From positions 1-44,466 of the forward strand of contig NZ_JAFEIF010000020.1 in assembly GCF_017848645.1 (NCBI RefSeq): a DNA stretch of 44,466 bases, written 5' to 3'. The position numbers and the translations under genes were made by a program. Each line of letters starts with the position of its first letter. Position 1 is the first letter of the stretch. The notes beneath the pieces are model-generated. The model had not been told where the DNA came from. It saw only the letters and a program-made list of their open reading frames with translations, and made no database searches. This DNA comes from Limnohabitans sp. (lineage in GTDB: Bacteria; Pseudomonadota; Gammaproteobacteria; Burkholderiales; Burkholderiaceae_C). This document shows positions 1 through 44,466 of the stretch, piece after piece.

Positions 1-366
1 AGCGCCGCGCATGTCTGTTTGCTTTTTGTGATGCCTGAATTGTCGACTGCACAGCTGAATTGGCGCTTTCAGTGCGTCAGTATTTCAGCAGCCTGTTAAT
101 GCAACGTAGAACGCCAACCCAGTCCCAAAACCTGGTCCGCGTCCACACAGCTTTTTTGAAATTGTCGCAACAGCTTTGCGCCATAGGTTTTAGAACAACC
201 CTGGTACCCGGCTCCTGCAACTCCCCACCCGCACCATCAGGCGCAGCAGGCTTGAAGCGTTCAACTATAACGGCGCAAATACCCCAAATTAGCTAAAAAC
301 CAGCTTCGCCCGTCCTCTCTTGATCGGCTGTTATACTGTTCATCCATACAGTATCCAGCGCCCCCC
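1..366. other. Upstream region without a convincing gene
   Basis: No coding region I can support lies here. The longest open frame (60-296, plus) gives a 78-residue low-complexity peptide that matches no family I know, and it is not UmuD, which often precedes umuC. The only clear signal is the LexA-type palindrome near the right end. The rest shows no repeat or RNA gene that I can see. Confidence 0.6.
334..353 (+). promoter_or_regulatory. LexA (SOS) box in front of umuC
   Basis: The sequence is CTGT-N8-ACAG (336-351), extended by TA on both sides to a 20-base palindrome. This fits the E. coli-type LexA consensus used by beta- and gammaproteobacteria. It lies 13 bases before the umuC start codon. 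The -10-like hexamer TATACT (332-337) overlaps its left arm, so bound LexA would block transcription. The inference is that umuC is induced by DNA damage. Confidence 0.85.
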
Positions 367-1674
367 ATGCTCGCCCTCATCGACGGCAACAACTTCTACG
401 TCTCCTGCGAACGCGTCTTCCAGCCCTGGCTGCAAGGCCGGCCGGTGGTTGTGCTGTCCAACAACGACGGCTGCGCCATTGCCCGCAGTGACGAAGCCAA
501 AGCCCTGGGCATCAAGATGGGCGCGCCTTACTTCCAGCTGCGCGAGCTCGAGCGCGACGCCGGCCTGATCGCCCTGTCGGCCAACTTCGCCCTCTATGGC
601 GACATGAGCGACCGCATGATGAGCCTGGCCGCAGGCCTGGGCCACAACCAAGAGGTCTATTCCATCGACGAAAGCTTTGTCGACCTCAGCGGCATCCGTG
701 GCGACCTGGTGCGCCGCGCCCGCACCATCCGCAAACGCATCCACCAATGGATCGGCATCCCGACCTGCATCGGCATCGGCCCCACCAAAACCCTCGCAAA
801 ATTAGCCAACGCCATCGCCAAAAGCGCCGAACGCAAACCCGGCAGCTACCCGGCCCAACACGCCCAAATCTGCCACCTGGGCGCATGCACCCCCGAAGAA
901 CTGCAGGCCCTGCTGCAGGCCACCGAAGTGGGCGACGTGTGGGGCGTGGGCCGCAAGATCGGGGCGCAACTGCGCGAAAACGGCATCCACACCGCGCTGG
1001 ATCTGCAGCGCATGAGCCCGGCCGCCGCCAAAGCGGGCTGGTCGGTGGTGCTGGAAAAAACCGTGCGCGAACTGAACGGCACGCCCTGCATCGAGTTCGA
1101 AGACGAACCCCCGCCCAAACAACAAATCGCCTGCACCCGCAGCTTTGGCCACCCGGTGACCGAGCTGATCGAGCTGCAAGAAGCCATCACCGAATTTGCC
1201 TGCCGCGCCGCAGAAAAACTGCGCAAACAAGGCAGCCACACGGGCCAAATCATGGCTTTCATCCGCACCAGCCCCTTCCGGCAACAAGACCCGCAATACA
1301 GCCGCAGTGCCAGCATCCCCCTGCCCAGCCCCACCAGCGACAGCGCCCACATCACCCAGGCGGCCAACGCCATCGTCAAACGCCTGTACAAACCCGGCTT
1401 CAAATACGCGAAAGCAGGCGTGATGCTGATGGACCTGCAACCGGCCACCCGCGAACAGCTGACACTGGACTTTGACGACACCATGCCCGAAAACCGCGTG
1501 CGCCTGATGCTGGCCATGGACCAGCTGAACCAGCGGTATGGGCGAGGGACGTTGAAGCTGGCCAGTGCGGGCGCTCCGAAGGCGATGAAGTTGTGGGCGA
1601 TGAAACAAGAGCGGATGACGCCTGCTTACACCACCGATTGGGCCAAGCTGCTGATGGTGGGCACGGACGCATGA
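367..1674 (+). CDS. umuC: Y-family error-prone DNA polymerase V catalytic subunit UmuC
   Basis: The product has 435 residues, close to the 422 of E. coli UmuC. It begins with the IMS-family motif IDGNNFY, placing the first catalytic aspartate at D6. The second acidic pair is in SIDESFVDL (D101, E102). A little-finger domain follows, then a QLTLDF stretch (364-369) that resembles the beta-clamp binding motif, and a C-terminal DUF4113-like end ([11 protein letters not shown]). It should carry out translesion synthesis as part of DNA polymerase V. There is no umuD directly upstream, although in many genomes umuD and umuC form an operon. The LexA box sits directly in front of this gene, so it is its own SOS unit here. 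A UmuD partner would have to be encoded elsewhere. Confidence 0.95.
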
Positions 1675-1710
1675 CCGTGCACAGGCTGGCCCTGTTGCTT
1701 TGCCCCTGCC

Positions 1711-2622
1711 TCAAGGCGGGCTGAGCCACTGCACGGCCATCTCGGTCAACAGGGCCAAGGTGGCTTGCTGGGTGAGGGTGCTGGGGCGTTGTGCGCTGAT
1801 GGCGGTGGTCAGCTGGATGTGCAGGGCCGGTTGCTGTAGGGGCCGCACCGAAAACGCCGAAGGCCGCACCGAGCGCATGACGGCGTTGCGCGGCAAGATG
1901 GCGTAGCCCGCGCCGTCGGCCACCAAGTCGAGGATGGCGCTCACGCCGTCGATCTCCAGCGCAATGAGGGGGCGGCAGCCGATGGCGGCCATTTCAGACT
2001 CCACATGCATGCGGATCGCGTTGGGGCGCGTGGGGATGACCAAGGGCAGGGCAGCGACTTCTTGCAGGCGGATGGCGGGCGGGGGCGGGTCTTCTTGCAA
2101 GCCAGGCGGGCGCGGTTGCACCAGCAGCAATTCCTCTTGCACCAGCGGGGTGTGCTCGATGCCTGGCATGGGGCTGGGGTTGTAGAGCACGGCGATGTCC
2201 AGGCGGCCGTTTTGCAGGTTTTCCTGCATCGCGCTCGACAGGCCTTCGCTGATGGACAGTTGGGCCTCGGGCATCTTGGCGCGAAAGGCCCGGGTGAGTG
2301 GCACCGTCAACACCCGCGCCACGCTGGGCGGCAGGCCCAAAGCGACGCGGCCTGTGAGGCCCGTGCGCACCCGGCCCAGTTCTTCCCGCGCCCGCTCCAC
2401 CTGGTGCAAGATGCCCCGGCCGTGCTCCAGCAGCAGCAGCCCGGCCTGGGTGGGGGTGGCGCCGCGCCCGTTGCGCACCAGCAGGTTTTGCCGCAGCTCG
2501 ACTTCGAGCAGGCGCACCTGTCGGCTGAGCGCGGGTTGGGCCACGTTCAGGGCTTGGGCGGCCCGGGTGAAGCTGCCCAGTTCGGCCACGCGCACAAAGT
2601 ATTCGAGCTGTTTGAGGTCCAT
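1711..2622 (-). CDS. LysR-family transcriptional regulator next to the protocatechuate genes
   Basis: This is a 303-residue LysR-type regulator. An N-terminal winged helix-turn-helix covers about residues 1-60 (MDLKQLEYFVRVAELGSFTR, then the recognition helix in AQPALSRQVRLLE). A periplasmic-binding-like effector domain makes up the rest. The gene is transcribed away from ligJ, with about 145 bases between the two starts. This is the classic arrangement for a LysR activator of the neighbouring operon and of its own gene. The likely ligand is therefore an intermediate of protocatechuate 4,5-cleavage, which is inferred from position only. It converges with umuC, 36 bases apart. The ATG at 2622 opens directly into the conserved N terminus, so the start is probably right. 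Confidence 0.9.
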   Translation of the reverse strand: MDLKQLEYFVRVAELGSFTRAAQALNVAQPALSRQVRLLEVELRQNLLVRNGRGATPTQAGLLLLEHGRGILHQVERAREELGRVRTGLTGRVALGLPPSVARVLTVPLTRAFRAKMPEAQLSISEGLSSAMQENLQNGRLDIAVLYNPSPMPGIEHTPLVQEELLLVQPRPPGLQEDPPPPAIRLQEVAALPLVIPTRPNAIRMHVESEMAAIGCRPLIALEIDGVSAILDLVADGAGYAILPRNAVMRSVRPSAFSVRPLQQPALHIQLTTAISAQRPSTLTQQATLALLTEMAVQWLSPP

Positions 2623-2766
2623 GGTGGGGTATTGGTTAGGCTGATTTTGTCATACCCAGGGCTTGGTTATGCGAATTTGTTCTAACTGGTAGATGTGCCG
2701 AGGGCTGGCGTTGGCGGGGTGAACCTGCACAATCTGCGCAAACCCCTTGCCCCATCAGGACTGCCC
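2623..2766. promoter_or_regulatory. Divergent control region between the LysR gene and ligJ
   Basis: Two dyads are visible. One is a 19-base imperfect palindrome at 2652-2670 (ATACCCAGGGCTTGGTTAT), a plausible LysR-type binding site. The other is TCTAACTGGTAGA at 2681-2693, symmetric at TCTA-N-C/G-N-TAGA. No -35/-10 pair stands out. A Shine-Dalgarno sequence AGGA (2757-2760) lies six bases before the ATG at 2767. Binding by the LysR protein is an inference from position. Confidence 0.5.
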
Positions 2767-3813
2767 ATGAGCCAAACGAACCCCTTGATCATCGACGTGC
2801 ACGGCCACTACACCACCGCCCCCAAGGCGCTGGAAGACTGGCGCAACAAGCAAATTGCAGGGATCAAAGACCCGGCGTCCATGCCCAAAGTCTCTGAGCT
2901 GAAGATCAGCGACGACGAACTGCGCGAGACGATTGAGACCAACCAGCTGGCCAAGATGAAAGAGCGCGGCTCGGACATCACCATCTTCAGCCCCCGCGCC
3001 AGCTTCATGGCGCACCACATTGGCGACTTCAACGTGTCGTCTACTTGGGCCGCGATTTGCAACGAGCTGTGCTACCGCGTGAGTCAACTCTTCCCCGACC
3101 ACTTTGTGCCTGCGGCCATGCTGCCCCAGTCGCCCGGCGTGGACCCGGCCACTTGCATCCCTGAGTTGGTCAAGTGCGTCGAGCAATACGGCAACGTCGG
3201 CATCAACCTGAACCCCGATCCGTCGGGCGGCCACTGGACATCGCCACCCTTGAGCGACAAGGCCTGGTACCCCATTTACGAAAAGATGGTCGAGTACGAC
3301 ATCCCCGCGATGATCCATGTGAGCACCAGCTGCAATTCATGCTTCCACACCACCGGCGCGCACTATCTGAACGCGGACACCACCGCGTTCATGCAGTGCC
3401 TGACCAGCGATTTGTTCAAGGATTTCCCGACGCTGAAGTTCTTGATCCCGCACGGCGGCGGCGCGGTGCCTTACCACTGGGGCCGTTTCCGTGGCTTGGC
3501 GCAAGAGCTCAAAAAGCCTTTGCTGACAGAGCACCTGCTCAACAACATCTTCTTTGACACCTGCGTGTACCACCAGCCCGGCATCGATCTGCTCACCAAA
3601 GTCATTCCGGTCAAGAACATCTTGTTTGCGTCCGAAATGATTGGCGCGGTGCGCGGCATCGACCCCGAAACGGGCCACTACTTTGACGACACCAAGCGCT
3701 ACGTGCAAGCCACGGCCAACCTGAACGACGAAGAGCGCTACATGGTCTATGAGGGCAATGCGCGCCGCGTGTTCAAGCGCTTGGACGATCAGTTGACCGC
3801 CAAAGGTCTGTGA
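2767..3813 (+). CDS. ligJ: 4-oxalomesaconate hydratase (amidohydrolase superfamily)
   Basis: The enzyme (LigJ; PmdE in Comamonas) hydrates 4-oxalomesaconate to 4-carboxy-4-hydroxy-2-oxoadipate in the protocatechuate 4,5-cleavage pathway. The 348-residue protein is an amidohydrolase-fold TIM barrel. Visible putative metal ligands are HGH near the N terminus (H12, H14), H184 in AMIHVS, H229 in IPHGGG and E290 in FASEMIG, where ordinary amidohydrolases carry Asp. The opening HGHYTTAPKALEDWRNKQIA is what I recall of LigJ proteins. A longer frame could begin at a GTG at 2695, but the ATG at 2767 has AGGA six bases upstream and gives the family-like N terminus. It is the first gene of the lig cluster, and ligK starts 29 bases after its stop. 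Confidence 0.9.
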   Translation: MSQTNPLIIDVHGHYTTAPKALEDWRNKQIAGIKDPASMPKVSELKISDDELRETIETNQLAKMKERGSDITIFSPRASFMAHHIGDFNVSSTWAAICNELCYRVSQLFPDHFVPAAMLPQSPGVDPATCIPELVKCVEQYGNVGINLNPDPSGGHWTSPPLSDKAWYPIYEKMVEYDIPAMIHVSTSCNSCFHTTGAHYLNADTTAFMQCLTSDLFKDFPTLKFLIPHGGGAVPYHWGRFRGLAQELKKPLLTEHLLNNIFFDTCVYHQPGIDLLTKVIPVKNILFASEMIGAVRGIDPETGHYFDDTKRYVQATANLNDEERYMVYEGNARRVFKRLDDQLTAKGL

Positions 3814-3842
3814 GCCATTGATTCCAAATTCAGGAGAAAACC

Positions 3843-4526
3843 ATGTACGAACTCGGCGTTGTTTACCGCAACATCACCCGCGCGGACCGCGCAGCCGCTG
3901 ACGGCCTGGGCGCATTGGGCTCGGCCACGGTGCATGAGGCCATGGGCCGCGTGGGCCTCATGAAGCCTTACATGCGCCCCATCTACCCCGGCGCGCAGGT
4001 GTCGGGCACGGCCGTCACGGTGCTGCTGCACCCGGGCGACAACTGGATGATGCATGTGGTGGCCGAGCAGATTCAGCCCGGCGACATCGTGGTCGCGGCC
4101 ATCACGGCCGATTGCACCGACGGTTATTTCGGTGACCTGCTGGCCACATCGTTTCAGGCCCGAGGTGCACGCGCTTTGATCATCGACGCCGGCGTGCGCG
4201 ATGTGAAAGAGCTGCACAAGATGAACTTCCCGGTGTGGGGCAAAGCCATCAGCAGCAAGGGTTGCATCAAGGCCACCATCGGATCGGTGAACATCCCTGT
4301 GGTGTGCGCCGGCATGATCGTCCACCCCGGTGACGTGATCGTGGCCGACGACGACGGCGTGGTGTGTGTGCCCCAGGCGCTGGCCGCCAAAACGTTGGCT
4401 GCCGCGCAAGCGCGTGAAGCCAACGAAGGCGAAAAACGCGCCAAGCTCGCGTCGGGCGTGCTGGGCCTGGACATGTACAAGATGCGCGAGCCCTTGGCAG
4501 CGGCGGGCCTGAAGTACATCGATTGA
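3843..4526 (+). CDS. ligK: 4-carboxy-4-hydroxy-2-oxoadipate aldolase
   Basis: This class II (divalent-metal) aldolase of the RraA-like HMG/CHA family cleaves 4-carboxy-4-hydroxy-2-oxoadipate to pyruvate and oxaloacetate, the last step of the pathway (LigK; PmdF in Comamonas). The protein has 227 residues, the usual size. The family signature [20 protein letters not shown] is followed by GVRD, giving R119 and D120 as the likely substrate- and metal-binding residues. A good Shine-Dalgarno AGGAGA (3832-3837) precedes the ATG. Order and strand match a single operon with ligJ and ligI. Confidence 0.92.
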
Positions 4527-4542
4527 TTCCATCATTCGTGGG

Positions 4543-4639
4543 GGGGCGATACGCGGCTGCGGCCGTGCCGGGGCTCATCAGTCCTTCGGCCAGCAAATCG
4601 CCCCAACACGGCCACAGCCGCGCATCGCAGGAAGCGATG
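4543..4639 (+). repeat. Structured spacer between ligK and ligI with interleaved inverted repeats
   Basis: The 140-base ligK-ligI gap holds two inverted-repeat pairs. Pair A is GGGGCGAT (4543-4550) with ATCGCCCC (4597-4604), a perfect match. Pair B is a 16-base arm at 4552-4567 with its complement at 4607-4622, one mismatch. Their order is A-B-A'-B', so the two cannot form simple nested hairpins together; they allow a pseudoknot or alternative folds. A third hairpin, CATCGC-AGGAA-GCGATG (4623-4639), has a ribosome-binding-like loop. The sequence is directly visible; a regulatory role is inference. Confidence 0.5.
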
Positions 4640-4666
4640 GCGTTTCGCATGAACAGGAGAAGACAA

Positions 4667-5605
4667 GTGAGCAAACCCACTACAGGTGATTTCACCAAAA
4701 CCGCTGGCTGGCTGGACTGGTACACCGGGCCATCCAAGCCGCGTTTTCCATTGCCCGCAGGCGCGGTCGATGCGCATTGCCACGTGTTTGGCCCGGGCGC
4801 AGAGTTTCCTTACGCGCCCGAGCGCAAATACACGCCGTGTGATGCCAGCAAGCACCAGCTGTATGCGCTGCGTGACCACTTGGGCTTTGCGCGCAATGTG
4901 GTGGTGCAGGCCACCTGCCACGGCGCAGACAACCGCGCCCTGGTGGATGCACTGGTCCATTCAAACGGAATGGCGCGTGGTGTGGCCACGGTCAAACGCA
5001 GTGTGACCGACGAAAAAATTCAGGCCATGCACGACGCGGGTGTGCGCGGCGTGCGTTTCAACTTCGTCAAGCGTTTGGTGGACTTCACGCCCAAGGACGA
5101 GTTGATGGAGATCGCGGGCCGCATCCAGAAGTGGGGCTGGCATGTGGTCATCTACTTTGAGGCGGTGGACTTGCCCGAGCTGTGGGACTTTTTTACCGCG
5201 CTGCCGACCACCGTGGTGGTGGACCACATGGGCCGCCCCGATGTGTCCTTGCCCGTAGACGGCCCGCAGTTTGCGCTGTTCCAGAAGTTCATGCGCGAGC
5301 ACAGCAATGTGTGGAGCAAAGTGTCTTGCCCTGAGCGTTTGTCGGTGACTGGCCCCAAGGCTTTGAACGGCGAGCAAAACGCGTACCAAGACGTGATCCC
5401 GTTTGCCCAACGCATCGTGCAGGAGTTCCCCGACCGCGTGCTCTGGGGCACCGATTGGCCACACCCCAACCTGAAAGACCACATGCCCGACGATGGCCTG
5501 CTGGTCGACTTCATCCCGCACATCGCGCCCACGGCCGAGTTGCAGCGCAAGCTGCTGGTGGACAACCCGATGCGGTTGTACTGGCCAGAAGAACTGAAAG
5601 GCTGA
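4667..5605 (+). CDS. ligI: 2-pyrone-4,6-dicarboxylate hydrolase
   Basis: This amidohydrolase-superfamily lactonase opens 2-pyrone-4,6-dicarboxylate to 4-oxalomesaconate/4-carboxy-2-hydroxymuconate (LigI; PmdD in Comamonas). The barrel start is DAHCHVFGP (D35, H37, H39). HMGRPDV, and GTDWPHPN near the C terminus with the catalytic Asp, follow. The C-terminal NPMRLYWPEE is also typical. The chosen start is the GTG at 4667: AGGAGA (4655-4660) lies six bases upstream and it gives 312 residues. In-frame ATGs at 4637 and 4649 are alternatives; the 4637 one has AGGAA three bases away inside a hairpin loop. The stop is two bases from the ligA ATG, so the two are probably translationally coupled. Confidence 0.92.
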   Translation: MSKPTTGDFTKTAGWLDWYTGPSKPRFPLPAGAVDAHCHVFGPGAEFPYAPERKYTPCDASKHQLYALRDHLGFARNVVVQATCHGADNRALVDALVHSNGMARGVATVKRSVTDEKIQAMHDAGVRGVRFNFVKRLVDFTPKDELMEIAGRIQKWGWHVVIYFEAVDLPELWDFFTALPTTVVVDHMGRPDVSLPVDGPQFALFQKFMREHSNVWSKVSCPERLSVTGPKALNGEQNAYQDVIPFAQRIVQEFPDRVLWGTDWPHPNLKDHMPDDGLLVDFIPHIAPTAELQRKLLVDNPMRLYWPEELKG

Positions 5606-5607
5606 AC

Positions 5608-6085
5608 ATGGCACTCGATAAACCCTACAAAGACGTACCCGGCACCATCATTTTTGACGCCGAGCAATCGCGCAAAGGCTATTGGCTCAACCAGTTTTGC
5701 ATGTCGCTCATGAAGGCCGAAAACCGCGAACGCTTCAAGGCCGACGAGCGTGCTTATCTGGATGAGTGGAAGATGACCGAAGAGCAAAAGCAGGCCGTGC
5801 TGGCGCGTGATCTGAACTGGTGCATGCGCACCGGCGGCAACATTTATTTCCTGGCCAAAATCGGCGCGACCGATGGCAAGAGCTTCCAGCAGATGGCGGG
5901 CTCCATGACCGGCATGACCGAAGAGGAATACCGCAACATGATGATCGCAGGCGGGCGCAGCATCGATGGCAACCGTTACGTCGGCGAAAACGGCAGCGCC
6001 CAAGCCCACAACCAGCCGCAAGGCGCAGCCGGGCAACAGTCCAGCGCAGCCGGGCAACAGTCCAGCGCAGCCGGGAAGAAAGTTT

Positions 6086-6087
<2 letters not shown>
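5608..6087 (+). CDS. ligA: Protocatechuate 4,5-dioxygenase alpha subunit
   Basis: This is the small helical subunit that caps the active site of the LigAB extradiol dioxygenase, which cleaves protocatechuate to 4-carboxy-2-hydroxymuconate-6-semialdehyde. The protein has 159 residues. Recognisable family stretches are IFDAEQSRKGYWLNQFCMSL and RDLNWCMRTGGNIYFLAKIG. The last 25 or so residues are a low-complexity tail holding two AAGQQSS units and a broken third, which makes it longer than the Sphingobium subunit (about 139 as I recall). The tail is encoded by a 21-base tandem repeat. The stop codon lies in the left arm of a terminator-like hairpin. The gene follows ligI by two bases and ligB starts 51 bases later. 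Confidence 0.92.
6023..6075 (+). repeat. 21-base tandem repeat (2.5 copies) inside ligA
   Basis: Two identical 21-base units (6023-6043 and 6044-6064) are followed by the first 11 bases of a third (6065-6075). The unit encodes AAGQQSS in frame, so a copy-number change would lengthen or shorten the LigA tail without a frameshift. The identity of the units suggests recent duplication. Confidence 0.9.
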
Positions 6088-7017
<930 letters not shown>

Positions 7018-7019
7018 AG

Positions 7020-7046
7020 CACTTGAGGTTCAAGTGAGTGATTTTT
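7020..7046 (+). terminator. Possible terminator after ligB
   Basis: CACTTGA (7020-7026) and TCAAGTG (7030-7036) form a 7-base stem with a 3-base loop, followed after a few bases by ATTTTT. It starts directly after the ligB stop codon. If active it would separate ligB transcription from the inserted ATPase gene. The stem is A/T-rich and short, so termination may be weak. Confidence 0.4.
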
Positions 7047-7082
7047 ATCCTTGCATTTTGATATTTGATGTAACAAAATACA

Positions 7083-8288
7083 ATGATGATTGATCGCCTA
7101 TTTAACCGTGAGTTGCAAGATCGCTTGGACTATTCGCCCGGTGTGGTCTTGCTGGGTGCGCGACAGGTGGGCAAATCCACTCTGGCGCGAGCGTGGGCTG
7201 CACAATCATCAAATGCGGTTTTTTTGGATTTGGAATTGCCTGAAGACCGGGCCAAGCTGGACCAGGCGAGTGCATTTTTTGCAGCGAATCGAAGCCGCTT
7301 GGTCGTGCTTGACGAAGTGCAAACCATGCCTGAGTTGTTTGTACAGCTTCGCCCCGAAATCGATGCTGACCGCAGGCCGGGACGCTTTTTGCTCTTGGGC
7401 TCAGCCAGCGGCGCGTTGTTGCGGCAATCGGCAGAATCATTGGCTGGGCGTGTGAGCTATTTCGAATTGCCGCCATTGTTATGGAACGAAGTACACACCG
7501 CCTCTGTCAGTCAAGACTCCACACAGCAGTTGTTGGCCCTGCAAGCGCATTGGCAGCGTGGCGGTATGCCCTTGAGCACAATGGCCAAAACCGATGCGCA
7601 ATCACTGCGCTGGCGTAACGACTACTTGCAGTCCATCGTGCGGCGCGATTTACCCGCTTTGGGCATCACCATTCCGGGAGAAACGCTGTGGCGCTTCTTG
7701 CGCATGCTGGCGCACCAACATGGGCAATTGTTCAATGCGTCGAGCTTGGCCGTGGCCATGGGCGGTATCTCCCCCATCACAGTGGGTCGCTACCTCGATA
7801 TTTTTTGCGATGCACTGATCGTGCGAAAAGTGGAGCCGTATTTCGTCAACTTGGGCAAACGCTTGGTCAAGTCGCCCAAAATTTATTTTCGCGACACGGG
7901 TTTGTTGCACGCCTTGCTGGGCATTGGCAATGCCGATGACTTGCAGGGGCACCCGATGTCGGGCTATTCGTGGGAAGGGCTGGTGGTGAATCACATCGCA
8001 GCCTTGTTGCCCTTGATGGCGGGCGGCAACGCCACGCTCAATTTCTACCGCACAGCAGCAGGCGCAGAAATGGACGCGGTGGTGGACACCGGCTCTGAAC
8101 GCATCGGATTTGAAATCAAACTCTCTAACGCGCCGCGCGTGACCAAAGGTTTTTGGAACGCCTGCACCGATTTGCAACTGAGCCGCGCTTATGTGGTCGC
8201 CCCCGTCAGCTCATCCTGGCCCTTGGCCGACAACGCGCAAGTGATCCCGCTGTTGGATGTGGCACGGGTGTTGGGGGTGCAGACATGA
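7083..8288 (+). CDS. AAA ATPase with DUF4143 domain, inserted in the lig cluster
   Basis: The protein has 401 residues, full length for the AAA_14/DUF4143 family. The N-terminal ATPase part shows Walker A GARQVGKST (G25-T33) and Walker B RLVVLDEVQ. The C-terminal DUF4143 part includes KLSN near the end, part of a PD-(D/E)XK-like region often seen in this family. The biochemical role of such proteins is not settled. The gene starts at ATG 7083 (or ATG 7086) behind an AT-rich stretch, and its stop overlaps the start of the pentapeptide gene (ATGA), so the two are probably co-translated. It has no known link to protocatechuate metabolism and interrupts the ligB-ligC order. Codons are more relaxed and A/T-richer than in the flanking lig genes. 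Lateral gain as a two-gene unit is inferred. Confidence 0.85.
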   Translation: MMIDRLFNRELQDRLDYSPGVVLLGARQVGKSTLARAWAAQSSNAVFLDLELPEDRAKLDQASAFFAANRSRLVVLDEVQTMPELFVQLRPEIDADRRPGRFLLLGSASGALLRQSAESLAGRVSYFELPPLLWNEVHTASVSQDSTQQLLALQAHWQRGGMPLSTMAKTDAQSLRWRNDYLQSIVRRDLPALGITIPGETLWRFLRMLAHQHGQLFNASSLAVAMGGISPITVGRYLDIFCDALIVRKVEPYFVNLGKRLVKSPKIYFRDTGLLHALLGIGNADDLQGHPMSGYSWEGLVVNHIAALLPLMAGGNATLNFYRTAAGAEMDAVVDTGSERIGFEIKLSNAPRVTKGFWNACTDLQLSRAYVVAPVSSSWPLADNAQVIPLLDVARVLGVQT

Positions 8289-9541
8289 GTGACCATCCTG
8301 ACCTCGAAAAGCTCCCGCTGGAGATTGATGGCATTCCTGTGCGCGAAACCATCCGAGAGATTTTTCGCAACCCTGAGAATGGCACCCCGGACAACATCAG
8401 CAAGGCGGGGTGTTTGGCGTTGGCGTTGAAGAGCAATGAAGTGGGACGGTATGAGTTGAGGTACATGCATGTGGTTTGGAACGCTTGGCGTGAGCATTTT
8501 CCGACATCAAAGAGTGAGGATGTTTTAAAAGATTTTAATAATAAAGTGAATTTCGAATTTCATGATTTCAATCATGATTATTCTGTATTGGCTCCTACTT
8601 TATTCGATTGCTATTTATTCGGTGATATGCCATCTTTTTGGGGGGTAAATTTTGGTTTTGTGAATTTTAGAAAATCAAGTTTTGGTTTTAAATCTAGTTT
8701 TAATTTTTCAAAATTTCAAAAATCTGCATGCTTTGATGAGTCGAATTTTGGTGCTTTAACTTCATTTAATAATGCTGATTTTAATTCAAAATTATCATTT
8801 AAAAGATGTAAATTTTTTGGTGCAGTAGATTTTTCAATTAACGATAAAAATCATGAAAAATTCGGCGGTGCTATATCTTTTGATAATTCGGTTTTCAGTG
8901 GACCGGTTTCGTTCAATGGTAGAAAATTTGCAGATACAACCAGTTTTTTTAAATGCAATTTTGCAGAAGTGCCAACTTTTCACAGTTGCGAGTTAAATCA
9001 GGATACAAGCTTTGAAGGCTCAGTTTTTCCACCAGCCACAGGAAGCGAAGAAGCAGCCCGTGCTTATCGCACGCTCAAATTGGCTTTCAGCAAACAGCAA
9101 GCCATTCGAGAAGAGCAGCGGTTTTTTCGTTTGGAGATGGAAGAAGAAACGCTGCGTGAAACAGGCCTCAAGCGCTTGCTTTTTCAGGCGTACAAGACAT
9201 TCAGCGATTACGGGTTCAGCATCACCCGCCCGCTGAAATACGGTGGCTTGGCCGTGTTGGTTCTCACAGCTCTTTATGGCCTGTTGTCTTGGCTGGGGCA
9301 GTGTGGCCTGAGCGTGCAGGCTTGCCACTTTGCTCCGCAATGGCTGGAATTTTCACTGTTGCAGACCTTGCCATTGCCTGGCTTGGACAAATTGAGTGAA
9401 GCCGCCAGCAAAGCGTTTTGGCCTCAAGGTGCCTGGTGGAGTTTCGGCTTGTCGGCGCTGGTCATCCTCCACAAAACCCTCAGCCTCGCAGTCCTGTTCC
9501 TCATCGGCCTGGCCCTGCGCAACCTCTTCAAACTCAAATGA
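8285..9541 (+). CDS. Pentapeptide-repeat membrane protein with an AT-rich core
   Basis: The 418-residue protein has three parts. Residues 1 to about 75 have no clear family. Residues about 80-240 are rich in Phe, Asn, Ser and Lys, with Phe recurring every five residues (e.g. FWGVNFGFVNFRKSSFGF), as in a right-handed quadrilateral pentapeptide-repeat helix. A helical linker (EEAARAYRTLKLAF to about residue 300) leads to two membrane segments, near 318-338 and 390-412, with a loop of about 50 residues between. The DNA of the repeat part is strikingly AT-rich: 11, 16 and 10 G+C bases in the 60-base lines at 8521, 8641 and 8761. Both ends are near genome-like. It overlaps the ATPase gene by four bases. 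Function is unknown; an envelope, defence or toxin role is possible but unproven. Confidence 0.8.
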   Translation: MSDHPDLEKLPLEIDGIPVRETIREIFRNPENGTPDNISKAGCLALALKSNEVGRYELRYMHVVWNAWREHFPTSKSEDVLKDFNNKVNFEFHDFNHDYSVLAPTLFDCYLFGDMPSFWGVNFGFVNFRKSSFGFKSSFNFSKFQKSACFDESNFGALTSFNNADFNSKLSFKRCKFFGAVDFSINDKNHEKFGGAISFDNSVFSGPVSFNGRKFADTTSFFKCNFAEVPTFHSCELNQDTSFEGSVFPPATGSEEAARAYRTLKLAFSKQQAIREEQRFFRLEMEEETLRETGLKRLLFQAYKTFSDYGFSITRPLKYGGLAVLVLTALYGLLSWLGQCGLSVQACHFAPQWLEFSLLQTLPLPGLDKLSEAASKAFWPQGAWWSFGLSALVILHKTLSLAVLFLIGLALRNLFKLK

Positions 9542-9578
9542 TTTTTCAACACTTTCGCATGTTCAAAAGGAAACACAC

Positions 9579-10532
9579 ATGAGCAAACCCATCAAAGTCG
9601 CTCTCGCAGGCGCAGGTGCCTTCGGCATCAAACACCTGGACGGCATCCAAAACATCGACGGCGTGGAAGTCGTCTCGCTGATCGGCCGCGAGTTCGCCAA
9701 AACCAAAGAGGTGGCGGACAAATACGGCATTGCCCATGTCACCACCGACCTGAGTGAATCGTTGGCGTTGAAAGAAGTCGATGCCGTCATCTTGTGCACG
9801 CCCACACAAATGCACGCCAGCCAGACGCTGGCTTGCCTGAAGGCGGGCAAGCATGTGCAGGTGGAAATTCCGCTGTGTGATGTGTACAAGGACGGCCAGG
9901 AAGTGCTGCGTGTGCAAAAGGAAACGGGCCTGGTGGCCATGGTGGGCCACACCCGGCGCTTTAACCCCAGCCACCAGTGGGTCAACCACAAGATCAAGGC
10001 GGGCGAGTTCAACATCCAGCAGATGGACGTGCAGACCTATTTCTTTCGCCGCACCAACATGAACGCGCTGGGCCAGGCCCGCAGCTGGACCGACCACCTG
10101 CTGTGGCACCACGCCGCGCACACGGTGGACCTGTTCGCCTACCAGTGCGGCAGCCCGATTGTCAAAGCCAACGCGGTGCAAGGCCCGATCCACCCGACGC
10201 TGGGCATCGCCATGGACATGAGCATCCAGCTCAAAGCCGCCAACGGTGCGATCTGCACTTTGTCACTCAGCTTCAACAACGACGGGCCTTTGGGCACTTA
10301 CTTCCGCTACATCGGCGACACGGGCACCTACCTGGCGCGTTACGACGACCTGTTCACCGGCAAGGAGGAAAAGATCGATGTGTCGCAAGTGGCAGTGTCC
10401 ATGAACGGCATCGAACTGCAAGACCGTGAATTCTTCGCCGCGATCCGCGAAGGCCGCGAGCCCAACAGTTCCATCGCGCAAGTGTTGCCTTGCTACCAGG
10501 TCCTGCACGACCTGGAGCAACAACTGGCCTGA
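9579..10532 (+). CDS. ligC: 4-carboxy-2-hydroxymuconate-6-semialdehyde dehydrogenase
   Basis: This Gfo/Idh/MocA-family NAD(P)-dependent oxidoreductase oxidises the LigAB ring-cleavage product (in its cyclic hemiacetal form) to 2-pyrone-4,6-dicarboxylate (LigC; PmdC in Comamonas). The protein has 317 residues. A Rossmann N terminus, VALAGAGAFGIKHLDG, is followed by the family EIP-type motif (HVQVEIPLCD, in place of the usual EKP) and a C-terminal alpha/beta domain with HHAAHTVDLFAYQCG. AAAGGAAA lies just upstream of the ATG. It is separated from ligB by 2.6 kb of inserted genes and is followed two bases later by an MFS transporter. Whether it is read from the upstream lig promoter or from one inside the insertion cannot be told. 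Confidence 0.9.
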   Translation: MSKPIKVALAGAGAFGIKHLDGIQNIDGVEVVSLIGREFAKTKEVADKYGIAHVTTDLSESLALKEVDAVILCTPTQMHASQTLACLKAGKHVQVEIPLCDVYKDGQEVLRVQKETGLVAMVGHTRRFNPSHQWVNHKIKAGEFNIQQMDVQTYFFRRTNMNALGQARSWTDHLLWHHAAHTVDLFAYQCGSPIVKANAVQGPIHPTLGIAMDMSIQLKAANGAICTLSLSFNNDGPLGTYFRYIGDTGTYLARYDDLFTGKEEKIDVSQVAVSMNGIELQDREFFAAIREGREPNSSIAQVLPCYQVLHDLEQQLA

Positions 10533-10534
10533 AC

Positions 10535-11725
10535 ATGAGTACTTTGACACCCGCAGACGAACGCCAGCACCTGACGCTCTTGGGCCTGGCCGGTTTTGCC
10601 AGCATGGCCTCGATGCGCATTTGCGACCCGATGCTGGTGGTGCTGGGCCAGGAGTTCCAGGTCAGCACGGGCGATGCGTCGGCGGTGGTGTCGGTATTTG
10701 CCGTGGTGTACGGCGTTTTGCAGTTGTTTTACGGCCCCCTGGGTGAGCGCTTTGGCAAGCTGCGGGTGGTGTCGCTGGCGGTGTCGGCTTGTGCGGTGTT
10801 CAGCGCCATCACGGCGCTGTCTGTCAACCTGCCCATGCTGGTCATCATGCGCGGCTTCATGGGCGCGGCGGCGGCGGGCATCATCCCGCTGTCGATGGCT
10901 TGGGTGGGTGACCAAGTGCCTTATGAGCGCCGTCAGGAAACCCTGGCCAAGCTCATGAGCGCCACCGTGCTGGGCATGATGAGCGGGCTGTGGTTTGGTG
11001 GCTTTGCGGCTGACACGGTGGGCTGGCGCAGCGCTTTTGTGTTGCTGGCGGCCATGTTTGGTGTGGCCGCTGTGCTGCTGCTGCGCCGTTTGCGCCAGCA
11101 AGCCAAGCGACAGGCTCAGTCGGTGCCGGTGGCGACCCCGGGCTTGTGGGCGGCGTTTCGCCTGACGGGCCAGCTCTTGGGCACACCGCGCGTGCGCTGG
11201 ATCTTGACCGTCACGGCGGCCGAGGGCGCATTGGTGTTCGGGGCCATGGCTTTCATGCCCACGCATTTGCACCAGCAGTTTGGTTTGAGCGTGGTGGCTG
11301 CCGGCTCGGTCATGATGCTGTATGGCGTGGGCGGTTTGCTCTACAGCCAGATGGCGCGCCGCTGGCTGGCCTGGCTGGGCGAGCGCGGTCTGGTGCGCAC
11401 GGGGGCCGCTTTGGTGGTGGTGGGTTTGCTGGTGCTGGCCTGGGGCAGTGGGGTGTGGCTGGGCATGCTGGCTTGCCTGATGACGGGGCTGGGCTTTTAC
11501 ATGCTGCACAACACGCTGCAGGTGCAGGCCACCCAAATGGCCCCGGCCGCACGCGGCTCGGCCGTGACCTTGTTCGCTTGCTCGCTGTTTTTTGGCCAGT
11601 CCACCGGGGTGCTGCTCATGGCGCAAAGTGTGGACCTGGGTTGGCTGGCCTACGCCTTCACGGCAGCGGCCGTGGGCGTGTCGGGCCTGGGGGTGCTGGT
11701 CTACCGCCTGGTGGGGCGGCACTGA
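10535..11725 (+). CDS. MFS transporter at the end of the lig cluster
   Basis: This 396-residue major facilitator superfamily protein has about 12 hydrophobic segments. A motif A-like loop is present between segments 2 and 3 (GPLGERFGKLRVV). The ATG is two bases after the ligC stop, so co-translation is likely. Position suggests transport of an aromatic acid or pathway intermediate. The sequence looks more like a drug/efflux-type MFS than the classic aromatic-acid:H+ symporters, so substrate and direction are open. A hairpin follows the stop. Confidence 0.8.
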   Translation: MSTLTPADERQHLTLLGLAGFASMASMRICDPMLVVLGQEFQVSTGDASAVVSVFAVVYGVLQLFYGPLGERFGKLRVVSLAVSACAVFSAITALSVNLPMLVIMRGFMGAAAAGIIPLSMAWVGDQVPYERRQETLAKLMSATVLGMMSGLWFGGFAADTVGWRSAFVLLAAMFGVAAVLLLRRLRQQAKRQAQSVPVATPGLWAAFRLTGQLLGTPRVRWILTVTAAEGALVFGAMAFMPTHLHQQFGLSVVAAGSVMMLYGVGGLLYSQMARRWLAWLGERGLVRTGAALVVVGLLVLAWGSGVWLGMLACLMTGLGFYMLHNTLQVQATQMAPAARGSAVTLFACSLFFGQSTGVLLMAQSVDLGWLAYAFTAAAVGVSGLGVLVYRLVGRH

Positions 11726-11730
11726 GCTTT

Positions 11731-11751
11731 TTCCCCTTGAGGGGAGCTTTT
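11731..11751 (+). terminator. Hairpin terminator between convergent genes
   Basis: CCCC-TTGA-GGGG (11733-11744) is flanked by TTTTT on the left and AGCTTTT on the right. It lies between the stop of the MFS gene and the end of the M20 gene on the other strand. The short stem makes strength uncertain; the T-rich right flank favours plus-strand termination. Confidence 0.5.
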
Positions 11752-12935
11752 CAAGCCAGCTGCGCCAGACTGCGCAGAGAAAATTCGGCGTGCAAGGCCA
11801 CGCCTCTGTGCAGGGCGCTTTCGTCGATGTTGAACTGCGGGTGGTGGTGCGCATGGCACGCGCCCAGGGCTTCGTTGCGCACGCCGACCAAGGCCATCAG
11901 GCCGGGGTACTTTTCCAGAAAGTCGCCAAAGTTTTCCGACACCATGAGCGACGGAAAGTCGATCACCGCCTCGGCCCCAAACAGGTCGCTGGCGCAATGC
12001 GCGGCCAAGGCGCTGCTGCGTGCTTCGTTGATCAGCATCGAGCCGCCCTTGCGGATGTTCAGCTGGGCCTGAGCTCTGAAGCTGGCGGCGGTGCTCTCCA
12101 CCACGCGCCGTATGGCTTGGTGCAGGTGCTGCTGGTCGGCCAAGTGGGTGGTGCGCAAGGTACCGGCGAGCAAGGCTTGCGCAGGGATGACGTTGCCCGC
12201 AAAACCGCTTTGGAATTTGCCAAAGGTCAGGCTGGCCGCGTGCGCCGGGTTGATTTCGCGGGTCATCATCATGGCCAGGTTGTTCACCAAAGCCGCGCCT
12301 GCCGCAATCGGGTCCACGCCTTTGTGGGGTGAAGCGCCGTGGCAGCCCACGCCACTCAGCTCAATCTCCACCAGATCACAGGCGGCCATGCGTGGCCCGG
12401 CCTGCACGCTGATCTGGCCCGCCTCGATCTCGGACCACAGGTGAATGGCAAAGGCCCGCTGCACCGGAAACGCGGCCAGGTGGGCCAACAATTCGGCCGT
12501 GCCGCCGCCTTGCTCTTCGGCTTGCTGAAAGCACAGCTTCACGCTGCCTTGCAGTGAGCCCGAGAACTGCTGCAGCACCCGCGCTGCGCCCAGCAGCATG
12601 GCCACATGGCCGTCGTGGCCACAGGCGTGCATCACGCCGGGCACTTGCGAGCGGTAGGGCAAATGCTCGTTTTGCTCCTGGATGGGCAGGGCGTCCATGT
12701 CGGCCCGCAGCGCCACCATGGAGCGGCTGTGTTGGCCTGTGACCGTGGCCACCACGCCGTGTTCGCCCACGGCTTCCCAGGGCACGCCCATGGCGCTCAG
12801 TTCGGTCTTCACGCGCTCGGCCGTGGCCTGCTCGCGGTAAGACAACTCGGGCAATTGGTGCAGCTGTTGGCGCAGGCCCACCAGCCAGTCCTGGCAAGAA
12901 CGGGCAGCTTCAAGGACGGGGTGGCTGGGGGTCAT
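11751..12935 (-). CDS. M20D-family amidohydrolase / N-acyl-amino-acid deacylase
   Basis: This is a 394-residue peptidase M20 family protein (hippurate hydrolase, IAA-amino acid hydrolase, YxeP type). Visible metal-site residues are RADMDALP, MHACGHDGH (Cys and His ligands), QQAEEQGGG (Glu pair), AIHLWSE and the C-terminal HHHPQF. A dimerisation domain sits in the middle. These enzymes remove an acyl group from N-acylated amino acids. The start overlaps the stop of the upstream MFS gene by four bases, and that gene overlaps the PLP enzyme, so the three form one tight operon. A role in releasing an amino acid conjugate, which the PLP enzyme then cleaves, is an inference. Confidence 0.85.
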   Translation of the reverse strand: MTPSHPVLEAARSCQDWLVGLRQQLHQLPELSYREQATAERVKTELSAMGVPWEAVGEHGVVATVTGQHSRSMVALRADMDALPIQEQNEHLPYRSQVPGVMHACGHDGHVAMLLGAARVLQQFSGSLQGSVKLCFQQAEEQGGGTAELLAHLAAFPVQRAFAIHLWSEIEAGQISVQAGPRMAACDLVEIELSGVGCHGASPHKGVDPIAAGAALVNNLAMMMTREINPAHAASLTFGKFQSGFAGNVIPAQALLAGTLRTTHLADQQHLHQAIRRVVESTAASFRAQAQLNIRKGGSMLINEARSSALAAHCASDLFGAEAVIDFPSLMVSENFGDFLEKYPGLMALVGVRNEALGACHAHHHPQFNIDESALHRGVALHAEFSLRSLAQLA

Positions 12936-14185
12936 GGTGAGTGCTCCAAGTCAGGTTTCAACAAAGGCCGCATGGCCCACAGGCCCAGCACCGGGCCGGG
13001 GGCCAGCAGCCAAAGGGCCATGCTGCCCCACTGTTGCACGGCCCAGCCCAGCAGCAAGATGCTGAGCACGGTGATCAAAAAGCCCACGCCGTTTTGCAGC
13101 ACCAAGGCGCTGCCCAGCCACTGCGGCGGCGCGTATTGCGACGACATGGCCGAAAACTGCGGCGAGTCGGCCACCACACAAATGCCCCAAAACAGCAAGG
13201 CCCCCAGCTGCACCAGCGGCCAGGTGTCGGGAATCAAGGGGTAGCCCAGGCACATCAGGCCCGATGCGGCCAAGGCCGTGGCCGCCACCCGCGCACTGCC
13301 CACGCGGCGGCTCCACATGCCGCCCAACACGCACCCGAAAAACCCTATGCCGATGGCCGCGAAACTCATCAGCGCCACCGACGGTGCCCAGCCGTAGCCA
13401 CCGGCCACCAGCGAGCGGTGGATGGGCAGGCTGAGCCAAGGCAGCACGCTCCAGAACGCATACAGCTCCCACATGTGGCCAAAGTAGCCCAGCGCCGACG
13501 CGCGAAAGCCGCGCACCGCAATGACCTCGCGCAAGGCCTGGGTGTTCAGGCGAACAGGGGCAGGGGCTGGGGGTTGACTCGCAGATGCGGCCTGCTTGGG
13601 CGGCTGGCCCATCCAGCTCACCAGCGCCGCGCCCACCAAGGCCAGCACCGACGAGCCCAGCAGCACCTCGGGCCAGGGCCAGCTCTGGCCAAGAGCCCGC
13701 AAGCCGTGCGGCATGGCCGTGCCCAAGGTCAGCATGCCCACCAGCCAACCCAGCGCAGCGGCCGGTTTGCTGCCCACGCGCTGCACCAGCATCTTCATGC
13801 CCAGTGGGTAGATGCCCGCCAAGCACATACCCACGACAAAGCGCAGGCTCCAGAAAATACCGTAATCGGTGACGCCCCAGGTGACGGCGGCGTTGGCCAG
13901 CGCCCCGATTGCGCTGCACACCACAAAAATGCGCGTGGGGGCAAAGCGGTCGGCCGCGCCGCTGAAGGCAAAGGTCAGCGTGCCCGCAATGAAACCCAAC
14001 TGGGTGGCGGCCAGCAGCCAGCCAAAAGAAGTTGCGCTCAGTTGCCAGGCCTGCATCAGGCTGTCGGCCACCCCGCTGGGGCTGAACCACAACGAGGTGC
14101 TCAGGCACTGGGCCAGAACAATGACGGCCACCGCCAGCGAGGGGCGGGGGCCAACTTGGGTGCGCTCAGGCGTTGGCGCGCTCAA
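12932..14185 (-). CDS. MFS transporter between the PLP lyase and the M20 deacylase
   Basis: The 417-residue protein has about 12 hydrophobic segments and begins RPSLAVAVIVLAQCLSTSLW, a typical MFS first helix. The frame opens at a TTG (14185) inside the last 20 bases of the upstream PLP gene, and no Shine-Dalgarno is visible, so translation is probably coupled. A GTG at 14131 is an alternative but would cut into helix 1. It overlaps the M20 gene by four bases (ATGA). It probably imports the substrate of the two enzymes encoded beside it; the substrate is unknown. Confidence 0.8.
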   Translation of the reverse strand: MSAPTPERTQVGPRPSLAVAVIVLAQCLSTSLWFSPSGVADSLMQAWQLSATSFGWLLAATQLGFIAGTLTFAFSGAADRFAPTRIFVVCSAIGALANAAVTWGVTDYGIFWSLRFVVGMCLAGIYPLGMKMLVQRVGSKPAAALGWLVGMLTLGTAMPHGLRALGQSWPWPEVLLGSSVLALVGAALVSWMGQPPKQAASASQPPAPAPVRLNTQALREVIAVRGFRASALGYFGHMWELYAFWSVLPWLSLPIHRSLVAGGYGWAPSVALMSFAAIGIGFFGCVLGGMWSRRVGSARVAATALAASGLMCLGYPLIPDTWPLVQLGALLFWGICVVADSPQFSAMSSQYAPPQWLGSALVLQNGVGFLITVLSILLLGWAVQQWGSMALWLLAPGPVLGLWAMRPLLKPDLEHSP

Positions 14186-15314
14186 GGGCTTGCGCCAGGT
14201 CGTCGATCAGGTCATCGGCATGCTCCAGGCCCACCGAGACACGCAGCAAGCCCTGCGGGGTCTTGCTCTCTGGCCCCTCGATCGAGGCGCGGTGCTCGAT
14301 CAGGCTTTCCACGCCGCCCAGGCTGGTGGCGCGGGTGAAGATCTCCACATGCGCAGCCAGGGCCATGGCCGCGTCTTTGCCGCCTTTGACCTCGAACGAC
14401 AGCATGCCGCCAAAGCCCGACATCTGCTTTTTGGCGATGGCGTGGAAGGCGTTGTTCTCCAGGCCCGGGTAGTGCACGGCGCTGACCTGCGGGTGCTCGC
14501 TCAGGAAACGGGCCACCTTGCCTGCGTTGGCGCAGTGCGCCTGCATGCGGTAGGGCAGGGTGGGCAAGCTGCGCATGACGAGCCAGCAGTCAAAAGGCGA
14601 GGGCACCGCGCCGCCAAACAACTGCGCGGTGCGCAAGGCGGCAAAGTGTGCATCGTCCTGGCGCGTGATGACCGCGCCGCCCAGCACATCGCTGCGTCCA
14701 CCCAGGTATTTGGTCGTGGCGTGCATGACCATGTCGCAGCCCAAGTCGAGCGGGCGCTGCAAAACGGGCGAGGCAAAGGTGTTGTCGGCAATGGCGCGTG
14801 CACCGCCCGCGTGGGCGATCTCGACCACGGCGGCAATGTCCACGCACTGCATCAGGGGGTTGGAGGGGGTTTCGATCCAGACGATGCGGGTGTTGGGCTG
14901 CATGGCCGCACGCACCGCGTCCAGACGGGTCATGTCCACAAAGCTGGCGCTGACCTGCCACTTGGCAAACAGGTGCTTGAGCACATTGGCAGTGCCGTGG
15001 TAAATGTCGGACGGGGCCACCACATGGTCGCCCGGCTGCAGGCCCTGAAAGACGGCCGTGACACTGGCCAGGCCCGAGCCAAAAGCGGCTGCGCCTGCGC
15101 CGCCTTCAAGCGCCGAAAGGGCGGCTTCGAGGCCATTGCGGTTGGGGTTGTGGTTGCGCGAGTACAAATAGCCGTGGGGGTAACTGCCGTCCGGGTCGCG
15201 CTCAAAGGTGGTGGACAGGTGGATCGGATCGACCACGGCGCCGGTGGAAGGATCGATGCCGTGCCCTGCATGCACAGCCAAAGTTTCAAAACGCAGGGGT
15301 TTGTTTGATTTCAT
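14166..15314 (-). CDS. Cys/Met-metabolism PLP enzyme (cystathionine gamma-synthase/beta-lyase family)
   Basis: The 382-residue fold-type I PLP enzyme has the family hallmarks: AFGSGLASVTAVF (cofactor phosphate), IADNTFASPVLQRPLDLG, the PLP lysine in HATTKYLGGRSDVLGGA, and SLGGVESLIEHRAS near the C terminus. Family members catalyse trans-sulfuration or C-S beta-elimination. Sequence alone does not settle which, so no symbol is given. The ATG at 15314 is chosen: the only longer option is a TTG at 15341, and a TATACT -10-like box sits seven bases before the ATG, which would make the transcript leaderless. It is first in a three-gene overlapping operon with an MFS transporter and an M20 deacylase. 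This favours degradation of a cysteine or homocysteine conjugate over methionine synthesis. Confidence 0.85.
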   Translation of the reverse strand: MKSNKPLRFETLAVHAGHGIDPSTGAVVDPIHLSTTFERDPDGSYPHGYLYSRNHNPNRNGLEAALSALEGGAGAAAFGSGLASVTAVFQGLQPGDHVVAPSDIYHGTANVLKHLFAKWQVSASFVDMTRLDAVRAAMQPNTRIVWIETPSNPLMQCVDIAAVVEIAHAGGARAIADNTFASPVLQRPLDLGCDMVMHATTKYLGGRSDVLGGAVITRQDDAHFAALRTAQLFGGAVPSPFDCWLVMRSLPTLPYRMQAHCANAGKVARFLSEHPQVSAVHYPGLENNAFHAIAKKQMSGFGGMLSFEVKGGKDAAMALAAHVEIFTRATSLGGVESLIEHRASIEGPESKTPQGLLRVSVGLEHADDLIDDLAQALERANA

Positions 15315-15321
15315 CCGCGAA

Positions 15322-15327
15322 AGTATA
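15322..15327 (-). promoter_or_regulatory. -10-like box placing the transcript start at the PLP gene ATG
   Basis: On the minus strand TATACT lies exactly seven bases before the ATG at 15314. Transcription normally starts about seven bases after a -10 box, which would put the first base at or next to the start codon. No convincing -35 or Shine-Dalgarno is seen. A leaderless mRNA is inferred. Confidence 0.4.
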
Positions 15328-15377
15328 GCCACGGGGTTCAACGCGAAGGTCTGGAAGGCGACACCCTGTATGCGTTT

Positions 15378-15668
15378 TCAGGACATGGCGCGCAACACTT
15401 CAGGCCACTGCTGCGCCACTTTGATCAGGGTTTGCGCCGCCCCCGATGGCTGGCTGCGGCCCTGTTCCCAGTTTTGCAAAGTGCGCACCGACACCCCCAT
15501 CAACTGCGCGAAGGCCGATTGCGTCAAACCCACTTTGGCCCGCGCCTCGGCAGCGGCCGACAGCGTGACCTGGTGCAACCGACCTTCGCCGCGCCGGGCT
15601 TGCTGGATGGAGGTGAGCACATCCTGCGCAAAGGCTTGCATTTCTGGGTCCATTTTCTTTTCAGGCAT
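15378..15668 (-). CDS. Helix-turn-helix protein of the NadS/HigA antitoxin type, apparently without toxin
   Basis: The protein has 96 residues. An N-terminal helical part precedes an XRE-like helix-turn-helix (VGLTQSAFAQLMGVSVRTLQ) and a C-terminal helix ending in PEVLRAMS. The layout fits NadS-like DNA-binding antitoxins, which normally follow a RelE/HigB-type toxin gene of about 100 codons. Upstream only a 36-codon frame is present before the divergent ArsC-like gene, so the toxin seems lost or was never here. The ribosome site GGAGG lies just before the ATG and inside that short frame. Confidence 0.75.
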   Translation of the reverse strand: MPEKKMDPEMQAFAQDVLTSIQQARRGEGRLHQVTLSAAAEARAKVGLTQSAFAQLMGVSVRTLQNWEQGRSQPSGAAQTLIKVAQQWPEVLRAMS

Positions 15669-15771
15669 CGAAAGCCTCCTTCCATGTATTTTTTCGAAAT
15701 GACCAGGGCATGTTGGCCCATTGGACTTGGGCTTTCATGACCGTGAACACGACTTCGCCATGCGCGTGCAT
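15661..15771 (-). CDS. Possible 36-residue small protein upstream of the antitoxin-like gene
   Basis: A short frame (MHAHGEVVFTVMKAQVQWAN and 16 more residues) ends in TGA overlapping the start of the antitoxin gene (ATGCCTGA). This is the spacing expected of a translationally coupled upstream toxin gene. It is far too short for a RelE or HigB toxin, and an in-frame stop closes it nine codons before its ATG. It may be a real small gene, a leader peptide or the remnant of a deleted toxin gene. I do not recognise it. Confidence 0.25.
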   Translation of the reverse strand: MHAHGEVVFTVMKAQVQWANMPWSFRKNTWKEAFDA

Positions 15772-15842
15772 GTGGGAAACGCGCGGTGGGGCGCGTCACA
15801 ATCCGTGCTTTGCTTTTCACTTTAACAAGAAACAGGAACTGG

Positions 15843-16220
15843 ATGCCTGCGGACATGACTGACATCACCCTCTACCACAACCCCCAATGCAGCACCTCAC
15901 GCAAGGCGCTGGCCATGATCCGCGACAGCGGTTTCGAGCCCACCGTGATCGAGTACCTCAAAACTCCACCGGACCGCCACACCCTGCTGTCTTTGGTGGA
16001 GCGCATGGGCGGCAGCGTGCGAGATCTGCTGCGCGCCAAGGCATCCCCTTACAGCGAGTTGGGGCTGGCCGACCCGAAATGGACCGAGGAGCAGCTGCTG
16101 GAGTTCATTGGGCAGCACCCCGTCTTGATCGAACGCCCGATTGTGGCCAGTTCACGGGGCGTGCGCGTGTGCCGACCGCTGGAGAAGTTGTGGGATGTTT
16201 TGCCGCCATCGGGGCGATAA
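15843..16220 (+). CDS. arsC: ArsC-family reductase (arsenate reductase/Spx-like)
   Basis: The 125-residue thioredoxin-fold protein has the motif YHNPQCSTSRKAL, in which the single Cys would attack arsenate in the glutaredoxin-dependent ArsC class. RPIVASSRGVRVCRP near the C terminus also fits the family. The start is the ATG at 15843, with AGGA (15834-15837) five bases upstream; a second ATG lies four codons on. No arsR, arsB or acr3 is nearby, so arsenic resistance is not supported by context, and a YffB-like protein of unknown role is equally possible. It is followed by aroE 32 bases later. Confidence 0.8.
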   Translation: MPADMTDITLYHNPQCSTSRKALAMIRDSGFEPTVIEYLKTPPDRHTLLSLVERMGGSVRDLLRAKASPYSELGLADPKWTEEQLLEFIGQHPVLIERPIVASSRGVRVCRPLEKLWDVLPPSGR

Positions 16221-16252
16221 GATCAAACACTGATTGATTTGGAACCTACCGC

Positions 16253-17086
16253 ATGACAGACCGTTACGCCGTGATTGGCAACCCCATTGCACAAAGCAAA
16301 TCGCCCTTGATCCACAGCGCTTTTGCGCAGGTCACGGGGCAAGATATTGACTACGGTAAGTTGCTCGGCCCCTTGGGCGAATTTGCGGCCACGGTGGACG
16401 CGTTTCGGGCCTCGGGCGGGCGGGGCATGAACGTGACCGCGCCTTTCAAGCTCGACGCCTTTGCCTATGCCACCGACCTGGCGCCCAGCGCGCAGATGGC
16501 GGGGGCGGTGAACGCGATGAAGTTCGAGGGCGGCAAGGTTTACGCAGAAAACTTTGACGGCGTGGGCCTGGTGCGCGACTTGGTGCACAACCTGGCCTGT
16601 CCGCTCAAGGGGCGGCGCGTGTTGATTTTGGGGGCGGGCGGTGCCACGCGCGGGGCTTTGCTGCCCTTGCTGGCCGAGCAGCCTGCCGAGCTGGTGATCG
16701 TCAACCGCACGGTGGCCAAGGCGCAGGAGCTGGCGGCTTTGGCGAAGCAACACCAGACCGGCCAAGTGCCCGTGCAGGGGCTGGGCTATGCCGACTTGCA
16801 GGGGCAGACGTTTGACGTGGTGCTCAATGCCAGCTCGTCTAGCCTGAGCGCCGAGCTGCCGCCATTGCCTGCCAGCGTGTTTGCGCCCGGGTGCCTGGCC
16901 TACGACCTGACCTACGGCAAAGGCCTCACGCCGTTTTTGCAGCTGGCCCAGCAAGCGGGCGTGACGCAGCTGGCCGATGGCGTGGGCATGCTGGCCGAGC
17001 AAGCGGCCGAGGCCTTTGCCTGGTGGCGCGGTGTGCGGCCCGATACGGCGGCGGTGATTGCCAAGCTGACAGTGCCGCTGGTGTGA
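16253..17086 (+). CDS. aroE: Shikimate dehydrogenase, biosynthetic (NADP-type)
   Basis: The enzyme reduces 3-dehydroshikimate to shikimate in aromatic amino acid synthesis. The 277-residue protein has the substrate-domain start VIGNPIAQSKSP, the catalytic Lys/Asp pair K66 (NVTAPFK) and D102 (AENFDG), and a Rossmann domain with LILGAGGATRG. The loop after the second strand reads VNRT, the pattern that in AroE binds the NADP 2'-phosphate. This contrasts with the second homologue at 23704, which has Asp there. The ribosome site is weak (GGA before the ATG). Confidence 0.93.
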   Translation: MTDRYAVIGNPIAQSKSPLIHSAFAQVTGQDIDYGKLLGPLGEFAATVDAFRASGGRGMNVTAPFKLDAFAYATDLAPSAQMAGAVNAMKFEGGKVYAENFDGVGLVRDLVHNLACPLKGRRVLILGAGGATRGALLPLLAEQPAELVIVNRTVAKAQELAALAKQHQTGQVPVQGLGYADLQGQTFDVVLNASSSSLSAELPPLPASVFAPGCLAYDLTYGKGLTPFLQLAQQAGVTQLADGVGMLAEQAAEAFAWWRGVRPDTAAVIAKLTVPLV

Positions 17087-17214
17087 AGCCTTCACCCATG
17101 GTCAGCGCCTGACCTGGCCACCGCTGATATGCGGGTCGGCGCGGAGTTGGCCAGCACCCGCCCAAAATTGACCAACAGGCATATGGTCATGTGAAGGCCC
17201 ATGCGCGACCATGG
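17083..17214. repeat. Short palindromes after aroE in interleaved order
   Basis: GTGAAG-C-CTTCAC (17083-17095) spans the aroE stop. GCCTTCAC (17088-17095) recurs as its complement GTGAAGGC at 17191-17198, and CCATGGTC (17096-17103) as GACCATGG at 17207-17214, in the order A-B-A'-B'. No T tract follows, so this is not an ordinary terminator. The function is unknown. Confidence 0.35.
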
Positions 17215-17276
17215 GGGCAGGTTCAGGCGTGCAGCCCAAACCACAACGGCCCCCATTTCCACGCTTGGAGAGCAGC

Positions 17277-18503
17277 ATGCGCACACACATTTCACCCCCC
17301 TTGCCTCGTTGGGCAGCATGGACAGGCTTGGGCTTGCTGTTGGCAGGTTTGGCTGCTTGTGGGGGCGATGACGATCCGCCCGCCATGGGCACACTCCAGC
17401 TCGCCATGACCGATGCACCCGCCTGCGGCTATGACCATGTCTATGTCACCGTGAACAAAATCCGGGTCCACCAAAGCGCTGCGGCCGATGGCTCGGAGTT
17501 GCTGGGCTGGCGCGAGTTGAGCATCCCCGCGCAGCGCATCGATTTGCTCACGCTGACCAATGGCCAGCTGCTGGAGTTGGGCAGCCTGGCCTTGCCGGCG
17601 GGCACCTACCAGCAGGTGCGATTGATTCTGGCAGACAACCCCTCCAACCCGTCTTCCGCCAACCCACTGGCCAATGCGCTGGTGCTCTCGGGCAGCACGA
17701 ACGAGGTGGCACTGAGCATCCCCAGCGCCCAGCGAAGCGGCTTCAAGCTCAAGGCCCTTTTTGAGGTGCAAAACGGTCAGGTGTCCGACATGGTGCTGGA
17801 CTTTGACGCTTGCCGATCCATTGTGCGGGCGGGCGCTTCCGGGCGCTACAACCTCAAACCCGTGGTGGCGGTGATTCCGCGATTGGGCACGGCCATCGAA
17901 GGCTTTGTCGATCCGTCGATCGCGGCCAATGTGGTGGTGAGCACGCGCGACCCCGACAACAACCTGCGCGCCACGGTGCCCAACCCCACCACGGGCAAAT
18001 TCACCTTGGCGTATTTGCCTGCCAACACCAACTACACCGTGGTGGTGTCCGGCCAGGACTTGACCACCGCCGCGATCACCAATGTGCCGGTGTCCCTGGC
18101 CACGGGCGTCACGGCGCTCAACACCGCGCAGACCGCGATCTTGCCTGCGGCTTCGGCCATGGCCTCGGTGGCGGGCGTGGTCACCAACACGGCCAATGAC
18201 TTGCTGACCGAGGCCGTGGTGTCGGCCAGCCAAACCCTGAGCACAGGGCAGGTGCTGGCTGTGGCCTCGACCGGAGTTAACGTGGTCAATGCCGATTTCA
18301 GCCTGCGCCTGCCTTTGGCGGCGGCTGTGAAAGCGACTTATGTTCCGGGAGCAGCCTTGAGCTTCAGCACCGATGGCATGGTGGCCGGGCGCTACAACCT
18401 GAGCGGCACGGCCACCGGCTACACCACCCAAAGCACGGACCCGGTGCTCAACTTGGGGCTGGAGGGCAGCACCACGCTGAAGAATCTGGTGCTGACGCCT
18501 TGA
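17277..18503 (+). CDS. DUF4382 lipoprotein
   Basis: The 408-residue secreted protein has a lipoprotein signal: positive start, hydrophobic run GLGLLLAGLAAC and a lipobox Cys followed by GGDDD, so it should be lipid-anchored. The first half matches the DUF4382 pattern (LQLAMTDAPACGYDHVYVTV, and a region on hydroxyl- and alanine-rich values). The second half looks like a carboxypeptidase-regulatory-type beta sandwich (GFVDPSIAANVVVSTRD, with ITNVPVSLATG). GGAG (17267-17270) lies six bases before the ATG. Function is unknown. A strong hairpin follows, so it is probably transcribed alone. Confidence 0.8.
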   Translation: MRTHISPPLPRWAAWTGLGLLLAGLAACGGDDDPPAMGTLQLAMTDAPACGYDHVYVTVNKIRVHQSAAADGSELLGWRELSIPAQRIDLLTLTNGQLLELGSLALPAGTYQQVRLILADNPSNPSSANPLANALVLSGSTNEVALSIPSAQRSGFKLKALFEVQNGQVSDMVLDFDACRSIVRAGASGRYNLKPVVAVIPRLGTAIEGFVDPSIAANVVVSTRDPDNNLRATVPNPTTGKFTLAYLPANTNYTVVVSGQDLTTAAITNVPVSLATGVTALNTAQTAILPAASAMASVAGVVTNTANDLLTEAVVSASQTLSTGQVLAVASTGVNVVNADFSLRLPLAAAVKATYVPGAALSFSTDGMVAGRYNLSGTATGYTTQSTDPVLNLGLEGSTTLKNLVLTP

Positions 18504-18560
18504 TCCTGTAGTCCAGCCTGAACCCTAAGCCTGTCCGTTCGGGCTGTGTTTGCCGCCTGA

Positions 18561-18590
18561 CCAGGGCCGACCGCGTGTCGGCCTTGGTCG
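18561..18590 (+). terminator. Hairpin terminator after the DUF4382 gene
   Basis: An 11-base stem (18561-18571 with 18577-18587, one G-T pair) encloses the loop CGCGT and is followed by TCGTTT. It lies about 60 bases after the DUF4382 stop and before the ferredoxin gene. The stem is strong and the T tract short. Confidence 0.6.
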
Positions 18591-18646
18591 TTTCAAGGCA
18601 GGTGAAAATACCGCCGTGTTCACACCTTTGGTTTTTCGTCTGCTTC

Positions 18647-18868
18647 ATGCTGCTGCCCCATATTGACACCGAGCGTTGCACCGGTTGCGGCTGGTGCGTG
18701 GCGGCGTGTCCGCCGCGTGTGCTGAGCCTGGAGGTGGTGGCTTGGCGCAAGCGTTCGGTGCTTCACGACGCGCCCGCCTGCACCGGCTGCAGCCTGTGCG
18801 AGCGGCGCTGCCCGTTTGGGGTGATCACGATGAACAAGTTACCCCTGCCTGCTTCGGGACAGGCTTGA
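18647..18868 (+). CDS. Two-cluster 4Fe-4S ferredoxin
   Basis: The 73-residue protein has two complete CxxCxxCxxxCP motifs: CTGCGWCVAACP and CTGCSLCERRCP. It should bind two 4Fe-4S clusters and carry electrons in the cytoplasm. The ATG at 18647 gives a normal N terminus (MLLPHIDTERC); an in-frame upstream extension exists but adds an unlikely Cys/Phe-rich leader. It converges with the dehydrogenase gene four bases later. No partner reductase is next to it. Confidence 0.85.
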   Translation: MLLPHIDTERCTGCGWCVAACPPRVLSLEVVAWRKRSVLHDAPACTGCSLCERRCPFGVITMNKLPLPASGQA

Positions 18869-18872
18869 GGCC

Positions 18873-19754
18873 TCAGGGGCTGGGCCGCTTGGCCAGCAGC
18901 GCGATCAGCTCGGGCACCAGTGCGTTGGGGTCGCCCTCGCGGCAGGCGGTCTCCAGGGTGGTTTTGACCGCTTGGGCCACGGTGTGGTCGGCGTGGGTGT
19001 CACTGGCCATCTGGTTGTAGTAGCTCAGGTCCTTGAGCGCATTGCTCATGGAAAAGCGCAGGCCCGAGGTGTCGCCAGAGAGGAGTGTGGGCTTGAGGCG
19101 ATCGAGCGCCGCGCCCCAGCCGCCGCCTTTGCTGAGCACCTCGACAAAGGTGCTGGCGTCCACGCCGGCGCGCTGGGCGCAAGCCGCGGCCTCGGCCAGC
19201 AGCGTCACGGTGCCCAGCGACACGTAGTTGTGCAAGAGCTTCATGCGGTGCCCCGAGCCAATGGGCCCGGTGTGCACGATGTTTTCTGCAAAGCAGGCCA
19301 GGATGGGGCGGCAGCGCTCAAACAGCGCGGCATCACCACCGACCAGCAAATTCAAACGGCCTTCGGCAGCTTCCTTGGGCGTGCGGGTCATGGGCGAGTC
19401 GAGGAACTGCCCGCCCTGGGCCATGACCAAAGCCGCGACTTTTTCGGTGGAGGCGGGCACGGCCGTGGAGCAGTCGATCACGACGGTGCCGGGACGCAGG
19501 CCCTTCAAGACACCGTCGTCCCCGAGCAGCACCGCTTCGACCTGCGGCGTGCCCGTGACGCACAAGATGATGATGTCTGACAGCGCCGCCAAGGTCTGAG
19601 GCGTGCTGCACGTTTGTGCACCTGCGGCCATCAGGGTGTCCAGCGGCTGGTTGCCCGCGTGTTCGAGGACGGTGAGGTGGTTCCCGTGCTTGAGCAGGTT
19701 GCTCGCGATGCCGTGGCCCATCATGCCAATGCCGATCATGCCGATGTGGGTCAT
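18873..19754 (-). CDS. NAD(P)-dependent beta-hydroxyacid dehydrogenase (HIBADH family)
   Basis: The 293-residue protein has the family layout: Rossmann start HIGMIGIGMMGHGIASNLLK, the substrate loop DSPMTRTPKEAAEG (usually DAPVSGG), and the catalytic Lys in HRMKLLHNYVS. Relatives oxidise 3-hydroxyisobutyrate or reduce tartronate semialdehyde or glyoxylate-type acids; the changed substrate loop leaves the substrate open. The ATG at 19754 is preceded by AAGGAA. The gene is divergent from the TetR gene with about 100 bases between, so that regulator may control it. Confidence 0.82.
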   Translation of the reverse strand: MTHIGMIGIGMMGHGIASNLLKHGNHLTVLEHAGNQPLDTLMAAGAQTCSTPQTLAALSDIIILCVTGTPQVEAVLLGDDGVLKGLRPGTVVIDCSTAVPASTEKVAALVMAQGGQFLDSPMTRTPKEAAEGRLNLLVGGDAALFERCRPILACFAENIVHTGPIGSGHRMKLLHNYVSLGTVTLLAEAAACAQRAGVDASTFVEVLSKGGGWGAALDRLKPTLLSGDTSGLRFSMSNALKDLSYYNQMASDTHADHTVAQAVKTTLETACREGDPNALVPELIALLAKRPSP

Positions 19755-19840
19755 GCTTGTTCCTTTGTGTGAAGCGTCATGTGCCCACTTTAGCCGCGAA
19801 CAGGCCACAAGGGCGTCACTTGTTGGTCAATCAGGCGCTC

Positions 19841-19846
19841 TATACT
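19841..19846 (+). promoter_or_regulatory. -10-like box seven bases before the TetR start codon
   Basis: TATACT at 19841-19846 is followed by seven bases and then the ATG at 19854, which would place the transcript start at the start codon. TTGTTG (19820-19825) is a possible -35 with 15-base spacing. No Shine-Dalgarno is present. The arrangement copies that of the PLP gene on the other strand. Confidence 0.4.
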
Positions 19847-19853
19847 TCGACCG

Positions 19854-20537
19854 ATGAACCAACCGGTACATTCTTCAGAGCAGCCGCTGAGCGCTTGCGG
19901 CGGGGCAGGCCGCACCAATGACCCGGCGCGCACCATGGCCGAGATCCTTGCCGTGGCCACGCACGAATTTGCCGACAAGGGGCTGAGCGGCGCGCGCATC
20001 GACGCCATTGCGGCGACCACGCGCACCAGCAAGCGCATGATCTATTACTACTTCGGCAGCAAGGACGGCTTGTACCTGGCGGTGCTCGAAGAGGCTTACC
20101 GGCGCATGCGGTCCATCGAATCCGATCTGCACCTGGACGACTTGCCGCCTGTGGACGCACTGCAAAAACTGGTGGAGTTCACTTACGACCACCACCGCGA
20201 CAACGAAGACTTCATTCGTCTGGTGATGAACGAGAACATCCAGCGCGGCGACTATTTGCGGCAAAGCCAGAGCATTCAGGCACTCAACACCAACGCCATT
20301 GCCTCGGTGAAAGCGGTGTACGACCGGGGGGTGGCGCAAGGCGTGTTCCGCTCGGGGCTGGACCCGGTGGACATTCACTCGGCGATTTCGGCCTTCACGT
20401 TTTTCAACGTCTCCAACCGCCACACCTTTGGTCTGATTTTTCAGGACCGGGCCAGCCAGGACAAGGCCGATACCCTCAAGCGGGTGCATGTGGTCGAGTT
20501 GATCCTGCGCTTCGTCAGTCAATCCATTTCGGCATAA
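19854..20537 (+). CDS. TetR-family regulator upstream of the TRAP/shikimate genes
   Basis: The 227-residue regulator has an N-terminal helix-turn-helix (ILAVATHEFADKGLSGARID, then TSKRMIYYYFGSKDGLY) and an all-helical ligand domain. It lies between the divergent dehydrogenase gene and the TRAP transporter on its own strand. Control of shikimate or quinate use is inferred from position. The N terminus carries about 27 residues before the conserved part. The next ATG (19935) would cut the first helix, so 19854 is kept although no ribosome site is visible. Confidence 0.88.
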   Translation: MNQPVHSSEQPLSACGGAGRTNDPARTMAEILAVATHEFADKGLSGARIDAIAATTRTSKRMIYYYFGSKDGLYLAVLEEAYRRMRSIESDLHLDDLPPVDALQKLVEFTYDHHRDNEDFIRLVMNENIQRGDYLRQSQSIQALNTNAIASVKAVYDRGVAQGVFRSGLDPVDIHSAISAFTFFNVSNRHTFGLIFQDRASQDKADTLKRVHVVELILRFVSQSISA

Positions 20538-20567
20538 CGGCCAGCTCCCGAATGCGGGCAGGGCCTA

Positions 20568-20604
20568 GGGTAAACACTTACCCCTGGAAAACTAACCAGT
20601 TCGT
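20568..20604. promoter_or_regulatory. Candidate operators in front of the TRAP operon
   Basis: Two dyads lie in the 100 bases between the TetR gene and dctQ: GGGTAA-ACAC-TTACCC (20568-20583), perfect, and ACTAACCAGTTCGT (20591-20604), with arms AC-N-AAC and GTT-N-GT. A -10-like CATTAT follows at 20606-20611. The second site resembles TetR-family operators in form. A related core, AACTGGT, occurs at 2684-2690 before ligJ. Binding is untested. Confidence 0.45.
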
Positions 20605-20637
20605 ACATTATGGGCAAGTCCTTTGTGGAGATGTGTG

Positions 20638-21171
20638 TTGGTTCAAAAAATGATGGATGGGTTGTGCAAAGCCCTGAACCTGGTCATGGCCGTGTGCCTG
20701 GCCGTGATGGTGGTGCTGGTGTTTGGCAACGTGGTCATGCGCTACGGCTTCAACTCGGGCATCACCCTGTCTGAAGAGTTGTCGCGTTGGTTGTTTGTCT
20801 GGATGACCTTCATGGGCGCGATCGTGGCCTTGAAGGAGCACGGCCATTTGGGCACCGACATGCTGGTGGGCCAACTCGGCGCTGCCGGGAAAAAGTTTTG
20901 TTTGGCTTTGTCTTATGTGGCCATGCTGTTCATCTGCTGGCTGCTGTTCAAAGGGGCTTACCAGCAAACCGTGATCAACCTGGGCAGCACCAGCGCGGTG
21001 ATGGAGGCGTCCATGGCCTGGGTGTACGCACCCGGTGTGGTGTTTGCGGTGTTGGGTGGCTTGATTTTGCTGACCGAACTGCTGCGATTGCTGACCGGGC
21101 GCATGCGCGACGAAGACCTGGTCATGGTCCAGGAATCCGAAGAGTCGCCCCACGGCGCTGACAAAACCTGA
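20638..21171 (+). CDS. TRAP transporter small membrane subunit (DctQ family)
   Basis: The protein has about 177 residues with four hydrophobic segments and the DctQ hallmarks GITLSEELSRWLFVWMTFMG and LKEHGHLGTDM. It partners the large permease encoded next. The start is uncertain: GGAG (20627-20630) is seven bases before a TTG at 20638, a GTG lies at 20635, and the first ATG (20650) is too far from it. TTG is chosen for spacing. The stop is 19 bases before dctM. Confidence 0.85.
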   Translation: MVQKMMDGLCKALNLVMAVCLAVMVVLVFGNVVMRYGFNSGITLSEELSRWLFVWMTFMGAIVALKEHGHLGTDMLVGQLGAAGKKFCLALSYVAMLFICWLLFKGAYQQTVINLGSTSAVMEASMAWVYAPGVVFAVLGGLILLTELLRLLTGRMRDEDLVMVQESEESPHGADKT

Positions 21172-21190
21172 GCGCGGCGGAGACAACCAC

Positions 21191-22468
21191 ATGACGATCA
21201 CCATTTTTGTTTTTTCTCTGCTGGGCGCGATGGCCATTGGCATCCCGATCGCTTTTTCTTTGCTGATCTGCGGTGTGGCCCTGATGTGGCACCTGGACAT
21301 GTTCGATGCCCAGATCCTCGCGCAAAACCTGCTCGAGGGCTCGAACAGTTTCCCCCTGCTGGCCGTGCCGTTTTTCATGCTGGCGGGTGAGGTGATGAAC
21401 GCGGGCGGCTTGTCGCGCCGCATCGTGAACTTTGCGATGGCTTGTGTGGGCCACATCAAAGGTGGCCTGGGTTACGTGACCATCATGGCGGCCGTGATCA
21501 TGGCGGCCTTGTCGGGCTCTGCGGTGGCCGATGCGGCCGCCTTGTCGGCTTTGCTCTTGCCCATGATGGTGGCGGCTGGCCACGACCGGGCCCGCTCGGC
21601 GGGGCTGATCGCCTCGGCCGGCATCATCGCCCCGGTGATTCCACCCAGCATCGGCTTTGTGATCTTTGGCGTGGCGGGCAATGTGTCCATCTCCAAACTG
21701 TTCATGGCCGGCATCGTGCCGGGCATCATGCTGGGCGCATCGCTGTGGGTCACCTGGTGGTGGTTGGCGCGGCGCGAGCTGGTGCAGGTGCCGCCGCGCA
21801 AAACCCTGCGAGAAATTGGCGTGGCCATGCGTGAAGCCACATGGGCTTTGGTGATGCCGCTCATTGTGGTGTTTGGTCTGAAGTTTGGGGTCTTCACCCC
21901 GACCGAAGCGGCCGTGGTGGCGGCGGTTTACGCCTTGTTCATCTCTACTTTCGTTTACCGCGAGCTGGGCTTGAAGGACTTGTACCCCTTGTTTGTGAGT
22001 GCTGCCAAAACCAGCGCGGTCGTGATGTTTTTGGTGGCGGCCGCCATGGTCTCGGCCTGGCTCATCACGGTGGCCAATTTGCCCGCCCAGCTGATCGACA
22101 TCCTGCAGCCCATGCTCGACAGCCCCCGTTTGCTCATGTTCACCATCATGGTAATCATCATCGTGGTGGGCACTGCACTCGACATGACGCCCACCATTTT
22201 GCTTTTGACCCCGGTGCTCATGCCGGTGGTCAAGGCGGCAGGCATCGACCCGATTTATTTCGGTGTGCTGTTCATCATCAACTGCGCCATTGGCCTGATC
22301 ACACCGCCTGTGGGCACGGTGCTCAATGCCGTGGCAGGCGTTGGAAAAATCAGCATGGACGAGGTGACCCGGGGGGTCATGCCGTTCATGCTCGCCCAAT
22401 TCACCATCATGTTCGCCATGGTGGCCTTCCCGGCTTTGGTGATGGTGCCCGCGCGTTGGTTTTATTGA
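21191..22468 (+). CDS. TRAP transporter large permease (DctM family)
   Basis: The 425-residue inner-membrane protein has about 11-12 hydrophobic segments. DctM-type stretches are PLLAVPFFMLAGEVMNAGGL, SGSAVADAAALSALL, IPPSIGFVIFG and NCAIGLITPPVGTVLNA. It forms the Na+-coupled transport channel of a tripartite ATP-independent transporter. GGAG lies nine bases before the ATG. With the small subunit and the binding protein it makes a complete three-gene TRAP system. The genes downstream point to shikimate, quinate or a related acid as substrate, which is inferred from context. Confidence 0.92.
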   Translation: MTITIFVFSLLGAMAIGIPIAFSLLICGVALMWHLDMFDAQILAQNLLEGSNSFPLLAVPFFMLAGEVMNAGGLSRRIVNFAMACVGHIKGGLGYVTIMAAVIMAALSGSAVADAAALSALLLPMMVAAGHDRARSAGLIASAGIIAPVIPPSIGFVIFGVAGNVSISKLFMAGIVPGIMLGASLWVTWWWLARRELVQVPPRKTLREIGVAMREATWALVMPLIVVFGLKFGVFTPTEAAVVAAVYALFISTFVYRELGLKDLYPLFVSAAKTSAVVMFLVAAAMVSAWLITVANLPAQLIDILQPMLDSPRLLMFTIMVIIIVVGTALDMTPTILLLTPVLMPVVKAAGIDPIYFGVLFIINCAIGLITPPVGTVLNAVAGVGKISMDEVTRGVMPFMLAQFTIMFAMVAFPALVMVPARWFY

Positions 22469-22556
22469 TTCCCGGGTGTGGTTGTCTGATCGGGTACGCC
22501 TGACAACCAGCCCTTTGATGCACAGCGTACGTCCTTCTTTTATCTGGAGACCCTTC

Positions 22557-23552
22557 ATGAAACGTGTATTCATCAAGTCCTTGATCGCCACCGTGGCGCT
22601 GGCCGCCATGGGCGTGGCTTCGGCGCAAGACAGGACCATCAAGTTCGCCAACCAGAACGCGGCGGGACACCCCATCGTCCAGGGCATGGAGAAGTTCAAG
22701 GAGATCGTCGAGAAGCAGTCCGGCGGCAAACTCAAGGTCAACCTGTTCCCCGGTGGCGCTTTGGGCAGCGACCAGGCCAACGTCTCGGCCATTCAGGGCG
22801 GCACCTTGGAGATGGCCTCGATGAACTCGGGCATCTTTGCCTCGCAGGTCAAGGACTTTGCCGTGTTTGACTTCCCCTTCCTGTTCGCCAGCGGCCAGGA
22901 AGCCGATGTGGTGGTGGACGGTGCCTTTGGCAAAAAGATGCACGCCAAGCTGGAAGAAAAAGGCCTGGTCGGTCTGGGCTACTACGAACTGGGCTTTCGC
23001 AACCTGACCAACGGCCGCCGCGCCATCAACAAGGTCTCGGACATCGAAGGCCTCAAGCTGCGCGTGATTCCCAACCCGATCAACGTGGACTGGGTCAAGG
23101 CCCTGGGTGCCAACCCAACACCTCTGCCATTCCCTGAGCTGTACGCAGCCCTGGAACAAAAGGCGGTGGACGGCCAGGAAAACCCGGTGGCCACCATCAA
23201 CGGCGCCAAGTTGTACGAAGTGCAAAAGCACCTGACCCTGACCGGTCACCAGTACAACCCACAGTCGATTGTGATCAGCAAAAAGTTTTGGGACACCCTG
23301 TCGGCCGCTGACAAGAAAATTCTGAGCGACGCCGCTGCCGAGTCGTCCAAGTTCCAGCGTGCCCAGGCCCGTGCCCAGGAAGCGAGCTTGCTCGAGAACC
23401 TGAAAAAAGGCGGCATGCAAGTGACCACCTTGCCCGCAGCCGAAGTGGCCATCTTGCGCGAGAAGATGAAGCCCGTGATTGCCAAGCACGGCGAGCCGAT
23501 TGCGGCCACCGTGGCCGAGCTGCAAGCCGAGCTGGCCAAGCTGCGCAAGTAA
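22557..23552 (+). CDS. TRAP transporter periplasmic binding protein (DctP family)
   Basis: The 331-residue exported protein has a signal peptide (MKRVFIKSLIATVALAAMG, cleavage after ASA). It has the DctP fold signatures FFPGG-like NLFPGGALGSD, FDFPFLF, GLKLRVIPNP with the conserved Arg that binds the substrate carboxylate, and FPELYAALEQKAVDGQENP. It should bind an organic acid in the periplasm. GGAG (22546-22549) lies seven bases before the ATG. It is the third gene of the TRAP set and is followed by strong hairpins. Confidence 0.92.
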   Translation: MKRVFIKSLIATVALAAMGVASAQDRTIKFANQNAAGHPIVQGMEKFKEIVEKQSGGKLKVNLFPGGALGSDQANVSAIQGGTLEMASMNSGIFASQVKDFAVFDFPFLFASGQEADVVVDGAFGKKMHAKLEEKGLVGLGYYELGFRNLTNGRRAINKVSDIEGLKLRVIPNPINVDWVKALGANPTPLPFPELYAALEQKAVDGQENPVATINGAKLYEVQKHLTLTGHQYNPQSIVISKKFWDTLSAADKKILSDAAAESSKFQRAQARAQEASLLENLKKGGMQVTTLPAAEVAILREKMKPVIAKHGEPIAATVAELQAELAKLRK

Positions 23553-23593
23553 GCCCTGTGGCCACAGCACGCGCCGTGACCCTGGTTTGAGAT

Positions 23594-23650
23594 GAGCCCG
23601 CTGCAGCCTGGTGCTGCAGCGGCTCAGGCCCCGCCTGCAGGGGGCATTTC
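23594..23650 (+). terminator. Two successive hairpins after dctP
   Basis: A stem of 13 pairs with one bulged C (23594-23607 with 23613-23625, loop CTGGT) is followed by GCCCC/GGGGC (23628-23632 with 23641-23645) and then ATTTCCTGATTTCTT. The pair probably ends or damps transcription after the highly expressed binding-protein gene. The shikimate dehydrogenase starts 50 bases on. Confidence 0.55.
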
Positions 23651-23703
23651 CTGATTTCTTCAGCCCACATGCTTGAAAGATGCGGGCCTCTTTCTATCAG
23701 CCC

Positions 23704-24537
23704 ATGATCAACGGCCACACCGAACTCATCGCGCACATCGGCTACCCCACGCACACCTTCAAGTCACCGATGATTTACAACCCGTACTTTGAGGAGGCGG
23801 GTATCAACGCGGTGGTGGTGCCCATGGGCTGCAAAGCCGAGAACTACCCGGTTTTCCTCCGGTCGGTGTTCAGCCTCGACAACATCCGGGGCGCGCTGAT
23901 CACCATGCCGCACAAGGTCAGCACTGTGGGTTTGCTCGACGAAGTCACCGCCACCGTGCGCGTGGCGGGGGCTTGCAACGCGGTCAAGCGCCTGCCCGAT
24001 GGCCGCTTGGTGGGCGACATGTTTGACGGTGCCGGTTTTGTGCGCGGCGTGCAGCGCAAGGGTTTTGACCTAACGGGCAAACGCGTGCTCGTCGTCGGTA
24101 CAGGCGGTGTGGGTTGCGCGATTGCCGCCTCGCTGGCGGGCGCAGGCATTGCAGCCATCAGCCTGTTCGACGTGAACAGCGCGGGTTGCGAGGCCTTGGC
24201 CCAACGATTGAAAACGAATTACACCCAAATCGACGTCCATACGGGCTCGAACGATCCGATCGATCACGACCTCGTCGTCAACGCTACGCCCTTAGGTATG
24301 AACGAGGGCGACCCGTTGCCCCTAGATGTTTCGCGGCTGTCGCCCAAGACCTTTGTGGGCGAGGTGGTCATGAAGGCCGAGACCACCGCGTTTTTGGCCG
24401 CAGCCCAAGCACGCGGTTGCCGCACACAGGTGGGCACGGATATGTTGTATGAACAGATCCCGGCTTATCTGGAATATTTCGGTTTGCCCTCCACCACGGC
24501 AGAAGTCTTGCGCCGTGGTGCCATGCTGAGCTACTAA
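23704..24537 (+). CDS. Catabolic shikimate/quinate dehydrogenase (NAD-type AroE homologue)
   Basis: The 277-residue AroE-family protein has the catalytic pair K71 (ITMPHK) and D108 (DMFDGAG) and a Rossmann motif VVGTGGVGCAIA. After the second Rossmann strand it has LFDVNS: D156 at the tip is the usual sign of NAD preference, against VNRT in the biosynthetic aroE at 16253. NAD use fits oxidation of shikimate to 3-dehydroshikimate. It lies between a TRAP transporter and dehydroshikimate dehydratase genes. An in-frame ATG at 23680 would add eight residues; neither start has a good ribosome site. Confidence 0.88.
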   Translation: MINGHTELIAHIGYPTHTFKSPMIYNPYFEEAGINAVVVPMGCKAENYPVFLRSVFSLDNIRGALITMPHKVSTVGLLDEVTATVRVAGACNAVKRLPDGRLVGDMFDGAGFVRGVQRKGFDLTGKRVLVVGTGGVGCAIAASLAGAGIAAISLFDVNSAGCEALAQRLKTNYTQIDVHTGSNDPIDHDLVVNATPLGMNEGDPLPLDVSRLSPKTFVGEVVMKAETTAFLAAAQARGCRTQVGTDMLYEQIPAYLEYFGLPSTTAEVLRRGAMLSY

Positions 24538-24568
24538 GCCCAACGAATTCCCCTCACGGAGTGAACAG

Positions 24569-25444
24569 ATGACCATGAACAAAGTGGACCGCGAAGCCGT
24601 GCCGGACATGCCCAACCGATTGGGCATTGCCGGCATTGAATTCATCGAATACGCCACCAGCCGACCGCAGGCCTTGGGTCAGGTGCTCGAAAACATGGGC
24701 TTTCGCCCCGTGGCGCGTCACCGCTCGCGTGAGGTGACGCTCTACCGCCAGGGCGGCATGAACCTGGTGGTGAACGCCAACCCAGACGACGCCCGCGTGA
24801 GCAACACCGTGGACGGCCAGCCGGTCATCTCGGCCGTGGCCTTTCGGGCGCAGGACGCACTGAAGGCACACACCCGCTGCATTGATTTGGGTGCATGGAA
24901 CGTGGACAGCCACGCGCAGGCCATGGAGCTGCACATTCCCGCCATCCACGGCCCGGGCGGCAGCCGATTTTACTTTGTGGACCGTTGGAAAGAGTTCTCG
25001 ATCTACGACATCGACTTCAAGCCCATCCCCACCGTGGACCCCAACCCACCTGCGCTGGCTGGAATGAGTTACTTTGGGGTGGTGCAGTACATCGGCGCGG
25101 CCCGCAGCGCCGAATGGCAAACCTATTACGAACACATGTTCGACTTCAGCACCATTTCCGATGAAGAGCGATTTGGCATCTTGCCTAAAGGCAAGCTCAT
25201 GAAAAGCCCTTGCGGCGGTTTCTTGTGGCAATTGGTCGAGCCCGAGCCCTGGATGGACGGCGACGACAGCCCAGAGCGCTTGCAGCGTATTGGTTTTGGC
25301 GTGCCCGATGTGGGGCAAGCCGTGGCTGCGCTCAAGGCCCGTGGTGTGGAGTTTGTCGAGTCCGCCCGCTTGCACCCTGAAGACCGGGGCGCACTGACAC
25401 GCGCCACGCTGGGTTCGGTGGCTTTTGAACTCGTTCACCAATGA
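24569..25444 (+). CDS. VOC/HPPD-like protein, separated C-terminal half of a QuiC-type dehydroshikimate dehydratase
   Basis: The 291-residue protein has two vicinal-oxygen-chelate (glyoxalase-like) repeats, like 4-hydroxyphenylpyruvate dioxygenase. GIAGIEFIEYAT opens the first, and MSYFGVVQYIG and RIGFGVPDVG belong to the second. The C-terminal VAFELVHQ keeps a Glu in the place of the third iron ligand. By eye, the two His ligands of HPPD are replaced (FGVV for the DHVV-type site, LQRIGF for the QHIAL-type site), so true dioxygenase activity is unlikely. In QuiC1 proteins such a domain is fused behind the dehydratase barrel. Here it is a separate gene placed first, overlapping the barrel frame by four bases if that starts at 25441. 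GGAG lies seven bases before the ATG. Confidence 0.75.
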   Translation: MTMNKVDREAVPDMPNRLGIAGIEFIEYATSRPQALGQVLENMGFRPVARHRSREVTLYRQGGMNLVVNANPDDARVSNTVDGQPVISAVAFRAQDALKAHTRCIDLGAWNVDSHAQAMELHIPAIHGPGGSRFYFVDRWKEFSIYDIDFKPIPTVDPNPPALAGMSYFGVVQYIGAARSAEWQTYYEHMFDFSTISDEERFGILPKGKLMKSPCGGFLWQLVEPEPWMDGDDSPERLQRIGFGVPDVGQAVAALKARGVEFVESARLHPEDRGALTRATLGSVAFELVHQ

Positions 25445-25452
25445 GGCCGCAC

Positions 25453-26331
25453 ATGAGCTTGCTGGATGGCTATGGCATGGACACCATCACCATGGCCGGC
25501 ACCCTGGAGGCCAAGTTGGCCGCGATGAAGGGCGCTGGTTTTTCGCAGGTGATGCTGATGGCCCGCGATCTGGTCACGCACCCCGGTGGCGTGAAAGCGG
25601 CGGTGGAGGCTGTGCGCCAAAGTGGCTTGCGGCCCACAGGCTTTCAGGTGTTGCGCGACTTTGAAGGCTTGTCGGGTCATCTGCACAGCTACAAGATCGA
25701 CATGGCCAAGGCCATGCTCAAGATGTGCGCGGCCACCGGCAGCCAGGTGTTGCTCGCTTGCTCGTCCACCTCGCGCCATGCGACGCAAGACCTCGACGCC
25801 ATCGCCGCCGACCTGAAAAAACTCGCCATGCTGGCCGTGCCCTTGGGCATCAAGATCGCTTACGAAGCCCTGTCCTGGGGCCGCACCGTCAATGAATTCA
25901 CCACCAGCTGGGACGTGGTCTGCCGCGCCGACTGCCCCAATTTGGGTCTGGGCATCGATTCGTTTCACATCTTTGCTGCCAAAACCGAGCTGGACGCCAT
26001 CGAAGCGCTGGACCCTGACAAGATTTTTCTGGTTCAGTTGTCAGACTTCATGTGGCAAGAGACCCCCACCTTTGAAGAGCGCATGACCACGGCCCGCACC
26101 TTCCGAGTGTTCCCGGGCGAAGGTGTCCACAGCGCGCAACTGGCCGATCTGGTGTTGCGTCTTGACCGCCTGGGCTACCGGGGCGACTACAGCTTCGAGG
26201 TCTTCAACGACGACTACCAACAACTGCCGCTGGAGACCGTGGCCGAACGCGCCCGGCGCAGCGCCACCTGGTTGCACCAGGACGTGCTGCACAAAGCCGC
26301 GCCGCTGCCGGCTTGGGTGCGCAGGGCTTGA
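25453..26331 (+). CDS. 3-dehydroshikimate dehydratase (TIM-barrel, AsbF/QuiC-type)
   Basis: The 292-residue sugar-phosphate isomerase/epimerase-fold protein should convert 3-dehydroshikimate to protocatechuate. Likely metal ligands are E138 (IAYEALSWGRTVN), D169 and H172 (LGIDSFHIF), Q195 (VQLSDF) and E249 (YSFEVFNDDY). The stretch YEALSWGR is what I know of this dehydratase group. Start: GAGG (25443-25446) is six bases before the ATG at 25453. An ATG at 25441 overlaps the previous stop (ATGA) and is possible. The product feeds the lig genes at the other end of the window. An isomerase of another substrate cannot be ruled out from sequence alone. Confidence 0.82.
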   Translation: MSLLDGYGMDTITMAGTLEAKLAAMKGAGFSQVMLMARDLVTHPGGVKAAVEAVRQSGLRPTGFQVLRDFEGLSGHLHSYKIDMAKAMLKMCAATGSQVLLACSSTSRHATQDLDAIAADLKKLAMLAVPLGIKIAYEALSWGRTVNEFTTSWDVVCRADCPNLGLGIDSFHIFAAKTELDAIEALDPDKIFLVQLSDFMWQETPTFEERMTTARTFRVFPGEGVHSAQLADLVLRLDRLGYRGDYSFEVFNDDYQQLPLETVAERARRSATWLHQDVLHKAAPLPAWVRRA

Positions 26332-26382
26332 AGTATCAGTGACCAGTCGGGATGGGCCGATCCTGCTGTGGCTGACCGCTGC

Positions 26383-26416
26383 CTGCTGAGCGTCAAACGT
26401 TCTTTGTGCTCAGCAG
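26383..26416. terminator. Inverted repeat between convergent genes
   Basis: CTGCTGAGC (26383-26391) and GCTCAGCAG (26408-26416) form a perfect 9-base stem with a 16-base loop, spanning the stop codon of the PAP2 gene. It could act on both strands, but there is no T tract on either side. Confidence 0.35.
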
Positions 26417-27156
26417 TCGCGCAGTGACCAGGATCGATAAGCCGTAAAAAAGCGTTGATTGACCCAGGCCACTGCTGCGCAAATCAAGGCTGTCCAAGCC
26501 GTATGGCTGGGGTAGTGGGCGCCTCGCAGGGTTTGGATGGCACCCAGAACCAAGCCCATCAGCAAGACAGCCGCCAGGAGTTTTTGTCCTGTTCGCCGCT
26601 CATGGCGCTGGGTGGAGGCCAGCCACGGCAGGCTCAGGGCCACGAATGCCAAAGCGCTGGAGGCATGCCCGCCCGGAAAGCAATGGCCACTGCCGCCATC
26701 GGTGACACCCCAAGCCCAGTGCGAGACATGGTTGGCGATGCCTCCAAATGCCCGCAGCTCCCATGGGCAGCTGGTCAAGCTCACGCGTTTGAGGGCGGTG
26801 ACCGCCAGCAAGCTCAGACTGATGCCTACGACGATTTCTAGCCGCTGCATGCGCGGCATCTGGCGCCAGATGCCCATGGGTCGGATCGCCATCCACACGA
26901 TGCCAAGGTACAGCAACACGGCAAGCCGTTTGGTGCCGTCATGTCCAATGCTGCTGAGCCACCAGTGGTCGCGCAGCACAAACCCCTGCGCACCCCCCAG
27001 CCAAGCCATCACGCGGATGTCCGCCCCTGAGGCATCCCAGGTCAGGGTCAGAGCCACGCCCGCGAGCCACAGCCACAGTCCGAGTGATGCTGACCCAAAC
27101 CGGTTTTGCATCCTCTTGTGTGGCAGGGCAGTATTTTCAATCTTGTCGTGGGCCAT
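26410..27156 (-). CDS. PAP2-family membrane phosphatase
   Basis: This is an inner-membrane lipid phosphatase with about six hydrophobic segments and the three PAP2 motifs in order: KRVSLTSCPW, CFPGGHASS and RGAHYPSHT, with the catalytic His residues in the last two. Members include LpxE/LpxT-like lipid A 1-phosphatases and PgpB. The frame is open to an ATG at 27174, but that codon lies inside a -10-like box (TTTAAT, 27173-27178 minus) downstream of a PmrA-box-like site, so a start at 27165, 27156 or 27111 is more likely; 27156 is given (248 residues). It is divergent from the pmrA-like regulator. A role in lipid A or undecaprenyl phosphate turnover is inferred. Confidence 0.82.
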   Translation of the reverse strand: MAHDKIENTALPHKRMQNRFGSASLGLWLWLAGVALTLTWDASGADIRVMAWLGGAQGFVLRDHWWLSSIGHDGTKRLAVLLYLGIVWMAIRPMGIWRQMPRMQRLEIVVGISLSLLAVTALKRVSLTSCPWELRAFGGIANHVSHWAWGVTDGGSGHCFPGGHASSALAFVALSLPWLASTQRHERRTGQKLLAAVLLMGLVLGAIQTLRGAHYPSHTAWTALICAAVAWVNQRFFTAYRSWSLRDC

Positions 27157-27172
27157 GAGGGTCATGGCGGGC

Positions 27173-27205
27173 ATTAAAGAGCCGCCGCATTAAGGCTGCC
27201 TTAAT
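27173..27205 (-). promoter_or_regulatory. PmrA-box-like site and -10 of the PAP2 gene
   Basis: ATTAAG-GCTGC-CTTAAT (27189-27205) matches the PmrA box form YTTAAK-N5-YTTAAK at all but one position and reads the same way on both strands. On the minus strand, ten bases separate it from TTTAAT (27178-27173), a good -10. On the plus strand, the same distance leads only to CACGAT, a poor -10. This suggests activation mainly of the PAP2 gene. Binding is inferred. Confidence 0.65.
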
Positions 27206-27294
27206 TGGGCCCTGGCACGATGCCAACCATGGACACCACACCTGACACAATCGAGCTTCAACAAATGACCACTCACGCCAATGGGACTGGGACG

Positions 27295-27972
27295 ATGCGG
27301 GTATTGATTGTGGAAGACGACGCGGGCATTGCCACGGGCCTGGCCGCGACCCTGCGGGCCAGCGGCTACGCGGTGGATGTGACGTCCACGCTGGCACTGG
27401 CCTCTGCGGCGCTGCGCGTGGAGCCTTTTGATTTGGTGCTGCTGGACCTGAGCCTGCCCGACGGCGATGGGCTGGACTGGCTGCGCCAGGTGCGACGCTC
27501 GGGCAGCGTCATGCCCGTGCTGATCATGACCGCCCGCGATGCCTTGCCCGACCGGGTGGCCGGACTGGACGAGGGGGCCGACGACTATGTGGTCAAGCCC
27601 TTCGAGCCCGAAGAGTTGCTGGCCCGCATGCGCGTGGCCTTGCGCCGCAGCGAAGGCCGCGCCTCGCCGCTGCTGCGCCACGGTGATCTGGTGGTCGACC
27701 CGGCCGCCCACACCGTGGTGCGCAACGGCGAGCCCGTGACGCTGCGGGCCAAGGAATTTGCCTTGCTGCTGGCGCTGCTGCGCGGCAGCGGGCAGGTGTT
27801 GTCGCGCCAGCGGCTGGAGCAAGCGCTGTATGGCTTTGACGAAGTGCTGGACAGCAATGCCTTGGAGGTGCACATGCACCACCTGCGCCGCAAATTGGGC
27901 GACGGCCTGGTCAAGACGGTGCGCGGCGTGGGCTACTTTGTGCCGGTGCCAGAACCCCAAGGGAGGGCTTGA
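27295..27972 (+). CDS. pmrA: OmpR/PhoB-family response regulator, PmrA-like
   Basis: The 225-residue regulator has a receiver domain with acidic pocket EDD (residues 7-9), phospho-acceptor D51 (LVLLDLSLPDGDG), T79 and K101 (VVKPFEPEELLAR). An OmpR-type winged helix follows (SRQRLEQALYGFDE, NALEVHMHHLRRKLG). The frame opens at a TTG at 27205, but the ATG at 27295 gives the standard start MRVLIVEDD; earlier ATGs (27220, 27229, 27265) are less likely. The stop shares one base with the sensor kinase ATG. The name rests on context: a PmrA-like box upstream, and eptA and a PAP2 gene alongside. Confidence 0.85.
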   Translation: MRVLIVEDDAGIATGLAATLRASGYAVDVTSTLALASAALRVEPFDLVLLDLSLPDGDGLDWLRQVRRSGSVMPVLIMTARDALPDRVAGLDEGADDYVVKPFEPEELLARMRVALRRSEGRASPLLRHGDLVVDPAAHTVVRNGEPVTLRAKEFALLLALLRGSGQVLSRQRLEQALYGFDEVLDSNALEVHMHHLRRKLGDGLVKTVRGVGYFVPVPEPQGRA

Positions 27973-29447
27973 TGGGCCAAGCCACAAGTGCGCAGGCCAA
28001 TCCTGGCCAGGCCCAAGACCGCTCTCTGTGGCGTTACCTGTGGGCCTGGGCGCTGGGGGCGGTGGTGGCCCTGTGGCTGTTGTTGGCCGGGCTGGCCTAT
28101 TCCACGGGCTACCACGAGGCCGAAGAAATCAGCGACGGTCTGCTGGTGTCGGCTGCGAAATTGCTGCTCAGCCAGCCGCTGGATCAGCCCCCAAGTGAGG
28201 CGCTCAAGCCGCCCTTGTCGGCGCCCGGTGCGCCAAAGCCGCCAGTGGCCCATCCCGCAGCGCTGCCTGCGGCCCTGAGCCAGCACCCGCCCAACGCCTA
28301 CGCGCCAGAATTTCATGTGGTGGTCTGGCAGGACGAGCGCCTGGTCTGGGACTCGCACGGCGTGCACGCCCAATTGCCACCGCGCTTGGCGCTGGGCCAC
28401 CAGACGCTGAGCCTGACGCTGCAGGGCGTCTCGCAGGATTGGCGGGTGTATGTCGCAGAGTCGGCCGGCTCAGTCCCGTTGCGCCGCGTGGCGGTTTTTC
28501 TGGACCCGGCGCGCCGTGATGCGCTGGCCGCTGATATTTCCGAGCACATCCTGCTGCCTGCGCTGGTGTTTTTGCCTTTGGTGGCGCTGATGCTGGCCTC
28601 GGCCATTCGGCGCGGCCTGCTGCCCTTGCAGCGCTTGTCGGGCAAGATCGCTGCGCTTGATGTCGATGCTGGCCAAACCCTGGTGCCGCAGCAGCCTTAC
28701 CGGGAGCTGGGCGTGACGGTGCAGTCCATCAACGCTTTGGTGCTGCGCCTGCAGGCCCAGATTGGCCGGGAGAGGCGCTTTGCCGCCGACGTGGCCCACG
28801 AGCTGCGCACCCCCCTGACAGCGCTGGTGCTGCAGGCCCGGCGTGCGCGCAACGGGGGCGGGCCTGCCGAACAAGCCCAGGCTTTGCAGGCGGTGGAGCA
28901 GGGCGCTTTGCGTGCGGGGCGCATCTTGACGCAGCTGCTGGACCTGGCGCGGGCCCAAAGCCTGACGGGTGACCAGTCCGAGCCCGTGAACCTGTGCGCT
29001 TTGGCGTTGCGCGTGGTGTCTGAGCATGCGGCGCTGGCCCACGAGCTGGGCCAAGACATCGCGCTCGAAGCGCCCGAGTCATTGGTGCTGCCCGGGCAGG
29101 CCACCTTGCTGGAGCTGGCCTTGCGCAACCTGGTGGACAACGCCTTGCGCCACAACCCGACGGGCACTTACGTCGAGGTGCGCGTGGCCCGCGATGCCTC
29201 AGGCCAGGTGACGCTGTCGGTCAGCGACGACGGCGGTGACTTGAGCGCTGTGCGCACCTCGGGCTCTGAAACGGCACCCGACACGGGCACAAGCTCCAAC
29301 ACGGGCCTGGGCATTGGCCTCACTTTGGCCGAGCGCATCGCCCAAAGCCAGGGCGCGCAGCTGGTGCGCGATGGCGGCGCTGCACCTTTTGGCAAGCGTT
29401 TCGCCTTGGTCTGGCCCGCTACTGGCCAGCCATCAGGCCAAGCTTAA
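27972..29447 (+). CDS. pmrB: Sensor histidine kinase, PmrB-like
   Basis: The 491-residue inner-membrane kinase has a first membrane helix near residues 15-40 and a periplasmic part of about 150 residues that is rich in Pro near its start. A second helix (ILLPALVFLPLVALMLASAI) follows, then the H box FAADVAHELRTPL with H276, and the N box NLVDNALRHNP. The ATP lid is odd: VSDDGGDLS replaces the usual DxGxGI, and the segment before GLGIGL is a Ser/Thr/Gly linker without an F box. GGAGG lies five bases before the ATG. The overlap with the regulator implies co-translation. The stop codon lies inside the PmrA-like box of eptA. Confidence 0.87.
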   Translation: MGQATSAQANPGQAQDRSLWRYLWAWALGAVVALWLLLAGLAYSTGYHEAEEISDGLLVSAAKLLLSQPLDQPPSEALKPPLSAPGAPKPPVAHPAALPAALSQHPPNAYAPEFHVVVWQDERLVWDSHGVHAQLPPRLALGHQTLSLTLQGVSQDWRVYVAESAGSVPLRRVAVFLDPARRDALAADISEHILLPALVFLPLVALMLASAIRRGLLPLQRLSGKIAALDVDAGQTLVPQQPYRELGVTVQSINALVLRLQAQIGRERRFAADVAHELRTPLTALVLQARRARNGGGPAEQAQALQAVEQGALRAGRILTQLLDLARAQSLTGDQSEPVNLCALALRVVSEHAALAHELGQDIALEAPESLVLPGQATLLELALRNLVDNALRHNPTGTYVEVRVARDASGQVTLSVSDDGGDLSAVRTSGSETAPDTGTSSNTGLGIGLTLAERIAQSQGAQLVRDGGAAPFGKRFALVWPATGQPSGQA

Positions 29448-29475
29448 TGTTGCGGTAAGACTGGGTTTTCATAAT
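29443..29475 (+). promoter_or_regulatory. PmrA-box-like site and -10 of eptA
   Basis: CTTAAT-GTTGC-GGTAAG (29443-29459) has one perfect YTTAAK half and one keeping TAAG. CATAAT follows at 29470-29475, exactly ten bases after the box, the same distance as at the PAP2 promoter. The first half-site includes the pmrB stop codon. This supports a separate, regulator-controlled promoter for eptA. Confidence 0.55.
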
Positions 29476-29514
29476 GATGGTAGTTGCTTTGCCATTCGTT
29501 CCCATGTCTTGCCC

Positions 29515-31221
29515 ATGACCTCCACCTCCTCTGATCTAGCCCCTGCTGTTGCCTTGCTTCGCCGCCCTTGGCACCCCTTGAGCCTTTTGCTGGTGCTGGC
29601 CGTGTGGCTGAGCACGCTGGGCAATTTGCCCCTGTGGCGGGCGATGTGGGCCTTGACCGACACCCATGGGCTGCGGACCTGGTTGGGCCTGGTGGGCATG
29701 TGTTTGATCGTGCTGTCGGCCACCACGGTGCTGCTCAGTCTGCTGGTCTGGCCCCGTTGGCTCAAGCCTGCAGGCGTGATGCTGCTCATGGTGGCCGCGG
29801 CCAACAGTTATTTCATGTTCACGTATGGCGTTGTCATCGACCCCACCATGATGGCCAACACCGTTCAAACGGATGTGCGCGAGGTGCGCGATTTGCTGTC
29901 CTGGTCCATGCTGGTGGTGCTGGCGCTGGGCGTGGTCCTGCCCGGCTGGTGGTGGTGGCGTCAGCCCGTCCAGAAGCTGCCTGTCCGGCGCTTGTTGGGG
30001 CGTCAATTGGGCTTGGCCGCTTTGGGCACTCTGCTCATGTTGGTGGTGATCTGGGCCTCGTTTCAGGATTTGGCCTCCACCATGCGCAACCAAAAATCCA
30101 TGCGCTACATGCTCAACCCCTTCAACACCCTGTATGCCAGCGCACGCTTGGTGATCGGGCAGACCGCGCAGGCCCGCATGCCTTTGCAGACCATCGGGGA
30201 AGACGCCGTGTTGGTGCGTGCACCGGGTTCATCGCAACAGCCGCCGCTGATCGTGCTGGTCGTGGGCGAAACTGTGCGTGCGGCCAACTTCGGTCTGGCC
30301 GGTTATGCGCGTGACACCACACCGCAATTGCGCCAACTGCAGGGCAGCGGTGAGCTGGCCTACTTTGCCGATGTGAGCTCCTGCGGCACCAACACCCAGG
30401 TCTCGGTACCCTGCATGTTTTCTCACATGGGGCGAGAGGCTTATGCCAAAAACGACACCCCTTACGAAAACCTGTTGGACGTGCTTCAGCGCGCCGGCAT
30501 GCAGGTGCTGTGGCTGGACAACCAGTCTGGCTGCAAAGGGGTGTGCGACCGTGTGCCAAATTCCAACACCGTGGCCAGCACCCTGGACTTGAAAGACCCG
30601 GCGCTGTGCCCAGATGGCGAATGCTTTGACGAGATCATGCTGCGCGTCTTGCCCGAGCGCTTGGCTGAGCTGGACAAAGCGCGCGGCTCAGGGCCAGCTG
30701 CTGCAGGCACGGTGGTCGTTTTGCACCAGATGGGCAACCACGGCCCGGCCTATTTCAAGCGCACACCAGCCGACATGAAGGTCTACCAGCCCGAATGCCG
30801 CAGCAAAGTCCTGCAAGACTGCCCGGCTCAAGAGATCGTCAACGCCTACGACAATGCCGTGCGCTACACCGACCACTTGCTGTCGCAAACCGTGCGTTGG
30901 CTCAAAAGCCAACCGCGCCCAACGGCCATGCTTTACGTTTCAGACCATGGCGAATCGCTGGGCGAAAAAGGCCTTTACCTGCACGGCATGCCCTACATGA
31001 TGGCCCCCAAAGAGCAAACCCATGTGCCCATGGTGATGTGGCTGTCCAAGCCCCTGCAGTCACAGCTGGGTTGGGACGGCGCTTGCTGGCAAAAACAAGC
31101 CTCCGAATCGATCTCGCACGACAATCTGTTTCATTCGGTCCTGACGCTGGCGCAGGTCAAGACCCGGTGGCAAAAGCCCGAGCTGGATGTGTTTGCGGCC
31201 TGCGCCTCGCGCAGGCCCTAA
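29515..31221 (+). CDS. eptA: Phosphoethanolamine transferase (EptA/PmrC family)
   Basis: The enzyme transfers phosphoethanolamine from phosphatidylethanolamine to lipid A, releasing diacylglycerol and lowering surface charge (polymyxin resistance in known cases). The 568-residue protein has five N-terminal membrane helices and a periplasmic sulfatase-like domain. It shows E252 (VVGETVRAANFG), the nucleophile T292 (SSCGTNTQVSVPCMFS) and the zinc-site SDHGESLGE. Paired Cys residues (e.g. SGCKGVCDR, CPDGEC) fit the disulfides of the family. The ATG at 29515 has no clear ribosome site but opens directly into the first helix. It converges with dgkA, four bases apart. Confidence 0.93.
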   Translation: MTSTSSDLAPAVALLRRPWHPLSLLLVLAVWLSTLGNLPLWRAMWALTDTHGLRTWLGLVGMCLIVLSATTVLLSLLVWPRWLKPAGVMLLMVAAANSYFMFTYGVVIDPTMMANTVQTDVREVRDLLSWSMLVVLALGVVLPGWWWWRQPVQKLPVRRLLGRQLGLAALGTLLMLVVIWASFQDLASTMRNQKSMRYMLNPFNTLYASARLVIGQTAQARMPLQTIGEDAVLVRAPGSSQQPPLIVLVVGETVRAANFGLAGYARDTTPQLRQLQGSGELAYFADVSSCGTNTQVSVPCMFSHMGREAYAKNDTPYENLLDVLQRAGMQVLWLDNQSGCKGVCDRVPNSNTVASTLDLKDPALCPDGECFDEIMLRVLPERLAELDKARGSGPAAAGTVVVLHQMGNHGPAYFKRTPADMKVYQPECRSKVLQDCPAQEIVNAYDNAVRYTDHLLSQTVRWLKSQPRPTAMLYVSDHGESLGEKGLYLHGMPYMMAPKEQTHVPMVMWLSKPLQSQLGWDGACWQKQASESISHDNLFHSVLTLAQVKTRWQKPELDVFAACASRRP

Positions 31222-31224
31222 ACC

Positions 31225-31611
31225 TCAGGCTACCCACCAACGCCACAGCGCCGTCAGCCATACCCCGCCGCACAGCAGCAAGCTGAGCAACACGGCCGCG
31301 CTGGCCGTGTCTTTGGCCCGCTTGGACTGCGCATGCCACTCGGGGCCCATGCGGTCAATGGCGGCTTCCACGGCGGTGTTGAGCAGCTCCACCACCAGCA
31401 CCGCCACCACCACGCCCACGAGCAGCACCACCTCGGCCCAGCTTTGGCCCAGCCACCAGGCCCCGGGCAAAATCAGTACCGCCAAAATGGCCTCTTGCCG
31501 AAAAGCCGGCTCGTGCCAACCGGCCCGCAAACCTTCGATGGAATAAAAAAACGCGTGCCAGACGCGGGACAGGCCTTGTCGTTTGGGCTGTACGGAGGTG
31601 TTGTCGTTCAT
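31225..31611 (-). CDS. dgkA: Diacylglycerol kinase
   Basis: The 128-residue inner-membrane protein has three helices and the DgkA signature ELLNTAVEAAIDR, whose second Glu is the catalytic-site residue of E. coli DgkA (ELLNSAIEAVVDR). It phosphorylates diacylglycerol to phosphatidic acid. Its convergent neighbour eptA makes diacylglycerol as a by-product, so the pairing makes functional sense: one makes the lipid and the other recycles it. The two genes run towards each other and end four bases apart, so they are not one operon. Confidence 0.93.
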   Translation of the reverse strand: MNDNTSVQPKRQGLSRVWHAFFYSIEGLRAGWHEPAFRQEAILAVLILPGAWWLGQSWAEVVLLVGVVVAVLVVELLNTAVEAAIDRMGPEWHAQSKRAKDTASAAVLLSLLLCGGVWLTALWRWWVA

Positions 31612-31864
31612 GTGCGGGGCAGTATGGGATTGGATCTTGCAGCTTAAGGGCGAGATGTTAACGGGGCCTTATCGCCCTAACCTGGCACGCCAACCGGAAC
31701 GGCTGTCGCTGCTCATCCGCTCTGTGCAGCGCTGGGTCCATGCTGGTTTACCCGGGTGTTTGGGCGCGTGCTGTTGATGCGCCACATCATCAAACATGAT
31801 TGGCTGTCTGCGGCGCTTGGCATTAGCATGGCAAGCTGACGGAAAAACAAATGGAGACCCACGT
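31612..31864. promoter_or_regulatory. Divergent region between dgkA and the ABC importer, with a dyad
   Basis: A near-perfect palindrome lies at 31815-31836 (GCTTG-G-CAT-N4-ATG-G-CAAGC), about 30 bases before the importer start, and is a candidate operator. Nearer dgkA, AGGGCGA (31647-31653) can pair with TCGCCCT (31672-31678). I see no gene here; a short open frame upstream of the importer is just its unused 5' extension. GGAG (31853-31856) serves the start at 31865. Confidence 0.45.
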
Positions 31865-33208
31865 ATGAAAAAACCTTTGATTCGCCAAGCGGTGGCTGCC
31901 GCGGCATGGGTGCTGGCGGGCTGGGGCATGCAAGCGGCCCAGGCCGGCACGGTGACGGTGGTCACCTCTTTTCCCAAAGAGCTGACACAGGCCTACAAAG
32001 CCGCCTTTGAAAAAGCCAACCCCGAGATCAAGATCGAGATCCTGAACAAGAACACCGTGCAGGGCATTGCCTACGTCCGCGAGCTGCCTGTGGGACAGCG
32101 CCCGGATGTGTTCTGGGCCTCTGCACCAGATGCCTTTGAAGTGCTCTCGGGCCTCAAACTGCTCGAACCCATTGGCGATCTGGCCAACAAGGCCGCGCCC
32201 GCCAAAGTCGGTGCTTATCCCATCAACGCGCCAGACAACCTGTACCTGGGCCAAGCCCTGGCCGGTTATGGCCTGATGTGGAACACCCGCTACATGGCCG
32301 CCAACAAGGTGCCCGCGCCCAAACAATGGGCCGATTTGATCAAGCCCGTGTACTTTGGCCATGTGGCCATGAGTTCACCGTCGCGCTCGGGCACCACGCA
32401 CCTCACGGTCGAGACCTTGCTGCAAGGCGAGGGCTGGGACAAAGGCTGGAGCCAGTTGCTGCAAATTTCGGGGAACAGCGCGGCCATCACCGAGCGCAGT
32501 TTTGGTGTGCCCGATGGCGTCAACAACGGGCAGTTCGGCATTGGCCTGGTGATCGACTTTTTTGGCCTGGCGGGCAAGTACTCGGGCTTTCCAGTCGAAT
32601 TTGTGTACCCCGATGTGACGGCCGTGGTGCCCGCCAACATCGCCTTGGTCAGCGGTGGCAAAAACACCGCCGAGGCCCGCAAGTTCATCAGCTACACCGT
32701 GTCTCAGCAAGGCCAGGAGCTGCTCTACAACCCCAAGATCTCGCGCCTGCCCATCTTGCCGCCTGAAGCCATGGGCGGCAAAACCCCGGCGGGCTACCCC
32801 AACCCGTTCGAGATCGCCAAGCGGGCCAAAGTGCAGTTCAACTCCGACCTGTCCGAGACCCGTTACAACGTGGTCTCGGCCCTGTTTGACCAGACCATCA
32901 CCTTCCGCCTGAAAGAGCTGCAAGCGGCCACCAAGGCCATCCATGCCGCCGAGGCTGCACTGGCCAAAAAGCCCAACGCCAATGCGGCTGGCCTGATCAA
33001 GCAGGCCCGGGATGCGGCCTTCAGCCCGGTGGTGAACGCGCAAAAAGCCACGGACAAGGAGTTTCTGGCGCTGTTTGCGGCCAACAAAAAGGACGCCGCC
33101 GTCAGCAAAAGCGTGACCGGTCTGGAAAACCACTGGAACAACAGTGCCCGCCAGAACTACGAACGCGCCCGCAGCTTGGCCGAGCAAGCGCTGGCCGCCC
33201 TCAAGTAA
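31865..33208 (+). CDS. ABC importer periplasmic binding protein (Fe3+/phosphonate type)
   Basis: The 447-residue protein has a signal peptide (MKKPLIRQAVAAAAWVLAGW, cleavage after AQA) and a family-1 solute-binding fold: VTVVTSFPKELTQAYKAAFE, then PDVFWASAPDAFEVL and SPSRSGTTHLTVETLLQGE. Relatives bind Fe3+, 2-aminoethylphosphonate or other anions. It is about 100 residues longer than FbpA-type proteins, with a helical C-terminal extension rich in Ala and Lys (about residues 350-447) that I do not recognise. It starts a three-gene importer operon. The substrate is uncertain. Confidence 0.85.
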   Translation: MKKPLIRQAVAAAAWVLAGWGMQAAQAGTVTVVTSFPKELTQAYKAAFEKANPEIKIEILNKNTVQGIAYVRELPVGQRPDVFWASAPDAFEVLSGLKLLEPIGDLANKAAPAKVGAYPINAPDNLYLGQALAGYGLMWNTRYMAANKVPAPKQWADLIKPVYFGHVAMSSPSRSGTTHLTVETLLQGEGWDKGWSQLLQISGNSAAITERSFGVPDGVNNGQFGIGLVIDFFGLAGKYSGFPVEFVYPDVTAVVPANIALVSGGKNTAEARKFISYTVSQQGQELLYNPKISRLPILPPEAMGGKTPAGYPNPFEIAKRAKVQFNSDLSETRYNVVSALFDQTITFRLKELQAATKAIHAAEAALAKKPNANAAGLIKQARDAAFSPVVNAQKATDKEFLALFAANKKDAAVSKSVTGLENHWNNSARQNYERARSLAEQALAALK

Positions 33209-33229
33209 TCGCCACAAAGGACCTACGCC

Positions 33230-34981
33230 ATGGCGAATGATGGACATGCGGCCCTGCAGCCGCAGGGGGCGCTGCAGTCTGCAGGCATCTGGGCCGACGT
33301 GCGCCCAGGCGTCTGGCTCGCAGGGGGGCTGGTGTTGGCCTTCTTGCTGTTGTTTTTTGTGCTGCCTGTGGCACGGGTCTTTGTCACCGCTTTTCTGGAC
33401 GGTGACAACAGCCTGACCCTGGGGCATTTCGGGGCCTTCTTCGCGCAGGACCTGATGCGCGAATCGTTTTTCAACAGCCTCTATGTGGCCGTCATGTCGG
33501 CCATTTTTGCGGCCCTGATTGCGGTGCCGCTGGCCTACTTTACGGTGCGCTTTGACTTTCGCGGGGCCATCCTCATCCAGACCCTGGGCGTTTTGCCCCT
33601 GATCATGCCGCCCTTTGTGGGCGCGGTGGCGCTGCAGCTGATCTTTGGCCGCTCGGGCACGCTCAACCTCCTGCTCAACGACTGGTTCGGCTTCACGCTG
33701 CCCATCATGGAGGGGCTCAACGGCGTGATTTTTGTCGAGGCGATTCACTACTTCCCCTTTATCCTCATGAACCTCACGGTGGCCCTGCGCAACATCGACG
33801 GGGCCATGGAAGAGGCCGCCATGAACCTGGGCTGCAAGGGCTGGCGCTTGTTTTGGCGGGTGATTTTTCCGCTGGGCCTGCCCGGTTTTGTGGCCGGGGC
33901 TTCGCTGGTTTTCGTTAAAGTGTTTGACGACCTGGGCACGCCGCTGGTCATGGGGCAGACCAACATGCTCGCACCGCAGGCCTATTTGCGCATCACGCAA
34001 GTGGGGCTGGAAGACCCCATGGGCTACGTGATCAGCGTGATCATGATCGTGTTTTCCATCGCCGCCATGGTGATCTCGGCCCGCTCACTCAAGGGGCGCG
34101 ATTTCTCCACCCTGCAAAAGGGCGGTGCCAGCATCCAGCGCCGCCGCCTGTCGACCATCGAGGGCGCCATGGCCTACCTGTGGATCGGCGTGATCTTGCT
34201 GATCACCTTGTCGCCGCACATCGGGGTGCTGTTGCTGTCGTTTGCCCAGGTCTGGAGCTTCTCGCCACTGCCCGACGCCTACACCCTGGAGCACTACACC
34301 ACGGTGTTCCAGGACTCCAGCGGCATGATTCGCAACACCCTGATTTATTGCGGCCTGGCTGCCGGGCTGGATGTGCTGCTGGGCGTGACCATTGCTTACC
34401 TGATTTTGCGCACCCGTTTGCCCGCCCGCCAGTGGCTGGACTGGATTGCCACGGCTTCTCTGGCGGTGCCCGGCATCGTGCTGGCCATCGGTTTCTTGCG
34501 CCTGTTCAAGGGCGTGACCGTGCCCGGCACCGATGTGCTGCTGACCAGCACCTGGCTGGCCATCATGCTGGCCTATGCCGTGCGGCGGCTGCCCTATGCA
34601 CTGCGCAGCTGCATGGCCGCTTTGCAGCAAGTGCACATCTCGCTGGAAGAGGCTGCCGAGAGCCTGGGGGCCACGAAAATGCGCAGCATCCGCCGGGTGC
34701 TGGTGCCGCTCATGACGGGCGGCATCCTGGCCGGCTTTGTCACCAGCTTCATCACGGCGGCCGTGGAGCTGTCGGCCACCATCATGCTGGTGTCGGCCGA
34801 CTCGCAAGCGCCCATGAGCTACGGCATTTACCTGTACATGCAAAGTGTGGCCGGTCGCGGGCCGGGCGCGGCCCTGGGCGTTTTGGCCATCTTGGTCGTT
34901 GCCGTGGGCACGTATTTGTCGCATGTGGTGGTCGAGCGCACGTCATCGCGCCTGGCCCCCAGCAAGGAGCATTCATCATGA
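33230..34981 (+). CDS. ABC importer permease with two fused transmembrane domains
   Basis: The 583-residue inner-membrane protein has about 12 helices and two copies of the importer loop that contacts the ATPase: EEAAMNLGCKGWRLFWRVIF and EEAAESLGATKMRSIRRVLV. This fused layout is that of FbpB/AfuB/PhnU-V-like systems. It begins 21 bases after the binding-protein stop and overlaps the ATPase gene by four bases (ATGA). Confidence 0.92.
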   Translation: MANDGHAALQPQGALQSAGIWADVRPGVWLAGGLVLAFLLLFFVLPVARVFVTAFLDGDNSLTLGHFGAFFAQDLMRESFFNSLYVAVMSAIFAALIAVPLAYFTVRFDFRGAILIQTLGVLPLIMPPFVGAVALQLIFGRSGTLNLLLNDWFGFTLPIMEGLNGVIFVEAIHYFPFILMNLTVALRNIDGAMEEAAMNLGCKGWRLFWRVIFPLGLPGFVAGASLVFVKVFDDLGTPLVMGQTNMLAPQAYLRITQVGLEDPMGYVISVIMIVFSIAAMVISARSLKGRDFSTLQKGGASIQRRRLSTIEGAMAYLWIGVILLITLSPHIGVLLLSFAQVWSFSPLPDAYTLEHYTTVFQDSSGMIRNTLIYCGLAAGLDVLLGVTIAYLILRTRLPARQWLDWIATASLAVPGIVLAIGFLRLFKGVTVPGTDVLLTSTWLAIMLAYAVRRLPYALRSCMAALQQVHISLEEAAESLGATKMRSIRRVLVPLMTGGILAGFVTSFITAAVELSATIMLVSADSQAPMSYGIYLYMQSVAGRGPGAALGVLAILVVAVGTYLSHVVVERTSSRLAPSKEHSS

Positions 34982-36075
34982 AAAAAGTCAGCGTCCAGTG
35001 CCGCAACATCCGCTTGTCCTATGGCAGCACCGAGGTCCTCAAAAACGTCAACCTCGACATCGAGCCCGGTGAATTCTTTGCGCTTCTGGGGCCATCGGGT
35101 TCGGGCAAAAGCACCTTGCTGCGCCTGATTGCGGGCTTCAACCGGCACCAGCACGGCGAGTTGCTGGTCGATGGCCGCGACATCAGCCGCCAAGAGCCCT
35201 GGGACCGCAACATCGGCATGGTGTTCCAGAGTTACGCGCTCTGGCCTCACCTGTCGGTGTGGGACAACGTGGCCTTTGGCCTGGTCGAGCGCAAGGTCGA
35301 CAAAGCCACCCTGAAGGCCAAAGTGGGCGCAGCCCTGGAGCTGGTGGGCCTGTCGGCCTATGGCGAGCGTCGCCCCAACCAACTCTCGGGTGGGCAGCAG
35401 CAGCGCGTGGCGCTGGCGCGCACCATCGTCATCGAGCCGCAGGTCCTGCTGCTCGACGAACCCCTGTCCAACCTGGACAAGACCTTGCGTGTGCAAATGC
35501 GCCAGGAGCTGCTGGCCCTGCAGCGGCGGCTGGGCATCACCACCATCTTCGTCACGCACGACCAGGAAGAGGCCATGACCACCGCCGACCGCATGGCCGT
35601 GCTCGAGCAGGGCGTGGTGCAGCAAGTGGGCGCACCCGCCACGCTCTACGACTACCCGGTCAACGCCTTTGTGGCCAACTTTGTGGGCACCATGAACACC
35701 CTCGAAGGCCAGGTGCGCAGCCGCCACGGCGACAGCCTGGTGCTCGATGTGCCCGGCGTGGGCGACCTGAGCATTCCCCTGCAGCCCGACATGCTGCGCG
35801 CCAGTGCCGACCAGCAGCGCCTGCAGCTGAGCTTTCGGCCCCACACCCTCAAGGTGGACGTGGCCGACGCGGCACCCGACGCGCGTTACATCTGGATGCC
35901 CGGCACCGTGGAGGCCAGCGAATTCATGGGCGAATTCACCCGCTACCGCGTGCGCGTGGGCACCCAATCGCTGTCGGTGGACCAACCGCATTACGCGGGT
36001 CTGTCCAAATTTGCCGCGGGCGGCGCAGTGAACCTGGGCCTGGAGCCCTCGCAAATGCGCCTGTTTGCGGCCTGA
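34978..36075 (+). CDS. ABC importer ATPase
   Basis: The 365-residue nucleotide-binding subunit shows Walker A GPSGSGKST, Q loop VFQSYALWPH, signature LSGGQQQRVALAR, Walker B VLLLDEPLSNLD and H-loop FVTHDQEEA. A TOBE-type C-terminal domain follows (from about residue 240). It is of the PotA/FbpC class and completes the importer. The start overlaps the permease stop. Confidence 0.94.
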   Translation: MKKVSVQCRNIRLSYGSTEVLKNVNLDIEPGEFFALLGPSGSGKSTLLRLIAGFNRHQHGELLVDGRDISRQEPWDRNIGMVFQSYALWPHLSVWDNVAFGLVERKVDKATLKAKVGAALELVGLSAYGERRPNQLSGGQQQRVALARTIVIEPQVLLLDEPLSNLDKTLRVQMRQELLALQRRLGITTIFVTHDQEEAMTTADRMAVLEQGVVQQVGAPATLYDYPVNAFVANFVGTMNTLEGQVRSRHGDSLVLDVPGVGDLSIPLQPDMLRASADQQRLQLSFRPHTLKVDVADAAPDARYIWMPGTVEASEFMGEFTRYRVRVGTQSLSVDQPHYAGLSKFAAGGAVNLGLEPSQMRLFAA

Positions 36076-36096
36076 GCCTGAACCAGGAGGCCCTGC

Positions 36097-36975
36097 GTGG
36101 AACTGCACCAGATACGCGCTTTTGTGACCGTGGCCCGTTTGGGCCACCTGACCAAGGCTGCGCAGGTGTTGTGCGTCACACAGCCTGCCGTGACCGCCCA
36201 GGTCAAGGCCCTGGAGTCCAGCTTGGGCGTGGCCCTGTTTGAGCGCAGCAGCGGCCGCATGAGCCTCACCCGCGAAGGCGAAGCCCTGCTGCCCAAAGCC
36301 GAAAGCGTACTCAGCGCATCGGGCCAACTGCAAGGCGCAGCGCGGCAAATGCAAGGCCAGGTCAGCGGCCAGATCGAGCTGGGCGTGCCCGGCGAGCAGC
36401 CAGGCTTTTTGCGGCTGGGGGAGTTGTCGGCCGCGGTGCAGCGCGATTTGCCCTTGGTGGAGCTGCACATCCGCACCCACGCCTCGGGCAGCATGCTTGA
36501 CCGCTTGCGCGGCGGCGCACTCACCGCCGCACTGGTCATTGCCAGCCACCCGCCACGCGACTTGCATTGGCAGTCGCTGCGCTCGGTGCGCTACCGCGTG
36601 GTGGTGCCCACCCGCTTGTGCGCCCAGATGCAGCGCGGCGGCTGGAAAACCCTGGCCGCCTTGCCCTGGATGGACGGCCCGCTCGACTCGCCCAGCCACC
36701 TGATGCTGCGCCAGCTGTTTGAGCAACAAGGCCTGGCCCCCAACGTCGCCTTGCGCACCGAAGACACCGCCGCCCTCGACACACTGGTCGCCAGTGGCGC
36801 GGGCTGCGCCTTGCTGCGCGAAGAGCTGGCGCTGCCTGGCGTCGAGCGCGGCGAATGGATGGTCTGGGGCCATGCCCAGGTCGATGCACAACTTTTCTTT
36901 TGCACCGCCATCGAAAGCGTGAGCGACCCTCTGGTCGTGGCACTGACTTCGGTGGTGGTTTCCAATTGGGCCTGA
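36097..36975 (+). CDS. LysR-family regulator at the end of the importer operon
   Basis: The 292-residue protein has an N-terminal helix-turn-helix (HLTKAAQVLCVTQPAVTAQV) and a LysR effector domain. It starts with GTG at 36097, set by a strong AGGAGG six bases upstream. Unlike most LysR genes it lies downstream on the same strand as its likely targets, 21 bases after the ATPase stop. It may be co-transcribed with them and act at the dyad at 31815-31836, which is inferred. Confidence 0.88.
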   Translation: MELHQIRAFVTVARLGHLTKAAQVLCVTQPAVTAQVKALESSLGVALFERSSGRMSLTREGEALLPKAESVLSASGQLQGAARQMQGQVSGQIELGVPGEQPGFLRLGELSAAVQRDLPLVELHIRTHASGSMLDRLRGGALTAALVIASHPPRDLHWQSLRSVRYRVVVPTRLCAQMQRGGWKTLAALPWMDGPLDSPSHLMLRQLFEQQGLAPNVALRTEDTAALDTLVASGAGCALLREELALPGVERGEWMVWGHAQVDAQLFFCTAIESVSDPLVVALTSVVVSNWA

Positions 36976-37002
36976 ACGCCCGCCAAAACCTGAAAACCTC
37001 TC

Positions 37003-37698
37003 ATGAAATCACTCCAACTGCAAGCCGTCATGATCGACCTGGACGGCACCATGGTCGACACCATTGGCGACTTTGAAGTGGCCCTGAACCGGGCCTTGAC
37101 CGACCTGCAAGTGCCCCCCGCCAGCCGCGCCCTCATTGAGCGCTCTATCGGCAAAGGCTCGGAGCACCTGATCCGCACCGTGCTGGCCCACCAGCTGGCG
37201 CAAGCTGGCGTGCCCGGTGACGCCCGCGAAGTGGAGGCGCTGTTCAACCCCGTGTGGACCCGCTACGAACACCATTACCTGGACATCAACGGCGAGTTTT
37301 CTGAAGTCTTTCCGGGGGTGATGGAGGGCCTGGCGCAGCTCAAGGCCATGGGCCTGCCCCTGGCGTGCCTGACCAACAAGCCTTTGTCTTTTACGCAGCC
37401 CCTGATGGCCGCCAAAGGGCTTGCACCTTACTTTGCGCAGGTGTTTGGCGGCGACAGTTTCGAGCGCAAAAAACCCGACCCCTTGCCGCTGCTCAAAACC
37501 TGCGAGGCCCTGCAAAGCAGCCCGGCCCGCACCCTCATGGTGGGCGACTCCAGCAACGATGCTCAAGCGGCCAACGCGGCCGGCTGCCCCGTGGTGCTGA
37601 TGACCTACGGCTACAACCACGGCGAGCCCATTCGCAACACCCCGGCACGGGCCTGGCTGGACTCGATGACGCAGCTGGGGGACTTGCTTCAGGGCTGA
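37003..37698 (+). CDS. gph: HAD-family phosphatase, phosphoglycolate phosphatase-like
   Basis: The 231-residue protein has the four HAD motifs: DLDGTMVDT with nucleophile D12 and acid D14, LACLTNKP, the Lys in ERKKPDPLP, and MVGDSSNDAQAA. Size and motifs fit Gph, which removes phosphoglycolate. It could also act on a phosphonate breakdown product of the importer upstream, but the phosphonatase-specific features are not seen. It is 27 bases after the LysR gene and converges with tadC. Confidence 0.82.
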   Translation: MKSLQLQAVMIDLDGTMVDTIGDFEVALNRALTDLQVPPASRALIERSIGKGSEHLIRTVLAHQLAQAGVPGDAREVEALFNPVWTRYEHHYLDINGEFSEVFPGVMEGLAQLKAMGLPLACLTNKPLSFTQPLMAAKGLAPYFAQVFGGDSFERKKPDPLPLLKTCEALQSSPARTLMVGDSSNDAQAANAAGCPVVLMTYGYNHGEPIRNTPARAWLDSMTQLGDLLQG

Positions 37699-37715
37699 GT
37701 CAAGCGCTTGGCCCC

Positions 37716-38684
37716 TCACCCCACCTTCACAAACTCGCGCGCCAGTGTCACCACCACCGGGCCCAGCAGCACGGTCAGCAGCGACGGGAAGACGCAAAAG
37801 ATCAGGGGAAAGAGAAGTTTGACAGGGAGTTTGGCGGCGGCTTCTTCAGCGCGCTGGCGGCGTTGTGTGCGCAAGGCGTCGGCATACACCGTGAGCGACT
37901 CTGACACGCTGGTTCCAAAGCGGTCGGCCTGGATGAGCATGGAAACCAGGGCATCGATGTCTTTGAGGCCAACGCGCTGAGACAGGTTGCGCAGCGCTTC
38001 GGCCCGTGATGAGCCTGCACGCAAAGCCAGCCCGGTGAGGGCGAATTCTTCCGACAACACGGGGCGGGCGAAGCGCATTTCGCGGCCCACACGTTCGATG
38101 GCCGCGTCCAGCCCCAGACCGGCCTGCACGCACAGGCGCAACAAGTCCAGTGCGTCCGGAAAGGCGTTCAGCAGCTCCAGTTGTCGGCGCTGGACGCGCA
38201 GCTTGAGCACGACATCGGGCAAGTAGTAGCCCACCCCAGCGGCAGCAACAACGAGGGCCATGCGCAGCATGCTGTTGGCGGGCCAGCTTTGGGCATTGAG
38301 CACACTCCACGCCAAGGTGGGCAGCAGCAGGGTGAGCAGGGTTTTGCTGATGAAATAAATCTGCAATGCCACGGGCGAGCGCCAGCCCGCATGCCCAAAG
38401 CGCAGGCGCAGCGAGGAAGGGGTGTCGCCTTCGCCACCCGACAGGCCCGCTGTCCAGGGGCCCAGCCACAACAGGGCCGACAACAGGCGGGCTTGGGCCC
38501 GTTGCCAAGCGCTGGCTTGCGCAGCATCTCCTGGGCCGAAGTTGGGGTTTTGGGTGTTGAGGCGGGTCAGGCGTGTCAAGCGTTCGCGCCCGGGGTCGGG
38601 CAGCCAGCGGCTGAGCACGGCCAGGCTCAGCGTCAGGACCAGGGCGAACACAAGTGCTGCAAAAATCAGGGTGGCAGAGGTCAT
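37716..38684 (-). CDS. tadC: Tad pilus inner-membrane protein TadC (GspF-like)
   Basis: The 322-residue protein is a T2SSF-domain platform protein with a membrane helix at the N terminus, a pair in the middle and one at the C terminus. The cytoplasmic part includes FPDALDLLRLCVQAGLGLDA and the T2SSF core SMLIQADRFGTSVSESLTVY. It pairs with TadB in the Tad/Flp pilus machine. The frame is open to 38816, but the ATG at 38684 gives a normal start (MTSATLIF) just before helix 1. It is last in this part of the tad operon. Confidence 0.9.
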   Translation of the reverse strand: MTSATLIFAALVFALVLTLSLAVLSRWLPDPGRERLTRLTRLNTQNPNFGPGDAAQASAWQRAQARLLSALLWLGPWTAGLSGGEGDTPSSLRLRFGHAGWRSPVALQIYFISKTLLTLLLPTLAWSVLNAQSWPANSMLRMALVVAAAGVGYYLPDVVLKLRVQRRQLELLNAFPDALDLLRLCVQAGLGLDAAIERVGREMRFARPVLSEEFALTGLALRAGSSRAEALRNLSQRVGLKDIDALVSMLIQADRFGTSVSESLTVYADALRTQRRQRAEEAAAKLPVKLLFPLIFCVFPSLLTVLLGPVVVTLAREFVKVG

Positions 38685-38716
38685 GGGGTGCGCAGGGCTT
38701 GGGGTTTGGAGAAATG

Positions 38717-39700
38717 TCAAACGCGGATCTGAATCAGTCGCCACATCCACAGAATGCCAATGGCCATCAGGGTCAGCGAGGTGTACACCAGCTGCAAGCC
38801 CATGGGGTCGGTCCACAGGCGCGAGATGAAGCCGGGATTGAGCAGGCCCATGAGGGCGGCCAGTGCAAAGGGCAGCAGTGACAAGATGATGGCCGAGATA
38901 CGCCCTTCGGCTGAGAGTACGCGCACGATGCCCGCGATTTTTTGGCGTTCACGGATCAGGTATGCGGTGTTTTTCAGGATCTCAGCCAGGTTACCGCCGG
39001 TCTCGCTTTGGATGATGACGGCCACCACAAAGTAGCGCACATCGTCGCTGGCCACCCGCAAGGCCAGCCCTTGCAGCGCCTGGGCAGCGCTGATGCCGAA
39101 GTTGATTTCTTCAAACACCGTCCGCAGCTCGTGCGACAGGGGTGGGGGGGCGTCTTTGGCCGCTACTTGCAGGGCGCTGGTGAAGGCGTGCCCAGCTTGC
39201 ATGGAGCGGGCCATCAGGTCCAGCGCGTCGGGCAGGGCCTGACTGATCAGGGCCATGCGATGGGTGCGGCGGTGTTGCAAGAAGGCGATCAAAAGCAAAG
39301 GCCCCAGCGTTGCTACCACCAGGCTCAGCAGCACCGGCCAGTGCAGGCTGGCACCCAGCGCCAAGGCCAACAACACCAGGACTGCGGCCAGTGACAAGGC
39401 CTGCGCCAGGCTGAGCGCCAGACCTGTTTGCAGCAAAAAATGGTCGAATTGTGTTGCACCAGGCACGGTCTGTAGCCCACGCTCTGCCCATTCCCACTGG
39501 CTCAGCAATCGCTTGGGGCGCAGTTTGAGTGTGGGCTCGGCCTCGTCGCTGGGGCCATTGAGTGTGGCCGCTTGCAGCCTTTGCGCCAGGGCTTTTTGGC
39601 GGGGGTCCAGGTGTTGCCGCCACAGTCCGTACAGGCCCCACACCAAGGCGCTGATGCTCAGGGCCGCCAGCACGGCAATGGTCCAAAAAGGTGTGTTCAT
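38717..39700 (-). CDS. tadB: Tad pilus inner-membrane protein TadB (GspF-like)
   Basis: The 327-residue T2SSF-domain protein has an N-terminal helix and further helices in the middle and at the C-terminus. It carries LPDALDLMARSMQAGHAFTS and SETGGNLAEILKNTAYLIRE, the cytoplasmic core of the family. It forms the platform with TadC. The start is three bases after the tadA stop. The gap to tadC is 32 bases. Confidence 0.92.
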   Translation of the reverse strand: MNTPFWTIAVLAALSISALVWGLYGLWRQHLDPRQKALAQRLQAATLNGPSDEAEPTLKLRPKRLLSQWEWAERGLQTVPGATQFDHFLLQTGLALSLAQALSLAAVLVLLALALGASLHWPVLLSLVVATLGPLLLIAFLQHRRTHRMALISQALPDALDLMARSMQAGHAFTSALQVAAKDAPPPLSHELRTVFEEINFGISAAQALQGLALRVASDDVRYFVVAVIIQSETGGNLAEILKNTAYLIRERQKIAGIVRVLSAEGRISAIILSLLPFALAALMGLLNPGFISRLWTDPMGLQLVYTSLTLMAIGILWMWRLIQIRV

Positions 39701-39703
39701 GGC

Positions 39704-41134
39704 TCAGCTCCAGCGCTGGGTGGGTTCGAACAGGTTGTCGCTGAGCACGATGCCGCGTGTGACCAGGCGTTGCATGAATTTCGGGCGGATGCCTGTGGCC
39801 ACAAAATGGCCCTGCACGCCACCGTCGGGGTTCAGGCCGGTTTGCTCGAACCTGAAAATTTCTTGCATGCTGATGACGTCGCCCTCGATGCCGGTGATCT
39901 CTTGCAGGCTGGTGATCTTGCGTTGCCCGTCCGACAGGCGTGAGACCTGGATGACCACCGACAGGGCGGCGGCAATTTGCTGGCGCAAGGCACGCGACTC
40001 GGCTTTGAGTCCGGCCATGCCCAGCATGTGCTCGAGCCGGGTGAGCGCGTCACGCGGGGAGTTGGCGTGGATGGTGGTCATGGAGCCGTCGTGACCCGTG
40101 TTCATGGCCTGCAGCATGTCCAGCACTTCGCCACCGCGTACCTCGCCCATGATGATGCGGTCGGGCCGCATGCGCAGGCTGTTGCGCAGCAGGTCGCGCT
40201 GCGAGATTTCGCCCTTGCCTTCGATGTTGGGTGGGCGTGTTTCCATGCGCACCACATGGGGCTGCTGCAGTTGCAACTCGGCCGCGTCTTCGATGGTGAT
40301 GATGCGCTCGTCCCCAGGGATGCTGGCCGACATGACGTTGAGCAGTGTGGTCTTGCCGCTGCCCGTGCCGCCCGAGACGAGCACGTTCAGGCGAGCCCGC
40401 ACCACGCCGTTGATCAACTCGGCCATGCCTGCGGTGAGGGTGTTCATGCTGATGAGGTCATGCACGCTGAAGGGCACCACCGCAAAGCGCCGGATTGACA
40501 GCAAGGGCCCGTCCATGGCCAGGGGCGCGATGACCGCGTTCACACGCGAACCGTCGGGCAGCCGTGCGTCGACCATGGGGCTCATCTCGTCCACGCGCCG
40601 CCCGATGCGTGAGACGATGCGGTCGATCACCCGCAGCAGGTGGGCGTCGTTGTCAAACTGCACATCGGTGTGCTCAATCTTGCCGCGCCGCTCGGCGTAG
40701 ACCTGAAACGGCCCGTTGACCAGGATGTCCGAGACGGTGGGGTCGGACAGCAGGGACTCGATGGGGCCCAGGCCGAGCATTTCGTCCTGAATGGACTGGA
40801 TGATGAGGCGGCGCTCGGTTTCATTGAGCGCCAGTTTGTGTGTGGCGATCAGCTCTTCGGTCAGGGTCTTCAGTTCAGTGCGCAGGCGATCGGGGGGCAT
40901 GCTCTCCATGCGCTGCCAGTCCATGAGCGCCAGGATTTCCTGGTGGATGCGGGTCTTGATGTCATCCAGGCGCACCCCAGGTGTTTTGGGATATGGGGCT
41001 GAGGCTGCAGGCGAGACGGGCGCGGGCGCCAGGGGGCGGGTCTCGGGCGCGTGGGTGGGTTTCAAGAGTGCAGAGCCCAGCAGCGCGCTCGCATGACTGG
41101 CGTTTTCAAATTGGTAGCGCAGGTTCGGGTTCAA
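39704..41134 (-). CDS. tadA: Tad pilus assembly ATPase TadA/CpaF
   Basis: The 476-residue secretion ATPase powers Flp pilus assembly. Motifs are [20 protein letters not shown] in the N-terminal part, Walker [15 protein letters not shown], the Asp box ([13 protein letters not shown]), and the Walker B/His box region [20 protein letters not shown]. The N-terminal 60 residues are Pro/Ala-rich and probably disordered. The stop is three bases before tadB. There are 63 bases between the tadZ stop and this ATG. Confidence 0.95.
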
Positions 41135-41197
41135 ACATCTCTCCTGTGGGGCAACAACGCGAGGTTTGGGGCGGACGCTTCAGTTGGCTCAATCGGT

Positions 41198-42451
41198 TCA
41201 GGCGGTCTGGCCGATCCAGCGCTGCATCCAGTGGCGATGTTTATGGGGTGAACTCTCCAGCAGTGAGCCTGTGGCCTCACGCAGGGCGTGGATCACGGCG
41301 TTGTGGTCGTTCACCACCGACAGGGGCTGGCCGATGTGCAGGGACTCGTCCACCCACTCCGGTCCGCTGGGGATGCTTTGCTGCACCTTCAAGCCGACCG
41401 CTTTTTCCAGCTCCGGCAGGCTGACCCAGCCTCGGGGTTTGTAGCGGTTGACCAGCAAGCGAAGCTTGGTTTCGTTCAGGCCCAAGGCCCGCATCATGTT
41501 GACCAGACGCTGGGCGTCGCGCACATCCGGGGTCTGGCTTTGCATCACGATGTAGACCACGTCGGCCATGTCCAGCACTTTGAGCGTCAAGGCGTTCAGG
41601 TTGCGCGGCAGGTCCACCACCACGTGCTCATGCATGCTGCGCACCAAGGTGAGGACCTTCTCGATGTCTTGGGGGCTGATGGTCATGGCGTTTTCCAGCG
41701 AGTGGGGCGCGGCCAGCAGGTTCAGCTGGGGTGTGACGGGGTGCAGGCAGCTGGCCAGCAGCTGTACATCGAGCCGGTCAATTTGCCGCGTCAAGTCGCC
41801 CAAGCTGTGTTTATTGGCCCCACTGCCCAGGTAAAAAGAGGCGTCGCCGCACTGCAGGTCGAGGTCGACAAAAGCGCATTTTTTTCGGAATTCACTGGCC
41901 ATGATGTGGGCCATGTTGGCCGCTACAAAGCTGGTGCCGTTGCCCCCTTTGCACCCTATGAAGGCGACCAGTCGTCCAGGGCGTTCTTGCCCCTTGGGGG
42001 CGGTGGAGGCAGCTGCTGTGTTCGCGGCCCCCATGGCGCTGCCCAGGCTTGTTTGGGCCAAGGCGCGATCGCTCCAGCGCTGCAGGGTCTGGGCCAGCTC
42101 GGCTGGATTGAGCGGCAGCGGCAAGACTTCGCGCACGCCCGCACGCATGGCCCGCGTCAGCAGGGCTTTGCTGTTGTCTTCGCTCAGCAACAGCACGTTC
42201 AATTGGGGACGCTGGCGCAACCAGCCATCGAGAACCACCAGATCATCGTTGGCCGTGCTCTGCTGGCTGATGGGGCTGTCCACCAGCACGATGGTGCCCG
42301 GGGGCGCATCGTCCAGGGCCTGAAGTGATGTGAGCAAGTTGCTGGCTGGGGTGCGCATTTGGGCGCTGTCCAGGGGCAAGGCGTTTTGTTGCAAGCTGCT
42401 GCGCAGCAAGGCCAGCAAGGTTTCGTTGGAGGCAATCACATGGATGGACAT
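41198..42451 (-). CDS. tadZ: Tad pilus localisation protein TadZ/CpaE
   Basis: The 417-residue protein has an N-terminal receiver-like domain (MSIHVIASNETLLALL, MRAGVREVLPLPLNPAELAQ) and a C-terminal ParA/MinD-type ATPase domain with a deviant Walker A, GCKGGNGTS. VDLDLQCGDASFYLG and VVVDLPRNLNALT follow. It directs the pilus machine to its site. The open frame runs on to 42826, but that part lies across the lipoprotein gene; the ATG at 42451 is the family start. Confidence 0.9.
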   Translation of the reverse strand: MSIHVIASNETLLALLRSSLQQNALPLDSAQMRTPASNLLTSLQALDDAPPGTIVLVDSPISQQSTANDDLVVLDGWLRQRPQLNVLLLSEDNSKALLTRAMRAGVREVLPLPLNPAELAQTLQRWSDRALAQTSLGSAMGAANTAAASTAPKGQERPGRLVAFIGCKGGNGTSFVAANMAHIMASEFRKKCAFVDLDLQCGDASFYLGSGANKHSLGDLTRQIDRLDVQLLASCLHPVTPQLNLLAAPHSLENAMTISPQDIEKVLTLVRSMHEHVVVDLPRNLNALTLKVLDMADVVYIVMQSQTPDVRDAQRLVNMMRALGLNETKLRLLVNRYKPRGWVSLPELEKAVGLKVQQSIPSGPEWVDESLHIGQPLSVVNDHNAVIHALREATGSLLESSPHKHRHWMQRWIGQTA

Positions 42452-42461
42452 GGTAGAACTT

Positions 42462-42926
42462 TCAGGGCACGCGCACGGCGCCCAAACCAATGTTGAAGAC
42501 GGGAGCTGGTGCAGGTGGGGCCTGGAAACTTTGCTGGTAAAGCATCGTGGCGGCCATGGCCGAAACGCCATCGGTGTCGGGGGAGGTAGACAGCCTGTCG
42601 TGGGCTGTGGAGGCGGCGTGCTGGCCCGCACCATGACCCGTGCCAGAGCCCATGCTGTGGCCCATGCCGGAGTGCATTCCCTGGCCCATGCCACCGCCTG
42701 GGCGCATGTGGGGGTTGGGGCAGTGGGGTCCGGGCCTTTCGGGCGAACAGTGCGAAGCCATGGGTGCTTGTGCACTGGGCGCCAACAGGCTTTGCTGGGC
42801 CTGGGCGCGTTGCACTGCCAGGCCAAAGTGTTGATCTACCAAGGTGGGTGGGGTGTCGCAGGCGGCCAAGGCCAGGCACAGGCCGACGATGCTCAAGCAG
42901 CGAAGGGGCGGGGGCATGAAGTTCAT
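42462..42926 (-). CDS. Small Tad-locus lipoprotein with a Met/His/Gly-rich insert
   Basis: The 154-residue lipoprotein has signal SIVGLCLALAAC and the lipobox Cys. The mature start PTLVDQHFGLAVQRAQAQQ and the C-terminal LYQQSFQAPP with FNIGLG resemble a short lipoprotein found in Burkholderiales tad loci between the secretin and tadZ genes. Between them lies an unusual stretch rich in Met, His, Gly and Pro (HMRPGGGMGQGMHSGMGHS and on), like copper-binding low-complexity segments. GGAG lies upstream of the ATG at 42926. Its role is unknown; a secretin pilotin is possible. Metal binding is inferred from composition. Confidence 0.75.
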   Translation of the reverse strand: MNFMPPPLRCLSIVGLCLALAACDTPPTLVDQHFGLAVQRAQAQQSLLAPSAQAPMASHCSPERPGPHCPNPHMRPGGGMGQGMHSGMGHSMGSGTGHGAGQHAASTAHDRLSTSPDTDGVSAMAATMLYQQSFQAPPAPAPVFNIGLGAVRVP

Positions 42927-42943
42927 GGCGGTGTTCTCCGAGC

Positions 42944-44466
42944 TCAAGAGGTGGAAGAGGGTGTCGCTTCAGGAATGGGTGCTTCTTCGAGCGCCGCATC
43001 GAGTGGTGGGGTGGTGGACGTCTGCGCTGATGGATCAGCTGAAGGGGCAGGTGGGGCTTCGGCTGCTGGCTTGGGTGTTGGCTCTGGCCGGGTTTCGGGC
43101 CGAGGCGCTGGCTGTGCAGGGCTGGCGGGCGCAGGCATCTGCTCGGGCGGTGTGCCTTCGAGCTGGCCGTTCCAGAAATACTCGCTGCGGGTGGGCGGGA
43201 TGTAGCTGTCGGTGGGCAGCGCGTAGTCGGGTGGCAACACGCGCGCCAGGCGCGGGGTCACCACAAACAACAGCTCGGACTTGTCGGTCTGGAAAGCGGT
43301 GCTGCGAAACAGCGCCCCCAGGATGGGCAGCTCGCCCAAAATCGGGAAGGCCTTGATGGTCTGGGTGACGTTGCTTTTGACCAGGCCGCCGATGGCAAAG
43401 CTTTCGCCATCGCGCAGTTGCACCGTGGTGGAGGCACGGCGCGTGGTGATGCTGGGCAGCAAGCTGCTTTGACCCCCCAAGCCTTTGACAGTGGTACCCA
43501 CTTGCGACAGCTCCGAGACCTCGGGGGTCACGCGCAGGTTGATCAGCCCGTCTTCGAGCACGGTGGGCAAAAAGCGCAGGCCCACGCCAAACTCTTTTTC
43601 TTCCAGTGTGATGGTGGTGCCACCGTTGGCGTTGGTCTGGGGCACGGGAATATAGATCTTGCCGCCGGCCAGGAACGATCCCTCTTGCCCGCTCACGGCG
43701 GTGATGGTGGGTTCGGCCAGCACCTTGACCAGGCCTTTTTTCATCTCTGCGGTCAGCGTGATGGTGCTCAGGCCATTGGCGCGTGCGGCCGTGAGGGCGG
43801 TGGAGCCGGCGCTGAGCAATTGCGACAGCAGGTTGACCGAGGTGTTGCCGATGGTGCGGGTCAGGTTCATGTCCACGCCCAGCTCGTCGAGCAGGGTTTT
43901 GGAGACCTCGGCCACTTTGACTTCGAGCATGACTTGCTGCGTGCCGTGCACGCGCAGCAGGTTGATGACTTTTTTGTTGCCGTTGAAGGCCTCGGTCAGG
44001 GCCATGAGGCGCTGCACCTTCATGCCGTCGCTCACGCGCCCGCTCAGCACCAAGGTGTCGGCCACGCTGTCCACGCGCAGGTTTTCGGCGCTGGGCACGT
44101 ACTCGCGCAGCTTGGCGTGCAGGCTGTCGGTGTCGGCCCCCACGCTGATGTCGCGCAAGGTGGTGCTGCCCTGGGCGGTCCAGACCAGCAAGTTGGTATG
44201 GCCGGATTTTTTGCCCAGCAGGTAAATCTCTCGCGGGTTGATCAGCACCACGTCGGCCACGTCGGGGTTGCCCACAGACAGGCGCTCGGCGTTTTCGGAC
44301 AACTGCAGCAGCATGGACTTGCCCGCTGTCAGGCGCAGGGGTGGGGCCATGAGCACAGGGCCTTGCGTTTGAACTTCCGGCTTGCTCGACGATTTGGCTG
44401 CGTTGCGGGTGTCGGCCTTGGCGGGGCTGCTTTTGGTGGCCGATGTGGGGGTTGACTGCAGGGGGG
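42944..44466 (-). CDS. rcpA: Tad pilus secretin RcpA/CpaC (5' end outside the window)
   Basis: This is the outer-membrane secretin of the Tad pilus. Within the window it has an N-terminal pilus/BON-like domain (GKSMLLQLSENAERLSVGNP, VLINPREIYLLGKKSGHTNL) and the secretin core (VLAEPTITAVSGQEGSFLAG, LRVTPEVSELS, and GESFAIGGLVKS). The C-terminal tail of about 80 residues is very rich in Pro, Ala and Glu. The frame stays open to the last base of the window and upstream of the ATG at 44356 encodes Ser/Thr/Lys-rich residues, so the true start and signal peptide lie beyond position 44466. Confidence 0.92.
   Translation of the reverse strand, partial: PLQSTPTSATKSSPAKADTRNAAKSSSKPEVQTQGPVLMAPPLRLTAGKSMLLQLSENAERLSVGNPDVADVVLINPREIYLLGKKSGHTNLLVWTAQGSTTLRDISVGADTDSLHAKLREYVPSAENLRVDSVADTLVLSGRVSDGMKVQRLMALTEAFNGNKKVINLLRVHGTQQVMLEVKVAEVSKTLLDELGVDMNLTRTIGNTSVNLLSQLLSAGSTALTAARANGLSTITLTAEMKKGLVKVLAEPTITAVSGQEGSFLAGGKIYIPVPQTNANGGTTITLEEKEFGVGLRFLPTVLEDGLINLRVTPEVSELSQVGTTVKGLGGQSSLLPSITTRRASTTVQLRDGESFAIGGLVKSNVTQTIKAFPILGELPILGALFRSTAFQTDKSELLFVVTPRLARVLPPDYALPTDSYIPPTRSEYFWNGQLEGTPPEQMPAPASPAQPAPRPETRPEPTPKPAAEAPPAPSADPSAQTSTTPPLDAALEEAPIPEATPSSTS

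Follow-up and report, generated by a model that had tools for sequence, protein, structure and literature searches.

A predicted membrane channel with an exchanged pentapeptide-repeat core, encoded between ligB and ligC in Limnohabitans, as a likely component of an anti-phage sensor-effector module

In the 44,466-nucleotide stretch of Limnohabitans sp. DNA that we analysed (the window), ligB and ligC are separated by two overlapping genes, here called A and B. We predict that B is a channel whose pentapeptide-repeat core has been exchanged, and on balance we favour the view that the two genes are an anti-phage sensor-effector module. B would be an intracellular, sensor-gated channel of the anti-phage type, with an exchangeable sensor; we infer the defence role from the genes that accompany B and from the diversity of its core.

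All of the features described here are on the forward strand. On the left is ligB, which encodes the beta subunit of protocatechuate 4,5-dioxygenase (6133-7017; Pfam LigB, E 2.8e-79; NCBIfam PRK13366.1, E 9.6e-175), and upstream of ligB there are profile matches to two amidohydrolases, LigK, and LigA. On the right is a ligC-type Gfo/Idh/MocA oxidoreductase (9579-10532; Pfam OxRdtase_C, E 3.2e-95). Pfam confirmed the claim of a first-pass annotation that an AAA_14/DUF4143 gene and a pentapeptide-repeat gene split ligB from ligC. Gene A (7083-8288) encodes an ATPase of 401 amino acids with AAA_14 (E 5.8e-24) and DUF4143 (E 3.5e-41) domains, and gene B (8285-9541) encodes a pentapeptide-repeat membrane protein of 418 amino acids (Pentapeptide_3, E 2e-9). 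The stop codon of A and the start codon of B overlap by ATGA at 8285-8288, as that annotation also had it, and the overlap has the same coordinates in strains DM1 (G304) and 2KL-17 (G316) and in genome G300. The terminator-like hairpin that was said to precede the pair is present at 7020-7036, with 7 pairs of which 3 are G-C (the mean in shuffled sequences was 0.1), but it is a weak candidate for a terminator, because in DM1 and G300 its arms pair imperfectly and in G316 the sequence is different. The RNA fold of the 53 bases around the hairpin is unremarkable (z -0.80), which rules out a strong terminator.

The insert is a late gain. Our genus sample had 90 genomes, 84 of them with ligC, and 83 could be read across the ligB-ligC gap; G365, with no ligB on its contig, was left out. 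Seventy-six of the 83 have no gene in the gap, which supports the earlier suggestion of lateral gain at this site. Most of the gene-free gaps (72) are at most 250 bases long, and the other four, of 257-379 bases, have no match to A or B. In one of these (G318, L078; 379 bases), inspection by eye showed a minisatellite-like array between ligB and ligC, with a unit of the GGGTTTGTACAAAG type. The seven occupied gaps contain A and B in the window genome, DM1, and 2KL-17; A and a remnant of B in G300; a YhcG nuclease (PADLOC family PDC-S02) and a 68-residue remnant of B in G353; HigBA and A, with no B, in G363; and a TraB/GumN-family gene in G337 (L159 1342-2385). In G353, YhcG is in A's place and has the same 4-base overlap with the remnant of B; this remnant (L079), which adjoins YhcG, has the N-terminal domain joined to the channel's final residues. 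Outside the genus, the same gap in a metagenome-assembled genome (MAG) of Hydrogenophaga intermedia has a HigB-type gene, a helix-turn-helix gene, and B, without A.

B is conserved at both ends and hypervariable in between; neither this variability nor the channel-like C-terminus figured in the first-pass annotation. The DNA of the window aligns to that of DM1 at 91.9% identity up to position 8490, which covers the N-terminal domain (8285-8490, residues 1 to about 68), and again from 8972 at 95.3%, where the conserved end of the rod begins (8972-9046). It is followed by linker helices (residues 255-310) and a predicted TM1-pore helix-TM2 channel domain (residues 314-417), delimited from AlphaFold2 models (9047-9538). 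The core between these parts (8491-8971), modelled as a pentapeptide beta-helix, has no blastn alignment to DM1, even though the DNA on both sides is 92-95% identical. At the protein level, the ends are 90-99% identical and the cores 29-30%. The core of the window copy also has an unusual composition, which the first-pass annotation had not mentioned: GC is 25-33% (8500-8999) versus about 50-59% at the ends of B, and GC3 is 8-30% over most of its length (lowest 8-24%) versus 62-74% at both ends. The cores of DM1 and 2KL-17 are less extreme.

The synonymous distance for the C-terminal end of B (0.164) is similar to those for A (0.141) and ligC (0.183), so the frame of B appears to have been inherited with the locus while the core was replaced; the distance for ligB is 0.283. 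Both A and the C-terminal end of B are under purifying selection. The N-terminal end of B has dN of 0.017 and dS of 0.031 over 50 codons, which is too short to judge selection.

The same pattern holds across B proteins more broadly. Among the 60 listed of 120 computed comparisons, the core of the window protein is 23-40% identical to those of its homologs, whatever the identity of the C-terminus; for example, P0005 has an identical C-terminus (100%) and a core that is 31% identical. We compared all pairs among 114 B proteins (7 of 121 were dropped because the anchors gave no usable N-terminal part or core). For the 952 pairs whose C-termini are at least 70% identical, the median core identity was 33-38% per bin up to 95%, and for the 8 pairs with C-termini 95-100% identical it was 41%. 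Ranked by core similarity, the top 15 pairs had cores that were 74-99% identical. The protein collection had been clustered at 90% identity, which hides near-identical alleles, and it includes many metagenomic members; the clustering does not affect the three genome loci, whose pairwise core identities are 29-39%.

Judging by these comparisons and those that follow, exchange has repeatedly recombined the cores and ends of B. In a set of 117 proteins, three more than above (7 of 124 were dropped for the same reason), single linkage at 60% identity gave 86 core classes, and a single C-terminal group at 80% identity took in 40 of the 117. There were 776 ordered triples, with 21 distinct first members, in which the first protein has one partner with a core at least 70% identical and another partner that is closer in the C-terminus and has an unlike core. 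Cores that are 84-98% identical occur in proteins whose channel ends are only 54-58% identical (in one case, 98% for the core and 58% for the C-terminus), and exchange is needed to account for this. The clearest case involves P0086 and P0119: in blocks of 25 alignment columns, their identity is 88-100% in 13 of the first 15 and drops to 20-48% in the next five. P0119 and P0120 have the opposite pattern, with the N-terminal end also in common.

It seems very improbable that the core diverges by fast turnover of its repeat array, without exchange and without selection for diversity. The range of core lengths (140 to 422 residues) and the variation in core GC between alleles would fit such turnover, but it does not explain similar cores on dissimilar channel ends. 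Also, in a control from another genus, the proteins of two species (G765 and G411) are similarly conserved in all three parts (90% identity for N, 84% for the core, and 94% for C), and the core contains no long DNA tandem array. We rejected DNA tandem repeats as the driver of core change: B has three short rows of them, the longest being 2 copies of 18 bases (8672-8707). A diversity-generating retroelement would have a template-like second copy of the variable stretch; a search of the genome with 8440-9020 for a second, silent, or template-like copy found none at E ≤ 0.1, so the stretch is single-copy. A protein search with the core alone, for the donor of the rod, found no homolog at E 0.001 among 108 candidates.

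B belongs to Pentapeptide_3 (PF13576; 38 bits versus a curated cut-off of 27), and all 43 members of the B alignment match this family at E ≤ 0.5. It has two C-terminal membrane segments, and the AlphaFold2 model has a helical N-cap, a beta-helix rod, a long helix, and a TM-pore-TM domain. We place B in the inner membrane with the rod probably in the cytoplasm, because there is no evident signal peptide and positive residues occur before TM1 and at the C-terminus. From the model, we predict that B is a membrane ion channel: its TM1-pore helix-TM2 fold resembles those of KcsA, NaK, and Kir, with middling scores that are for predicted models only. Potassium-selective pore-loop channels have a TVGYG-type selectivity filter. 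B differs from the tetrameric pore-loop channels KcsA, NaK, Kir, and MloK1 in that the place of TVGYG in its pore region is taken by a largely conserved SLLQTLPLPG-DK; each position of SLLQTLPLPG (residues 357-366) except T361 is kept in 31-41 of the 43 aligned proteins. Known pore-loop channels carry known regulatory domains, and B has the rod in that place.

The modelled channel domain may also resemble that of HalA (PDB 9nyi), the effector by which the anti-phage system Hailong forms a channel, and whose overall fold consists of a binding domain, a linker, and a channel. HalA binds oligo-dA. The HalA channel reportedly opens, stopping the infected cell, once its DNA guard is lost (cited in PMC13275509). 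Sequence-level searches found no similarity between HalA and B. The two also differ in that B has a hypervariable pentapeptide rod and in that HalA has the nucleotidyltransferase HalB beside it, while at ligB-ligC there are only A and B and no HalB-type gene.

In A, both the Walker A motif (GARQVGKST, residues 25-33) and the Walker B motif (VVLDEVQ, residues 74-80) are intact. DUF4143 is of the PD-(D/E)XK type, and A has E-x-D within residues 321-335 and E-x-K at 344-346. Residues 2-390 match the PADLOC model PDLC04790 (E 2.7e-84) for PDC-S01, a candidate defence family. PDC-S01 is an AAA_14/DUF4143 single gene, but here B comes after it with the ATGA overlap. The window genome has four further DUF4143 genes above the family cut-off (on C12, C44, C83, and C73), and a match on C63 is below it.

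A has a palindrome at its start that the earlier annotation did not include. It is an inverted repeat, TTGCATTTTG-13-CAAAATACAA (7051-7083), with arms at 7051-7060 and 7074-7083, so that it ends in the start codon of A; we predict that it is an operator or a leaderless promoter. A palindrome of this CCTTGCA...TGCAAGG type was seen by eye in all 20 homologs of A from the genus, including the window's, and 15 of the 20 reached a score of at least 10 with our script. In other genera, 11 of 27 homologs of A reached this score, versus 1 of 108 control stretches from within genes, and not every one of the 11 has CCTTG arms. (The loci were the window, L129-L148, and L167-L195; 2 of 29 loci from other genera were dropped because of contig ends.) We read the palindrome as the putative operator of a gene A that controls itself, and a helix-turn-helix-like segment of A (residues 217-250, judged by eye) perhaps binds it. 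The operator-like sequence and the start codon overlap, and the right arm of the window copy is degraded. A ATCCTTGCAAA...TTTGCAAGGAT palindrome is also present elsewhere in the window genome (G000:C55:93103-93144; L166).

The first-pass annotation also inferred that A and B were gained as a unit, and the distribution of the two genes does not support an obligate pair. B is present in 5 of the 90 genus genomes, including remnants, and always at the ligB-ligC gap. Homologs of A with at least 83% identity are present in 10 of the 90, including the window's: five are at the gap and five, with 83-85% identity, are elsewhere. We found no B among the open reading frames around those five copies or anywhere in those five genomes. 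Conversely, B is without an adjoining A in the Hydrogenophaga MAG, G029, G230, G411, G765, and G955: the stretches around B in these six genomes have no match to A, and the absence extends over 17 kb around B in G411 and G765 and over 16 kb in G955. Our best reading is that the pair is not obligate and that A is a frequent, replaceable companion of B. That A and B form an obligate two-gene system, in which A powers or gates B by direct contact, is unlikely. It would fit the three intact B genes of the genus at the gap, all of which follow A with the ATGA overlap, and G300, which keeps A next to the remnant of B. However, A occurs without B in G363 and in the five other places, B occurs without A even in the same gap (in the Hydrogenophaga MAG), and changes in the core of B are not matched in A. 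The A proteins of the window and DM1 are 97% identical while the rods are 29-30% identical, so A is unlikely to be the rod's ligand.

Beyond the genus, B is rare. Homologs are present in 5 of 299 genomes of the family (including the window's), 3 of 327 genomes of a second, overlapping family sample, 4 of 399 of the order, and, at E 1e-15, 9 of 398 of the phylum, where only those of the window and G955 span the model. Searches of viral contigs, plasmids, and phages found no B. In G029, the gap between glcE and glcF (L049 1752-9546) contains a weak PIN match, a short B, YhcG (PDC-S02), and the Septu genes PtuA and PtuB, along with one further gene besides these defence-type genes. In G230, the only one of 29 genomes from its genus with B, this gene is also between glcE and glcF, and about 40 kb of DNA with genes for phage portal and head proteins interrupts it. 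(The halves are L050 5757-6785 and L051 6484-6807, and the junctions, judged by eye, look like those of a transposable phage.) In G955 (L123 8931-11849), the homolog of B is directly downstream of bpX6, a MoxR-vWA-beta-propeller ternary system protein. Across loci, the neighbours of B include PDC-S01, PDC-S02, Septu PtuAB, and toxin-antitoxin genes, so the earlier idea of a toxin or defence module is plausible. We think it improbable that A and B are ordinary cargo, that is, unrelated passenger genes that landed by chance in a tolerated operon gap. The gap does also take the TraB/GumN gene (G337) and, in other genomes, short intergenic repeats, but the purifying selection on A and on the C-terminal end of B, together with the recurrence of defence-type genes at two operon gaps, ligB-ligC and glcE-glcF, argues against chance.

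Given a variable rod that is probably cytoplasmic, a predicted channel, and defence-type company, our best reading is a sensor-gated channel that arrests the infected cell. The ligand of B's rod would be derived from phage or altered by it, and its binding would be passed on through the long helix to the TM-pore-TM domain, so that the channel opens and the infected cell is stopped, much as with HalA. Pressure to vary likely acts on the rod, and homologous recombination in the conserved ends of B is the probable source of new rods. A, with its own operator-like palindrome, likely travels with B as an independent defence candidate of a nuclease-like kind, which YhcG (PDC-S02) can replace. B might instead be a membrane scaffold or envelope protein, with the variability of the rod selected by something other than phage, such as competitors, grazers, or surface chemistry. 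Pentapeptide rods occur in many unrelated proteins, a profile search found no PADLOC-type defence family that matches B itself, and some copies of B lie outside defence-type neighbourhoods. We consider this rather unlikely, as the putatively cytoplasmic rod, the predicted pore-loop fold, and the defence candidates that accompany B at two different operons all weigh against it.

More tentatively, B may found a kind of immune receptor: a solenoid-gated channel whose rod is traded as a cassette, with interchangeable PDC-S01 or PDC-S02 nuclease companions and homes in catabolic operons. We hold this as a possibility, in which B would be the single-protein bacterial counterpart of polymorphic solenoid receptors. 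MfpA, Qnr, and AlbG are soluble pentapeptide proteins that bind gyrase; in B, by contrast, the repeats are joined to a membrane domain. Kaur et al. 2020 (PMC7159879) describe diversifying conflict systems with a constant module and fast-changing ones, and include pentapeptide repeats among the variable domains. B is similar in joining a constant part to a variable part, but in those systems the effector domains are changed as a whole or mutated by a reverse transcriptase, whereas in B one rod is replaced within one protein. Our searches of open-licence papers turned up no hypervariable pentapeptide channel and no paper on pentapeptide repeats together with Limnohabitans.

If our proposal is correct, then one channel frame in freshwater bacteria carries a large repertoire of exchangeable rods for recognition inside the cell, and natural allele swaps would let one read what a bacterial immune sensor recognises. 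HalA-like channel effectors would be extended to a diversifying family. The PADLOC candidates PDC-S01 and PDC-S02 gain a recurring partner in B, and gaps in catabolic operons, such as ligB-ligC and glcE-glcF, are places to seek small defence genes.
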